Part shown: positions 1-57,365 of the stretch, one piece after another
How the letters are laid out: each line of letters opens with the position of its first letter
Numbering within the stretch: position 1 is the first letter of the stretch
Assembly (NCBI GenBank): GCA_947649125.1
Contig: CANSQL010000010.1
Location: 1-57,365, forward strand
Length of the DNA: 57,365 nucleotides
Source: an uncultured Erysipelotrichaceae bacterium
GTDB lineage: Bacteria > Bacillota_I > Bacilli_A > Erysipelotrichales > Erysipelotrichaceae
Direction: 5' to 3'
The notes under the pieces: model-generated
Seen by the model: the letters and a program-made list of their open reading frames with translations, nothing else
What the model was told of the DNA's origin: nothing
Databases searched by the model: none
Translations under genes and position numbers: made by a program

Positions 1-484
1 TCGAATAGACCTTTTTAAGATTCTGAAACTCAGAATTATGAAATCCGCCCTGCATGTTTTTCTGTTTCGCTAACAGCCTGCTGCAATAATATACCGCTCT
101 GCTTAAGATAGGATACGGTGTATTACTGCTGTTCTGTGCTTCGATGTTGATAAACAATCCGATTCTTTCATTTTCCTCAGAATTCGGCAGCTTCGCATCA
201 AATAAGATATCATATTTGATCTCGGCACCGTGAACCGATTGATCCTCGACATTACGACCTTGGATTTTATCCGATTCATCATCTACTGCCACATCTAACT
301 GTGGATCATGTTCAATATAAGAAGGTATCTCCTCAACAGGAATATCTCGATACTCAGCCACACACTCTTTCATAATGCGTGCCAGTATTTGTTTATTACT
401 CAATATTTTCTTACAATATTCATCATACGCTTTATTCAAATCATTGTTTTCAATCGCATCTGCGACCTCTAAATTATTTTTCAT
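1..484 (-). CDS. Rpn-family PD-(D/E)XK nuclease / putative transposase, partial (C-terminus outside window)
   Basis: Reading the minus strand from an ATG at 484 gives a continuous frame of 161 codons to the window edge. The protein begins MKNNLEVADAIENNDL and is almost identical to residues 1-161 of the complete paralogue at 9517-10488. The core D...ExQ arrangement of the Rpn/PDDEXK transposase-like nucleases is visible as FDAKLP followed by INIEAQ. Known relatives are recombination-promoting nucleases that cut DNA and stimulate RecA-independent recombination. The start is fixed by a GGGGAGTGAAT ribosome site; the ATG four bases upstream runs into a stop within five codons. Whether the missing C-terminus is intact cannot be seen. 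Confidence 0.85.
   Translation of the reverse strand, partial: MKNNLEVADAIENNDLNKAYDEYCKKILSNKQILARIMKECVAEYRDIPVEEIPSYIEHDPQLDVAVDDESDKIQGRNVEDQSVHGAEIKYDILFDAKLPNSEENERIGLFINIEAQNSSNTPYPILSRAVYYCSRLLAKQKNMQGGFHNSEFQNLKKVYS
1..484 (-). repeat. Direct repeat, copy 1 (matches 10005-10488)
   Basis: These 484 bases align without gaps to 10005-10488, in the same orientation, with only scattered substitutions. Both copies are 5' parts of Rpn-type nuclease genes. The pair brackets the surface protein, sigma factor and toxin-antitoxin genes. Confidence 0.9.
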
Positions 485-611
485 TCATTCACTCCCCACC
501 GTTAAATTTGTTTACAGTTAAAGCTTAACATTACTTCAACTTATCTACACATAGTATAACATATCTAACGATGAATTCATATCTGAAAATGCTTTCATTT
601 TGTTTGATACG

Positions 612-656
612 AAAAAGGCAGCGGATGTCATTTTCTCACTTATCCTCTGCCTTTTT
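612..656 (-). terminator. Intrinsic terminator of the giant surface-protein gene
   Basis: AAAAAGGCAG at 612-621 pairs with CTGCCTTTTT at 647-656, with GGA/TCC extending the stem inward. On the minus strand the stem is followed by T-rich sequence, placing it just after the surface-protein stop codon at 697. The A/T tails on both sides make it potentially bidirectional. The rest of 485-696 is AT-rich and shows no gene. Confidence 0.75.
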
Positions 657-696
657 GAAACCCTATGTTAATTTAGAGTCCGTTATCTTTTAAGCC

Positions 697-3600
697 TTAA
701 GCCTGTTTATTTTGTTTCTTATGATCCATATGTTTTTTAATACAATAAGCATCAACTAAAATTGTCAGTATAAACAATAAGAACCACATTATCAGGTTTG
801 TATAATCTCCCGTATTTACACGATTCATTAAATCTGAATCATTTCCGGATAAATTATAACGATTTCCACTGTTATCAACAATGTTTTTATCAGCTTTACC
901 GTCACCGTCTGTATCAATGTTATACTTAGGCTTTAGATTGGTCATTGTATCATATGCAAAGCCGTTCACCGTAAAGTTTGATTCAGGCTTCCATTCTTTA
1001 ATTCTCACAAGATTCAAATCCGCAACACCGTCACCGTCTACATCGACATTGATATCAGGCTTGCCGTCTCCATCGGTATCGATATTTACATCGGGAATTC
1101 TATCGCCGTCTACATCAATATTCAAATCAGGTAAGCGATCGCCGTCAATATCAAGATTTAAGTCAGGACGTCCGTCACCATCTGTATCGATATTAATGGT
1201 AGGCTTTAGATTACCCATTGTACAATAATGAACCTTTTTCACCGTTACACATTTATTCGGCTTCCATGGCTTAGGTAATGTTCCCATATTGATATCAGCT
1301 TCACCGTCTCCGTCTGTATCAACATTATAATCAGGTTTGCCGTCTCCGTTTGTATCGATATTAAGATCAGGAATACCGTCACAATCCGTATCAATATTAA
1401 TATCAGGTTTGCCGTCACCGTCTATATCAATGTTGATATCGGGATTTCCGTCTTTATCTGTATCAATATTTGTTTCAAGGTCATCAACTGAACATTGTCC
1501 TTTATTCGGCTTTTTATTACCGTTAGGATCATATTCCGTGCCGTCAGGCAACACTACCGTACCATCAGGTAATATGATTGCGCCATTCGGTGTATCGATT
1601 TCGGTTCCATTAGGGAATTCCACCTTACCGCCGTCAGGTACTTCAACGCTACCGTCAGGCTTTTTCTCAGGCTGTTTGCCGTCCTCATTAGGTAAACCAC
1701 ATACCTCATCACCGGTAGTCGGCTTACCGTCAGGTCCTACGACACAAGTATCATCTTTATTGAGTTCTTGTTTATCATTACTGATTGCGTATCGTAATAA
1801 TTCATCGGTGATAAAGGTTACGAAGCTTCCTTCTAATTGTACCTTGAGTTCTTTTACCTTATCCTTTGTATCAATTTCATAAACGATTGGCTTAGCATCA
1901 CTTTTCGCTCCGCCCATCGCATCACCCAGAGCTTCCTGTGGCTCTGTATACGGCAAGTATACCTTGATACTTCCGTCAGGCTGTATTTTTACGTTGCCTT
2001 TTTGAAGCCATACATCATATACGGTAATCGGTTCTCTTGGGAGTGGGGGAATATCATCCGCATTATCGGTAATATCATCGACAATTAATACCACGCTTGG
2101 ATCAAAATCTGTATCGCCTTGTCCTTCTACCTTAGCGCTCTTATCATCTGTTTCTACAACCTTTTTCCTTAAGCTGTTCCACTTGTCTAACGCATCCTTG
2201 ATCCAGTCCTCGATATCTTTCTTTTCCGTTTCATCAATCTTGTCCTTGATTTCATCTAATTCATCAATCACTTGATCGATGATATCCTTAGATTCATCAC
2301 TGCCGTCAATCTCTGTTTCAATATCAGGCAACGATACTATTTTAAATGTGATCGTAATATCATTTCCTGCATTATCCTCAGCGTAGATTTCATATTCACC
2401 GACACTGCTGATTTCCTCATCGATGTTATCTTGAATTGTTCCTGCCATAGCTCCGTCAAGCTTATATTCGCTGTACGATAAACCACTGTAATCATCGGTG
2501 ACCTTTACAAATCTCGGTAAGTAATAGAATTTATATTCACTCTTATCCTTTACACCGGTTATTTTCGGTGCTTTGCGATCGATCATGATTCCTTCACCGC
2601 TGCTTAATGCACTGCAGTTGCCTGCCTTATCGCATGCCTTTGCCTGTAACGTAAGCTCTACATCATCGCGATATGTGACGACTCCGCTTGTGCTTTGTTT
2701 TGTGTTTGTGCCGCTCTTACTTGTTTCCGTGTATTCATAGTAATCAAGTCCGCTTGTCGCATCACTGCTTGTCATAGTAACTTCTGCCGCTTGATTCATC
2801 CAGTTACCGAAGCTTAACGCATTGATGAATCTTGCGAATACACTTTTATTGATTTGTTTCATCGTCATGGTCGGTACATCAGGCGGTGTTTGATCGATTC
2901 GTACTTGATATCGGATTGCCTTGGCAACTAAGCCTGTGCTTGAATTTCTTAAGTAGAAGTCAGTCGGATAATCGCCATCAGTCGAATAAACTAACGGGCT
3001 AGTCTGGAAATTAATTCCATCATTACTGATTTCATCATAACCATTCTTACCTGTAGCTGATATCTCAACATCACTGATATACCAGTTATTCTTTCCTTTG
3101 GTTCCTGTTACCTTATAATAGCCTTCACCGTTATTCGGAAGTGCGTTACTGTTGATTATTAATGTTCCCTCTTGATATTCAAACTCATAATTTGGATTGG
3201 ATAAGCCGCTTGCCTGTATACCGTCTGTATATTTTCCTGCCGCTTGATTATCAGGATATTTACTTGTGATAGTAAGTGTTCCTAAGTTATCACCCGCAAC
3301 AGGCTGTGGATTATAAGTAACTCCGTTATCTTTAAATGCCTGACCTACTGTTTTCGTTACATCCTTTGGTTTTACGATCGTCTTACGTTTGTTTACTGTA
3401 ATGACCTTAGTCGCTGTAGATTCCTGATAGCTGCTTGTGCCGGCCTTCGTTACTTTTATTGTGAATGTACCTACACCTGTAACCGTAACCTTACCGTTAC
3501 TTAACGCAGCTCCTGTACCGTTATCATTTTCAATCGTCCAAGACACTGCCCCGCTACCTTGTCCGCCGCTGTAGGAAGGAGTATAGGTCTCACCATACAT

Positions 3601-6096
3601 AATTGAATCCTTACTTGTGATTGAAACAGGTGGGTTCTGAGTCGGTAATTGTGATACCGTTATCTGTTTCGTAACTGTTTTACTGTTGTAGTTAGTATTG
3701 CCCGCAACTGTAGCTTGAAGGGTAAAGGTTCCCGCACTTAACAGCTTGAATTTATTTCCGACAATCTGCGCTACACTGTTGCCGTTCGTAATCGTAAACG
3801 TTTCATTTTCACCGCTGTCATTCCCTGTAGTAGTGATATTGATTTCTTGATTCACTTGTAGGGAATAATTTGCGCTGTTTGTGATTTGATAATTGTCTTG
3901 ATTCTTTTTATCTACTGTTATAGAAACTGTTTTAGTAAAGTCAACACCGTTTCCATCCTTACCTGAGACAGTAACACTATAGGTTCCCGCATCTAAATCA
4001 GCACCTTTCACTTTAAGATTTCCGCTCGTATCAATACTGAAATGTGATTCATCTCCGCTTGTGCCTAATTGAATAGATGCAATATTAGAGGTAGGCTCTC
4101 CCTGCGGGTATTTTAACGTAAAGGTACCGATCGTATTGTTTACCTTCGTCGGATTATCCCCATACGTAAAAGTCGAACTTGTCGGATTAAATTCGAGTGT
4201 AGGTACAGGATGTCCTACTACCGTTATTGTAATCGTTTTGGTAAAGGTTTCATTCTCATTATCCGTTACTTTTATCTTTAATGTATAGGTTCCTTTAGTT
4301 ATCTTTTTCTTAGCGAATAATTCATTATTTGTGATACTGAAATTCGCATCTGTAGTAGGATTTCCCGAAGCATCAACGATTTCCCATTTCTTATAATCCT
4401 TACCGCTTGTAGGATCATTCACACCGCTTGTGCCGCCGGTAAAGGTAAAGGTTCCTGTTTTAGCACCTGCCGCATTGATACCTGCATCTCCCTCAGTCCA
4501 GCTTGTTTTCCCGCTTGGATAGTTTGGAGTAAATGTAATATCGGTAATTGGCAGAGCACCTAAATCTAAGGTAATCTGTGTACCGTTTCCTCTATAAGTC
4601 GTTTTCGTTCCTTCATCTACTTCTTGATAAAGAGTAAGACTTAAGGTTTTCGCTGTTTGATAGTTTGCGAGTGAAGTTAAATCTAAATCAACAGTACCTT
4701 TAGTCCCATTTACTTGTCCCAGTACGCTATATTTATCACCGTTATTTGTTTTCGCAACAACACTGACATAACGAGTGCCTGAAGTAGTGCCGCTTAGAGT
4801 GACCGGGATTGAAAGAGTTGTATCACTTCTGTTAACCGTTAATGTATTACCTGAAACATCAGGATTACTTGAATCTAACCCAATTCCTAAATCAGAGTCA
4901 TTTAGAGTAAGATAAGAATAATTTCCATCAATTTCAGGAACAGGTTGATTCACGCTTGAATTAGTTTGAAATGATGGCTTTGTCACACTTGAATAAGCAA
5001 GCTGACTTTTATCTAAAGTAAGAAGCGGTCTTACCGATGAAGTACCTGCAGTTTGCGCATGACCGGGGCAAGTGGTAGTTTCAACTTTCTCAGATACATC
5101 AACTATTTGCACAGTGTATACTCCTTGAGGATTATTGTTATATAAATAGCTTTTGACCATCTCAGTTGATCCCTCATACTTATAAGGAAACGGTGTATCT
5201 AAGTTATGACATACACCATGAGTAGGTCTGTATACAAATTCTTTATCATAGCCTTGTGAGGGATCGGCAAGATAATCCCTGATATAGTCCTCTAAACCTA
5301 ACTCTTTAAACGTATTATATATCGGAAATACTATGGGTGGCAATTCGTGTTCAGACACTGCATTCTCTATATCCAAGGTTTCAGCATTAAGTTGCAGTGT
5401 GTAAGTAGTTCCTATAGGTAGATCAATAGAAGGAGGTAATCGACCAGTACAATTTGATTCTCTGAAAGATCTTACTCTACCTTTGCCATACTCTTGTATT
5501 GTAAAATATTTTCCTTTGGAAACATTCTCAACCTTATCATCTGCATCATTTCCATCAATGGTCGGCTTAATTCCCTGTTCTGTTACTGTCTGATCCATAT
5601 TACATACTTTAGCAGCTTCATCCAACACATTCTTAATTATACTGACCTCAGTAACCAAAGAATTCGTATTCGCCCCCACAAACTTACTTCTGTTATCTAC
5701 TGAATCATCTCCTAACCACCAATCGGTATTTATCGAATCAATATTAATTAATGCTGTATTATCATTATTAGTAATTAAAGTTAAATCGGATGTTTTCGGT
5801 AAAGTGAATTTATTTGAAACAGCTTTACTTCCTAATTCTCCGTACTTATTTGCTAAAGTGCTTAAAGAAGCTACTGCATTATTCCAAGTAACTTCACCTG
5901 CATCTGTAGCTGTATCCTTTAATAAAGTCATTGTATTAGGATCAATTACAGTATAAGAGTCATTTCCGATAAATACTTTACTTCCTGTTGAATAGTTAGT
6001 AGCCGCATTTAATCTATAATCATCATTATATAATAACGGTATACCTATACTGAAAGCTGTAAGTATGCACACAAAAACACATATGAATTTTTTCAT
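697..6096 (-). CDS. Giant multidomain surface protein with Ig-like/MBG domains and Ca-binding-type repeats
   Basis: The protein is about 1799 residues. An N-terminal signal segment (MKKFICVFVCILTAFSIG) is followed by a unique region of roughly 400 residues, then serial Ig/cadherin-like beta domains with motifs such as TFTGGTSG and VTDNENETFTKTITITV. An MBG-type domain lies near residues 900-980 and Ig-like segments with the DQTPPDVP motif follow. Next come an acidic charged stretch and eleven D-x-D-G-D-G-x-P-D repeats resembling thrombospondin type-3/EF-hand calcium loops. It ends with NTGDYTN, one membrane helix (LIMWFLLFILTILV) and a basic tail: a sortase-like layout, but with no LPXTG, so simple membrane anchoring is equally possible. 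The start at 6096 has AAAGGG nine bases upstream; the ATG at 6105 lies too close to it. The likely role is adhesion or matrix binding (inference). The neighbouring sigma factor may control it. Confidence 0.85.
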   Translation of the reverse strand: MKKFICVFVCILTAFSIGIPLLYNDDYRLNAATNYSTGSKVFIGNDSYTVIDPNTMTLLKDTATDAGEVTWNNAVASLSTLANKYGELGSKAVSNKFTLPKTSDLTLITNNDNTALINIDSINTDWWLGDDSVDNRSKFVGANTNSLVTEVSIIKNVLDEAAKVCNMDQTVTEQGIKPTIDGNDADDKVENVSKGKYFTIQEYGKGRVRSFRESNCTGRLPPSIDLPIGTTYTLQLNAETLDIENAVSEHELPPIVFPIYNTFKELGLEDYIRDYLADPSQGYDKEFVYRPTHGVCHNLDTPFPYKYEGSTEMVKSYLYNNNPQGVYTVQIVDVSEKVETTTCPGHAQTAGTSSVRPLLTLDKSQLAYSSVTKPSFQTNSSVNQPVPEIDGNYSYLTLNDSDLGIGLDSSNPDVSGNTLTVNRSDTTLSIPVTLSGTTSGTRYVSVVAKTNNGDKYSVLGQVNGTKGTVDLDLTSLANYQTAKTLSLTLYQEVDEGTKTTYRGNGTQITLDLGALPITDITFTPNYPSGKTSWTEGDAGINAAGAKTGTFTFTGGTSGVNDPTSGKDYKKWEIVDASGNPTTDANFSITNNELFAKKKITKGTYTLKIKVTDNENETFTKTITITVVGHPVPTLEFNPTSSTFTYGDNPTKVNNTIGTFTLKYPQGEPTSNIASIQLGTSGDESHFSIDTSGNLKVKGADLDAGTYSVTVSGKDGNGVDFTKTVSITVDKKNQDNYQITNSANYSLQVNQEINITTTGNDSGENETFTITNGNSVAQIVGNKFKLLSAGTFTLQATVAGNTNYNSKTVTKQITVSQLPTQNPPVSITSKDSIMYGETYTPSYSGGQGSGAVSWTIENDNGTGAALSNGKVTVTGVGTFTIKVTKAGTSSYQESTATKVITVNKRKTIVKPKDVTKTVGQAFKDNGVTYNPQPVAGDNLGTLTITSKYPDNQAAGKYTDGIQASGLSNPNYEFEYQEGTLIINSNALPNNGEGYYKVTGTKGKNNWYISDVEISATGKNGYDEISNDGINFQTSPLVYSTDGDYPTDFYLRNSSTGLVAKAIRYQVRIDQTPPDVPTMTMKQINKSVFARFINALSFGNWMNQAAEVTMTSSDATSGLDYYEYTETSKSGTNTKQSTSGVVTYRDDVELTLQAKACDKAGNCSALSSGEGIMIDRKAPKITGVKDKSEYKFYYLPRFVKVTDDYSGLSYSEYKLDGAMAGTIQDNIDEEISSVGEYEIYAEDNAGNDITITFKIVSLPDIETEIDGSDESKDIIDQVIDELDEIKDKIDETEKKDIEDWIKDALDKWNSLRKKVVETDDKSAKVEGQGDTDFDPSVVLIVDDITDNADDIPPLPREPITVYDVWLQKGNVKIQPDGSIKVYLPYTEPQEALGDAMGGAKSDAKPIVYEIDTKDKVKELKVQLEGSFVTFITDELLRYAISNDKQELNKDDTCVVGPDGKPTTGDEVCGLPNEDGKQPEKKPDGSVEVPDGGKVEFPNGTEIDTPNGAIILPDGTVVLPDGTEYDPNGNKKPNKGQCSVDDLETNIDTDKDGNPDINIDIDGDGKPDINIDTDCDGIPDLNIDTNGDGKPDYNVDTDGDGEADINMGTLPKPWKPNKCVTVKKVHYCTMGNLKPTINIDTDGDGRPDLNLDIDGDRLPDLNIDVDGDRIPDVNIDTDGDGKPDINVDVDGDGVADLNLVRIKEWKPESNFTVNGFAYDTMTNLKPKYNIDTDGDGKADKNIVDNSGNRYNLSGNDSDLMNRVNTGDYTNLIMWFLLFILTILVDAYCIKKHMDHKKQNKQA
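886..1476 (-). repeat. 36-bp coding tandem repeats (12-residue calcium-loop-like units)
   Basis: In-frame units of 36 bases encode N-[IVL]-D-x-D-G-D-G-x-[PA]-D-x. Reading the protein from N to C there are five consecutive units, a linker of about 30 residues containing KPWKPNK...TMGNLKP, five more units, a second linker containing KEWKPES...TMTNLKP, and one last unit. The two linkers are related, so the larger block of five units plus linker has itself been duplicated. Acidic residues sit where calcium would be bound in type-3 or dockerin-like loops. Confidence 0.9.
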
Positions 6097-6315
6097 TTGA
6101 AACATCCCTTTCTATAGTTACTCCTACTCATTGGTACCATGAAAATGAATATCGGTTCAAAATTTGTTTACTAAATTTTTATAAATAATAAAAAAGAGCT
6201 TATTTAAAATAAAAGTAATAGTAAAATAATAATGAATCTATGTATACGAGTATAACATAACATTTTTAAATAATCATTATGTAAATATTGGTAAAAATAT
6301 AAAAAAAAGAAGTGA
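6097..6315. other. AT-rich intergenic region upstream of the surface-protein gene
   Basis: This stretch between the sigma-factor stop and the surface-protein start is very AT-rich. It contains the surface-protein ribosome site (AAAGGG on the minus strand, within 6106-6113). I see no clear sigma-A promoter, which would fit transcription by the neighbouring ECF factor, but no ECF promoter can be named from one example. Confidence 0.4.
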
Positions 6316-7341
6316 TTAATGATTCACTTCAAATACTTCATTCCAGCCTTCTTTGATAAAGCGTTCCCAATAAACACCTTTTTTATCGGAAAGAATATCA
6401 ACGATCTTTTTCATTTCTGCTATTTCCTGCTTACTTTTGGTTTTCGCTAATTCCGGTGTATTTCCCCAATCAAGAAGCGCAAAATAAGCATCCTGTTCGG
6501 TAGTGATCCAATGATTGAAGATCATGATTCCCTCTGCCTTTTCCTGTTGCGTGATATGAACATCGTTATTAGGTTCAATATCATGCGGTTTTAACAGCTG
6601 ATACGCACTCGTTCCTGTCGCAATACAGGCAACGGTTGCGGCTGCAGTGCTGATTCCCACTCCGACATTCCAAAAGCCGGAGGATGATTTAAACTGCTTC
6701 CAATAACGACGTATCGCAGACCATGAGAATATACCGGTAATTGTCGGTGTACCTAAATCATAGAATTTGATCTTTCTTTGATTGATCCGTTCATATTCAC
6801 TGATATAGGCGGATAATTCTTTTCTTGCGGTATAGAGCTGACTTTTGATCGTTCCTTGAGGACGGTTTAAAAATTCAGCGGTTTCCTGAACACTCATTTG
6901 TTTGAAATAAACACAGTTGATTACCTCTTGATGCTTAGGCTGAAGCTTTTCGACCAATTCATGAATTAATTGCTGCTCACTTTCATTATCAAATTTTTCC
7001 TTAGGTAAGAAGTCCAATTCTTTTTCTGCTTCATAGGAGAGTGAAAGCTCATCATATTCATTCATCAAAGAATCCTTGCGTTTTCTAAATAACCGTGTAC
7101 AGCGAGTAAAGACTACCTTTTGAACCCATAACGGAAAAGCTTCGGGGTCCTGCAGACGATGGATATTGTTGTATAGAGAGATAAAAACCTCTTGTGTTAC
7201 ATCATTGGCATCAGCTTGATTATGAACATGTGAATACACCATACGAAAAACATCATCATATATCATATGATAAAGCTCATTAAAGGCCTGTTCATTGCCG
7301 GCCTGCATTTCTTTTACATAGTGTATTACCGATCTGTCCAT
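6316..7341 (-). CDS. ECF-type sigma factor with C-terminal transmembrane extension
   Basis: Residues 1-90 carry sigma-70 region 2 (AFNELYHMIYDDVFRMVY, then DANDVTQEVFISLYNNI). Residues about 130-185 carry region 4 with the helix-turn-helix SVQETAEFLNRPQGTIKS. Classical ECF factors stop near 190 residues. This one continues to 341, with a hydrophobic helix around residues 227-250 (GVGISTAAATVACIATGTSA) and then about 90 mostly hydrophilic residues predicted outside the membrane. The layout suggests a sigma factor tethered to the membrane by its own sensor or anti-sigma-like tail (inference). It is read in the same direction as the giant surface gene, 219 bases upstream of that gene's start, so that gene is its most obvious target. 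The start has an AGAAAGGATAT ribosome site. Confidence 0.8.
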   Translation of the reverse strand: MDRSVIHYVKEMQAGNEQAFNELYHMIYDDVFRMVYSHVHNQADANDVTQEVFISLYNNIHRLQDPEAFPLWVQKVVFTRCTRLFRKRKDSLMNEYDELSLSYEAEKELDFLPKEKFDNESEQQLIHELVEKLQPKHQEVINCVYFKQMSVQETAEFLNRPQGTIKSQLYTARKELSAYISEYERINQRKIKFYDLGTPTITGIFSWSAIRRYWKQFKSSSGFWNVGVGISTAAATVACIATGTSAYQLLKPHDIEPNNDVHITQQEKAEGIMIFNHWITTEQDAYFALLDWGNTPELAKTKSKQEIAEMKKIVDILSDKKGVYWERFIKEGWNEVFEVNH

Positions 7342-7600
7342 ACGTTATATCCTTTCTGTTTTATTCTTTCTTTTTTAGTATAACAAAAACTAAATAAATT
7401 GTCTACTTTTATCATCGTGATGTCGTAAAGTACACATTATAGGTGATTCATTTTTTGTTGAAATTATTCGAAAAGCTTGTTTTTTGCGGGTTGATAAAAA
7501 CATATTACAGTAAGATATCGTTAAAATCAAGATGTAAAAAATGAGTTGATGGTCGTTTTTCTATTGATTTTTATTTTACTCGACAATAAAGATTTATAAA

Positions 7601-7628
7601 TTGACATTCACTTAATTAACAATATGAT
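7601..7628 (+). promoter_or_regulatory. Promoter of the AbiE-like toxin-antitoxin operon
   Basis: TTGACA at 7601-7606 and TATGAT at 7623-7628 are separated by 16 bases. Downstream, ATTTTAAC at 7641-7648 and its inverted copy GTTAAAAT at 7679-7686 bracket the leader, a plausible operator for the winged-helix antitoxin. The remainder of 7342-7600 is AT-rich and shows no gene. Confidence 0.55.
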
Positions 7629-7719
7629 AGACTATCAATCATTTTAACTTAATTTTATTGTATTATAACAATGGTTATGTTAAAATAAAACATGCAAATG
7701 TTAATATGGTGGTGATACA

Positions 7720-8673
7720 ATGAATGCAATCGATATGCTTGGACTGGAAATAGATTTCAAAGATTGGGATAAAACGAACCAATTACCGTTTTATATTTTA
7801 AATGATTTTTCAATTCAAAAAACCACTATCAATGATATCTGTTGTTTATCTTTAACGCCGCATGAAGAGTTACCTAATTTATCAGCATTAAAAAAACAAA
7901 TAAATACAATAAAGGAAATTGAAGATTTACCTGTATTTTTAAATCTGGATTCGATTTCTAATTTCAGAAAACAGAATCTTCTTGAAAACAAAATCGCATT
8001 TATTATAAGAGATAAAATTGTTTATTTACCGTTTATGACAACTCTTTTAACTGATGAATCATGTGAAGAGAATACAAAGATTGAAAAGTTAGCGTTGACT
8101 GCTCAACTTTTATTTATTTGGATTTTATATCAAAATACGAATGAATACTACATCAGTGAAGCTTTAGAAACACTTCATGTTTCAAATATGACACTTACAA
8201 GAGCATATCGGCAATTATGTGCAACGAAACTATTTAAAGAACATAAAGACGGAAGAAAAATTTATTTAACAACACACTTAAATAAAGTTGAATTATTTCA
8301 TCAGATGAAAAATTATTTTAAGTCACCTATCCAAAAACAAGGATATATCTTAAAATCTGATCGAAACAATGATATGATCCCATCCGGTGAATTTGTATTC
8401 AGTCAGTATACTTTTATCAATCTGCCAAAATTAGAAACATATGCGATTGATAAAGTGAACAGTAAGCAAATTCATATACAAAAAGATTATTATTCACAAG
8501 AAGAACAAATAGAACTTCAAATATGGAATTATAATCCTCTTTTATTTAGTCAAGATCAAAAGAATATCGATAAAATTTCTCTGATTATTTCTTTACTGGA
8601 TAACATAGATGAAAGACTGGAATTAGAAATAGAACAATTATTAGATCATATATTTAACAAGGAAGGAGCTTAA
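7720..8673 (+). CDS. Winged-helix regulator, probable antitoxin of AbiE-like pair
   Basis: The protein has 317 residues. Around residues 128-185 there is a winged-helix DNA-binding segment: helices in YISEALETLHVSNMTLTRAYRQL followed by the wing TKLFKEHKDGRKIYLT. The rest has no recognised motif. The gene precedes a nucleotidyltransferase of the AbiEii type by one base, the usual antitoxin-first order of type IV toxin-antitoxin systems. In that family the antitoxin represses its own operon and counters the toxin without forming a complex. The protein is longer than typical AbiEi antitoxins, and its flanking domains may have another role. The ATG is preceded by GGTGGTGAT. The codon use is more AT-rich than in the housekeeping genes, consistent with acquired DNA. 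Confidence 0.65.
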   Translation: MNAIDMLGLEIDFKDWDKTNQLPFYILNDFSIQKTTINDICCLSLTPHEELPNLSALKKQINTIKEIEDLPVFLNLDSISNFRKQNLLENKIAFIIRDKIVYLPFMTTLLTDESCEENTKIEKLALTAQLLFIWILYQNTNEYYISEALETLHVSNMTLTRAYRQLCATKLFKEHKDGRKIYLTTHLNKVELFHQMKNYFKSPIQKQGYILKSDRNNDMIPSGEFVFSQYTFINLPKLETYAIDKVNSKQIHIQKDYYSQEEQIELQIWNYNPLLFSQDQKNIDKISLIISLLDNIDERLELEIEQLLDHIFNKEGA

Positions 8674-8674
8674 T

Positions 8675-9445
8675 GTGATTGGAATAAATTCATTTAAACA
8701 ATATTTTAAAGGCTTTGAAAATCAATATGTCATTATCGGCGGAACCGCATGTGATCTATTGATGTCAGATAGAGAGTTAGATTTTCGTGCGACTAAAGAT
8801 ATTGATATGGTGCTCATTGTTGAAGCATTATCAAAAGAGTTTGGGGAAGTGTTTTGGAAATATGTACAAGATGCCGGTTACAAGCATATCAATAAAGGAA
8901 CCGGTAAAGCAGAGTTTTATCGTTTTTCCAACCCAAAATCATCTGATTTTCCTAAAATGATAGAATTATTTTCAAAGCAGCAGGATTGGTTTCTACCAAA
9001 GTCAGATCAAAATATTACACCTATTCATGTTGATGATGAAATATCAAGCTTATCAGCTATTTTATTAGATGATAATTATTATTCTTTCCTTACAGACGGA
9101 ATAACAATGATTGATGGTGTATCTATATTAAATGCAGAACATATTATTCCATTTAAAGCGAAAGCATGGTTAGATTTAGCACAGCGAAAAGAACGTGGAG
9201 AACATATTGATAGCAGAGATATTAGGAAACATAAAAATGATGTTATTAGATTATCTATGTTATTAACACCAACTACTAAAATCAATCTTTCTCATGAAAT
9301 TAAAGAAGATTTATCACAATTCATACAAAACTTAGATAAAGAAGAATTAAATTTAAAACAACTCGGTATTAGAAAAATGAATAAAGATGCACTGATTCAA
9401 TTGCTATGCCAAGTATATGAATTACCTATATTCCAAAAAATTTAA
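8675..9445 (+). CDS. AbiEii/MNT-type nucleotidyltransferase, probable toxin
   Basis: The 256-residue protein shows the nucleotidyltransferase signature near its N-terminus: VIIGGTACDLL, then RATKDIDMVL, the GG[ST] plus D-x-D metal-binding arrangement of AbiEii/DNA polymerase beta-like enzymes. In the characterised family the toxins add nucleotides to tRNA or other substrates and block growth, sometimes giving phage resistance. Translation starts at a GTG directly after the upstream stop, with GGAAGGAG as ribosome site; the overlapping ATG at 8673 is immediately followed by TGA and cannot be used. Tight coupling to the regulator supports a toxin-antitoxin operon. The exact target is unknown. 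Confidence 0.7.
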   Translation: MIGINSFKQYFKGFENQYVIIGGTACDLLMSDRELDFRATKDIDMVLIVEALSKEFGEVFWKYVQDAGYKHINKGTGKAEFYRFSNPKSSDFPKMIELFSKQQDWFLPKSDQNITPIHVDDEISSLSAILLDDNYYSFLTDGITMIDGVSILNAEHIIPFKAKAWLDLAQRKERGEHIDSRDIRKHKNDVIRLSMLLTPTTKINLSHEIKEDLSQFIQNLDKEELNLKQLGIRKMNKDALIQLLCQVYELPIFQKI

Positions 9446-9516
9446 TTTAAACAATATCGTAAAGAAGCGGAAGTAATGACCTCCAAAATTTAGGGTGCAT
9501 TTCAGTTGTTTTAATG

Positions 9517-10488
9517 TTAAATTGATTTATTGAGAGCTTTAATTGCTTTCTCCACTTCAGGGCGAATGGACTCGTCTATTTTAAGTATCTGCATCGCTTC
9601 ATTTAGAGTTTTGTTCATTTCCGTCATCAAGCAACGGACATTATCGACTGCCATTTCAATACGTCCTTCCGCAATTCCTTCGGCTCTTACACCTTTTGAT
9701 AAGTCGCACATACCGTCCATCACCTCATCTATCGCTCTTGTCATCATTATACCATAGTTTTTGCCTAATTGATATTTTTTATCCTCTGCCGGCATCTTTG
9801 CTTTAAATAATAGATTCAACATTTTCATCATGCCGTTTTTATCATCTTTTATATCATATTCACGTTTTGGATAAATCATCACGACTGACAGCTTATCATA
9901 ATCCTCTTTCGGAAAATGATACTTTGTCTCCAAGCACTCCTCGGTTATTGTGTACTTGTTTAACACACCCTCCATCGCTTTACTTGAATTCATCACGATC
10001 CATATCGAATAGACCTTTTTAAGATTCTGAAATTCTGAATTCTGAAAACCGCCCTGCATGTTTTTCTGTTTCGCTAACAGCCTGCTGCAGTAGTATACCG
10101 CTCTGCTTAGGATTGGATACGGGGTATTACTGCTGCTCTGTGCTTCGATATTGATAAACAATCCGATTTTTTCATTCTCCTCAGAATTCGGCAGCTTCGC
10201 ATCAAACAAAATATCATATTTGATTTCTGCCCCGTGAACAGACTGATCCTCGACATTACGACCTTGGATTTTATCTGTTTCACCATCTAAAGACACATCT
10301 AACTGCGGATCATGCTCAATATAAGAAGGTATTTCCTCTACCGGAATATCTCGATACTCAGACACGCACTCCTTCATAATCAGTGCCAATATCTGTTTAT
10401 TGCTTAATATTTTCTTACAATACTCATCATACGCTTTATTCAAATCATTGCTTTCGATCGCATCTGCGATTTCTAATTTACTCTCCAT
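9517..10488 (-). CDS. Rpn-family PD-(D/E)XK nuclease / putative transposase
   Basis: This is a complete 323-residue relative of the partial gene at the window start. The nuclease core reads YDILFDAKLP then IGLFINIEAQ, giving the D...ExQ motif typical of Rpn-like nucleases. The C-terminal half includes DEVMDGMCDLSKGVRAEG and a helical tail. I chose the ATG at 10488 (MESKLEIAD) because GGGGAGTGAAT precedes it and because it matches the start of the paralogue; an upstream in-frame ATG at 10536 would add 16 residues without a ribosome site. Such genes occur in multiple copies per genome and may move or promote recombination. No terminal inverted repeats are evident around it. Confidence 0.85.
   Translation of the reverse strand: MESKLEIADAIESNDLNKAYDEYCKKILSNKQILALIMKECVSEYRDIPVEEIPSYIEHDPQLDVSLDGETDKIQGRNVEDQSVHGAEIKYDILFDAKLPNSEENEKIGLFINIEAQSSSNTPYPILSRAVYYCSRLLAKQKNMQGGFQNSEFQNLKKVYSIWIVMNSSKAMEGVLNKYTITEECLETKYHFPKEDYDKLSVVMIYPKREYDIKDDKNGMMKMLNLLFKAKMPAEDKKYQLGKNYGIMMTRAIDEVMDGMCDLSKGVRAEGIAEGRIEMAVDNVRCLMTEMNKTLNEAMQILKIDESIRPEVEKAIKALNKSI
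10005..10488 (-). repeat. Direct repeat, copy 2 (matches 1-484)
   Basis: This is the second member of the long direct repeat, in the same orientation and about 10.0 kb from the first. Homologous recombination between the two would excise the surface-protein, sigma and toxin-antitoxin genes. Confidence 0.9.
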
Positions 10489-10623
10489 AGATTCACTCCC
10501 CGCTGTTATATGTGGAAAACAGGTGCTTTCAAACACCTTGTTTTATCTGCTCACAGTATAACATATCATCGCAGGAAAACATACAATAAATCAAGAAAAC
10601 ATTTTAATTAAAGTCACGCTCTC

Positions 10624-11847
10624 TTACTCCACCTGCGTACTTTCAATTCCATCTCTTTTTGAGCGCTGATTTGTATAAATCGAAGAAGCACTTAAGACAA
10701 GCAAAAAGATTTGTGCAGTCTGTACCCAAAAAATCGTATAATCCATAATCCCGTGTATCATTACCGTCAACAGAAAGCCTAATATCAAAGAAAACAAGCG
10801 AACATTGATCCGATACTTATATAATCGCCATACCTCTTTACCGTTTTCATAGAAATACGGCACAAGCAAAGCAACACCGATGATCCCAAAGCATAAAAAC
10901 GGGTCTAAATACACACTGTGCGCATGCTGGGTCGGATGACCGCCGTAAAGCTTATACGTATGATAATAAGTCAACGGTCCCTGTCCCAACAGCGGATGAT
11001 CCATGATTCCGTGAATTGCCGTCATCCAAATATCCGTTCTGACTCCGAGATATTCAAACAAACTGTCCGTTCTCGGAAACATCTGCGGATCGATCAAAAG
11101 CACAATCGCTCCGAGCGCAAAAATACTCATTGTCCCGATAAAGAATTTCTTATGATTATTCAACAGAAACATCATCGGTATCGTCACAAGGAAAGCAAGC
11201 CATGCGGTTCTGCATCCGCTCAAATATAAGCCCAATAAATTACAGGTAATCGTAATCAAGTAAAAAACCACACGTCTTGTCGATTTCACATTCATCATTT
11301 TATAAACACACATCAGAATTAAGAATTCAACCATCATACCGTAATAATTCGCATTGAAAAATGTAGAATTTACACGATACTTCGGAGAATCGACTACTTC
11401 AAAGGTAAAGAAATCAAAATTTAATATTTTAACGATAGAATAATATTCCATTAAAGCCCATACAAAACAAAACAGGGATATAATACAGGATGCATCTACA
11501 ATCAGCTCAAATAAACGTGATGTGACCTTAGTTCGATAAAACAAGATAAACAGAAACACAAGTGCAATTCCTACGGCACAAACAGCTCCGAGCCAATTAT
11601 GATAGAATAAAGAAACAGCTCCTGTTAAAACACAGAATCCGAATACATAATAAGATTTCGGATACTCCTTGATAATTTCCGGCAATCTGCCTTTAAACAA
11701 TAAATATAACAATACAACAGCTATTACAGCCAAAGAACAAAAGAAAGGTAAAAAGATACTGCAGACAGCAGCCATTATCAAATATTCCTCAAAATCATAG
11801 CCATCGAACTTACGATGATAAAAATTTACGGCTCGTTTCCACAACAT
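10624..11847 (-). CDS. O-antigen ligase/polymerase-like membrane protein
   Basis: The product is a polytopic membrane protein of about 407 residues with some ten hydrophobic segments. The long loop in the last third carries the Wzy_C-type region, GQGPLTYYHTY...HPTQHAHSVYLDPFLCFG, with an arginine-rich segment before it (LGVRTDIW). Family members ligate or polymerise lipid-linked glycans on the outer face of the membrane. In a Gram-positive cell this would be a capsular or secondary wall polysaccharide (inference). The downstream neighbourhood holds no capsule operon, so it acts alone here or with distant genes. The start is the ATG at 11847, with AAAGGA upstream. Confidence 0.75.
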   Translation of the reverse strand: MLWKRAVNFYHRKFDGYDFEEYLIMAAVCSIFLPFFCSLAVIAVVLLYLLFKGRLPEIIKEYPKSYYVFGFCVLTGAVSLFYHNWLGAVCAVGIALVFLFILFYRTKVTSRLFELIVDASCIISLFCFVWALMEYYSIVKILNFDFFTFEVVDSPKYRVNSTFFNANYYGMMVEFLILMCVYKMMNVKSTRRVVFYLITITCNLLGLYLSGCRTAWLAFLVTIPMMFLLNNHKKFFIGTMSIFALGAIVLLIDPQMFPRTDSLFEYLGVRTDIWMTAIHGIMDHPLLGQGPLTYYHTYKLYGGHPTQHAHSVYLDPFLCFGIIGVALLVPYFYENGKEVWRLYKYRINVRLFSLILGFLLTVMIHGIMDYTIFWVQTAQIFLLVLSASSIYTNQRSKRDGIESTQVE

Positions 11848-12045
11848 CAAGCGCTCAACATCCTTTCTCGATAATTCTGTTGATTGTACCTATTATAGCA
11901 TATTCTTTTAAAACATTCCTAATTCTTACAGATTTGATATCTAAACTTAAAGCCGATGAGTTATCCTTACGACTTATCCCTACAGAATATTAGTCTGGAC
12001 TGAAAAACATGCGTTATCTGCCGAAAAGCGGCAAAATCAGACAGG

Positions 12046-13911
12046 TTATTTAATTTCACTGATTTCCCGAATTCGCTTTTTCACAAGTGAAACAGCACCG
12101 TTTTTCGGATAAAAGAAATTCATTTTTTCATTTATGATTTCATCCTTATGGCTTAAGATTTCACCCTCAATACGATACGAGGTAATATGCGCAGGATCAG
12201 CCTTGATTCGCTTCAGCAGCTTTAACAGCGTTAAAAGCTGTGATGAAGAAATATTCGTTGACAGATTATCCTCTGCGACATTGATAAAAGCATGGATCGT
12301 TCCGGTTGAAAGTGAATGATCGCATTCCTTTAGAATTGCGTGAATCACCGCTGTTAAATGATTCTGTTTGATTTCACCGTCACTGTATAGCTGATTGATG
12401 CGTGAATACGCAAGTGCTTCAGCACCGTTCAGATGATTTTCTCCTAACGGAAAGCATACCTGTTTTGTTGCAGCATCGCTGTCCTTGTAGGGAACACAGG
12501 ATAACGATTCATTATTTACGGTAATACCGCCGAGTGCATCAACCGTATCCTCAATTCCGTTTAAATTGACTTTTACATAATAATTGATCGTGATTCCGTA
12601 AAGCTCTTCCAAGGTATCAATGCTTGCGGCCATTCCGCCGTAGGCACTTGCGTATGCAAGCTTGGTATGCTTATTTTCAACACATTCCAAGGCTACACGA
12701 CTCTCACTTGGAATTGTCTGCAGCAGCAGCTTTTTCGTTTTCGGATTGATCGTAGCCAAAATATTAAGATTAGAGCTTCCCTTTTCATTATCGCTGCGGT
12801 TTTCGGAATCCACACCGCTGATAAGAATCGTAAAGGGTTCCTGCTTCATATTCACTTTTTTCGCTTTTACTGCCGGCAGCGCTTGTGTATGCTCAAACAG
12901 CACCTTGACATGCGCATCACTGTGATTATTGCTTTCATTTAAACGCTGTTCGATTTGCGGTGAATAAACCATAACATCGCTTTTTCCGTTCATTAGGCTG
13001 TTATAAGCCTGTTGATAGCTTGTGAATTCTTGAGTTAAGCCGCCCAGCTTGTGTTTTTCAGCCAACAGTGCTTCGGCAAGCTCATTGGTCATTGTTTCAT
13101 ATTTTACGGTTGCGATTCTTATATTGTTGAAATCACTGTCTGCGGTAATATCGCTGTCCTTATTTGCGACAATCATTACCGTTTGTGTTTCCGGCTGATG
13201 AAATACCTTGTCGCAGAAACGGGCTGTTCGATAGGCAAAAAAACCGCCGATCAATAATAAAACCGCTAGTGAAGCACTGCATACAAAACCGATGATTCGT
13301 TTATGAACGGTCAAAAACAGACTGCCGATCAATAAAAGTGTAATGAATACAAAGGTAAGGATTGCGGCAGCTATTGAAAAAATTCGTGTCATTTGAATCG
13401 TCGCATAAAGATTCAGCAGTTCACCGATCACAAGTAATCCGATAAAGCCGTAATCAATGTGATTTGCCTGTTGAAAATACATAAGAAACGGCGATTTTTT
13501 CTCCAAGGCCTTCGGATTTTCACGCTGTAGCTTGCGGCGCTCCTCAATCGTCATTTTTTGTTCCCGCTGTTGACGTCGCTTTTCCTCAAGCGTCAAGGGC
13601 TTTGCATCTTTCAATGTCGCTGCTTCTCCTTGTGTCAACACTGCATCGGCAGTGCTTGCTTCGGCATCGAGCGCTTCCTCCGCCTTTTTTTCGACCTCAA
13701 CCGCTGATTGATTATCCGCTGCAGAAGTCTTTTTTATTTTATTTGACATCGTATCCTCGATGACTTCTGCTGATTCCTCTGCCTTCGGCTGTGCTTTCTG
13801 CAGCAGCTTATACGCATCCTTCATTTGTGCATCTATTTGAGCTAACGGCAAAACCTTTGTTTCATCCGTTATCAGTTCATTTTCCTGCCCCTGCTTCTCA
13901 TTCTCACTCAT
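12046..13911 (-). CDS. LytR-CpsA-Psr (LCP) family protein, divergent
   Basis: The 621-residue protein has a cytoplasmic acidic and basic coiled-coil N-terminus (residues 1-150, including EEKRRQQREQKMTIEERRKLQ), three membrane helices around 153-230, an extracytoplasmic binding-protein-like segment (MIVANKDSD...GKSDVMVYSP) and an LCP domain around 355-545 (ILISGVDSENRSDN...LGGITVNNE...LNGAEALAYSRI). LCP enzymes transfer undecaprenyl-linked glycopolymers such as teichoic acid or capsule to peptidoglycan. The usual IPRD is replaced by IPSES, and the terminal R-x-R...RQ becomes SRINQ...IKQN, so several phosphate-binding arginines appear lost. It may be a weak enzyme or a regulator. The ribosome site is GGAGTGG. 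Confidence 0.8.
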   Translation of the reverse strand: MSENEKQGQENELITDETKVLPLAQIDAQMKDAYKLLQKAQPKAEESAEVIEDTMSNKIKKTSAADNQSAVEVEKKAEEALDAEASTADAVLTQGEAATLKDAKPLTLEEKRRQQREQKMTIEERRKLQRENPKALEKKSPFLMYFQQANHIDYGFIGLLVIGELLNLYATIQMTRIFSIAAAILTFVFITLLLIGSLFLTVHKRIIGFVCSASLAVLLLIGGFFAYRTARFCDKVFHQPETQTVMIVANKDSDITADSDFNNIRIATVKYETMTNELAEALLAEKHKLGGLTQEFTSYQQAYNSLMNGKSDVMVYSPQIEQRLNESNNHSDAHVKVLFEHTQALPAVKAKKVNMKQEPFTILISGVDSENRSDNEKGSSNLNILATINPKTKKLLLQTIPSESRVALECVENKHTKLAYASAYGGMAASIDTLEELYGITINYYVKVNLNGIEDTVDALGGITVNNESLSCVPYKDSDAATKQVCFPLGENHLNGAEALAYSRINQLYSDGEIKQNHLTAVIHAILKECDHSLSTGTIHAFINVAEDNLSTNISSSQLLTLLKLLKRIKADPAHITSYRIEGEILSHKDEIINEKMNFFYPKNGAVSLVKKRIREISEIK

Positions 13912-14036
13912 CTAACCACTCCGATTTCCGACATTATTATACATGCTTCGTCAACTTTAGTAAATATTACAATAATCAATACCGATAATCGTTTTTAAAG
14001 TTGTGTCGAATTCCAACATTTTCCGCAATAAAAATC

Positions 14037-14065
14037 TTGACTGAGTGCTCATTCAATGGTAAAGT
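14037..14065 (+). promoter_or_regulatory. Promoter of pflB leader
   Basis: TTGACT at 14037-14042 and TAAAGT at 14060-14065 are separated by 17 bases. The predicted start near 14071 coincides with the 5' end of the riboswitch. Confidence 0.7.
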
Positions 14066-14070
14066 ATTAA

Positions 14071-14158
14071 CAGTTATATGACTGACGGAAAATGACATAT
14101 GTCATCAGTGGAATCAACCACGGGAAGTATAATGAATAAGAGCCGACCGTCTGGGTAG
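14071..14158 (+). promoter_or_regulatory. ZTP (pfl motif) riboswitch
   Basis: The conserved pieces of the pfl/ZTP RNA appear in order: ATATGACTGACGGAA, the GTGG/CCAC hairpin (14108-14111 with 14118-14121) continuing into CCACGGGAAG, and the 3' element GCCGACCGTCTGGGTAG. TTATAT (14074-14079) pairs with GTATAA (14128-14133) to form P1. A self-complementary 14-base arm at 14092-14105 sits between the P1 side and P2. The known ligand is ZTP/ZMP (AICAR), which signals 10-formyl-tetrahydrofolate shortage. Control of pyruvate formate-lyase, a formate source, is consistent with that role. Confidence 0.88.
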
Positions 14159-14189
14159 TTTTCCAGATTTTCGACTCTTTTCTTTATTT
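14140..14189 (+). terminator. Riboswitch-coupled intrinsic terminator
   Basis: 14140-14154 (GAGCCGACCGTCTGG) pairs with 14163-14177 (CCAGATTTTCGACTC), with a few mismatches, and is followed by TTTTCTTTATTT. The 5' arm is the conserved 3' half of the ZTP aptamer, so ligand binding and terminator formation compete. The expected outcome is read-through when ZTP is high. Confidence 0.8.
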
Positions 14190-14291
14190 CTGCAGCTGAA
14201 GCATATCACAAGGCATTTTTTACAAACTGTGCTATACTATATGCAGCAGCTGTGATGCGCAGCTTATAATGAAATTACAGGAGGATATGAT

Positions 14292-16547
14292 ATGAGCAAT
14301 ACGCAAAATGCATGGACCGGCTTTAAGGGTCGCATTTGGAAAGAGGAAGTCAATGTTCGTGATTTTATTCAGAACAATTACTGTCCTTATGACGGGGATG
14401 AAAAGTTCCTTGCGGATGCCACGCCGGCAACCGATCAATTATGGGGAGAGCTGCAGAAGCTGCAGAAGGAAGAACGTGCCAAGGGCGGCGTTTTAGATAT
14501 GGAAACCGAGGTCGTTTCCTCTTTGACTGCCTACGGACCGGGTTATATCAATGAAGCGATGAAGGATTTGGAAAAAATCGTAGGTCTGCAGACGGATAAG
14601 CCGCTGAAGCGTGCCTTTATGCCTTACGGCGGAATCAAGATGAGTGAGGAAGCATGTACTACCTACGGCTATACGCCGAGTGAAAAGCTGCATGAGATTT
14701 TCCATGCGTATCATAAAACGCATAACGATGCGGTATTTGATTGTTACACACCGGAAATGCGCTTAGCGCGCCGCAATAAAATCGTAACCGGTCTGCCGGA
14801 TACCTACGGCCGCGGACGTATCGTCGGCGATTATCGTCGTGTTGCGCTTTACGGTATTGATTATTTGATCGAAATGAAGGAAAAGGATAAGGCAAACTGC
14901 GGCTGCGGTGTAATGAGCGATGATATCATTCGTCAAAGAGAAGAGCTTGCCGAGCAGATCAAAGCATTAAAGGGCATGAAGGAAATGGCAGCTGCCTACG
15001 GCTATGATATTTCCAAGCCTGCCGTAAACGCAAAGGAAGCAATCCAATGGGTATACTTCGGCTATCTTGCGGCGATCAAAACACAAAACGGTGCGGCAAT
15101 GAGTGTCGGTCGTGTATCTACCTTCTTAGATATTTATATCGAGCGCGATATCGAACAAGGCATCTTGAGCGAAAGCGAAGCACAGGAGCTTGTCGATCAT
15201 ATGACAATGAAATTCAGAATGGTAAAATTCGCGCGTATTCCTTCCTATAATCAACTGTTCTCAGGCGATCCTGTTTGGGCAACGCTTGATGTGGCAGGAC
15301 TTGGCATGGACGGCCGTCATATGGTTACCAAAACCGACTTCCGCTTCTTGCATACCTTAGAAAACATGGGACCGGCACCGGAACCGAATCTGACCGTGCT
15401 TTATTCCTCTCATTTACCTGAGGCCTTCAAGAAATATGCGGCAAAGGTTTCCATCGACACCTCCAGTGTTCAATATGAAAACGATGATGTCATGCGTCCG
15501 GTATGGGGCGATGATTATGCGGTATGCTGCTGCGTAAGTGCAACCCAGACCGGTAAGGAAATGCAGTTCTTCGGCGCTCGTGCCAACTTAGCAAAATGTC
15601 TGTTATACGCAATCAACGGCGGTATCGATGAAAAGACCAAGATGCAGGTAGGTCCTGAATATGCACCGATTCTTGATGAATATTTGGATTATGACAAAGT
15701 CATGCACAAGTATGATATCATGATGGAATGGCTTGCCGATCTCTATGTCAATATTTTAAATCTGATTCAATATATGCACGACAAATACTATTATGAAGCA
15801 AGTCAAATGGCCTTGATCGATACTGATGTAAGACGTACATTTGCGACCGGTATTGCCGGCTTCTCTCATGTAGTAGATTCCCTGTCCGCAATCAAATATG
15901 CGAAGGTAAAAACAATTCGTGATGAAAACGGGCTTGTGATCGACTTTGAAACCGAGGGGGATTTCCCGCGCTACGGAAATGATGACGATCGTGCCGACGA
16001 TATCGCAGTATGGCTGTTGAAAACCTTTATGGAAAAAATCGAAAAACGCCATACCTATCGTGATTCCGAACCGACGACCTCAATTCTGACAATCACAAGC
16101 AACGTGGTTTACGGTAAAGCAACCGGAGCACTTCCTGACGGCAGAAAAGCGGGAGAACCGCTGTCACCGGGCGCTAATCCGGCATACGGTGCCGAACAAA
16201 ACGGTCTGCTTGCATCATTGAATTCAGTCGCTAAGCTGCCGTATGAATATGCCCTGGACGGTATTTCCAATACGCAGACCATCAATCCGGGTGCTTTGGG
16301 ACACAGTGAGCAGGAGCGCATTGACAATCTGGTTCATGTCCTTGACGGCTATTTCGATCAAGGTGCGCATCACTTGAATGTCAATGTATTCGGCATTGAA
16401 AAGCTGAAAGATGCGATGGAGCATCCGGAAAAAGAGGAATACGCAAACTTTACGATTCGTGTATCCGGCTATGCGGTAAAATTCATCGACTTGACTCATG
16501 AACAGCAGTTGGACGTTATCGCACGTACCTGCCATGAGCATCTGTAA
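14292..16547 (+). CDS. pflB: Formate C-acetyltransferase (pyruvate formate-lyase)
   Basis: The 751-residue protein is full length for PFL. It converts pyruvate and CoA to acetyl-CoA and formate under anaerobiosis in the cytoplasm. The catalytic cysteine pair lies in [11 protein letters not shown] (Cys413 and Cys414, with an extra cysteine just before). The glycyl-radical site is RVSGYAV with Gly726 near the C-terminus. The start has an AGGAGGATATG ribosome site. A ZTP riboswitch and terminator precede it, and the activase gene follows after 98 bases containing a terminator-like hairpin, so the two genes may be partly uncoupled. Confidence 0.97.
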
Positions 16548-16569
16548 AAGCATACAATTTTATAACGAT

Positions 16570-16600
16570 AAAAAGGCCTCGTCATTGACGAAGCCTTTTA
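16570..16600 (+). terminator. Terminator/attenuator between pflB and pflA
   Basis: AAAAGGC at 16571-16577 pairs with GCCTTTT at 16593-16599 and the stem continues with TCGTC/GACGA. The U-run is short, so read-through into pflA is likely, giving less activase than lyase. Confidence 0.7.
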
Positions 16601-16610
16601 GAAAGGAAAA

Positions 16611-16635
16611 GATATCAATCAACCATATTGATATC
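16611..16635 (+). promoter_or_regulatory. Inverted repeat immediately upstream of pflA
   Basis: GATATCAAT (16611-16619) and ATTGATATC (16627-16635) form a perfect 9-bp stem with a 7-base loop, ending about ten bases before the pflA start. It overlaps the region where the ribosome site should be, so it could be a protein operator or a translational control hairpin. No binding protein can be named. Confidence 0.5.
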
Positions 16636-16645
16636 AGGGTAACCT

Positions 16646-17395
16646 ATGTCAAAACATCTCGGCGCAATTCATTCCGTTGAAACCTTCGGGTCGGTCGACG
16701 GTCCCGGAGTCCGCTATGTCATCTTTCTGCAGGGCTGTCATATGCGCTGCCGCTTCTGTCATAATCCCGACACATGGGAAACAAGCACCGACAACCTGCA
16801 GAGCTGTGAGGAAATCTTAGAAAAGGCGCTGCGCTATCGCTCCTATTGGAAGGATAACGGGGGCATTACGATCAGCGGCGGTGAACCGCTGTTACAGCTC
16901 GATTTTGTGCTTGAGCTTTGTACGATGGCTAAAAAGCACGGTATTCATATCACGATCGATACCAGTGCTCAGCCCTTCAGCGAAGATCCGCATTTTCTGA
17001 ACAAGTTTGAACAGCTGCTTGAGGTAAGCGATCTATTCCTGTTGGATATCAAGCATATCAACGACGATATCCATAAGGATCTGACCGGACATTCCAATCA
17101 AAGCGTATTAAGCACGGCGCGTTATTTAAGCAATCATAAGAAACCGGTTTGGATTCGCCATGTACTGTTACCGACCGAAAGCTACAGTGATGAGCATTTG
17201 ATCGCCTTGCGCGCATTTATCGATACTCTGGATAATGTAGAAAAAATCGAGGTTCTTCCTTATCATACACTCGGTGTCTATAAATGGAAGCAGCTTCAAA
17301 TTCCCTACAGCTTAGAAAATGTTCCGCCCTGCCCGCAATCTGAAGTTGATCGTGCCAACGCAATTTTACAGCCAAAGGACGACAACAGACAATAA
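16646..17395 (+). CDS. pflA: Pyruvate formate-lyase activating enzyme (radical SAM)
   Basis: This 249-residue radical-SAM protein carries the CX3CX2C cluster motif in GCHMRCRFCHNPDTW and the GGEPLLQ motif. It uses S-adenosylmethionine and a [4Fe-4S] cluster to place the glycyl radical on PflB. Adjacency to pflB fixes the assignment. The ribosome site AGGGTAAC is weak, and the region before it contains a perfect hairpin, suggesting low or regulated translation. Confidence 0.95.
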   Translation: MSKHLGAIHSVETFGSVDGPGVRYVIFLQGCHMRCRFCHNPDTWETSTDNLQSCEEILEKALRYRSYWKDNGGITISGGEPLLQLDFVLELCTMAKKHGIHITIDTSAQPFSEDPHFLNKFEQLLEVSDLFLLDIKHINDDIHKDLTGHSNQSVLSTARYLSNHKKPVWIRHVLLPTESYSDEHLIALRAFIDTLDNVEKIEVLPYHTLGVYKWKQLQIPYSLENVPPCPQSEVDRANAILQPKDDNRQ

Positions 17396-17513
17396 GCTTC
17401 GTTTCGCTTTCTCGGCTATCAATCATTACCTAAATTAATTTTAAAATTATTTAAAAAAACTATTCAAAAATAATAAAAAAATGATAAAATATAATGAAGG
17501 AAGGTTGATATCA

Positions 17514-20500
17514 ATGGAATTTACTATCGCACAGATCAAGGATTTCGCTGTTTCTGAAGCAATCTATGAAGCAGGGGTAAACATTGCGAAGGAGAAAGCC
17601 ATCGTTTCATTGGAAATTGATGATTTTTCCAATGCTGAAATCATTTTGATCAATGCGACAGTGCAGGATGATAAGCAGTATCATGAAGTCAATATGTCGG
17701 TTGATAAGGATGATTACTTGATCAAGGCACATATGTGCAGCTGTAAGCAGCATAAGGAAACATTGCTTCCCTGCCCGCATTGTACAGCCGTTTTATTAAA
17801 GATATTCGAGGATCAAAAGCAGCAGCAAACGCATACAGAGGATGAACAAACAACGATAAAGGACCCTTATGCGCTGAAGCTGATGAATGCATATGAAAAT
17901 ACAATCATCTATTCCACATTGGCAATGAATATCAAAGCCAATATTCATATCGAACCGATTTTGGAGCTGAGACCTCATGATATCATGGCCGTAACCTTAA
18001 AGCTTAAGGACAGCAAGCAGTATAATGTAAAGGATGTACACGGCTTTTTAAATGATATCGATAATAATGTGAAAAAGCGCTACGGCAGAGAGCTTGAGTT
18101 TTTACATAACCGCCACAGTTTCGATGAAGCCTCACAGCGACTGTTAGATTTCTTATTTTCTCATCGCTGTGACAGTGCCTATTTTCTGAACACCTATCGT
18201 TATCGCAACTGTCCCGAAAATAAAAATCTATGCTTCACCCCGCATGCTTTAGATGAATTCTTTCTCATGTATCAGGGCTGTGATGTCATGTATCGAATCA
18301 AGGAAAAAACCTTGATCAATATGAAGTTCATCGATCAAAATCCACCGTTTACCATTCATGTGGACAGCGCTGACAATCAATATAAAATTACTTTGAATGA
18401 TCATAAATACTGTGTATTTAAGGGTGTAAATCATATTTATGTATTGTATCAGCATTGTTTATATCGCTGTAATGAGGAATATACGAAGCATTGCGAAAGC
18501 TTATTGAAAATATTTGCCAGAAAAAAGGAACCGCTTCATATCAATAAGGAGCATATGCCTGCCTTTTATAATAATGTGATTATGTCGGTTAAGGATTTTA
18601 TCGCTGTCAGCGGCTGTGATATTTCTCAATATGCCCCGCTGCCTTTGGTTTCCCGCTTATATGTAGATATGCCGCGATTGAATACGATTTCATTACGCTT
18701 GATGTATTGTTACGGGCTGAATGAATATAATGCCTTTATGAATGATGCCATATCGACGACCCGCAATTTCAATGAAGAAATCGCCGTTCGACTTGTGCTG
18801 TCACGCTATATCACCGGTGTTGATGCGCAAGGTCAGTATGCCTATATCGAAAATTCACAGGATGCCATTTATGAATTTATCAATCATGGCTTGCAGGAAT
18901 TAAGCAAGCACTGTGAAATCTATGCCAGTGAGGCAATCAACAGCATTGAAATTAAAAATCATTTCCATGTATCGATGGGTGTCCGCATCGAATCCAATTT
19001 ATTAGAGATTGATTTTGATACCTATGATTTTCCGATTGAGGAGCTTGCCGATGTATTACAGGCATATCGTTCCCATCACAAGTATTATCGCATGAAGGAC
19101 GGCGGCTTTGTCAATATTGAGGACAGTGCCTTATCAGAGCTTTCATTCATTCTTGACGGCATTCATGTCAAGGACCAGGACTTGAAAAAAGGCAGAATTG
19201 TCGTTGATAAGTATCGTTCCTTGTATTTGGACAATGTTATTAAGCAAAGTGAAATGATTCAGGTAGAAAGAGATGCCGGCTTTAAGGAAATCATCCGCAA
19301 TATCAAAAACTTTACCGATTGCGATTTTGAGGTTCCCCCGTCGATGAAGCAAATCCTGCGTAATTATCAAAAAACCGGCTTTCGTTGGCTGAAAACAATG
19401 GCCGGTTATGGCTTCGGCGGTATTTTGGCTGATGATATGGGAATCGGTAAAACGATTCAGGTCATCGCTCTGTTGCAGGATGAAAAGAATATGCACCCTG
19501 ATTTTTCCGCACTTGTCATCTGTCCTTCCTCTTTATTGTTGAATTGGCAGCATGAAATCGATAAGTTTTCAAGAAATGTAAACAGTGTAATCATTTCGGG
19601 AAGCAGTGAGGAGCGTAAAGCCTTGATTCGCAGACAGCGTGATTATGATGTAATGATTACCTCATATGATTATTTAAAGCGTGATATTGAGGAATATGAT
19701 TCTATCACCTTCACTTATCAAATATTAGATGAAGCACAGTATATTAAAAATCATGCGACTAAAAACGCTCTCAGCGTGAAGCAGATTCATGCCGAGCATC
19801 GATTTGCCTTGACCGGTACGCCGATTGAGAACTCACTGGCGGAGCTGTGGTCGGTATTTGACTTCCTGATGCCGGGTTATCTCTATCATTATCAGTATTT
19901 TAAGGGCGTGTATGAAATACCGATCGTAAAGGATAATGATATTACGGTATTACAGGAGCTGCATCGCATGGTAGAGCCGTTTATCTTAAGACGCGTGAAA
20001 AAGGATGTATTGAAGGAGCTGCCGGAAAAGGTGGAAAATACGCTTTTGATCGATCTTGATGAAAACGCAAGGAAGCTGTATATGGCAAATGTTGCCTTGA
20101 TTCGTGATGATCTGAGTGCATCGTTCTCGGAAAAGGGCTTCCAAAAATCGCGTATTATGGTATTGAGCATGTTGACAAGACTGCGTCAATTCTGTTGCGA
20201 TCCGCGTTTGATTTATGATAATTATCAAGGCTCCTCGGCAAAGCTTGAGGCTTGTATGGAGCTGGTGGAAAGCTGTATTGCGGCGAATAAAAAGATTCTG
20301 TTGTTTTCACAGTTTACTTCGCTGTTGTCATTGATTGAGGATGAATTGATCAATCGCGGTATCCCTTATTATCTGTTGAAGGGCTCTACTCCGAAAACAC
20401 AGCGTCAGCATTTAGTCAATGCGTTTAATACGAATGATATCCCGATTTTCCTGATTTCATTGAAGGCAGGCGGCACCGGCTTGAATTTAACAAGTGCCGA

Positions 20501-20741
20501 GGTCGTAATTCACTTCGATCCATGGTGGAATATTTCAGCACAGAATCAGGCGACCGACCGCGCATACCGCATCGGTCAGCACAACAATGTCCAAGTATTT
20601 AAGCTGATTGCGAAGGATACGATAGAGGAGCGCATTATGAAGCTGCAGGAGCAGAAGCGTGCCCTCGGTGATTCGATCATCACAAGCAGTGACGGTATCA
20701 TTACCTCTATGACACAGGAGGATATCTTAAATTTATTTTAG
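17514..20741 (+). CDS. SNF2-family DEAD/DEAH helicase with SWIM zinc finger
   Basis: The protein has about 1075 residues. A SWIM zinc finger is present near residues 73-90 (CSCKQH...CPHC). A long N-terminal region follows, then the SNF2 ATPase: Walker A DDMGIGKT around residue 640, DEAQ around 738, TGTPIENS, and a helicase C-terminal lobe with SLKAGGTGLNLTSA and DRAYRIGQ. Bacterial SNF2/RapA-like proteins remodel protein-DNA or RNA polymerase complexes; the exact role here is unknown. The start at 17514 is chosen because AAGGAAGG precedes it, while the upstream ATG at 17481 lacks a site. A strong terminator follows, so it is monocistronic. Confidence 0.9.
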   Translation: MEFTIAQIKDFAVSEAIYEAGVNIAKEKAIVSLEIDDFSNAEIILINATVQDDKQYHEVNMSVDKDDYLIKAHMCSCKQHKETLLPCPHCTAVLLKIFEDQKQQQTHTEDEQTTIKDPYALKLMNAYENTIIYSTLAMNIKANIHIEPILELRPHDIMAVTLKLKDSKQYNVKDVHGFLNDIDNNVKKRYGRELEFLHNRHSFDEASQRLLDFLFSHRCDSAYFLNTYRYRNCPENKNLCFTPHALDEFFLMYQGCDVMYRIKEKTLINMKFIDQNPPFTIHVDSADNQYKITLNDHKYCVFKGVNHIYVLYQHCLYRCNEEYTKHCESLLKIFARKKEPLHINKEHMPAFYNNVIMSVKDFIAVSGCDISQYAPLPLVSRLYVDMPRLNTISLRLMYCYGLNEYNAFMNDAISTTRNFNEEIAVRLVLSRYITGVDAQGQYAYIENSQDAIYEFINHGLQELSKHCEIYASEAINSIEIKNHFHVSMGVRIESNLLEIDFDTYDFPIEELADVLQAYRSHHKYYRMKDGGFVNIEDSALSELSFILDGIHVKDQDLKKGRIVVDKYRSLYLDNVIKQSEMIQVERDAGFKEIIRNIKNFTDCDFEVPPSMKQILRNYQKTGFRWLKTMAGYGFGGILADDMGIGKTIQVIALLQDEKNMHPDFSALVICPSSLLLNWQHEIDKFSRNVNSVIISGSSEERKALIRRQRDYDVMITSYDYLKRDIEEYDSITFTYQILDEAQYIKNHATKNALSVKQIHAEHRFALTGTPIENSLAELWSVFDFLMPGYLYHYQYFKGVYEIPIVKDNDITVLQELHRMVEPFILRRVKKDVLKELPEKVENTLLIDLDENARKLYMANVALIRDDLSASFSEKGFQKSRIMVLSMLTRLRQFCCDPRLIYDNYQGSSAKLEACMELVESCIAANKKILLFSQFTSLLSLIEDELINRGIPYYLLKGSTPKTQRQHLVNAFNTNDIPIFLISLKAGGTGLNLTSAEVVIHFDPWWNISAQNQATDRAYRIGQHNNVQVFKLIAKDTIEERIMKLQEQKRALGDSIITSSDGIITSMTQEDILNLF

Positions 20742-20758
20742 CGGTTATTGCATATTAG

Positions 20759-20786
20759 GCCGATGAGCGATCATCGGCTTTTTATT
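20759..20786 (+). terminator. Intrinsic terminator after the SNF2 gene
   Basis: GCCGATGA (20759-20766), a GCGA loop and TCATCGGC (20771-20778) form a perfect 8-bp stem followed by TTTTTATT. Confidence 0.92.
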
Positions 20787-20854
20787 ACGGAAGCATATCG
20801 ATCGATAATTTATTACATGAGTTATCATAAATTCGCAAAATATGAATTTAAGTG

Positions 20855-20883
20855 TTGCCAGTTACATTAAAATATGGTAATAT
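20855..20883 (+). promoter_or_regulatory. tRNA-Trp promoter
   Basis: TTGCCA at 20855-20860 and TAATAT at 20878-20883 have 17 bases between them; the mature tRNA begins 17 bases further on. Confidence 0.7.
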
Positions 20884-20899
20884 AGTTGAGCAGTCAATT

Positions 20900-20973
20900 A
20901 GGGGTGTAGTACAATGGTAGTATGATGGTCTCCAAAACCACAGACGCGGGTTCGATTCCTGCCACCCCTGCCA
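20900..20973 (+). tRNA. tRNA-Trp (anticodon CCA)
   Basis: AGGGGTG (20900-20906) pairs with CACCCCT (20963-20969). The T-loop sequence GGTTCGATTCC is present and CCA is encoded at 20971-20973. The anticodon loop CTCCAAA gives anticodon CCA at 20932-20934. It stands alone between its own promoter and terminator. Confidence 0.95.
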
Positions 20974-20983
20974 TGTGATAATG

Positions 20984-21008
20984 AAAGCCTTTGTGAAAGG
21001 TTTTTTTT
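20984..21008 (+). terminator. Terminator of the tRNA-Trp unit
   Basis: CCTTT pairs with AAAGG around a GTG loop and eight T residues follow. Confidence 0.85.
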
Positions 21009-21127
21009 ACTTAGATTTAAAGTTTCTATATTCTATTAGCTTATTAAGAAGCAAAAGCACGAGACGAAAAAAGCAACAAAATCGAATCATATAGTGATAT
21101 AATACACATATACAAGGAGTGATACTT

Positions 21128-21307
21128 ATGAATCAAGATATTGATAAAATAATTCGTAAAGTCAACAGCACTATGTCACTGGAAGGTATGCCGTTAACAG
21201 CTGCAGATAAAGATACATTACGTAAATGTATTATCGGTGAAAGTACGATTGAAATAGAAAAGCAAAAGATTGTCAAACAAATGAGAGTGTTGAATAATGG
21301 ATTCTAA
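21128..21307 (+). CDS. VbhA-like antitoxin of a Fic toxin
   Basis: The small protein of 59 residues contains TMSLEGM, which fits the inhibitory motif [S/T]xxxE[G/N] of class I Fic antitoxins. The motif sits in an early helix and is followed by the helical GESTIEIEKQKIVKQM. Such antitoxins insert a glutamate into the Fic active site and block AMP transfer. The start is the ATG with AAGGAG at 21113-21118; an in-frame GTG at 21119 overlaps that site. TATAAT at 21098-21103 is a likely -10. The gene overlaps the following Fic fragment by 11 bases, the usual organisation. The antitoxin looks intact although its partner is truncated. Confidence 0.7.
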   Translation: MNQDIDKIIRKVNSTMSLEGMPLTAADKDTLRKCIIGESTIEIEKQKIVKQMRVLNNGF

Positions 21308-21563
21308 ATATAAATATTCCTATGAATCTTCACCTGATTACTGTTACGAAAACAGCAATGTCCTAATAAATAAAGAAAATATCAAGGATGAAGCTTTATT
21401 AGAAAAATTTGAACGACAGCTTGTAGCGTTAAATCAATTACAGCTTTATTTCTTTCAAAGTATTTACAACAAATCAAATAATTGTAAATACTTTTTTTCT
21501 ATAAAAAATCATTTTTCTTCCCCTACAGCAGCAATAAATATTCACTCCACCGCTCCTCTCTGA
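21297..21563 (+). pseudogene. Truncated Fic toxin remnant
   Basis: The first residues, YKYSYESSPDYCYENSNVL and then IKDEALLEKFERQLVALN, resemble the N-terminus of Fic/DOC AMP-transferases. The similarity stops near residue 49, and the frame runs through a terminator hairpin to a stop at residue 89. The catalytic HxFx(D/E)GNGR motif is absent from this frame, and I did not find it elsewhere in the locus. A 3' deletion therefore removed the toxin body. The remaining peptide, if made, should be inert. Confidence 0.65.
21457..21498 (+). terminator. Intrinsic terminator inside the Fic remnant
   Basis: A perfect 13-bp stem joins 21457-21469 to 21482-21494, followed by T residues. The symmetric A/T tails mean it may also stop transcription of the minus-strand gene at 21523-21702. 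Confidence 0.9.
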
Positions 21564-21702
21564 TCGGCATCGGCTGATGATTATCAAAATACAAAACGAG
21601 AGCCGGTGCGATGTGATTCCAGCGGTCAAAAAACTCATAATGCGTAAGATGTCCGCTCTGAATCAGTTTTTTTGCCTGTGCATGATAATTATAATACAAC
21701 AA
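21523..21702 (-). CDS. Small hypothetical protein
   Basis: The frame encodes VILLYYNYHAQAKKLIQ...YEFFDRWNHIAPALVLYFDN...PMPIREERW, a well-structured alpha/beta-looking peptide of about 59 residues that I do not recognise. The longest frame opens at 21759, but AAGGGAGAGGTG lies just before the TTG codons at 21702 and 21699, so one of these is the likelier start. It lies divergent from the 21789 gene and ends against the terminator at 21457-21498. Confidence that it is a real gene is moderate. Confidence 0.55.
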   Translation of the reverse strand: MLYYNYHAQAKKLIQSGHLTHYEFFDRWNHIAPALVLYFDNHQPMPIREERWSEYLLLL

Positions 21703-21788
21703 AATCACCTCTCCCTTAGCATAACTGAAAATCCCTCGCCTATGCACAAAAATAAGCACATGACATAAAATAAGCAGAGGCGATTATC

Positions 21789-23814
<2,026 letters not shown>

Positions 23815-23822
23815 AAAGGAAA

Positions 23823-23841
23823 AAGCGCATACCTTGCGCTT
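23823..23841 (+). promoter_or_regulatory. Hairpin between ribosome site and start of the M42 peptidase gene
   Basis: AAGCGCA and TGCGCTT form a 7-bp stem around TACCT. The only good Shine-Dalgarno sequence (AGAAAGGA, 23813-23820) lies just upstream of it, while the ATG lies ten bases downstream. Folding the hairpin shortens the effective spacing to about 12 bases. Alternatively, translation begins at the TTG at 23834 within the stem. Confidence 0.45.
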
Positions 23842-23851
23842 ACATAACGAT

Positions 23852-24892
23852 ATGAATTTAACATTTGATAAGCAATATGTATTAGACTTTGCGAAGCGTT
23901 TATTAACGATTGACAGTCCCAGCAGTTATACGAAAAAAGCTGCGGAAATGCTTCAACAGGAAGCAGAAGCATTGGGCTATTCTACTTACTTTAATCAAAA
24001 GGGCAACCTATATGTCAATGTTTCCGGTGAAAACAGCGAAGAAACGATTGCGTTGACAGCTCACTTTGATACATTGGGACTGATGGTTCGCTCAATCAAA
24101 AGCGACGGAAAGCTTGCGGTTACGAAAATCGGCGGTCCTTTGATGCCGACACTTGACGGTGAATATTGCCGCATTTATACAAGAACGGGAAGCTGTTATA
24201 AGGGCACGATTTTATCTACATCCTGTGCCGCTCATGTATATAAGGACAGTGCTGATCTGGTGCGTGATGATGAACATATGGAAGTACGCATCGATGAGGT
24301 TGTCAGCTGTGTTGAGGATGTAAAAAAGCTCGGAATCGAGAACGGTGATATCATTGCGATCGATCCTAAGGTTGAAATCTTGGAAAACGGCTTTATAAAA
24401 TCACGCTTCTTAGATGATAAAATATCAGTGAGCGCAATTATGGGTGTTTTACATGCCCTGTCAACAGCGAAACAAAAGCCGAAATGCAACATCCTGATCA
24501 TGCTTACCTCTTTTGAGGAAGTCGGACACGGCGGTTGTTGGGTGCCTGAAGAAGTGTCTGAGGTGCTTGCCGTAGATATGGGCTGCATCGGCTTGGATCT
24601 GAGCTGCAGCGAACAGGATGTATCGATTTGCGCAAAGGACTCAGGCGGACCGTATGATTACGAAATGACCTCGAAGCTGATTGCGCTGGCAAAGGAGCTA
24701 AAGCTAAGCTATGCGGTTGATATTTATCCGTTTTATCGCTCCGATGTTACGGCTGCCCTGCATGCCGGCAATAATATTCGAGGTGCACTGATCGGACCCG
24801 GCGTTCACGCAAGTCACGGCATGGAGCGCACGCATTATCGCGCAGTGGAACAGACAATGAAGCTTGTCGCTGCGTATATCTGCACAAAATAA
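23852..24892 (+). CDS. M42-family metallo-aminopeptidase
   Basis: The protein has about 346 residues. Zinc and catalytic motifs are visible in order: TAHFDTLG, RFLDDKIS, SFEEVGHGG, AVDMGC and the terminal histidine in GPGVHASHGMERT. These match the M42 glutamyl/deblocking aminopeptidases, cytosolic oligomeric enzymes that trim peptides. The start is uncertain: ATG 23852 (MNLTFDKQYVL) or TTG 23834. Co-transcription with pyrR is likely because only 37 bases separate them. A strong terminator follows. Confidence 0.88.
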   Translation: MNLTFDKQYVLDFAKRLLTIDSPSSYTKKAAEMLQQEAEALGYSTYFNQKGNLYVNVSGENSEETIALTAHFDTLGLMVRSIKSDGKLAVTKIGGPLMPTLDGEYCRIYTRTGSCYKGTILSTSCAAHVYKDSADLVRDDEHMEVRIDEVVSCVEDVKKLGIENGDIIAIDPKVEILENGFIKSRFLDDKISVSAIMGVLHALSTAKQKPKCNILIMLTSFEEVGHGGCWVPEEVSEVLAVDMGCIGLDLSCSEQDVSICAKDSGGPYDYEMTSKLIALAKELKLSYAVDIYPFYRSDVTAALHAGNNIRGALIGPGVHASHGMERTHYRAVEQTMKLVAAYICTK

Positions 24893-24895
24893 CCG

Positions 24896-24923
24896 AAAAC
24901 GTATGAAAGCCATACGTTTTTTT
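24896..24923 (+). terminator. Terminator of the pyrR-peptidase unit
   Basis: AAAACGTATG (24896-24905) pairs with CATACGTTTT (24911-24920) and further T residues follow. Confidence 0.92.
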
Positions 24924-24967
24924 CATACTGATAGTATCTGAATCATAACCTTTACTGAGGTGATATT

Positions 24968-25606
24968 ATGATTCTACACACATTTCTATTGATATTCACA
25001 GCCGAAATGGCAGATAAAACACAACTGATGATTATGACACTGACAAACAAATATAAGCTTCGTGAGGTCATTCTCGGTATGATATGCGGTGTTTTACTCA
25101 TATCGGCGCTTTCGGTATTGGCCGGTGATCTTATCGGTACCTTTATCCCCTTATCCTTAGTAAAGCTATGTGCCGCCGCAATCTTTTTGATCTACGGATT
25201 GTTGAACCTAAAGCCTGCCAAGGAAGAGGATGCCCATTCCTTTCAATTTCATATTCCGACTCTTGCCATCGCCTTTACCTTTTTGATTGCCGAGCTCGGT
25301 GATAAGACACAATTAGCGACCGTGGCCTTTGCCGCAGATCATATGGAGCACCATCTTGCCGTCTTTCTCGGTGCATCACTCGGCTTGATTGCCGCCAATC
25401 TGATCGGTATCTTTGCCGGAAAGCTTCTGTTGTCACATATCAATGAGGATGTGGTAAAGGTAGCCTCATCGTTTATTTTTTTCGGCTTCGGCTCATTGAA
25501 TATTTTTGAGGTATTCGGTGCCGATACGCTTATCATATGGATTTACAGCACGGTATTGATCTCATTGGCATATATTTATTATACAAGAAGCCGCAGAATA
25601 CAATAA
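24968..25606 (+). CDS. TMEM165/GDT1 family cation (Mn2+/Ca2+) exporter
   Basis: The 212-residue, six-helix membrane protein has the two family signatures, AEMADKTQLM near the N-terminus and AELGDKTQLA near the middle. GDT1/UPF0016 proteins exchange manganese or calcium for protons; bacterial members such as MneA export manganese. No yybP-ykoY manganese riboswitch is seen in the 45-base leader. The ribosome site is GAGGTGAT and the gene stands alone with a terminator after it. Confidence 0.9.
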   Translation: MILHTFLLIFTAEMADKTQLMIMTLTNKYKLREVILGMICGVLLISALSVLAGDLIGTFIPLSLVKLCAAAIFLIYGLLNLKPAKEEDAHSFQFHIPTLAIAFTFLIAELGDKTQLATVAFAADHMEHHLAVFLGASLGLIAANLIGIFAGKLLLSHINEDVVKVASSFIFFGFGSLNIFEVFGADTLIIWIYSTVLISLAYIYYTRSRRIQ

Positions 25607-25636
25607 GCTCAACCGGATTTACGGCTTTTTATGCTT

Positions 25637-25668
25637 AAGCTGATCGCTGATGAACAATCAGCTTTTTT
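25637..25668 (+). terminator. Terminator after the GDT1 gene
   Basis: AAGCTGAT (25637-25644) pairs with ATCAGCTT (25657-25664), followed by a T-run. Confidence 0.9.
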
Positions 25669-25727
25669 ATTACTTGCATCAGCCGCCGTTTTTTGATACC
25701 ATTATGCGAAAGAGAGGAAGTGCAGCT

Positions 25728-26516
25728 ATGCGATGTGATTATCATGTACATTCAGCCTTCAGTGACGACAGTGTATATCCGATGGAAGAAGTTGTAAAAA
25801 AGGCCGTTTCACTCGGCTTAGATGAAATTTGTTTTTGTGAACATACCGACTTTGGGATGAAGCCGAGTCAAATTTGCGATTATCCGGCCTTTTTCGCTGA
25901 AATCAAGCGCTGTCAAGAGCTGTATCAACATCAGCTTACGATAAAAGCCGGTGCTGAATTCGGTATGCAGGTTCATACGATTCCCGAATTTGAAAAGGTC
26001 TATCATTCCCATACCTTTGATTTTGTCCTCTTATCATGTCATCAGGTAGATAATAAGGAATTTTGGAATCAGGATTTTCAAAGCGGTAAAACACAGGAAC
26101 AATATAATGATGCGTATTATGAGGAAATCTATCAGGTCATGAAGCGTTATCACAACTACAGCGTACTTGCACACCTGGATGCCATTAAGCGTGACGATCG
26201 CTGCGGTATTTATCCGTTTGCGAAATCCAAGCATCAGATTGAAAAGATTCTGCGCTTGGCGATTCAGGAACAAAAGGGTATTGAAGTGAATACCTCAAGC
26301 TTTCGCTACGGCCTATCCGATCTTACTCCGTGTCGTGAGATTTTAGCACTGTATTATGAGCTTGGCGGTCGTATCATTACCCTTGGCTCCGATTCGCATA
26401 AGGAGGAGCATTTAGCGGCGCATTTCGATGAAGTCATTGCCGCATTGAAGTCCATCGGTTATCGCGAATATTGTACCTTTGATCAAATGCGTCCGACCTT
26501 TCATCCGCTTCCTTAA
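25728..26516 (+). CDS. PHP-domain phosphatase, histidinol-phosphatase (HisJ/HisK) type
   Basis: The protein has 262 residues and begins MRCDYHVHSAFSDDS, the first PHP metal motif (HxHx9-D). Further motifs are CEHTDFG, the AGAEFGMQ glutamate, SCHQVD, AHLDAIKR and LGSDSHKEEH. These match the PHP-type histidinol phosphatases, trinuclear metal enzymes. There is no his operon nearby, so another phosphoester substrate is possible. The start at 25728 is preceded by AGAGGAAG; the longer frame from 25650 begins inside the upstream terminator and is rejected. Confidence 0.87.
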   Translation: MRCDYHVHSAFSDDSVYPMEEVVKKAVSLGLDEICFCEHTDFGMKPSQICDYPAFFAEIKRCQELYQHQLTIKAGAEFGMQVHTIPEFEKVYHSHTFDFVLLSCHQVDNKEFWNQDFQSGKTQEQYNDAYYEEIYQVMKRYHNYSVLAHLDAIKRDDRCGIYPFAKSKHQIEKILRLAIQEQKGIEVNTSSFRYGLSDLTPCREILALYYELGGRIITLGSDSHKEEHLAAHFDEVIAALKSIGYREYCTFDQMRPTFHPLP

Positions 26517-26524
26517 CAGCTTAG

Positions 26525-26754
26525 TTTTCCACAGACTGTGGAAAACTTTTATTATCCACAATGTCATTTTCTCTATCAGCGTGTCTAACCCCTTTATTTA
26601 AGCCGTTTTTCAACATTTCAGCCTTAGTTATCCACAAAATGTGGATAACTTTATACAATTATTGGGGAAAACTCAAGCTTTCGTATCACTGAAATTATAC
26701 AAAAAAACCTCGAATTCGAGGCATTTTTACAATTATTTTACTTGTTTTTCCACA
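26525..26754. promoter_or_regulatory. DnaA-box cluster between convergent genes
   Basis: Perfect DnaA boxes TTATCCACA occur at 26552-26560 and 26628-26636, with a third inverted at 26640-26648 (TGTGGATAA). The close variant TTTTCCACA is at 26525-26533, inverted at 26537-26545, and again at 26746-26754 in the 3' end of the permease gene. Two of the pairs form hairpins; the first, with TTTT after it, may also terminate the PHP gene. There is no dnaA, dnaN or AT-rich unwinding region, so this is not oriC. A DnaA-titrating or regulatory cluster like those known in Bacillus is the favoured reading (inference). Confidence 0.6.
26700..26729. terminator. Bidirectional terminator at the end of the AI-2E-type permease gene
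   Basis: CCTCGAATTCGAGG is self-complementary and is flanked by A7 on one side and CATTTTT on the other. On the minus strand it follows the permease stop directly. Confidence 0.85.
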
Positions 26755-27908
26755 TTTGATAATTCATAAAAGTCTTGGAAACTCATATCCTTTCGCTTCA
26801 GCCGATACGCAAAAAATTCCTTTAACAGCGTATAAATGACAGCGAACAACGGAACACCGATAAACATACCGATAATACCGAAAATACCGCCGCCGACACA
26901 TACCGCAAACAGAATCCAAAGGCTCGGCAGACCTAGCTTATCCCCGAGAATCAGCGGACCTAAAATATTACCGTCAAACTGCTGCAGCAGCAGGATAAAG
27001 ATTGCGAAGTAAACCGCGTCGATCGGGTGAATCAGCAGCAACAGGAATATACCGGGCACCGCACCGATAAAGGGACCGAACACCGGTATCATATTCGTAA
27101 CACCGACAATGACCGCCAACAACAGCGCATAAGGCAGCTGCAGAATACTCATACCGATATAGCACAGAATACCGATAATACAGGAATCGATTGCCTTACC
27201 GATAATAAAGTTATTAAAGATTGCGGCTGAGGTTTCACTGATATGCAGCAGATATCCTGCCGTATCATTCGGGAAAATCGCATACACGGCGATTCGTAGG
27301 TGCCTGCATAGCTTTTCCTTATCCATCATCATATACAATGCCGACATGATTCCCAATACGAGATTCAACAGCATATTCATAAAGCTGTAGGACATGCGTG
27401 CCATCTGCGGCAATGCATCACTTACAAACTCAGTCAAGCGATTAAAGATATCACGATCACCGAAAAATTTCTGAATCTCTTCAGCATCGATATTATTTTC
27501 GGCAATGACTTCATCAAGAAAGACTTGGAAATCCTTGACATATTTCGGAAAGGAATCTACAAGTGAAACGACACTGCTGACTAATTGAGGAATCAACAGG
27601 CAGAAAAATAAAGTAACGGCACCGATTCCGATAATCAATGCACTGATTGCCGCAATCGTTCGTTTATGTCCCTGTTTGATATTCCAGTTTTTAAGCAGCT
27701 TTGTTTCAATCAGCATCATCGGTTTATTCAAGATAAAAGCAATTCCAAAGCCTAAAATAAACGGTGATAATAAAGATATTAAATGAGAGACAAAGCCTTT
27801 TAAGGCTTCCATATTATAGAATGAGAAAAAGATGAGAATTGTGATAACTGCTACACTGACATATGTAACAATCTTTTTTTTCATTCCGTCATCAAAATGA
27901 AGTTTCAA
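26733..27908 (-). CDS. AI-2E/PerM family transporter
   Basis: The polytopic membrane protein (about 391 residues) has the family layout: two N-terminal helices, a central soluble stretch (EEIQKFFGDRDIFNRLTEF), then the characteristic C-terminal block NMIPVFGPFIGAVPG...LQQFDGNILGPLILGDKLGL. Members have been linked to export of AI-2 or to Na+/H+ antiport; the substrate cannot be told from sequence. I chose a TTG start at 27908 because AGGAGG lies eight bases upstream of it, whereas the in-frame ATG at 27941 has no ribosome site. Confidence 0.88.
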   Translation of the reverse strand: MKLHFDDGMKKKIVTYVSVAVITILIFFSFYNMEALKGFVSHLISLLSPFILGFGIAFILNKPMMLIETKLLKNWNIKQGHKRTIAAISALIIGIGAVTLFFCLLIPQLVSSVVSLVDSFPKYVKDFQVFLDEVIAENNIDAEEIQKFFGDRDIFNRLTEFVSDALPQMARMSYSFMNMLLNLVLGIMSALYMMMDKEKLCRHLRIAVYAIFPNDTAGYLLHISETSAAIFNNFIIGKAIDSCIIGILCYIGMSILQLPYALLLAVIVGVTNMIPVFGPFIGAVPGIFLLLLIHPIDAVYFAIFILLLQQFDGNILGPLILGDKLGLPSLWILFAVCVGGGIFGIIGMFIGVPLFAVIYTLLKEFFAYRLKRKDMSFQDFYELSNVEKQVK

Positions 27909-27968
27909 AGCACTTACCTCCTGTTCCCAATATTTTACCATGACTTGATACGAAAGAACAAGGAAATC

Positions 27969-29621
27969 TTATTTTTTCATATGCTTAATTTGATCAAGCA
28001 GCTCCTGATAAGCCTCTTCCTCACAAAAGCCCTGTATTTCTTTGCGCAGGGAATAAGCGTTTTGGCTGACGGTGAGAATCACCGGTACTTGGGTATGCTT
28101 AAATAAATTGCGCTTTGCGGTATGAGTAAACCAGTTGAGATCGCTGAGAAAAACCTCGGGATCGTCTAAATGATAAAAGCGCATGATCGCTCCGATTTCC
28201 TCATTCCAAATGCTTCCGTCCAGATAGCGATCTAAAAACTGCTTCATGGTGAGATCTCTGCCGATATGATCGACTAAGTAATCATGATAAAACCATTTCA
28301 TCGGATCCTGTTGATGATCGGTAAGCTCAGCACTCGGAGGTACGCTGAAACGAATTGTTCCGTCAATTCGCTCAGGCAGTAAATTCACAGGAATCGCTTC
28401 TTTTTTAAAATGCCGATTCAACGCATGTGATAAATCAAAAAGCTGTACCTTTGTCAAATCGCCGAGAATACCGATTGCGCCGATTGCATCACCGTATAAG
28501 GTACAGTAACCCAACGCATTTTCCACCTTATTGCCGTTATTGACAACGACACCCTTATGAATCGCAGCGAAGGTTGACAACAGATGTCCTCTGATACGAG
28601 CTTGAACATTTTCCTTTACAAGCCCTTCACTGCTTGGATAGCCATATTGCATCAGTACTTCATCTGTGGCATCTACAAGCGATGTGATGCTTCCTTCATG
28701 ATATTCGATTGCCAATGCATCAGCCAGTGTGCGGGCATTTTGTTTCGTCTGCTCGCTGTTATGGCGACTGCTCATACCATAGCCGATGACACGCTCATTT
28801 CCTAATGCATATACAAGCAATGCAGCCGAAACACTGGAATCAAGACCGCCGCTTAAGCCGACGATCCAGTGGCTCTTTCCGCCTAAAATCTGTTGATCGA
28901 AGCTTTTGACTGCCGCCCCCATCAGCTTTAACAATGAGCGCTCTTCGCGCTTTGCATCACTTGGCTTTTGTTCGGTATCGACAAGCTGACAGCCTGCTTC
29001 TCCGTACGGCATTTGCCATACGCATTCATTTTGATGATAAACGGCACTGCCGCCCTCCATCATCACTACCTTTTTGCCTTCGTTCTGCATTCCGACCGCA
29101 TTCACATAAATCACATTGCCCGAAAGCTTTTGTTCATGATGAATATCAAAGGGACGCGCATCAAGATTGATATTCCAATCCGCTTCTTGAACCTGATTCC
29201 CGAAATTCAGTTCCATTGTATGACCGTGAAACAGGATAGAGCGATGAATCGGCAATGAGGAATATATCTCCTCACTCACAAACGCTGTGCTTTGTTTCTC
29301 CTTTACCCGCATAATAAGCTCACCTTGATAGGCAAAAAAAGCACAGTTGAATAATTGTCTGCCGCGATATTTGATGTTGCCCCATACGATTGCGATATCC
29401 TGACTCATTTCCTTCAGCTTATCATTAAAGCTGTCAACATAACGACAGTAATCGGCATCCTTAAAATGTTCACCGCCGTATACGCCGTTAATACAGCTTT
29501 GCGGAAATACGATCATATCGGCATGATCCTTTTTTGCCTGTTCGATCTGTTCCTTGATATATGCGAAATTTTCGGCACAATGTCCGCCCTTTACTTCCAT
29601 CGTTACGATTGCGATTCTCAT
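27969..29621 (-). CDS. nadE: NAD synthetase with degenerate N-terminal glutaminase domain
   Basis: The product has about 550 residues: a nitrilase-like domain (1-250) and an NAD synthetase domain with the ATP pyrophosphatase loop GLSGGLDSS and the RIRGHLLSTFA segment. It adenylates nicotinate-adenine dinucleotide and aminates it. In the glutaminase half the catalytic Glu position reads VFPQS instead of FPEL, and I find no equivalent of the ICxDxW nucleophile cysteine. Ammonia rather than glutamine may therefore be the nitrogen donor. The start at 29621 has CAGGAGTGAT; the frame upstream lacks support. Confidence 0.88.
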   Translation of the reverse strand: MRIAIVTMEVKGGHCAENFAYIKEQIEQAKKDHADMIVFPQSCINGVYGGEHFKDADYCRYVDSFNDKLKEMSQDIAIVWGNIKYRGRQLFNCAFFAYQGELIMRVKEKQSTAFVSEEIYSSLPIHRSILFHGHTMELNFGNQVQEADWNINLDARPFDIHHEQKLSGNVIYVNAVGMQNEGKKVVMMEGGSAVYHQNECVWQMPYGEAGCQLVDTEQKPSDAKREERSLLKLMGAAVKSFDQQILGGKSHWIVGLSGGLDSSVSAALLVYALGNERVIGYGMSSRHNSEQTKQNARTLADALAIEYHEGSITSLVDATDEVLMQYGYPSSEGLVKENVQARIRGHLLSTFAAIHKGVVVNNGNKVENALGYCTLYGDAIGAIGILGDLTKVQLFDLSHALNRHFKKEAIPVNLLPERIDGTIRFSVPPSAELTDHQQDPMKWFYHDYLVDHIGRDLTMKQFLDRYLDGSIWNEEIGAIMRFYHLDDPEVFLSDLNWFTHTAKRNLFKHTQVPVILTVSQNAYSLRKEIQGFCEEEAYQELLDQIKHMKK

Positions 29622-29682
29622 AAAATCACTCCTGTCATTACTCATTATTTTACCACAAATACAGCTGATTCAGTAGTTCTTC

Positions 29683-29711
29683 TTGAACATTTGTCCGTTG
29701 TTCTTTATAAT
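29683..29711 (+). promoter_or_regulatory. Promoter of the SpoU/TrmH methyltransferase gene
   Basis: TTGAAC (29683-29688) and TATAAT (29706-29711) are separated by exactly 17 bases and drive a very short leader. Confidence 0.8.
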
Positions 29712-29732
29712 GTTGGTAAAGAAGGTGTCGGA

Positions 29733-30473
29733 ATGAGTCAAATATTAGAAGGTAATATATCGGTAAAGGCAGCCCTAACGGCGAATCAAAGAGTGATTCA
29801 ACAAATTATGGTTGAAAAAAAGCGCTACAGTCGTGATACGCACTTTATATTGAAGCAGGCATTACAGCGCAATATCAAAATCAATGAATGTTCGAGAGCT
29901 GACATTGATGCATTAGCGAGCGGAAAAACACACGGCGGGATGATTGCGATATGTGAGGAGCGAAGCTATCAAAGCTTAAGCGATTATGAAACAAAGGAAA
30001 ATGCCTTTTTAGCACTGTTGGAAGGAATCGAGGACCCCTTTAATTTCGGGTATGTCATCAGAGCCTTATATGCGGCAGGATGTGAGGGAATTATTGTTCC
30101 GCCGCGTAATTGGAACAGCGCAGCAGGTGTCGTTACAAAAGCAAGCGCCGGCGCAAGTGAATATATGAATATGATCATTGCGCATGATTTAAAGGAAACG
30201 GTGGATGCCTGTAAGAAGCAGCAGTTTTCAATCGTATGTGCACTGAGGAGTGCGCATTCCTTAAACGTATACGATTATACGTTCCCTAAGAAAATGATTT
30301 TAGCGATCGGCGGAGAGCTTCGCGGCTTATCTAAGGTCGTTATTGAGGCAAGCGATCAGGATATTTATATTCCCTATGCGAATGATTTTCGCAATGCGAT
30401 GACAGCCGCCGGCAGTGCCGCAATTTTAGGCTTTGAGCGATTGCGTCAACAATTGAAACAGAAAACACTGTGA
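29733..30473 (+). CDS. SpoU/TrmH-family RNA 2'-O-methyltransferase
   Basis: The 246-residue protein has an N-terminal L30-like substrate-binding region (ILEGNISVKAAL) and the SPOUT knot motifs: EGIEDPFNFGYVIRALYAAGCEGIIVPPRNW, then MILAIGGELRGLS and YIPYANDFRNAMTAAGSAAI. These enzymes 2'-O-methylate rRNA or tRNA with S-adenosylmethionine. The typical NLG or NVG motif is replaced by NFG. The start is the ATG at 29733 with GAAGGTG upstream. The open frame extends to 29355, antisense to nadE, but the promoter at 29683-29711 rules that out. Confidence 0.9.
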   Translation: MSQILEGNISVKAALTANQRVIQQIMVEKKRYSRDTHFILKQALQRNIKINECSRADIDALASGKTHGGMIAICEERSYQSLSDYETKENAFLALLEGIEDPFNFGYVIRALYAAGCEGIIVPPRNWNSAAGVVTKASAGASEYMNMIIAHDLKETVDACKKQQFSIVCALRSAHSLNVYDYTFPKKMILAIGGELRGLSKVVIEASDQDIYIPYANDFRNAMTAAGSAAILGFERLRQQLKQKTL

Positions 30474-30513
30474 ATGATCAGAGGGATTCTGAAACATCAC
30501 AGTGTTTTTTTTT
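30463..30513 (+). terminator. Terminator overlapping the methyltransferase stop codon
   Basis: AAACACTGTGA (30463-30473) pairs with TCACAGTGTTT and a long T-run follows. The stop codon is part of the stem. Confidence 0.88.
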
Positions 30514-30862
30514 AATCTGCGAATAAATAACCGCAAAAGATATAGATCATATTAATATAAAATGCGTCAACACCGAAAAAATCAAAGGCATCCTTCATCA
30601 GCGGCAGCGTGAAATACCCCATCTGCATCAGCATCAGCAGTACCATGACAAGGATTGCCAGCACCTTTTTGAACACCGCCGGATTTCTGCGCTTGCGGCT
30701 TTTATTTAACACCATGCCGAACAGAAACAGGGAACAAACGATCAAAAAGGTTAAAAGCGTCGGTGTGAAGGAAAACGTAAAGAAGCGATTGATCAGCTTT
30801 ACCGCCAATGCGGAAAACAGAATAATCAGAAACGGAATTCCGAGACGTTTCGTATCCTCCAT
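30512..30862 (-). CDS. Small four-helix membrane protein, unknown function
   Basis: The protein of about 116 residues has four hydrophobic helices (FLIILFSALAVKLI, LLTFLIVCSLFLFGMVL, VLAILVMVLLMLMQ, YINMIYIFCGYLF) and a basic loop KSRKRRNPAVFKK between helices two and three. No family is recognised. The ATG at 30862 directly follows the cyclophilin stop, and GAGGAAG within the end of that gene serves as ribosome site, so the two are translationally coupled. The last codon abuts the T-run of the convergent terminator. Confidence 0.7.
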   Translation of the reverse strand: MEDTKRLGIPFLIILFSALAVKLINRFFTFSFTPTLLTFLIVCSLFLFGMVLNKSRKRRNPAVFKKVLAILVMVLLMLMQMGYFTLPLMKDAFDFFGVDAFYINMIYIFCGYLFAD

Positions 30863-30863
30863 A

Positions 30864-31304
30864 CTATGCTTCCTCAATCGTTACCGATGTCATCACATCA
30901 CCGTTTTTCATACGGCGAACCTCATCAAGACCGTCAATTACCTTGCCGAATACCGTATGAACACCGTCTAAATGCGGCTGCGGATCATGGCAGATAAAGA
31001 ATTGACAGCACCCTGTATCCTTACCGCGATGCGCCATCGATAAGCTTCCGCTTTCATGACGATGCGGATTGCCCTTGGTTTCACACGGAATTGTATAACC
31101 GAGATCACCGGTACCGTCACCGTTGGGACATCCGCCTTGAGAAACAAAATGCGGAATTACGCGATGAAAGGTTTTTCCGTTGTAATAGCCTTGCTTCACC
31201 AGCTTCACAAAATTCTCCACTGTTTTCGGTGCTTCATCGGGATACAGCTCAAACTGAATCACTGCACCGTTTTCCATTTCAATAGAACCTAAAATTTTCA
31301 TCAT
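30864..31304 (-). CDS. Cyclophilin-type peptidyl-prolyl cis-trans isomerase
   Basis: The 146-residue cytoplasmic protein has the cyclophilin motifs [49 protein letters not shown]. It accelerates proline isomerisation during folding. No signal peptide is present. AGGAGG precedes the ATG. It is the second gene of a three-gene minus-strand unit with a retropepsin-like protease upstream and a membrane protein downstream. Confidence 0.93.
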
Positions 31305-31313
31305 ATTTTCCTC

Positions 31314-32282
31314 CTATACAAGTAATATCATTTCCTTGCTGTTGATAAATCGAATTCGACGATTTCTGAATATTTCATTGCCTAAAATACCATCTAAAGG
31401 CAGATTCGCGAATATATCAGTTTCACCGGTATGCACATAGTTCAAGCGAATATGTGCTTTATACAAATACAGATTGAGTCGTTTGATCAGCTGTATGCTC
31501 ATTTCCTCAATGCCGTGTACCCCATAACCGTACATTTCCACATTTTCACTCAGCTCATAGCCATACTCCTGCATGCGACTTTTATTGACCCAGCCGCAGC
31601 GTGCACCGGTATCCAAGCCCATTTTTAACACATTTCCCTTTTCATCCTTTACCAATAATAACGGGAACAGCGCTTTTACCATATTCGGATAGGCAAAGGA
31701 ATAACGATTTTCTAACACCTTAAACACCTTTGCGACATCATCGATTTCAAAATCAAGCTGTGATAAAATATCCCATCCGATAATACCGTCAAATAAATAA
31801 AAGCCTTTATTTGTAAGCGATAATCGAGGTGCCTGAAGCGATATCACCGGAAATTGAAACAGTGAAAGCGGACCGATTGAAAACTCCTCAATGACATAGG
31901 CCTGCATTTGTTTCTTAGTTCCGCCGATTGAGCTGATCGAAAGCTTCGATCCTAAGCGATCGGCATTGATCTCTGTTAATATTTCCTGTCGTACTCCCGA
32001 TATTTGAGCGCCCGTATCAAGCACAAAGCGAAGCTTGCGGCCGCCGACTGTTGCCGGAACCATATATAATCCGGTAAAGCTGCGCTTAAGCGGAAGCTGA
32101 AATGCTTTTTTCTCCATCGTATAAAAGATTCTGTCACTGTTATAATTGATATCATGATAAATACGATCTTGGGTATATACAGCGACCTGCTTGCGCATCT
32201 CTGCCCGCATTTGCGCGACAGCTTCTTCGCTTAGTACTGTTTCTTTTGTCGTTGTTGTTTTACATTGACGAAGCAGCAGCAT
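31314..32282 (-). CDS. Retropepsin-like aspartyl protease with two DTGA motifs
   Basis: The 322-residue protein contains two aspartic-protease signatures, FVLDTGAQISGV near residue 90 and MGLDTGARCGWV near residue 223. It is therefore a tandem, pepsin-like arrangement that could fold into an active site without dimerising. The second half also contains LPLDGILGNEIF, the hydrophobic-hydrophobic-Gly element expected in the fold. No signal peptide is seen, so it should act in the cytoplasm. The ATG at 32282 follows GAGGTGAT; the upstream GTG is part of that site. Substrate unknown. Confidence 0.75.
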   Translation of the reverse strand: MLLLRQCKTTTTKETVLSEEAVAQMRAEMRKQVAVYTQDRIYHDINYNSDRIFYTMEKKAFQLPLKRSFTGLYMVPATVGGRKLRFVLDTGAQISGVRQEILTEINADRLGSKLSISSIGGTKKQMQAYVIEEFSIGPLSLFQFPVISLQAPRLSLTNKGFYLFDGIIGWDILSQLDFEIDDVAKVFKVLENRYSFAYPNMVKALFPLLLVKDEKGNVLKMGLDTGARCGWVNKSRMQEYGYELSENVEMYGYGVHGIEEMSIQLIKRLNLYLYKAHIRLNYVHTGETDIFANLPLDGILGNEIFRNRRIRFINSKEMILLV

Positions 32283-32302
32283 ACTTATCACCTCAGGCTT
32301 TT

Positions 32303-32335
32303 ATTATACCATATCTGATGCTTTTCTGTTATAAT
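32303..32335. promoter_or_regulatory. Back-to-back promoters (-10 elements)
   Basis: TATAAT at 32330-32335 on the plus strand serves the DUF4438 gene, and ATTATA at 32303-32308 is a TATAAT for the protease gene on the minus strand. The -35 boxes would overlap the opposite transcription units. Confidence 0.5.
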
Positions 32336-32369
32336 AGTTTACATAAAAAACGAAATAAAGGAGAAGCAT

Positions 32370-33236
32370 ATGAAAACAAATGAAGCAAAGCTGGTAATGC
32401 AGAGTATGCAGGGAGGCGTTCATCATCCGACCGTAAGCGGTGACGGCTATTGGGTCGGCTTTGACGGCAAGGGACGGATTCCGATGGGAGTCGGCGGTAT
32501 CACCTATAATTTTAAGATCGGGGACAACTGTATGGATATCGTCGGTGATCATATTGAACCCGGCGTATCGATAAAAAACAGCGATGCGAAGGAAAACGGG
32601 GCTTTGACGGCATTTTCCTGTATCGGCAATGAGGCGATTGTCATAAGCGGCGATGCGAAAGGAAGCAAGGGCTTTGTCACCGGTAAGCACGGCGGTATCA
32701 ATCATGTGATTGCTTATTTCGATCAAGCGGTATTGGAAAAGCTGAATGTCAATGACCGCATTGCGATCAAAGCATACGGACAGGGCTGTAAGCTGCTTGA
32801 TTATCCGGATATCACCGTTATGAATATCGACCCCACCCTGTTGCATCAGATGAATATCGTTGAAAACGATGATAACACCTTGCGTGTTCCCGTTACCCAT
32901 ATCATTCCCGCTCATTTGATGGGCAGCGGTATCGGCGCAACAACATTGATGAACGGTGATTATGATATTATGACCCAGGATCAAGCAAGCAATCAAACCT
33001 ATCAGTTAGAAACACTGCGCTTCGGTGATCTTGTCTATATCGAAAATCATAACTGTACCAACGGTGCTCATTATCAAGCTGACAGTGCCGCGGTCGGAGT
33101 AATCGTGCACAGCGATTCCTATACAAGCGGACACGGTCCCGGTGTCTGTGTTATTATGACCGGCCGTAAATCAACCCTTCAGCCGATCATCGATAAGCAT
33201 GCGAATATCGCCGATATCTTAGTGAAAGAGAAGTAA
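32370..33236 (+). CDS. DUF4438 family protein
   Basis: The 288-residue protein is glycine- and histidine-rich, with segments VSGDGYWVGFDGKGRIPMGVGGITYNFKIGD near the N-terminus and SDSYTSGHGPGVCVIMTG near the C-terminus. I recognise these as the DUF4438 family, which has solved structures but no established function. It is cytoplasmic by sequence, and the ribosome site is AAAGGAGAAG. A stand-alone gene with its own promoter and terminator. Confidence 0.8.
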   Translation: MKTNEAKLVMQSMQGGVHHPTVSGDGYWVGFDGKGRIPMGVGGITYNFKIGDNCMDIVGDHIEPGVSIKNSDAKENGALTAFSCIGNEAIVISGDAKGSKGFVTGKHGGINHVIAYFDQAVLEKLNVNDRIAIKAYGQGCKLLDYPDITVMNIDPTLLHQMNIVENDDNTLRVPVTHIIPAHLMGSGIGATTLMNGDYDIMTQDQASNQTYQLETLRFGDLVYIENHNCTNGAHYQADSAAVGVIVHSDSYTSGHGPGVCVIMTGRKSTLQPIIDKHANIADILVKEK

Positions 33237-33239
33237 AAG

Positions 33240-33276
33240 AAAGGCAGTCCTTCAAAACGAAGTGAACTGCCTTTTA
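33240..33276. terminator. Bidirectional terminator between DUF4438 and the phosphonate operon
   Basis: AAAGGCAGT pairs with ACTGCCTTT, with a TTC/GAA inner stem and A/T-rich tails on both sides; it serves both converging units. Confidence 0.88.
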
Positions 33277-33279
33277 ATT

Positions 33280-34575
33280 TTAAAGCTCATTGATCAAGGT
33301 TAAAATACTCTTAATGGACAACAGACGATCATCTACCTCTTTGGCACGGTGATGCTTCAAAATATCGATTGCCGTATTTTGCATTGCCGGGAACGCACTT
33401 CTTGTCAGCTGATTCGCATAGATGACGATATTAATGCCGTGCTGAGCCAATTCTTCCTCTGTCACGGTATTAAATGAAGTCGGAACGACAATAATCGGTG
33501 TTGTCTGATCATTCTTTCTGAATTCATCACAGAACGCAAAGATTTCATCTGCATCCTTCTTACGGGAATGAATCATAATACCGTCTGCGCCGGCCTTCAC
33601 ATACGCATAGGCACGATCTAACGCATCCTGCATTCCCTTCTCTAAAATTAAGCTTTCGATGCGGGCAATGATCATAAAATCATCGCTCAACTGAACATTT
33701 TTACCGGCTGAAATTTTCGCACAAAAGTTTTCGATCGTATCCTGGGTCTGCGCAACCTCATTTCCGAACAGCGAATTTTTCTTTAAGCCGGTCTTATCCT
33801 CAATAATAATTGCTGAAACACCCATACGCTCTAAGGTTCTGACATTATAGACAAAGTGCTCGATCAAGCCGCCGGTATCACCGTCTAAAATGATCGGCTT
33901 TGTAGAAACATCCATTACATCATCAATCGTTCTGATTCGACTTGACATATCGACAAGCTCAATATCAGGCTTACCCTTAGCGGTAGAATCGCAAAGACTG
34001 CTGATCCACATCGCATCGAATTGATCCAATTCTCCTTCATGTTCAACGATCGTTTTCTCCGCAATCAACGCAGTGATACCGCTGTGTACCTCTAATGCCT
34101 TAACGATCGGACGAAGCTGAAGCAGCTGTTTTAAACGCTTACGACGAAATTCCGGCATACTCAGCTTTTCACGCATACGATTGTCAATACGCTTGACTCC
34201 TTCACTTCTTGTATAAGGAACCTCAATCAGGGTACCGCCCCATTCCTTCAATATCTCAATGACTTCCTCACGTACCGATTTCTGTTCATTATCCTTCCAA
34301 TTATCACCGTGTACGACATAATCAGGACGATATTTTAATAAATTCTCACGATAAGAAACGCTTTTCTGATCGACGATTTCATCGATTTCCGCAATTCCCT
34401 CAAGCATCTGTTTACGCATTTCAAAGCTGATCGTCGGAAAGCGGTCAAATTTTACCAGTGCTTCATCACTCATAACACCGGCAATCAGTCTTCCGTATTT
34501 TTTCGCTTCCTTGATAATATTCATGTGTCCCTCATGCAGGACATCGGTTGTAAAGCATGTATAAACTGTTTTCAT
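33280..34575 (-). CDS. pepM: Phosphoenolpyruvate mutase fused to an HxGH cytidylyltransferase
   Basis: Residues 1-135 are a cytidylyltransferase of the HxGH class (TDVLHEGHMNIIKEAKKYG...VHGDNW). Residues 140-431 are PEP mutase with the diagnostic EDKTGLKKNSLFG, DGDTGG and MIIARIES. PEP mutase makes phosphonopyruvate, forming the carbon-phosphorus bond. The fused cytidylyltransferase is expected to activate the finished phosphonate as a CMP conjugate for transfer to a glycan or lipid (inference from similar fusions). It is the third gene of a tight operon with one base to ppd. The start has AAGGAG. Confidence 0.93.
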   Translation of the reverse strand: MKTVYTCFTTDVLHEGHMNIIKEAKKYGRLIAGVMSDEALVKFDRFPTISFEMRKQMLEGIAEIDEIVDQKSVSYRENLLKYRPDYVVHGDNWKDNEQKSVREEVIEILKEWGGTLIEVPYTRSEGVKRIDNRMREKLSMPEFRRKRLKQLLQLRPIVKALEVHSGITALIAEKTIVEHEGELDQFDAMWISSLCDSTAKGKPDIELVDMSSRIRTIDDVMDVSTKPIILDGDTGGLIEHFVYNVRTLERMGVSAIIIEDKTGLKKNSLFGNEVAQTQDTIENFCAKISAGKNVQLSDDFMIIARIESLILEKGMQDALDRAYAYVKAGADGIMIHSRKKDADEIFAFCDEFRKNDQTTPIIVVPTSFNTVTEEELAQHGINIVIYANQLTRSAFPAMQNTAIDILKHHRAKEVDDRLLSIKSILTLINEL

Positions 34576-34576
34576 C

Positions 34577-35704
34577 TTATTCTCCTTTTACTGCAGCCAT
34601 AAAGGACTGCTTATTCATAACGGCACTTTCCTTCGGGCGCCCTAAATCCTCTCTGGCACCTAACGCTACCTTGACCTCAATCATGATCGGCCCTTTATTA
34701 TTTCGTGCCTGTTTCAGCACAGTTGTAAGCTCATCAGCACTTGCGGCACAATATACGTGAGCATAGCCGAATACCTTCGCAGTATCCGCAAACGAAGTGC
34801 TCTGACAATTTGTCGGCATTCCGCCTACCGATTCATGCGCATTGTTGTTTAAAATAATATGACATAGATTATCGGTACGCATATTTGCGATAAAATCCAT
34901 CGAACCCATGTGCATCAAGGCAGCGCCGTCTCCGTCGATACAGAATACTCTGCGGTTTGGATTGACTGCGGCAACTCCCTGTGCGATCATTGATGCATGT
35001 CCCATCGAACCGACGGTAAGAAATAACTGCTTATGTTCCCCGTACAGTGCATCGCTTTGTTCATAGGCCTCGCGTGAAATTTTACCGGTCGTCGTGATAT
35101 ATAAATCATCCTTTTGTCGGTGCTGTAAAATCATTTGAATTGCATCCTCACGCTTAAAGGTGAAACCGTTGTCCTGATTAAATTTCTGTTCATTTTTCAA
35201 TGCGCCTTTTTTTATCACAAACGCAAACTGCTTATTTGCGGATAAACAACCCTTGGCACGATGTAACAGGCTTTGATATGTTTCCTGCTTTGTTTCTTTA
35301 TCAATCAGCGCATATTCAATGCCCAACAGCTCTAATAAAGGACATGTGATTTCCCCTTGAAAAATATGCTGAGGCTCATCCTTTTGATTCGGTTCCCCGC
35401 GATAACCGATCAAAAACAGCATCGGAATATCGTAAACCTTTTGATGAATCAAGCTCGCAATCGGATTTAACGCATTGCCCATACCGCTGTTTTGCATATA
35501 CACACAGCTGATCTGTTCACTGCCTAAATAATATCCGGCCGCAAGCGCAACGGCTGCCCCCTCATTGACCGGCACCATATGCTGCTTATTTGTTTCATGA
35601 ATATTCAAATAATCGCATAGGGGCTTTAATACGGAATCCGGAACACCGATAAAGTGTTTGATATTCAATGCGTGAATTCCGTCGATAAAATTTTTAATTT
35701 CCAT
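34577..35704 (-). CDS. ppd: Phosphonopyruvate decarboxylase
   Basis: The 375-residue thiamine-diphosphate enzyme has the activating glutamate in VPVNEGAAVALAAGYYLG and the TPP/Mg motif GDGAALMHMGSMDFIA...NNNAHESVGG. It decarboxylates phosphonopyruvate to phosphonoacetaldehyde, making PEP mutase flux irreversible. It starts immediately after the transaminase stop (TAAATG), with GAGGTGA as ribosome site. Length and motifs are normal for the family. Confidence 0.94.
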   Translation of the reverse strand: MEIKNFIDGIHALNIKHFIGVPDSVLKPLCDYLNIHETNKQHMVPVNEGAAVALAAGYYLGSEQISCVYMQNSGMGNALNPIASLIHQKVYDIPMLFLIGYRGEPNQKDEPQHIFQGEITCPLLELLGIEYALIDKETKQETYQSLLHRAKGCLSANKQFAFVIKKGALKNEQKFNQDNGFTFKREDAIQMILQHRQKDDLYITTTGKISREAYEQSDALYGEHKQLFLTVGSMGHASMIAQGVAAVNPNRRVFCIDGDGAALMHMGSMDFIANMRTDNLCHIILNNNAHESVGGMPTNCQSTSFADTAKVFGYAHVYCAASADELTTVLKQARNNKGPIMIEVKVALGAREDLGRPKESAVMNKQSFMAAVKGE

Positions 35705-36799
35705 TTATTTCACCTCATTAAAATATGCTTCTAACAGCGTGATAAAGCGATCGACATCCGCATCGCTGATTTCACCGATATTACCGATACGGAATGCATC
35801 ATACTGCGGCAGCTTTCCGCTGTACAACAAATAGCCGTTGTCTTTGAAATAATCATAGAAATCATTGAATACAAAGCCTTCCTTACACAGATACGTAGTG
35901 ATGACCGGTGATTGATCGCTGTAAGGAACCAAGGTTTCAAAGCCTTGACGAAGCATCGCTTCACGAATTCTTTTTTGAATCATTAAATAACGCTCATATC
36001 TTACCGCAATACCGCCGCTTTCTGTTAACTCGCCGATCGCCTGCTTCAACGCTCGTAATACATGTGTCGGGGAAGTAAAGCGAAAGGAGCCGTTACCCTT
36101 TTCCATCATTTGATATTGTGCATATAAATCTAATGACAATGACGGACAGATGCCTTCACACTGATCCAAATGTGATCGCTTCGCATAGATCAGCGCCAAT
36201 CCCGGCACACCGTGCAGACATTTATTGGCACTGGTAATCAAATAATCGACATCCAATTCATCTAATGACATCGGCAAGCTCGCAAAGCTGCTCATCGCAT
36301 CTACGATACTGATTTTTTGATAGCGATGAATCAATTCTTGAATGCTTTTGATATCATTTAATACACCTGCCGTTGTTTCACTGTGAATATAAGCCACATG
36401 AGTGATATCCTTACGGGCAATCTGTGCTTCGATCTCACTCAGCGGTAATTGATGAAGCATGGAATACGATACGATATCATAAGGCACCTTTGCCGCCTTA
36501 CAGATTTGTTCCATACGCTCACCGTAAGCACCGTTTGACAGAATCAATACCTTTTCATTTTGTTTTACCACGCTTGTTAAAACGCTCTCTACGCCATAGG
36601 TACCGGAGCCCTGTAATAACACGCATGTGTAAACAGCTTCATTCGCATTCGCAAGCTGTAACAGCGTTTGACGAACCTCTTGTACCATATTCTGATACTC
36701 GCTGTCACGTGTACCCATATCAATCAACATCGTTTCCTTAACACTTTTGCTTGTGGTCAACGGACCCGGTGTCAACAATACCTTTTGTGCTGTATTCAT
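35705..36799 (-). CDS. phnW: 2-aminoethylphosphonate aminotransferase
   Basis: The fold-type I PLP enzyme of about 364 residues begins MNTAQKVLLTPGPLTTS, shows GSGTYGVESVL, and has the PLP lysine in SANKCLHGVPG. It interconverts phosphonoacetaldehyde and 2-aminoethylphosphonate with alanine/pyruvate. Downstream PEP mutase and decarboxylase show that it works in the biosynthetic direction here. The start is the ATG at 36799, with GGGAGG seven bases before it; the in-frame ATG at 36820 has none. First gene of the operon. Confidence 0.93.
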   Translation of the reverse strand: MNTAQKVLLTPGPLTTSKSVKETMLIDMGTRDSEYQNMVQEVRQTLLQLANANEAVYTCVLLQGSGTYGVESVLTSVVKQNEKVLILSNGAYGERMEQICKAAKVPYDIVSYSMLHQLPLSEIEAQIARKDITHVAYIHSETTAGVLNDIKSIQELIHRYQKISIVDAMSSFASLPMSLDELDVDYLITSANKCLHGVPGLALIYAKRSHLDQCEGICPSLSLDLYAQYQMMEKGNGSFRFTSPTHVLRALKQAIGELTESGGIAVRYERYLMIQKRIREAMLRQGFETLVPYSDQSPVITTYLCKEGFVFNDFYDYFKDNGYLLYSGKLPQYDAFRIGNIGEISDADVDRFITLLEAYFNEVK

Positions 36800-37174
36800 A
36801 TAATCCTCCCGGTTCTTCATTTATGAACCTTTTTCACTTATTGTTCAATAACTTATATTTTATCACTCTTTATGAACGATTACAACCTTATTTCAAGTTC
36901 ATTTTGTCCATAATTCGAATCTTTTCGGTTGTAAACATACAAAACCGCTTTCAATTTACTGCTTCCTGTAACAATTACGGAATGCTCATACCGACAGTAA
37001 ACAATTCGACAAGAACCTGTAATATCTGCCTGCACGGTGAACAAATGAAAAAGGTAATAATATAAGATACATTATTTATTATCAGAAAATAACGGCTTTT
37101 AGATAAAAACAGTTTCTTTTTCGACTGAAATTTGATATAATTCACATGACAGGGGACGGAAAAGAGGAATAAAG
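36800..37174. other. Intergenic region between the phosphonate operon and the Q/N-rich gene
   Basis: This divergent region must hold both promoters. GTTCATAAA occurs twice on the minus strand, once on each side of 36840, as a possible short operator. TATAAT at 37136-37141 is a likely -10 for the plus-strand gene, but no good -35 precedes it. I see no gene or structured RNA. Confidence 0.45.
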
Positions 37175-39277
37175 GTGAAAGACAAGACCCAGATTACAGG
37201 CTGGATCATTCTTTTCTTGATAGCTTCCGGATTTTTTGGATTCAGTGCAGCATGGATATTCGATGGGAAAACACCGTTATCCTACTGGATGCTCGCTGCG
37301 TCACTTACAGCTTGCTGCTTCTTATGTCTGCTGTTTGTTTTTCGCTTTATGATGAAAAGAGCGCAGAAACAAGCACTGTGGGCAATGTTGAAGCGCGGCT
37401 GCTTTCACGAGGTCGATCGCCAAATCGATGAAGGCAGTAAAGCGATGAAGCAGCTATGGGAATTAAAAATGCTCGCCTGCTTTCACAGCGGAAATAAAAC
37501 GGGCTTTGAGCATCTGTATAAAAGCTATATGAATGAAATCAATGAATGCAAGACATTAGGCAGCTATATGCTTTGTGTTCTGCATGAATTGCTTGATGCG
37601 ATGTCCCATGATAAACCGCCGGCAGTATTCTTAAAGAATGATGCAAAAAAACGCGCTTATATCAAGCAGCGTGATTATCAGCTGTATTATCAAATTCAGA
37701 CAGGTATTCAGGAATATTACGGATCGCAGAAGCAGCTGATGAAAATTTACTTTGAAAAGTTTCTGATACAAACCGATGTACTGTCGAAGCCGTTAGGCTT
37801 TTGTCTCTACTATTTAATGACCACCGTTATGGTGGAAAACGATCATCCTCAATGGGAGGACTATTATCGTAAAACGCAGCAGTATATATATGATCAGGAA
37901 AGCTTAGGCTTTATGGAAAAGCTGAAAGCGAGAATATACGGTATACAGAAAGGAACGGGAAATCAAGAGCTTATGAACAGAGATACGAATCGAACAAGAA
38001 GAAATAATCCGTTATTTGAGGACAATCAGCAGCAGCCCTTAAATCGCTCATTCAATTATCAACAGCCCGGTTTTAGACGCGAGCGTTCACAGATGAATAT
38101 GGATCGTCGACACAGTGCCGATATTCAAAAGGAATTCGATGAAATGAACAGTGCGCTGAATGAAAACAACACCTTCTCTTTATATGAGGAGGATGAAATG
38201 GATCTGTTGAATCAAAAGCGCAGGACTGCGAATGAACAGACACAGGCATTGCCGCAGGAGGATATGGATGATGATTTGGACCCGACGTGGTTTGCGCGCA
38301 AAAGCATGGATTCCAATCAACAATCAAAATCATTTGCACAGCCGACACCTGCCGTGAGTGAACCGATGAACAGCTATCACAAGCCGCAGCCGATGAATCA
38401 GAATCCGATGAATCAAAATCCTGAGATGCAAAGCTTTGCCTATCAGGATGATCGATCCTCTTATACACAGGAATTGCGCAATCAAGGAAATGCCCCGGCA
38501 TTCTTAAATCAGCGCTCTAAACAGGCAAATCAAGAGATCAACATGAATCAAAGAGAGATGCGCAGAGATGCTCAGCCGATGGTAAACAATGCGCAGGTGA
38601 ATCAACAAGCACCGTATATGCAGACAAATCAAATGAATCAGCGTCGTAATCCGATCGATGATGACATTATGGAAAAAGAAGTCTATCAGGCATATCCGAG
38701 TGAAAATACCTCACAGATCAATCGTTCTTCCATGCAGCATCAGCTTCATAATGAGGAAGCAATGGCTGAGGAAGTGACTGCGCGCAAGATAAAGGGCAAG
38801 GGCCGAAAACAAAAGAAAAAACAGGACCCGTTTGATTTTCAAGAGGAACCGCAGGAGCGCAAACAAAAGCGCACGCAAAAAAGAACAGCTGTTGATACGA
38901 CAGATAAGCCGTATACGACTTATGTTCATCAAAATATCATTGTCTTTTTTATCAGCCTGTTAGATGCGGCACTTGTATCAATCACAACTGCATCAATCGT
39001 ATATACGAATTTCTTTAAGCGATATACCTCAGTGAATTCTGAAATCGTTATCGATATTATTATTAAATCATTGATAGTTACGCTAATCGCAGCTTATATT
39101 ACCGCTGCGGTGCATACCGGATATACGATCTTAAAGAAATCACTTCAGAATTGGAAAGCACCGGTGAAAGTAATCTTATCACCGTTACTGTTAGTCATTT
39201 CCTTATTGATCGGTGTCATCTGCGAAATACCTTATCTGATTGTCGCAACGATCAAAAAAGGCAGAGAAAAGAATTAA
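37175..39277 (+). CDS. Membrane protein with long Q/N/M-rich disordered linker
   Basis: The 700-residue protein has four parts. Two membrane helices lie at residues 5-60. A helical, TPR-like soluble domain spans about 65-270. A low-complexity linker at about 270-560 is dominated by Asn, Gln, Met and Arg, with repeats such as MNQNPMNQNPEMQ and ending in a basic KGKGRKQKKK block. The C-terminus (about 585-700) has three membrane helices. The linker is prion-like in composition and should be cytoplasmic. No family is recognised; an envelope or division scaffold is possible but unsupported. The start is GTG after AGAGGAATAAAG. Confidence 0.75.
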   Translation: MKDKTQITGWIILFLIASGFFGFSAAWIFDGKTPLSYWMLAASLTACCFLCLLFVFRFMMKRAQKQALWAMLKRGCFHEVDRQIDEGSKAMKQLWELKMLACFHSGNKTGFEHLYKSYMNEINECKTLGSYMLCVLHELLDAMSHDKPPAVFLKNDAKKRAYIKQRDYQLYYQIQTGIQEYYGSQKQLMKIYFEKFLIQTDVLSKPLGFCLYYLMTTVMVENDHPQWEDYYRKTQQYIYDQESLGFMEKLKARIYGIQKGTGNQELMNRDTNRTRRNNPLFEDNQQQPLNRSFNYQQPGFRRERSQMNMDRRHSADIQKEFDEMNSALNENNTFSLYEEDEMDLLNQKRRTANEQTQALPQEDMDDDLDPTWFARKSMDSNQQSKSFAQPTPAVSEPMNSYHKPQPMNQNPMNQNPEMQSFAYQDDRSSYTQELRNQGNAPAFLNQRSKQANQEINMNQREMRRDAQPMVNNAQVNQQAPYMQTNQMNQRRNPIDDDIMEKEVYQAYPSENTSQINRSSMQHQLHNEEAMAEEVTARKIKGKGRKQKKKQDPFDFQEEPQERKQKRTQKRTAVDTTDKPYTTYVHQNIIVFFISLLDAALVSITTASIVYTNFFKRYTSVNSEIVIDIIIKSLIVTLIAAYITAAVHTGYTILKKSLQNWKAPVKVILSPLLLVISLLIGVICEIPYLIVATIKKGREKN

Positions 39278-39286
39278 AAAGAAAAA

Positions 39287-39320
39287 GATTGTTTTCAATG
39301 AATGAGAACAATCTTTTTTA
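39287..39320. terminator. Bidirectional terminator
   Basis: AAAGATTGTT pairs with AACAATCTTT with a TC/GA inner stem; T-runs on both strands end the Q/N-rich gene and the glycolipid-yhaM operon. Confidence 0.88.
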
Positions 39321-40256
39321 TTACTTTTTCGCCTTATAGAAACTGCGATTTTCCATCGCAAAGATGCGGGATGTGAATTCACCCGGCTTAACGCGATCAA
39401 GCGCCTTTTCCAGTGTATTCATACGCGCATCAAGATCATCGATCAAGCTCAATACCTCTGCCTCGGGAAGCATCGGCAGCACCGGAGAACCATATTCATA
39501 TTCACCGTGATGAGAAAGCACCATATGACGAAGCAGCACCGCAGCCTCACTTTGAATATGCAGGCGAGCTGCTGTTTGTGAGATGATTGCCTGTACGATC
39601 GAAATATGACCCAAAAGCTTGCCTTCCGTTGTATATTCGGTCGCAATCGGACCGCTCAGCTCTGTCAGCTTACCGATATCATGGAGAAATACACCCGCAA
39701 TCAATAAATCCTGATTCAACAGCGGATATTGTCGGCATAATTGTTGAGCCAAATCCATCATACCTAACACATGCATTGATAAACCGCCCACAAAATCATG
39801 ATGATTCTTTGAAGCGGCCGGATAATCATAAAAATCTCGCTCATGCTCACTGTAAATTGCTTCGCATATCCTTTTGATATCCTGATCTTGAATCGCTGTC
39901 AAATACGCTTCGACCTTCTGTTTCATTTCCTGCTTGCTGATGGAAGCACTGCGTATATAATCACGCACATCATGCTCCTGTTCACTGTCATCCTGAAGCA
40001 TCAGCACACGCATCTGCAGCTGATCCTTATAGTTGATGATATCACCCTTGATTTTAACATACATGCCGGCCTTATAATGATGCAGTTCCTCTTCGCTCAC
40101 ACTCCAGTATTTGGCATCCATGGTCCCTGTTTTATCCTGAATGACAAAGTTTAAATACGGTGCTCCCTTATTCGTGATACCGCGGTTTACTTCGGTCAAT
40201 AATACATCCAGCCACACGCGTTCACCGTCCTGCAGCTCATTCATCCATTTTTTCAT
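39321..40256 (-). CDS. yhaM: 3'-5' exoribonuclease YhaM family
   Basis: The protein of 311 residues has an N-terminal OB-fold (GAPYLNFVIQDKTGTMDAKYW) and a C-terminal HD domain with the metal motif AGVFLHDIGKL plus HGxxSIV and LSHHGEYEYGSP. YhaM degrades RNA and single-stranded DNA from the 3' end. I chose the ATG at 40256, with GGAG seven bases upstream, over an in-frame ATG at 40274. Its start lies inside the end of the RecX-fusion gene, a 20-base overlap, so translation is coupled to that operon. Confidence 0.9.
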   Translation of the reverse strand: MKKWMNELQDGERVWLDVLLTEVNRGITNKGAPYLNFVIQDKTGTMDAKYWSVSEEELHHYKAGMYVKIKGDIINYKDQLQMRVLMLQDDSEQEHDVRDYIRSASISKQEMKQKVEAYLTAIQDQDIKRICEAIYSEHERDFYDYPAASKNHHDFVGGLSMHVLGMMDLAQQLCRQYPLLNQDLLIAGVFLHDIGKLTELSGPIATEYTTEGKLLGHISIVQAIISQTAARLHIQSEAAVLLRHMVLSHHGEYEYGSPVLPMLPEAEVLSLIDDLDARMNTLEKALDRVKPGEFTSRIFAMENRSFYKAKK

Positions 40257-42228
40257 TCTGCCACTCCATTTCATCTATCAGTGATAATACATCACTGCTT
40301 TTAAAGCCTTTTTTGATACATGCGTGAATCACACGATTGCGAAGCTGTGTTCCTTGATATTTTCTTTGATTGGCACGAATTGCCTTCATCATTGTTTTTT
40401 GAAGTGCATTCTTGTCATCTTCATCCTCAAATTCCACCGCTTCACTCGCATGATATGCAACATTGCTTTCAAAGCCCTGTCTGACAAGCTTTTGTGCAAT
40501 CACCTTACGCTTCATGCTTAAGGATTTATCCTTAACGGTTGATTTCAGCTTTTCAGCCAGCTTTACGGCCTTAGCACTTTCCTGAGAATCATCATAATCA
40601 GCCAATGCTTGGGCAACCTCGTCATGGGAAATGCCTTTATCCACAAGAGATTGAATGATTTTTCCCTTGCTTTGCAGAGAATACTGCATCTTTTCAATCT
40701 TGTTCATCATATACTGATAATCATTCAAATAGCCCTTATGAGTCAAATCAGTTAAAATCTGTTCAATTTCCGCTTCCTCAAGCACACGCTGATTTTTCAA
40801 ATACTGACGCAATTCCTTTGTTGTATAGTCACGCATGCTCAGCTTACGAATACACTGTTTATGCGCATGCAGCAAGCGCTCCTTATGCTGAAGCTCATTG
40901 ACCGTATTACGATCCAACAGTGTATGCTTCTGAATCTTTAAGGTAAAATAATCATCTAAGGAAATCGTGATTTTGATTGGTTCATCCTCTTTATCATTGA
41001 TTACATAAATGCGCATAAAATCATCGGCAGACTTGATTTTAATGACCTCATAGGAATCCTCAAAATCCTCGATTGCCTGATAATAAACGCTCAATACCTT
41101 TGTATAGAACATATTGCCGTCATAAGGCTTTACCTTTTCGCGTGCATTTTCACAAAGCTTCACTCTTTTATCCAAAGGCAAAGCTAAAAATGCTTCGACC
41201 TTTTGCGCAAATTCCTGTGCTGTTTCAAACAGATAGCCGCTGTCATCTTCAATCACCAAGTCAGTCAATACATCATCGGGACGGGCAAATACCGGCAAAT
41301 GAGAAGCCAAAGCCTCAATATACGTCATTCCTTGTGTTTCCGTCAGCGATGCTGAAACAAAAGCATCTGCCATCGCATAATAATACGGAACCTCATTTCG
41401 CGGTTTAGGCCCGGTAAAGATCACCTTGTCACTGATATTATACTGCTTCGCAAGCTTTTTCAGCTCCTCTAACTGCGGACCGCCGCCGACGATCATCAGC
41501 TTCACATGCGGATCGCTGATATAGCGAAAGCCTTCAATCGGAATCTCAATGCTTTTTTCCTTCGCAATTCTGCCGATAAAGGTAATCACATGATCCTCAT
41601 TCGCTAAGCCATACTCCTCACGCAGCGCAAGCACGCGCTTTTTATCGATTTTATTTATATCGAATCGATCCAGCTCCAGGCCGGTCGGTATCACGTAAAT
41701 CGGTGTCTTTACCCCGTAATTCAAAAGCGTTTCCTTTGTTTTTTCACTCGGCGCTATGACCGCATGCACATTATCGGAAATCATGCGTGAAAAGGTCGTC
41801 ACAAACTTTTTGCTTAAAACCTCTACTTCATCAATCGCAAAGCGGTTGATATAATGCGTATAATCCTCATACATCGTATGATAGGTTGAAACGACCGGAA
41901 TATTCAAATACTTCGCAACGATTCTGGCAAACATGCCGACACCGAATTCCGTATGTACATGAATCACGTCCAGATTCATCTTTCTGATTTCATCTTTGGC
42001 ACTGAAATGATACGGAGTCGTAAGCTTATAGCCATACAGCCATTTCAGCTCCAAGCCCGGCAAGCGAAGCACATTTCCCTCTCGCTGTGTCGACAGTAAG
42101 GCTTTGTGATTCGTTATCACAAACACCTCATGTCCGCGCTTTTCAAGCTCCTTCTGCAGTGTTACGATTGACGATACCACACCGTTGATGTCCGGTGTAT
42201 ACGTATCGGAAAACAGTCCTATTCGCAA
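40237..42228 (-). CDS. GT4 diacylglycerol glucosyltransferase fused to RecX
   Basis: This single frame encodes 663 residues. Residues 1-385 are a GT4 glycosyltransferase close to monoglucosyl-diacylglycerol synthases (MRIGLFSDTYTPDINGVVSS...GRIAKEKSIEIPIEGF...SLTETQGMTYIEALA). Residues 395-660 look like a complete RecX: a beta-rich lead (PIKITISLDDYFTLKI) and helical triplets (KLSMRDYTTKELRQYLK, LTHKGYLNDYQYM, LVRQGFESNVAYHA). RecX normally binds RecA filaments and limits RecA activity. No frameshift or internal start is needed to join them. Translation starts at TTG 42228, eight bases after GGAGG. It overlaps the flippase-like gene by 10 bases. Confidence 0.88.
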   Translation of the reverse strand: MRIGLFSDTYTPDINGVVSSIVTLQKELEKRGHEVFVITNHKALLSTQREGNVLRLPGLELKWLYGYKLTTPYHFSAKDEIRKMNLDVIHVHTEFGVGMFARIVAKYLNIPVVSTYHTMYEDYTHYINRFAIDEVEVLSKKFVTTFSRMISDNVHAVIAPSEKTKETLLNYGVKTPIYVIPTGLELDRFDINKIDKKRVLALREEYGLANEDHVITFIGRIAKEKSIEIPIEGFRYISDPHVKLMIVGGGPQLEELKKLAKQYNISDKVIFTGPKPRNEVPYYYAMADAFVSASLTETQGMTYIEALASHLPVFARPDDVLTDLVIEDDSGYLFETAQEFAQKVEAFLALPLDKRVKLCENAREKVKPYDGNMFYTKVLSVYYQAIEDFEDSYEVIKIKSADDFMRIYVINDKEDEPIKITISLDDYFTLKIQKHTLLDRNTVNELQHKERLLHAHKQCIRKLSMRDYTTKELRQYLKNQRVLEEAEIEQILTDLTHKGYLNDYQYMMNKIEKMQYSLQSKGKIIQSLVDKGISHDEVAQALADYDDSQESAKAVKLAEKLKSTVKDKSLSMKRKVIAQKLVRQGFESNVAYHASEAVEFEDEDDKNALQKTMMKAIRANQRKYQGTQLRNRVIHACIKKGFKSSDVLSLIDEMEWQNEKMDE

Positions 42229-43307
42229 AATACATCCCTCCTTGCTTCCTCACACAATGGTTCCTCTTCCTTTTCCTGTAAATATTTTTGTTTATCATAT
42301 TTTCGTTTCGCAAAGACAAAGACGAGACCGCCGACGATCATTACGAAATGATAGGTAGAAAAGCGCCACAAAATCATAACGCTTTTGGCAAGCGTAGAAT
42401 CGATGATACCGGAAAATATCGCTACGAATGCCCACTCGGTTCCGCCGCTCGCTCCCGGAATCGGGATAAACGTATTGGCCATTGTCACAAAGCTTGACAT
42501 CGCAATTACCGTTACAAGCAAAGACAACGGCAACGGCTCACCGATCGCAAGACACACTGCATACGGCAGTGAATATAACATAGTTAAGCGCAAAACATTG
42601 ATGAAAACTGTCTTAAGAATCAAGTGCTTATCCTTCTTTAAACGCTTGATTTCACTTGTGAACGCTTCTATTTGAATTGTCCAAGCCGAAAGCGTTGCTT
42701 CCTTGTTTTTGATCAGATGCAGCCGACATAATAATAAAACTCCCCATTGACTCAGCTTCACAAAGGCCTTGGGAAACAAAGCCATCGTCCACAGCGCAGT
42801 AATCACACAGATATTCACAAGATAGCCGCAGAATACTAATAGAAAAAAGGCATTCTTCTCATAAACATTACCGAATACGAACGCAAATAAAATGGTCACA
42901 TAAATCATCATCGTCGTCTGATAGACGATAAAATCAGCCCATAAAAGACTTGCGGCATCACTCACTTTAATGCCCTGCTTTTTCATAATATACACCTGTC
43001 CGAATTGTCCGCCGGTCGCACTCGGTGTAATTCCGCTGAAAAAGGTACCGATAAACGCATTTTCAAGCGCTTCGGTATTACTGTATTCACTCTTATATTT
43101 TTTTCCGAATGTCTTATAGATCCAACCGATAATACAGTTATACAACAATCCCCAACAAAGAATTATTATCAACCAATACCACGGAACACCGGTCAGCTGA
43201 TCGATCATATTATGATAATCGTCCTTTAATGAAAACCATAAAACAAGCAGCGTAAAACCGATGATAAGCAGAAAATTCAAGACATAGCGTTTTGAATTGT
43301 TTTTCAT
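42219..43307 (-). CDS. Lysylphosphatidylglycerol synthase TM-region/UPF0104 flippase-like protein
   Basis: The membrane protein (about 362 residues) has around eight helices with the family signature AFIGTFFSGITPSATGGQFGQVYIMKKQGI and the C-terminal TFIPIPGASGGTEWAF. The fold is that of the flippase half of MprF. Placed between two glycolipid glucosyltransferases, it may move glycolipid across the membrane (inference). The ATG at 43307 uses AGGTGA, which overlaps the upstream stop codon; an in-frame GTG at 43316 is part of that site. Confidence 0.85.
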   Translation of the reverse strand: MKNNSKRYVLNFLLIIGFTLLVLWFSLKDDYHNMIDQLTGVPWYWLIIILCWGLLYNCIIGWIYKTFGKKYKSEYSNTEALENAFIGTFFSGITPSATGGQFGQVYIMKKQGIKVSDAASLLWADFIVYQTTMMIYVTILFAFVFGNVYEKNAFFLLVFCGYLVNICVITALWTMALFPKAFVKLSQWGVLLLCRLHLIKNKEATLSAWTIQIEAFTSEIKRLKKDKHLILKTVFINVLRLTMLYSLPYAVCLAIGEPLPLSLLVTVIAMSSFVTMANTFIPIPGASGGTEWAFVAIFSGIIDSTLAKSVMILWRFSTYHFVMIVGGLVFVFAKRKYDKQKYLQEKEEEPLCEEARRDVFCE

Positions 43308-43316
43308 TTTGTTCAC

Positions 43317-44399
43317 CTACTGTTGACTGTCGTGCTGCTTCCTTTTCCGTTTCTGACGCTTGCTTTCTTTTTTCAAATGCTCCTCATGTACCTTAGTATA
43401 AAAATCAATCCAAATCTTTAATACGTTTTCCTTTGAATAATACTCACTGATTTCCTCAGACATCTGTTCTCCTGCATGATATTGTTCCCGATTCTCCTTC
43501 AATGTGCGAATCGCAGTCACAAAATCATCGTTATTGTGTCCCTTAGCGTATTTATGAAACAAAATATCCTCATAAAGCTCTAAATCACGAAGTACAAGCG
43601 GCTTATGCAGATTTACCGCTTCTAATATCGCCATCGGAAAGAGCTCATTGTAGGAAGGCATAAATAAAATATCGGCAATATTATAGATATCATTCATTTT
43701 TTCTCTCGGAATAATACCTAAGAATTTCACATTTTCAGGCGGATTATCGACGATTTTTTTCAATTCCTCATAACCGTCGGTAATTCTGCCGAAGGAAAAA
43801 CCGCCGCTCCATACGAAGGTTATTTCAGGCAGCTTTTTCGCAACCTCAACAAAATCGAGCACGCCCTTTCGTGTTTGGACCTGTCCGACTCCGATTACGA
43901 CAAATGCGTCCTCCTTGATTCCGTATTCTTTTCGCAGCTGCTTTACTTCTGCATCCTCCTTGCGATAGAAATCATCCTTTGATACATAATTGGGAATATA
44001 CACCATTTTCTCTTTTTTAATGCCGTATTGCGCCAAAGCATCCATAAAAATCGGATTGACAACGATCAAATAATCGGCACTCTTATATAATTCAATGACA
44101 TATTTTTTAAATATTTTGAAAATCATCTTCGGCAGTTCAATACTGCCGTCAAGAGTATCGGGCAGGAAATGGACGTAACAGACACTTGCCGCCCTGCTTG
44201 CCTTCAGCTTCAGATAATTTTGCGGATCTACCGTATGTATATGCTGGATATCACAATCGAAGGAACCGTTGATCGTTACCTCAAATAAATCTGCGGCACC
44301 CTCTTTGATTAAATTGACCTGTTCTAAATAGGCACTTCCTACGCCTTGTCCGTCCACCTTATCGGCACTTGACAGCATATTGATTTTGATTTTACCCAT
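43317..44399 (-). CDS. GT4 glycosyltransferase, probable diglucosyl-diacylglycerol synthase
   Basis: The protein of 360 residues has the GT-B fold motifs GVGQVQTRKGVLDFVEVA and the EX7E element in SYNELFPMAILEAVNL. N-terminal features (VDGQGVGSAYLEQVNL, CYVHFLPDTLDGS) match glycosyltransferases that add the second glucose to monoglucosyl-diacylglycerol. The product would be the glycolipid anchor of lipoteichoic acid or a bulk membrane glycolipid. The C-terminus is basic (KKESKRQKRKRKQHD), suited to membrane contact. First gene of the operon; ATG 44399 with GGAGG seven bases away. Confidence 0.85.
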   Translation of the reverse strand: MGKIKINMLSSADKVDGQGVGSAYLEQVNLIKEGAADLFEVTINGSFDCDIQHIHTVDPQNYLKLKASRAASVCYVHFLPDTLDGSIELPKMIFKIFKKYVIELYKSADYLIVVNPIFMDALAQYGIKKEKMVYIPNYVSKDDFYRKEDAEVKQLRKEYGIKEDAFVVIGVGQVQTRKGVLDFVEVAKKLPEITFVWSGGFSFGRITDGYEELKKIVDNPPENVKFLGIIPREKMNDIYNIADILFMPSYNELFPMAILEAVNLHKPLVLRDLELYEDILFHKYAKGHNNDDFVTAIRTLKENREQYHAGEQMSEEISEYYSKENVLKIWIDFYTKVHEEHLKKESKRQKRKRKQHDSQQ

Positions 44400-44497
44400 C
44401 ACAGCGCCTCCTTCCTTTATCTGATTCCTGCACAGTGATGATTGAACGCAGTTTTTTACAGGATATATTATATCATAACAGCCTCATGATTGCGAAT

Positions 44498-44543
44498 AGC
44501 TTTCATTTTTGTCATATTATAGCTTTCATTTTTGTCATATTAT
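44498..44543. repeat. Perfect 23-bp tandem duplication upstream of the glycolipid operon
   Basis: 44498-44520 and 44521-44543 are identical, each beginning AGCTTTCATTTTTGTC. They lie about 30-70 bases upstream of a probable minus-strand -10 (TATAAT near 44470). Two tandem operator sites or a slippage duplication are both possible. Confidence 0.9.
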
Positions 44544-44586
44544 AAGAATGGATCAGGTTGGTTTATGATTCAAAGAAAGCTATGAG

Positions 44587-44617
44587 GAAAGGCACATACT
44601 TGTGATATGTGCCTTTC
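44587..44617. terminator. Terminator after the YtrA-type ABC operon
   Basis: GAAAGGCACATA (44587-44598) pairs perfectly with TATGTGCCTTTC (44606-44617). On the minus strand it lies immediately after the ATPase stop codon. Confidence 0.85.
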
Positions 44618-44620
44618 TGT

Positions 44621-45322
44621 TTAGTATTTGAATAACTCTTTGAATAATTCATCAATCGATTTATTTGTTCTGGAGCGAAGTTCCTCTACATTGTCATCCA
44701 CTATGATTTCACCGTTTTTGATAAATAACACCGAATCAAAGATACGCTCAATGTCTGCGATCAAATGGGTCGCAATCAAAATCGTCTGATCCTCACGATA
44801 ATTGTTTAAAATCGTATCCAATATGACTTCACGTGCTGCCGGGTCAACACCGCCGATTGGTTCATCCAGTACGATTAGCTTCGCATGACGTGACATTACA
44901 AGGGCGAGCTGAAACTTTTCCTTTGTTCCCTTTGACATGGTTTTAATACGCATGCGCTCATCAATTTGGAAGCGCTGCATGATTTCCAAACAGCGCAGAT
45001 AATCGAAATCATGATAGAGATCGGCGAATATATTTAAGGCATCCTTCGCCTTCATCCAATCGGCAAAGTACGGTTCATCAGGCAGAAAGGAAACCGTTTC
45101 CTTTGTCTTGACACCGATCGCATGTCCGTTTATTTGTACATCTCCCTCATAGCCGGTAATCAATCCGGTAAGTATCTTAATCAGCGTCGTTTTTCCGCTG
45201 CCGTTAGGTCCCAACAGGCCGACAATAGAACCGCCCTCGCAGGTAAAGCTGACATTTTTCAGCACCTGTTTTTTACCGAAGCTTTTATTCAGCCCCGTTG
45301 CCTTTACAATTATATTACTCAT
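44621..45322 (-). CDS. ABC transporter ATP-binding protein (YtrB type)
   Basis: The 233-residue ATPase has Walker A GPNGSGKTT, signature MSKGTKEKFQLAL and Walker B LIVLDEPIGG. The signature MSKGT rather than LSGGQ is typical of the YtrB/EcsA-like export group. It is the last gene of a four-gene operon with the permease first, and it overlaps the regulator gene by 8 bases. YtrBCDEF relatives respond to cell-wall antibiotics; the substrate here is not known. Confidence 0.9.
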   Translation of the reverse strand: MSNIIVKATGLNKSFGKKQVLKNVSFTCEGGSIVGLLGPNGSGKTTLIKILTGLITGYEGDVQINGHAIGVKTKETVSFLPDEPYFADWMKAKDALNIFADLYHDFDYLRCLEIMQRFQIDERMRIKTMSKGTKEKFQLALVMSRHAKLIVLDEPIGGVDPAAREVILDTILNNYREDQTILIATHLIADIERIFDSVLFIKNGEIIVDDNVEELRSRTNKSIDELFKELFKY

Positions 45323-45674
45323 TTTCCAATCTCTCCTTCATTTGTTTCAATATTGCTTCCTTATCAAATTGCAGCTCCTTAAGTTGTTTGATACACGCAT
45401 CAAGCAATTTGGTCGCATATGCGCTTTTCAGCTGCTTCAGAAGTTCCTCATCCTTCGTAATGAAGCGTCCGCTTGTTCGCTCACTGTAGAGAAGTCCCTC
45501 TCGCTCCAATTCACTTAAGGAACGCTGTACCGTATTGGGATTCACACCGTAGCTCACTGCCAATTCTCGAACACTTGCGATTTTTTCACCGCTTTTATAA
45601 TTGCCGGCAATGATTTGTTTTTTAAAATCCTCCATAATTTGAAGATAAATCGGAATATTTGCATCAAACACCAT
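45315..45674 (-). CDS. GntR-family regulator, YtrA type
   Basis: The short 119-residue protein has an N-terminal winged helix (IASVRELAVSYGVNPNTVQRSLSELEREGLLYSERTSGRFI) and only a short helical C-terminus, the YtrA subfamily pattern. These regulators repress their own ABC operon. A matching inverted repeat lies in the operon promoter at 46655-46674. The gene overlaps its neighbours on both sides, so it is made together with the transporter. Confidence 0.9.
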   Translation of the reverse strand: MVFDANIPIYLQIMEDFKKQIIAGNYKSGEKIASVRELAVSYGVNPNTVQRSLSELEREGLLYSERTSGRFITKDEELLKQLKSAYATKLLDACIKQLKELQFDKEAILKQMKERLENE

Positions 45675-45873
45675 GATTGTCGACCTTCCTTTGTTTGTTA
45701 TGACTGCAGCTGAGCAACGGATACAGGCATTTGATAAATATTGCCGTCAGCATTGTCAAAAGTATCAGCAGAATCAAATTCAAATGCAGCTCAAAGATAC
45801 AGATATATACAAGATAGCTGTACCAGAATAAGCCGAGCAGCATGATACTTTGTATCATCTTTTTCGTATTCAT
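45664..45873 (-). CDS. Small two-helix membrane protein of the YtrA operon
   Basis: The 69-residue protein has hydrophobic segments MLLGLFWYSYLVYICIF and LILLILLTMLTAIFIKCL, then a basic tail HNKQRKVDNHGV. No family is recognised. Its ATG shares one base with the permease stop (TAATG), so translation is coupled. A longer frame from 45924 is rejected because it overlaps the permease without a ribosome site. It may be an accessory transporter subunit. Confidence 0.7.
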   Translation of the reverse strand: MNTKKMIQSIMLLGLFWYSYLVYICIFELHLNLILLILLTMLTAIFIKCLYPLLSCSHNKQRKVDNHGV

Positions 45874-46631
45874 TATTCCACTTCCATTTTGTGCGTGATG
45901 GAATATACGCTGGCATAATTCCAAAACAGTATCATTACGATATCAACAGCGATAAAAATCATGATGACAGCTGACAGCGATAAGCCTGAATAGGATAATG
46001 AATCGCCTATCAGGTTATTGAATGCCGATTCCGTAAAAAGCAATACAAGTACGGTGATGATTCCGATGGCTGTGCGATATTGTTGAATATACGTAGTGTG
46101 CACCAAATTGATCACAAAATAGATAAGTGAAATCGTTTCAATCAATTCCAACAGCGTCCAAAATAAACTAAGCAGCATTTCAAAGTGAAAGGGAACTTCA
46201 TCCCAAATAAAGCGAATCGCAATCGACAGCTCTCCGAATACATCACTGCCTGAACAAAGCATCATCAGCCATACCGAAAGCATTGTCACAAAAAAAGTCA
46301 AAACCATCCATACAAGCGCAGACAAAACCTTTACCAGCTGCAGCTGCCAAACAGGAACCGGCAGCGTATGCGTCAAGTATGCCTGTCGCTGATACAGCGT
46401 TTGATTGTAATTGCGAAAGATAAATACGATCGTCAGTATAAATATCGCAAAGATGCCTGCCGTATAAACAATGATCGTTAAATCAATCAAGAATTTCAAC
46501 AAGCTCGGGAGCTTGATTTCGGGAAGTGAGCTCATCCCGATAATAACAGAACAGATCAACAGTATCGTATAAAACATCATATACATGCGATAGCTGCTTC
46601 TTAACTCAAACTTACATAGTTTCCAAAACAT
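45873..46631 (-). CDS. ABC transporter permease of the YtrA-type operon
   Basis: The 252-residue membrane protein has six predicted helices. It starts MFWKLCKFELRSSYRMY, a cytoplasmic elbow common to ABC-2-type permeases, and has LTHTLPVPVWQLQLVKVLSALVWMVLTF as the transmembrane core. It is the first gene of the operon, with AAAGGAGAG as ribosome site and a promoter-operator just upstream. It presumably pairs with the ATPase at 44621-45322. Confidence 0.82.
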   Translation of the reverse strand: MFWKLCKFELRSSYRMYMMFYTILLICSVIIGMSSLPEIKLPSLLKFLIDLTIIVYTAGIFAIFILTIVFIFRNYNQTLYQRQAYLTHTLPVPVWQLQLVKVLSALVWMVLTFFVTMLSVWLMMLCSGSDVFGELSIAIRFIWDEVPFHFEMLLSLFWTLLELIETISLIYFVINLVHTTYIQQYRTAIGIITVLVLLFTESAFNNLIGDSLSYSGLSLSAVIMIFIAVDIVMILFWNYASVYSITHKMEVE

Positions 46632-46654
46632 AGCTTTCTCTCCTTTTGTATCAC

Positions 46655-46703
46655 TGTATTAAGTGTCTAATACAATAATACAAGAGTGAAGGCAGTTTGT
46701 CAA
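46655..46703 (-). promoter_or_regulatory. Promoter and GntR (YtrA-type) operator
   Basis: On the minus strand, TTGACA (46698-46703) and TATTAT (46675-46680) have a 17-base spacer. Directly downstream, TGTATTA-(6)-TAATACA at 46655-46674 is a perfect inverted repeat of the kind YtrA-like repressors bind. It sits over the transcription start. Confidence 0.8.
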
Positions 46704-46713
46704 CCCTTTCCAA

Positions 46714-46754
46714 ATAAAAACAGCTTCATCGTTGATACTGAACAAAGAAGCTGT
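46714..46754 (-). terminator. Terminator of the flavodoxin gene
   Basis: ACAGCTTC (46720-46727) pairs with GAAGCTGT (46747-46754); on the minus strand the stem is followed by TTTTTATT. Confidence 0.8.
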
Positions 46755-46774
46755 ATCTAATAATATCGATTCGA

Positions 46775-47302
46775 TCACTGCTTATTCAAAAAATCAAGCA
46801 GCGGCTGTAAATACTGCTTATCACACCAATCTGCGCTTTTCCCTCTTGCTTCCATCAGCGCTTTCATCCACGGCTCATAGGTATTCGGGTCTTTTTTCGC
46901 AATCACCTTTTGAAGCGTATGACAAAGCTTACGGTCGATAAAGGACATTTTTGCTTCATCCCAAGCACCGCGGCCGTAAAACAGCGGAATGCCTTCTAAA
47001 CCCTTCATATTCGCTTGTTTCAGCTGTTCAAAGGCTTGGTGATCATACGGAGAAGCACCGACACAAAACACAGCGATACGCTTATCAGCAACTTCATTCC
47101 TATGCTTCTTAAGCAAACTCAAGCCCTTAATTCCCGAAGCATAAATACCGCCGCAAATAATAATTGTCTCATAGTCCTTCAGTTCCTTACCGGATATCGT
47201 TTTTATATCTCTGCATTCATAATCCAAGACTTCTTGAAGCCAGTGTGCATACTTTTTCGCAGCACCGTATTTGGAGCGATAACAAATGATTCCTTTTTTC
47301 AT
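46775..47302 (-). CDS. Flavodoxin-domain protein
   Basis: The 175-residue protein begins MKKGIICYRSKYGAAKKYAHWL, a flavodoxin FMN phosphate-binding loop, followed by IIICGGIYASGIKGLSLL and IAVFCVGASPYD. It resembles the HemG-like protoporphyrinogen oxidase/flavodoxin group, but no haem genes are nearby, so a general electron-transfer role is as likely. It overlaps the TetR gene by four bases (ATGA) and is co-transcribed with it. Confidence 0.82.
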   Translation of the reverse strand: MKKGIICYRSKYGAAKKYAHWLQEVLDYECRDIKTISGKELKDYETIIICGGIYASGIKGLSLLKKHRNEVADKRIAVFCVGASPYDHQAFEQLKQANMKGLEGIPLFYGRGAWDEAKMSFIDRKLCHTLQKVIAKKDPNTYEPWMKALMEARGKSADWCDKQYLQPLLDFLNKQ

Positions 47303-47874
47303 TTTACATTCTCCTTATGATTGATTGCGTGATCTAAAAATGCCTGATAAGCTTCTTCCTGCTGAGCATAAATTTCATCAGGGGCGATTCCCGGCTTTGA
47401 AACGGCAAATATGGTACCGATACCGATCGTATAGATCAGCATATGTAGATGAAGCTGTTTGGCAGCCTCTTTATCAATCCCGCACAAGGTGCTGATTGCC
47501 TGCGCCATATGCGGCGAGCTGTGCTTCTCATACAAATCCTGAAGTGATGAAATATCACTTCTTTCATGCAGAATAAACAGCTTATATAAATGCGGTTCTT
47601 CCTTCGCTAATTGAATATAAGCCTGTCCGCTGCTTTGAAACAGATTATCCTTATCAATTCGTTTAGCGATATATTCCCGAATAAATGCGTTTGTTTGTTC
47701 AATTACGGCTTTTCGTAAGCCCTCCATATTCTGACAATAGCTGTATATAGGCTGAACGGAACAGTGAAGTCTTTCGGCAATCGTTTTCACCATCACCTGT
47801 TCCATTCCCTCACTGCGAGCAATTTCAAACGCCGCATCAACAACCATTTCTCTTGTGATTCGCTGTTTCGGCAT
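47299..47874 (-). CDS. TetR/AcrR-family transcriptional regulator
   Basis: The 191-residue protein has an N-terminal helix-turn-helix (MVVDAAFEIARSEGMEQVMVKTIAERLHCSVQPIYSYC) and an all-helical ligand domain including a TetR-type WHG-like segment near the C-terminus. It controls itself and the flavodoxin gene through the palindrome at 47885-47907 (inference). The ribosome site is AAAGGAG. Confidence 0.9.
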   Translation of the reverse strand: MPKQRITREMVVDAAFEIARSEGMEQVMVKTIAERLHCSVQPIYSYCQNMEGLRKAVIEQTNAFIREYIAKRIDKDNLFQSSGQAYIQLAKEEPHLYKLFILHERSDISSLQDLYEKHSSPHMAQAISTLCGIDKEAAKQLHLHMLIYTIGIGTIFAVSKPGIAPDEIYAQQEEAYQAFLDHAINHKENVK

Positions 47875-47884
47875 GGCACTCTCC

Positions 47885-47939
47885 TTTATATAAATGATTT
47901 ATATAAATAGATTATATAATTAAATAACAAAGCTGTCAA
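47885..47939 (-). promoter_or_regulatory. Promoter and 23-bp palindromic TetR operator
   Basis: On the minus strand, TTGACA (47934-47939) and TATAAT (47911-47916) have a 17-base spacer, a near-ideal promoter. TTTATATAAAT-G-ATTTATATAAA at 47885-47907 is a perfect 11+1+11 palindrome covering the transcription start. Confidence 0.85.
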
Positions 47940-47952
47940 GCAAAAAGCATAG

Positions 47953-47976
47953 AAAAAACAGGGATTTCTCCCTGTT
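47953..47976 (-). terminator. Terminator of the lysine transporter operon
   Basis: AACAGGGA (47957-47964) and TCCCTGTT (47969-47976) pair perfectly; on the minus strand TTTTTT follows. Confidence 0.88.
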
Positions 47977-47983
47977 AATCACA

Positions 47984-48724
47984 TTAGCTTGCGGAACGAT
48001 AGCGATGCAGGAATTCCTTCGTTCGCTCTTGTTTCGGATGTTCAAACAGCTCCTTGGGTGTACCTTCCTCGGCGATAACGCCTTGATCCATGAAAATAAC
48101 GCGTGAGGATACCTCTTTCGCAAATGCCATTTCATGAGTAACGACGATCATTGTTAAACCTTCTGCGGCAAGCTGCTTCATAACATCCAGAATACCGCCG
48201 ACCATCTCGGGGTCAAGCGCGCTGGTCGGTTCATCGAACAACAGAACTTCAGGGTCCATACACAACGCACGCGCAATCGCAACACGCTGCTTTTGACCGC
48301 CTGACAGCTGCATACTACCGGCATGAGCGAATTCCTTCATACCGACCTTTTCCAAGTAGTACATCGCCTTTTCTTCTGCTTCCTGTTTATTGCGTTTTAA
48401 CACCTTCATCTGTCCGATCATGCAGTTTTCCAACACATTCTTATTATTGAACAAATTAAAGCTTTGAAATACCATACCTACATGAGTACGATGCTCATTG
48501 ATATTGATACCGTTATCCAAGATATTTTTATCATGATACAGAATTTCACCGCCGTCCGGTGTTTCCAGTAAATTGATACATCTCAACAGTGTAGACTTGC
48601 CGCTGCCGCTGGAACCGATGATCGTAATAACCTCACCCTGTTCTACATGAAAGTCGATGTTTTTTAAAACCTCTAAATTACCGAAGCTTTTATGCAGATG
48701 ATGAATCTTTATAATATTTGCCAT
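47984..48724 (-). CDS. Polar amino-acid ABC transporter ATP-binding protein
   Basis: The protein of 246 residues has Walker [14 protein letters not shown], signature [15 protein letters not shown] and Walker [17 protein letters not shown], the GlnQ/HisP group. With the permease and binding protein upstream it forms a complete importer. The start is the ATG at 48724, after AGGGGTGA, not the in-frame ATG at 48733 that overlaps the permease end. The lysine riboswitch in the operon leader indicates lysine as substrate (inference). Confidence 0.93.
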
Positions 48725-48729
48725 AACAT

Positions 48730-49521
48730 TCACCCCTTCAATACACCGGTGTTCGGTGTAGTCGCAGAACTGGGATAGCTTGATTTACGATGATTCATTT
48801 TCTTTTCGATCCAGCCTAAAATACGAGAAGTGATAAAGGTCAAAATCAAATACAGAATACCGACGATCAAAAACGGTTCCGCATAAGAGAAAATGGATCC
48901 CTGAACACTTTTAGCCGCAAAGAACAGCTCTGAAAAGGTAATACAGTTCAATACGCAGCTGTCCTTGATGTTTACGACAAACTCATTACCGATTGACGGG
49001 AATGAATTCTTAATCGCCTGAGGCAGCACGATATAGCGCATTGTTTGAAAATTATTCATACCGATACTGCGTGCACCCTCAACCTGTCCCTGATCTACCG
49101 ATTGAATGCCCGAACGCATAATTTCAGCCATATACGCACCGGTATTGATCGAAATGATTACCATAGCCGAAGCAAGCGGCGACCAGTGAAACACCGGGGC
49201 AAAAAACGTATAGTAGAGGAACATTGCCTGTACCATCATCGGAGTACCGCGGAAAACCTCAACGTAAATACTGGTGATTGCGTAAATAATCCGATTGATT
49301 ATTTTAGCCGATGTCTTTTGATTATGCTCCTTATTCGATGTTACCGCACGGATGCCGCCGACTGCCAGACCGATCAAAAGTCCGACAATCGTACCGACAA
49401 ACGCAACAAGCAGTGTTGATTTGATCGCATTCAGAAACATGACATGATAGCGTGTAAACACATCCCATGTATTGACGAAGAAGTTTGTGCTTTTAGCGGC
49501 TAAGATCAGATTTAAATCCAT
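48730..49521 (-). CDS. Polar amino-acid ABC transporter permease
   Basis: The protein of about 263 residues has five membrane helices and the binding-protein-dependent EAA loop [29 protein letters not shown] of the HisM/GlnP family. It should work as a homodimer with the ATPase. AAAGGAG precedes both ATG codons; 49521 has the better spacing (nine bases), the ATG at 49530 only two. Confidence 0.92.
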
Positions 49522-49543
49522 ACTTCCCATTCTCCTTTATTTT

Positions 49544-50371
49544 TTATTCTCCTGCAGGCTGACGTTTTGTCGCATCCTCCATTAATTTAGTTCTTGTAGC
49601 TTCATCAATCTTATCCAAAGCTTCCTGAATACTGTTCAACAGCTCTGTATTGCCCTTCTTAACAGCGATAGATACAGCTGTATCACTTAAGTCGATCTTA
49701 AAGCCCTTGCCGTCCTCGAATTCAACTACCGCGAGCTCCGGATGAGCTGCCGCAGCACCTAAGGCTACCGGTGTTTCAGCCGTCAAGGCATCTACCGTAC
49801 CGCTCTTTAATGCCGCAATCATATACGGATAAGTTTCAAGCGGCTGTGCATGCTTTACATTTGGAATCTGATCGATGACAGAATCATACATCGTATTTAA
49901 CTGTCCCTGTACCGTAGCTCCGCTGAAGTCATCCAATGTCTTCGCATTCGCATATTTTCCGTCCTTTAAGACGATCATTGCCATTTTAGACTGATAATAC
50001 GGTGTAGTGAAATCTGCATTTTCACGACGATCCTTTGTATCTGTCATACCTGCGATGATCGCATCGATGCTGCCGCTCTTTAAGCTCGGCTCCAAAGAAT
50101 CCCAATCCATTTTAGAGATGACAAGATCACGTCCTAACGCATCCGCAATATTTTTTGCGATCTGTACATCATAACCGTCGCAATATTCTCCCGCACCGAT
50201 TTCCAAGTTATAATCATTGCTTTGCGGGTCTGTCCAGTTAAACGGTGCATAGTTGCACTCCATTCCGACTGTCAGCTTTTCCTTCGTGTTATCTGTCTCC
50301 TTGTTGCCGTCGTTGCCTCCGCATGCGCCCAACAACAGCGCCACTGCCAATAAACCAATTACTTTTTTCAT
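49544..50371 (-). CDS. Amino-acid ABC transporter substrate-binding lipoprotein, probably lysine
   Basis: The protein has 275 residues. The lipoprotein signal peptide MKKVIGLLAVALLLGACGG places the modified cysteine at residue 16. The SBP_bac_3 fold shows MECNYAPFNWTD, GYDVQIAKNIADALG, and the phosphate-like clamp motif FTTPYYQSKMAMIV. It captures a polar amino acid outside the membrane. The start is the ATG at 50371 with GAGGAG upstream; a longer frame to 50413 runs through the leader terminator. Riboswitch control points to lysine. Confidence 0.93.
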   Translation of the reverse strand: MKKVIGLLAVALLLGACGGNDGNKETDNTKEKLTVGMECNYAPFNWTDPQSNDYNLEIGAGEYCDGYDVQIAKNIADALGRDLVISKMDWDSLEPSLKSGSIDAIIAGMTDTKDRRENADFTTPYYQSKMAMIVLKDGKYANAKTLDDFSGATVQGQLNTMYDSVIDQIPNVKHAQPLETYPYMIAALKSGTVDALTAETPVALGAAAAHPELAVVEFEDGKGFKIDLSDTAVSIAVKKGNTELLNSIQEALDKIDEATRTKLMEDATKRQPAGE

Positions 50372-50390
50372 ATCTTTTCTCCTCTTTTCT

Positions 50391-50419
50391 AAAACAAAAG
50401 TCGTGCTATTCACACGACT
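50391..50419 (-). terminator. Riboswitch expression-platform terminator
   Basis: AGTCGTG (50399-50405) and CACGACT (50413-50419) form a stem followed on the minus strand by TTTTGTTTT, between the aptamer and the binding-protein gene. Confidence 0.88.
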
Positions 50420-50430
50420 GAAATATCATT

Positions 50431-50607
50431 CTGTGGTGTAATAGCGCCTCTTCACAGGGAAGGAGTGTCACAGGTGTTTCCGTGTGACCCCAAGCAGAAA
50501 CAATGCCTTATTACTGCTTTCGGCGATGATTACCTTTCCCTGCTTTCACAGCCTGCCGGCTCCCACAGTTACTCTGATACATCGCTGCCTCTATTCAACT
50601 TTTGTAT
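50431..50607 (-). promoter_or_regulatory. Lysine riboswitch (L box)
   Basis: Reading the minus strand, the L-box conserved blocks appear in order: AGAGGCAGCGATG, AGTAACTGTGGGAGCC, CTGTGAAAGCAGGGAAAGG, ATCGCCGAAAGC, then TGCTTGGGGTCAC and closing GAAGAGGCGCTATT. The AATAG/CTATT ends form P1. Lysine binding is known to favour the downstream terminator, so the transporter would be made when lysine is scarce. I considered a T-box and rejected it because no specifier loop or T-box core is present. Confidence 0.92.
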
Positions 50608-50613
50608 GCGTAT

Positions 50614-50642
50614 ATAATACTCGTATTAAACTGACCTGTCAA
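50614..50642 (-). promoter_or_regulatory. Promoter of the lysine transporter operon
   Basis: On the minus strand, TTGACA (50637-50642) and TATTAT (50614-50619) are separated by 17 bases, giving a start at about 50607, the 5' end of the riboswitch. Confidence 0.88.
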
Positions 50643-50649
50643 GCAAAAT

Positions 50650-50667
50650 TTTTATTTTTTTGACAAA
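50650..50667 (+). repeat. 18-bp direct repeat, left copy
   Basis: TTTTATTTTTTTGACAAA is repeated exactly at 54660-54677 in the same orientation. Similarity extends a few bases (AGCT versus TGCT). The two copies bracket the transposase-like fragment and the surface-protein gene. Confidence 0.75.
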
Positions 50668-50762
50668 AGCTCATTGTAAAATGAATGTGGAATTAAGAAA
50701 AGATGAAAAAAGTCCGTAGAAACAGTATCATTATGTCACCAAAACAGAAAGGATACATTTCT

Positions 50763-50984
50763 ATGGACTACTACAATATTATCACACCTTCTTCAAAATT
50801 TAAACATCTTTCTTTTGAACATTGTGAATATATCATTCGTGAAATTACCAAACACGATGCTTTCCATCACGGAACAAGAGGAATACAGGCAGAACTGTTT
50901 TTCCTTATGGAATTGAGTGTATTTTTTTATATGAGCTTTGACCTATCTGTCACAGCCCCTTTTCTTATCATGATTATCACTTAA
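50763..50984 (+). pseudogene. Possible transposase N-terminal fragment
   Basis: After AGAAAGGATACATTTCT an ATG opens MDYYNIITPSSKFKHLSFEH, followed by CEYIIREITKHDAFHHGTRG. The HLSFE opening resembles the start of IS30-type transposases, but only about 40 residues look conserved. The remainder (ELFFLMELSVFFYMSF) is a hydrophobic run into the 3' end of the convergent surface-protein gene. No catalytic residues remain. I read it as a decayed insertion-sequence end, with low certainty; an unrelated small gene cannot be excluded. Confidence 0.35.
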
Positions 50985-53900
50985 TCATTTTATTGTTTTT
51001 ATAACGTTTTCCTAATAAAACAGTTAAAACTCCAAATGATCCAACAAACATAAAGACAAACGCTCCTAAATTTGCCATATCTCCGGTTTTTGGTGTATCT
51101 GTCACATCTGGCTTTGTTGTATCGCCCGGTTTTGTTGTATTGTCTGGTTTATCTGGCGTACTTGGTTCTGTTGGTTTTTCAGGCTGTCCCGGTTCCGTCG
51201 GAATTTCAGGTTCTTTTTCCACTTCCCACACAACATTCTTTCCTTCTGCTTCATTGTAATGTTCTAAATCAGTTGGGGTAAATGTCCATGAATAAGCTGT
51301 TCCCTGACTTACTTGTACATCCGGAGTATTCCATGTAAATTCTCCTTCTACCTCTATGCCTGCAGCATTGACCATTTTTCCTTTTAAAATTACACTTGAA
51401 AGAATCACTTCACTATCTACCTGATCAAATATCGGTTCTCCTGCCGGTGTTCCCTTGATAATCGCAAAACGACGAGATGCAGATACATAATGGGTATCGC
51501 TTTCTCCATTGATGATCATAGAATATACACCGATTTCTTTTGGAGCTATCGCCAGGATTGCTTCTTGTGTTAATTGATCAGCTGTTCCTCTCAGATGCCC
51601 TTCATAATTCGGAGTTCCCTCTGATACAGAATGGAAATGTATAGTAAATACTTCCACTTGATTATCTTTGGCAGATAAGCTTGTTAAACCACCTGTTATT
51701 GGTACAATCGCTTCCCCTGTATAACCAAAATAATCTTTGTCCTCTGTATTTCCTATATCTTTTAATGGTTCTCCGTTTAAATATAAACTACTTGCTTCTT
51801 TATTTCCGTCTAATACATCAACCAATAGTGTTATTGTATTTCCTTCTTGCCAATTTGTGTCAATTGTATAGAATCTGTAGTTTGGATTTTTCAGTCTCAT
51901 TTTCACTTCAATCACATCATCAGATTTAATAATCGGCAATGTATTGGTTGTTACAATTTGACCGGTTGATGATTTATAAATAAATTCAATATCTTCATCC
52001 GAAAGTTTAATTGGAGCATTTTCTATAGGATCATATTTTCCATCACTATTTTTTTCTGCTTGGAACAAATCAAAAACTTCATTGATTTTTGGCGCAAGAC
52101 CATTTTCTAATGAATATGTGATATTTGGCTTTGTATTTCCACTATAAGTGATCGGCATTGGTGTAACTTCTACATTTACAATTAACTCTTCATTGCTTCT
52201 TAACTTTGCATCAGAAACAATCGTCGTTGTTCCGATTCCGACTGCTTTTATTTTTCCATCTTCAATCTTTACAATTTTTTCATCATTCGATTTCCAATTT
52301 TCAAAGCTTACACCTTCTATTTTTATATCATCTAATGATTTTTCTTCACTATAGTTCATAGCTATGTCTTCGCTCTTTAATTCAATCCATTGAGCGTATA
52401 ATGTCATATCCCGATCAAATAGAACATTTGTACCATCAGCATAAGACGTTCCTGTCCCATCTGATTCAGTGTTCCAGCCTTTAAAAATATATCCCTCTTG
52501 TACAAATTTATTTTTCAGTAAATTTGTTTCAATTGTTTTAGGATAATATCTGTTAAAGGAATTACTTGTTCCATCATTTGAATCAAAATTAATTTTCCAG
52601 CCCTCTGTAGATTTAAAAGTATTGCTTATTGAATCTAAATAAATAGCCTTATTCAAATTATTACCGGTCTCTGTCTTATATTGAATTTTCTCAAGATCTG
52701 ATTCTGTCAGAGTATATGATTCATTTCCTTTGACAAGAATTTCTCCATCAGTAATTTGCTTACTAGAAAAAATCCCAATATACCCATCTGTAGTTAATGA
52801 TGAAACAACATTTAATAGCCTACTATCATACAAATCTATGTCAATATCGACACTGTCTGTACCCTCTATTACATTCCCATCACCATCAGCCAAATATACT
52901 TTGTTTCCGAAAATTGCTATATCTCCGCCAATATTTAAAATTGAATCTTTTGTTTCCAGATACACACCAGCCCCGCGATCATATACATTGTTCGTTTTAT
53001 ACATCTTATTATTAGTGATATATCCTCCTAGAAGATTCAGCTTTTTTCCGCCGCCTACTCTTATACCGGCACCCAAAGCACCCACATCAACGTTGTTAGA
53101 AACAGAAACTTTATCTTTAATAGTAAGTTCACCATTTCTAACGTGAATAGCCGAAGAATTTGTGCCTTTATTATTTTCAATCTTGACATTACCGGCAAAC
53201 ACACACTGTCCATCGCATAAAACTGTTGGACCAGCTGTATTGTCGTGAATATTGGCATTGCCATCAATTAATAAAATTCCATTATCTCCAATCCAAATAC
53301 AATTAGTAGTTGATGTCGTTCCCGGACCATTACTATAAATCTCAATATCGCCACCAATATGAGTCTTCGTATTGTTATAAGTAACTATTGCCGTTCCATA
53401 ACTTCCTTTATTATGGTGAATTTTCCCGCCAAGCAAATCAACTGTTTGATTACTGCCATTGGTTGCCATGATAGTACCATAGTGTCCGGTCGAACCAAAA
53501 TTATAACATATTTCTCCTCCATTCATGGTAAATTTAGAATCATTACCTCGAATACCGACAGCATTATTTTGTTCTCTTACATTGTATGAAATTTCTCCTC
53601 CATTCATAGTCATCTCACTATTTTCGTTTACTATAATCGCTAATCCATAACTGTGCGTAATTTTCCCGCCATTCATCACAAAGCGATTGCCTTCTTCCTT
53701 AGTGGAGATAACAGATGACCCATACATATCAGTAATAACTCCACCATTCATAATAAAATTACCGCCAGCACGAATCCCCACACCATTACAGTTATTTTGA
53801 TATGCTGAATAATAATTTGTACGAGCATCTGTAGATGTAGCGTTGTTTTTAAGAACAGTCCCCTCATTCATGATCAACTCTCCACCATTTATATCAATCA

Positions 53901-54408
53901 AAAGTGCTGTTCCGTCTTTTCCTGTCCTTTGTGTAAAATCATATCCAAGAAATTCTGCTAACGGTTTTAATTTTACTGGGTCACCAGTAAATGTAGCTTC
54001 GTTATATTCACCGTAAACAACATCACCATCAAAAGTAACATTTTCCAATCTGAGCTTACTATTTTGGGGAACTTCAATAACAATTCCATAATAATCATTT
54101 GTTCGGCGAATTGTTCCCCCACCAGAAATAGTGACATCCCCTTTGATTGTTATTTGATCATTAATAATAAGTGTTACGCCACTGTTTATTATTAAATTTT
54201 CTGATAGCTCTACTTTATCATTCCATGTTGTATCCTGACTAATTATTTGAGATGCTTTTGCAGATTTGTTTGAAGCACCATCTTCCTCTATCTGATTTTG
54301 AATAACTTCAGTGCCCTGAGCTGAAACTGTTATAGGAAATATATTTAATATTAAACTAAATACCATGAACAGACTAAAGATACTTTTAAAATGTTTTTCC
54401 TTTTTCAT
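50977..54408 (-). CDS. Cell-wall-anchored surface protein with beta-helix and InlB-type repeat
   Basis: The 1143-residue protein has a signal peptide (KSIFSLFMVFSLILNIFPITVSAQ). Next comes a parallel beta-helix of many Gly-Gly repeats (NGGEISYNV, NGGEICYNFG, LGGKIHHNKG) over about residues 60-520. An InlB B-repeat near 615-675 reads INFDSNDGTSNSF...GYIFKGWNTESDGTG...MTLYAQW. Ig-like domains follow, then a Pro/Thr/Lys-rich wall-spanning stretch, and an anchor TPKTGDMANLG plus membrane helix plus KRYKNNK tail. TPKTGD is close to the LPXTG sortase motif, so covalent wall attachment is likely. Beta-helix plus InlB modules suggest host glycan or protein binding. Its base composition is more AT-rich than the neighbours. 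Confidence 0.88.
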   Translation of the reverse strand: MKKEKHFKSIFSLFMVFSLILNIFPITVSAQGTEVIQNQIEEDGASNKSAKASQIISQDTTWNDKVELSENLIINSGVTLIINDQITIKGDVTISGGGTIRRTNDYYGIVIEVPQNSKLRLENVTFDGDVVYGEYNEATFTGDPVKLKPLAEFLGYDFTQRTGKDGTALLIDINGGELIMNEGTVLKNNATSTDARTNYYSAYQNNCNGVGIRAGGNFIMNGGVITDMYGSSVISTKEEGNRFVMNGGKITHSYGLAIIVNENSEMTMNGGEISYNVREQNNAVGIRGNDSKFTMNGGEICYNFGSTGHYGTIMATNGSNQTVDLLGGKIHHNKGSYGTAIVTYNNTKTHIGGDIEIYSNGPGTTSTTNCIWIGDNGILLIDGNANIHDNTAGPTVLCDGQCVFAGNVKIENNKGTNSSAIHVRNGELTIKDKVSVSNNVDVGALGAGIRVGGGKKLNLLGGYITNNKMYKTNNVYDRGAGVYLETKDSILNIGGDIAIFGNKVYLADGDGNVIEGTDSVDIDIDLYDSRLLNVVSSLTTDGYIGIFSSKQITDGEILVKGNESYTLTESDLEKIQYKTETGNNLNKAIYLDSISNTFKSTEGWKINFDSNDGTSNSFNRYYPKTIETNLLKNKFVQEGYIFKGWNTESDGTGTSYADGTNVLFDRDMTLYAQWIELKSEDIAMNYSEEKSLDDIKIEGVSFENWKSNDEKIVKIEDGKIKAVGIGTTTIVSDAKLRSNEELIVNVEVTPMPITYSGNTKPNITYSLENGLAPKINEVFDLFQAEKNSDGKYDPIENAPIKLSDEDIEFIYKSSTGQIVTTNTLPIIKSDDVIEVKMRLKNPNYRFYTIDTNWQEGNTITLLVDVLDGNKEASSLYLNGEPLKDIGNTEDKDYFGYTGEAIVPITGGLTSLSAKDNQVEVFTIHFHSVSEGTPNYEGHLRGTADQLTQEAILAIAPKEIGVYSMIINGESDTHYVSASRRFAIIKGTPAGEPIFDQVDSEVILSSVILKGKMVNAAGIEVEGEFTWNTPDVQVSQGTAYSWTFTPTDLEHYNEAEGKNVVWEVEKEPEIPTEPGQPEKPTEPSTPDKPDNTTKPGDTTKPDVTDTPKTGDMANLGAFVFMFVGSFGVLTVLLGKRYKNNKMIK

Positions 54409-54727
54409 ACTATCTACCTCTTTCCACTTTTATAATTTTCAAAAGCATTTCTAATCATACCTTTTAAATATAAATATAACCGTGACATCCGTTTTATCTA
54501 AAAGAATAGATTTATATTCCAAATAGCAGTTTTAACTGTATCCATCAGAACTTTGGGTCATACTGAAGGCTGAAGGATTTTCTCACCGTTTTTTTGAGCA
54601 CCTAAATTATACATTTTTTTAAAGGAATTTTCAAGATAGTGTCCACAAGCTTCCAATACTTTTATTTTTTTGACAAATGCTGCTTTATGACACAAGAAAA
54701 AGCACTGAAATAAGCAGTATTATCTCT
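54409..54727. other. Intergenic region upstream of the surface-protein gene
   Basis: This 319-base stretch holds the surface-protein leader and the right copy of the 18-bp repeat (54660-54677). It is AT-rich. I find no gene and no convincing promoter pair. Confidence 0.5.
54660..54677 (+). repeat. 18-bp direct repeat, right copy
   Basis: Identical to 50650-50667. It lies between the surface-protein leader and the end of the LacI gene. Confidence 0.75.
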
Positions 54728-55696
54728 TTAATCCTCAGGTTCACAAACGCTGTCACGCTCTATCAGTTCATACTCAATCGTTTCCCATTGCGGCTCTCGT
54801 CCTTCATTGACAGCGACCGCTTCCTCGATCAAATTCGCTCCGAAGGCTTCATAGCGATAAACCAAAGAAGTAAGGGACGGGAAGCTGAAGCTGTCTGATG
54901 CTCCTTCGCCGAAGCAAGCACACGATAGATTCTGGGGTACATGGATATGCAGCTCATGACATAGCTTTAATACCGCAAGTGCAAGTGCCTCGTTTTCACA
55001 CAATACAAGCTGATAGGATTTAGCTATCAATCCCTTCATTTTTTCATAAGCATCCTGTGCATTCGCTACGTTTTGAATCGCCATTTCATAATGCGTATCT
55101 CCGTAAGCCTCCTCAATGCCCCTTAAGCGCTTGGCACCGACCTCTTTGTCCTGCTGCAGATATAAGATACTGCGAAGCTTTTTCTGCTTCAGATATTCCC
55201 CCATCATCTTACCGGCACGCTTTTCATCTACATCAAGAAACGGCGCAAATGAACATTGATATTTAGCAAATAAGACCTTTCCGTGATTGTTAAGCACAAG
55301 CTCTGAAAGTGCATCAGGCTTCTTACAATCCAAAAAGATCACGGCATCCACTCCCATTGCCAAAAGCTCCTTGTAGCACTCCTGTTCCTGCTTACCGCTG
55401 CTCAACAGAATCATTCCCTGATAATCCAGCTTGGAAAGACGCTCCTGCATACCGTCAAGGATGCGTGCATTTCCCTGTGCCGTCAAATCATTTACGATAA
55501 TGCCTAAAATTCTTGTATGCTTCGCCTTGATTTTACTCGCGAAAAAATCACGTTCAAAGCCAAGCTCCTCGATTGCTTGTTTGATAATTTCCTTATTTTT
55601 CGCTGAAACATAGCCGTTATTCAAATATCTTGATACACTGCTTTTCGAAACATTACAGTGCTTTGCCACATCATCAATAGTAACCTTTTGCTTCAT
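54728..55696 (-). CDS. LacI-family transcriptional regulator
   Basis: The 322-residue protein begins with a canonical LacI helix-turn-helix and hinge (VTIDDVAKHCNVSKSSVSRYLNNGYVSAKNKEIIKQAIEELGF), followed by a periplasmic-binding-protein-like sensor (ILGIIVNDLTAQG, VDAVIFLDCKK, LSCACFGEG). The likely ligand is a sugar, but no sugar genes are adjacent. Divergence from typical members in the ligand half is moderate. A palindrome near its promoter may be its operator. Confidence 0.92.
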   Translation of the reverse strand: MKQKVTIDDVAKHCNVSKSSVSRYLNNGYVSAKNKEIIKQAIEELGFERDFFASKIKAKHTRILGIIVNDLTAQGNARILDGMQERLSKLDYQGMILLSSGKQEQECYKELLAMGVDAVIFLDCKKPDALSELVLNNHGKVLFAKYQCSFAPFLDVDEKRAGKMMGEYLKQKKLRSILYLQQDKEVGAKRLRGIEEAYGDTHYEMAIQNVANAQDAYEKMKGLIAKSYQLVLCENEALALAVLKLCHELHIHVPQNLSCACFGEGASDSFSFPSLTSLVYRYEAFGANLIEEAVAVNEGREPQWETIEYELIERDSVCEPED

Positions 55697-55744
55697 AATG
55701 ATACCCGTTCTCTGTTTTTACTGAAATCAGAGCCTTTCGTATAG

Positions 55745-55792
55745 TTTTATTATAACAGATTTCACACTGTTTTCGGTAAGAAAACAGTGATT
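55745..55792 (-). promoter_or_regulatory. LacI gene promoter with palindromic site
   Basis: On the minus strand TGTTATAAT (TATAAT covering 55745-55750 approximately) is an extended -10. CACTGTTTTC and GAAAACAGTG, separated by five bases (about 55768-55792), form a perfect 10-bp inverted repeat in the -35 region. It lies only a few bases past the HAD stop codon, so it could also fold as a weak terminator, but no T-run follows. Confidence 0.55.
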
Positions 55793-55796
55793 CGTA

Positions 55797-56660
55797 TCAA
55801 AGCTCGCTTTGCAGCTCTATCAAACGCTGAATCGTTTTCGCAACACTTTGATCCTTATGAGAACCGATGATATGTGCTGCCAGCTTTTTTATATCCGCTG
55901 AAGCATTTTGCGGTGCAAAACTGTTTGGATAGCGTTCAAACATCATGCGGTCATTCATTCCGTCACCGAATACTGCCGCTTCTTCATTGGTAAATTTCAT
56001 TTTCTGCATCAGCCAATCAAGCGCAATGCCCTTTTGTGCCTGAATATCAGTGATTTCTAATCCTAAATGTACAATATTCACATCGATATCATCGATTTTC
56101 TTTAATTCCTCAACCGCTTGATGCAGGCTTTCTTCATCATCACAATAGGCCTCCAGCTTATAAATAAGCGGTGCATCGGATAAATAGCTGTTCCAATCAG
56201 TAATATGCTCCTCATATTCAAAATAGAAATGCTCCTTGATATAAGTCTGTGCTTGTTTCTCTGTAAGCTTTCGCTTCTTTTCGGTAATTTCTACAAATCG
56301 CTGAAAGATTGCCTGCGAGTTACGTGCTGCATGACCCTTGCTTGTATACAGCTGAATATCAAAATGCAGTTGTTCCAAGATAGAAGCCATCGCCTTTATG
56401 CGTACTTCATCGATCGCTCTCGTATAGAGAATATGATCGTCAGCATCTACGATTAATGCCCCGTTGCACAAGATGCGTAAACAATGAATATCATAAGGCT
56501 TTAACAGCTTTTCAACGCTTTGTCGGCTTCTTCCGCTCGCAATAATAAACTCATAGCCCTTTTGAATCGATTGTTGAATCACCGCAGCACTTTCAAAAGC
56601 CAATGAATCACAATCATTTAATAATGTTCCGTCTAAATCACTCACAAAACAGCGAATCAT
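55797..56660 (-). CDS. Cof-type HAD-IIB phosphatase
   Basis: The 287-residue protein shows HAD motif I FVSDLDGTLL, motif II IIASGRSR, the Cof-type cap in the middle, motif III lysine in QAQKGIALDWLM and motif IV VFGDGMNDRMMFE. These enzymes dephosphorylate sugar phosphates, FMN or other small phosphoesters. The start at 56660 follows AGAGGTGAT; the frame to 56708 crosses the -10 box TATAAT at 56700-56705. Confidence 0.93.
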   Translation of the reverse strand: MIRCFVSDLDGTLLNDCDSLAFESAAVIQQSIQKGYEFIIASGRSRQSVEKLLKPYDIHCLRILCNGALIVDADDHILYTRAIDEVRIKAMASILEQLHFDIQLYTSKGHAARNSQAIFQRFVEITEKKRKLTEKQAQTYIKEHFYFEYEEHITDWNSYLSDAPLIYKLEAYCDDEESLHQAVEELKKIDDIDVNIVHLGLEITDIQAQKGIALDWLMQKMKFTNEEAAVFGDGMNDRMMFERYPNSFAPQNASADIKKLAAHIIGSHKDQSVAKTIQRLIELQSEL

Positions 56661-56791
56661 AAAATCACCTCTTTGATCAGAATAAAGTATTTCGTTTCTA
56701 TTATACATGAATCAGTGATAAAAGCCAGTAAAAGCGTTTGTTTTATACCTAAATTCCGGGCAAATTGCTTATAGGAAAGGATACAATATGC

Positions 56792-56797
56792 TATAAT
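56792..56797 (+). promoter_or_regulatory. Extended -10 promoter of the peroxiredoxin gene
   Basis: TGCTATAAT gives an extended -10 (TGnTATAAT); the leader is only about ten bases and contains AAGAGGTGAT. On the opposite strand a TATAAT at 56700-56705 serves the HAD gene. Confidence 0.65.
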
Positions 56798-56814
56798 AGA
56801 CAAGAGGTGATAAA

Positions 56815-57285
56815 ATGTTAAAGGAAGGAAGCTCAGCAGTTGATTTTACCTTGCCTGACAGTAACGGTAATTCAGTTACACTGAGTGATTATAAGGGCAA
56901 AAAAATTGTCTTGTATTTCTATCCCAAGGATATGACAAGTGGCTGTACCAAGCAGGCATGTGCATTTGCCCAGAGCTATGAGGAATTCAAAAAGCAGGAT
57001 ATTGTTGTTATCGGGATCAGTAAGGACAGTGTGTCCGCACATAAAAAATTCGTTGAGAAGTATGATTTACCGTTTTTATTACTGTCCGATCCTGAATTAA
57101 AGGCAATACAGGCATATGATGTATGGAAGGAGAAAAAGCTTTACGGTAAGACTTATATGGGTACTGTGCGCTCTACCTATATTATCGATGAAAGCTTTCA
57201 TATCATCAAGGTGTTTGAAAAGGCAAATCCCGCAAACAATGCCCAGGATATTTTAAACTTCTTAGCACAACAGGCAGCCGTGTAG
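56815..57285 (+). CDS. bcp: Thioredoxin-dependent thiol peroxidase (Bcp/PrxQ)
   Basis: The 156-residue peroxiredoxin has the peroxidatic Cys44 in KDMTSGCTKQACAF and the resolving Cys49 five residues on, the atypical 2-Cys BCP/PrxQ pattern. It reduces hydrogen peroxide and organic peroxides with thioredoxin. The usual TPGCT reads TSGCT. It is a stand-alone gene with its own promoter and a terminator that overlaps its last codons. In an anaerobe using the oxygen-sensitive PflB it would give peroxide protection. Confidence 0.94.
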   Translation: MLKEGSSAVDFTLPDSNGNSVTLSDYKGKKIVLYFYPKDMTSGCTKQACAFAQSYEEFKKQDIVVIGISKDSVSAHKKFVEKYDLPFLLLSDPELKAIQAYDVWKEKKLYGKTYMGTVRSTYIIDESFHIIKVFEKANPANNAQDILNFLAQQAAV

Positions 57286-57300
57286 CTGCTTGTTTTTTTA
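57268..57300 (+). terminator. Terminator of bcp
   Basis: GGCAGC and GCTGC pair around CGTGTA, followed by TTGTTTTTTT; the 5' arm is within the last bcp codons. The remaining 60 bases to the window end show an imperfect inverted repeat (GCTGTAAcGCA with TGCaTTACAGC), perhaps a terminator for a gene beyond the window. Confidence 0.85.
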
Positions 57301-57365
57301 CAGAGAAAAGAGAGGCTGTAACGCATTAGTTGATCAATGAGATCATTCTATTGCATTACAGCTTT

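Follow-up and report, generated by a model that had tools for sequence, protein, structure and literature searches.

The closest described counterparts of the locus reported here are groups of DnaA boxes lying outside the replication origin, oriC. In B. subtilis, removal of the six ectopic DnaA-box clusters (DBCs) leads to earlier initiation (PMC5295017; PMC13220808), an effect that has been read in review as sensitivity to free DnaA (PMC13220808). YabA is a negative regulator of DnaA in this organism, whilst whether it also has regulators of the nucleotide state of DnaA is given as unknown (PMC13220808). In E. coli, datA, which carries five DnaA boxes and lies elsewhere on the chromosome than oriC, limits initiation (PMC5295017), and DnaA in vivo favours box pairs 2-3 bp apart, the modelled pairs being tandem (PMC11317965). 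How Gram-positive bacteria limit initiation without the DnaA switch of E. coli is an open question.

The locus lies in the genome of an uncultured Erysipelotrichaceae bacterium (2.41 Mb in 93 contigs; completeness 98.7 %), the closest named relatives of which are isolates filed as Erysipelotrichales bacterium. The window, by which we mean the whole 57,365-nt stretch of DNA analysed, is a complete contig (C10) of this genome. At 26525-26754 we found six perfect DnaA boxes, arranged as two inverted pairs and two single boxes, within the following features:

25650-26516, + strand: PHP-domain protein gene (histidinol-phosphatase-like; PF02811), left convergent neighbour
26525-26545: inverted DnaA-box pair 1, TTTTCCACA-GAC-TGTGGAAAA, inside a palindrome with 11-bp arms (26523-26547)
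26552-26560, + strand: single perfect DnaA box TTATCCACA, 6 bp past pair 1, invariant in four species
26607-26615, + strand: tentative one-mismatch DnaA box TTTTCAACA, invariant in four species
26628-26648: inverted DnaA-box pair 2, TTATCCACA-AAA-TGTGGATAA, inside a palindrome with 11-bp arms (26626-26650)
26663-26671, − strand: tentative one-mismatch DnaA box TTTTCCCCA, invariant in four species
26701-26728: bidirectional intrinsic terminator AAAAAAACCTCGAATTCGAGGCATTTTT, separate from the boxes
26733-27941, − strand: AI-2E family transporter gene (PF01594), right convergent neighbour
26746-26754, + strand: single DnaA box TTTTCCACA in the 3′ end of the AI-2E gene, present in four species

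In order and strand, the perfect boxes run + 26525, − 26537, + 26552, + 26628, − 26640 and + 26746; those at 26525(+), 26537(−) and 26746(+) have the letters TTTTCCACA, and those at 26552(+), 26628(+) and 26640(−) the letters TTATCCACA. The first-pass annotation had described such an array, with six 9-base boxes, three of each sequence, inside 230 bases, and this array was re-found exactly, as were its two inverted pairs with three-base spacers (26525-26545 and 26628-26648). It had also placed the boxes between convergent genes. By the ORF coordinates this holds for the five perfect boxes in the 216-bp intergenic region of the PHP/AI-2E pair, but not for the sixth, which lies within coding sequence at the 3′ end of the AI-2E transporter gene (codons for ..NVEK..). 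As RNA, pairs 1 and 2 each fold into a hairpin with an 11-bp stem (−13.2 and −13.8 kcal/mol, respectively), as expected from the earlier remark that the pairs double as hairpins. The two one-mismatch boxes, at 26607(+) and 26663(−), may add to the cluster. No known RNA family was found over 26525-26754. Elsewhere on the window we observed a lysine riboswitch (50434-50601, −) and a ZMP/ZTP riboswitch (14068-14163, +), as well as two genes for large proteins (1802 aa at 697-6105, −, and 1143 aa at 50977-54408, −) with MBG and Listeria-Bacteroides repeat domains, the products of which are probably surface proteins.

To gauge how readily such an array might arise by chance, we shuffled the 216 bp between the two genes 20,000 times by dinucleotides, and each shuffled sequence contained either no box or one box, never five. 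Genome-wide, TTWTCCACA occurs 112 times in 2.41 Mb; given this number, the chance of finding six boxes in 230 bp anywhere in the genome is ~1e-10, an estimate that presumes independent boxes, which the palindromes are not. The proposal that chance occurrence is very unlikely was thus upheld. Mapping of the boxes relative to oriC showed that close pairs of TTWTCCACA, whether inverted or direct, are found only at oriC and at the cluster locus in seven genomes of the genus, and a search of the source genome found the paired palindrome at the cluster alone. A dispersed repeat or genome-wide terminator, which would have spoken against the first-pass annotation, was rejected on this basis. The absence of a plasmid match to the cluster likewise led us to reject a plasmid-derived origin. 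A phage remnant was also rejected, as the only matches were stretches of 31-41 bp to gut Microviridae with arrays of similar box-containing repeats, a likeness that we judge to be convergence on a box plus AT-rich flank. As an observation in its own right, these Microviridae (gokushoviruses; KT264787.1, 225-320, and MG945529.1, 180-275) carry non-coding tandem repeats with a unit of ~21 bp, AAAATGTGGATAACTTTATAC, containing one perfect DnaA box per unit, and ~25 bp of the repeats are identical to half of pair 2 (window 26634-26658). Such gut gokushoviruses may use or titrate host DnaA; in the literature searched we found no paper naming both gokushovirus and DnaA box.

The cluster had been described as far from any replication-initiation gene, with a position beside oriC named as one outcome that would overturn its interpretation. 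In the source genome, dnaA is on a different contig (C26), in the usual order jag - yidC - dnaA - dnaN, and is flanked on either side by boxes of its own. In a relative with a 1.8-Mb genome (G208), a single 888-kb contig carries both the AI-2E orthologue (98 kb) and dnaA (509 kb), and the GC skew changes sign at ~510 kb. If this position is shared, we estimate that the cluster would lie ~411 kb from oriC, near mid-replichore, a distance taken from a genome that itself lacks the cluster and with which the window shows partial synteny. By the dnaA contig and the layout of G208, a locus beside oriC was therefore rejected, and the cluster, again judged in this relative, lies away from the skew switch near dnaA. 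A complete genome of the family (G012) was not used for positioning: its PHP homologue is 455 kb from dnaA, and no AI-2E neighbour of that homologue was found in the stretch examined.

Three further species of the genus (G002, G005 and G006) keep the full set of six boxes in unchanged order, with spacing equal to within 1 bp. In the four-species alignment none of the 54 box columns varies, compared with 73 of 190 columns elsewhere (Fisher p ~4e-10); the weight of this is limited, as the four genomes fall into two close pairs. The two one-mismatch boxes, which span 18 columns, are invariant too. The spacer letters of pair 1 vary among the four species, and box 6 is kept while the neighbouring C-terminal codons of the AI-2E gene diverge. 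From this comparison we conclude with high confidence that the boxes are under purifying selection. Furthermore, the neighbouring terminator (26701-26728) changes from CCTCGAATTCGAGG to CCTCAAAATTGAGG in G005 and G006, its pairing being kept by compensatory changes; unlike this RNA hairpin, the box palindromes have frozen stem letters, which argues that the boxes are a protein site. A further relative, G003, shares the convergent gene pair, with a terminator, a short gap and none of the boxes, so that either one clade gained the cluster or G003 lost it. A single clade of an Erysipelotrichales genus thus appears to have acquired or retained it.

The alternative that survives best is that the palindromes are transcription terminators of the convergent pair, their likeness to DnaA boxes being incidental or secondary. 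Both fold well as RNA, and pair 1 lies downstream of the PHP gene, 6 bp past its stop codon, with a U-rich tail on the + strand that is present in all four species; possibly, pair 1 also serves as terminator of the PHP-domain gene. We nevertheless regard this explanation as unlikely overall, as the U-tract of pair 2 is gone in G005 and G006, a separate bidirectional terminator is already present at 26701-26728, the source genome has no further copy of the pair serving as a terminator, and the boxes at 26552 and 26746, which stand singly and form no hairpin, are equally conserved. The frozen stems, set beside the compensated hairpin of the neighbouring terminator, weigh in the same direction. 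Additional evidence comes from the palindrome TTWTCCACAnnnTGTGGAWAA in other genomes. We found it in 13 of 195 family genomes and, leaving aside the four that bear the cluster, it lies just upstream of dnaA (oriC) in seven of nine. A draw of 395 genomes from the class gave nine further carriers, with the palindrome at the dnaA origin region in seven (three assigned by a dnaA hit, and four by box layout and a yidC neighbour matching one of these) and elsewhere in two. These last two belong to genera of another family; there the double-box palindrome occupies the gap between purA and a TM1506-family gene, which converge on it, and A/T tracts flank it on both sides:

L217, 1499-1530: purA/TM1506 double-box palindrome
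L218, 1496-1530: purA/TM1506 double-box palindrome

These look like typical bidirectional terminators and speak for a terminator role. The palindrome extends past the boxes by 5-6 bp at purA, by 2 bp at the cluster (3 in one case) and mostly not at all at oriC; since the cluster palindromes reach past their boxes, selection may also act on the hairpin or on an extended site. With the palindrome elsewhere being mostly an oriC element, and with the boxes frozen, DnaA binding is the better reading, and a terminator role of pair 1 besides DnaA binding is possible.

We thus consider it slightly the likelier case that 26525-26754 is an ectopic DnaA-binding cluster of one clade, which sequesters DnaA and restrains initiation. 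The parts of this reading differ in strength: that DnaA is the ligand is inferred with good confidence, and titration with moderate confidence. DnaA would bind two head-to-head double boxes and two single boxes, and perhaps two weaker ones. As the cluster is found between convergent genes, there is no promoter for DnaA to regulate. Replication of the cluster, some time after oriC has fired, would double its DnaA-binding capacity, and the likeliest effect is that DnaA would be sequestered and the next initiation delayed or stabilised, as with the B. subtilis clusters. In addition, YabA (PF06156) was not found in the source genome by a search that, as a control, recovers the protein from both B. 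subtilis and Lactococcus lactis; this brake on DnaA therefore seems to be absent. Sequestration is favoured by the convergent neighbours, the box pairs, the outcome of cluster deletion in B. subtilis and the failure to find YabA. A counterpoint to titration is that the cluster holds six boxes compared with 112 perfect boxes genome-wide.

Other roles for the locus were also considered. In a DARS-like site, head-to-head pairs would help DnaA to exchange its ADP for ATP, and initiation would be stimulated as a result. The paired boxes do converge (+ then −), as boxes I and II do in both DARS1 and DARS2 of E. coli (PMC8682772, PMC5742627). However, the E. coli cores, which we read from the MG1655 sequence, follow the pattern + / 5 bp / − / 3 bp / −, boxes II and III being tandem, and this spacing is absent here: the cluster has + / 3 bp / − / 6 bp / +, the third box facing the other way, as well as + / 3 bp / − standing by itself. 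Moreover, B. subtilis lacks DARS and IHF, according to review (PMC13220808). We therefore think a DARS-like site improbable. Much the same low standing is given to a Gram-positive DnaA-remodelling site, at which the head-to-head double boxes with their fixed 3-bp spacing would alter the nucleotide state of DnaA or release it in a cell-cycle-dependent manner; if true, this would be a functional counterpart of DARS and datA in a lineage in which YabA was not found. An operator of another repressor, with the palindrome AGTTWTCCACAnnnTGTGGAWAACT, would account for both palindromes reaching 2 bp past the boxes, but the convergent genes offer no promoter to control, the source genome holds no other such site and the single boxes are conserved too, making this very unlikely. 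A second or dormant replication origin, for which the palindrome's being mostly an oriC element elsewhere might speak, is hardly credible, given that the most AT-rich 40 bp reach 78 % at the cluster vs 85 % at dnaA-dnaN and that a normal oriC is present at dnaA, where the skew of relative G208 also switches (a crude triplet search for a DnaA-trio run found none at the cluster and none at the real oriC either). For the favoured reading, sequestration of DnaA, the locus, compact and strictly conserved in a genome in which YabA was not detected, offers a clean natural test of titration, as every close box pair outside oriC could be removed by deleting 230 bp.

Set against known systems, the cluster can be compared with four. 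One is a DnaA-box cluster of Streptomyces, a member of another phylum, which according to the title of its report regulates chromosome replication (Smulczyk-Krawczyszyn et al., 2006, via PMC4585315). The datA locus of E. coli spans ~1 kb, is IHF-dependent and promotes hydrolysis of DnaA-bound ATP. DARS1 and DARS2 resemble the cluster in that their boxes converge head-to-head in non-coding DNA distant from oriC; DARS2 requires IHF and Fis. The nearest likeness is to the DBCs of B. subtilis, which are also small groups of boxes outside oriC in a Gram-positive bacterium and are proposed to lower free DnaA. B. subtilis has six such clusters and the source genome has one; moreover, to judge by the title of the original report, those of B. 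subtilis are oriC-proximal (Okumura et al., 2012, via PMC5295017, PMC13220808), whilst ours probably lies mid-replichore. Nevertheless, three features expected of a DBC-type cluster are found at this locus: boxes closer together than chance would bring them, a position outside oriC and, as judged by sequence comparison, retention by selection; binding by DnaA and a lowering of initiation are predicted.
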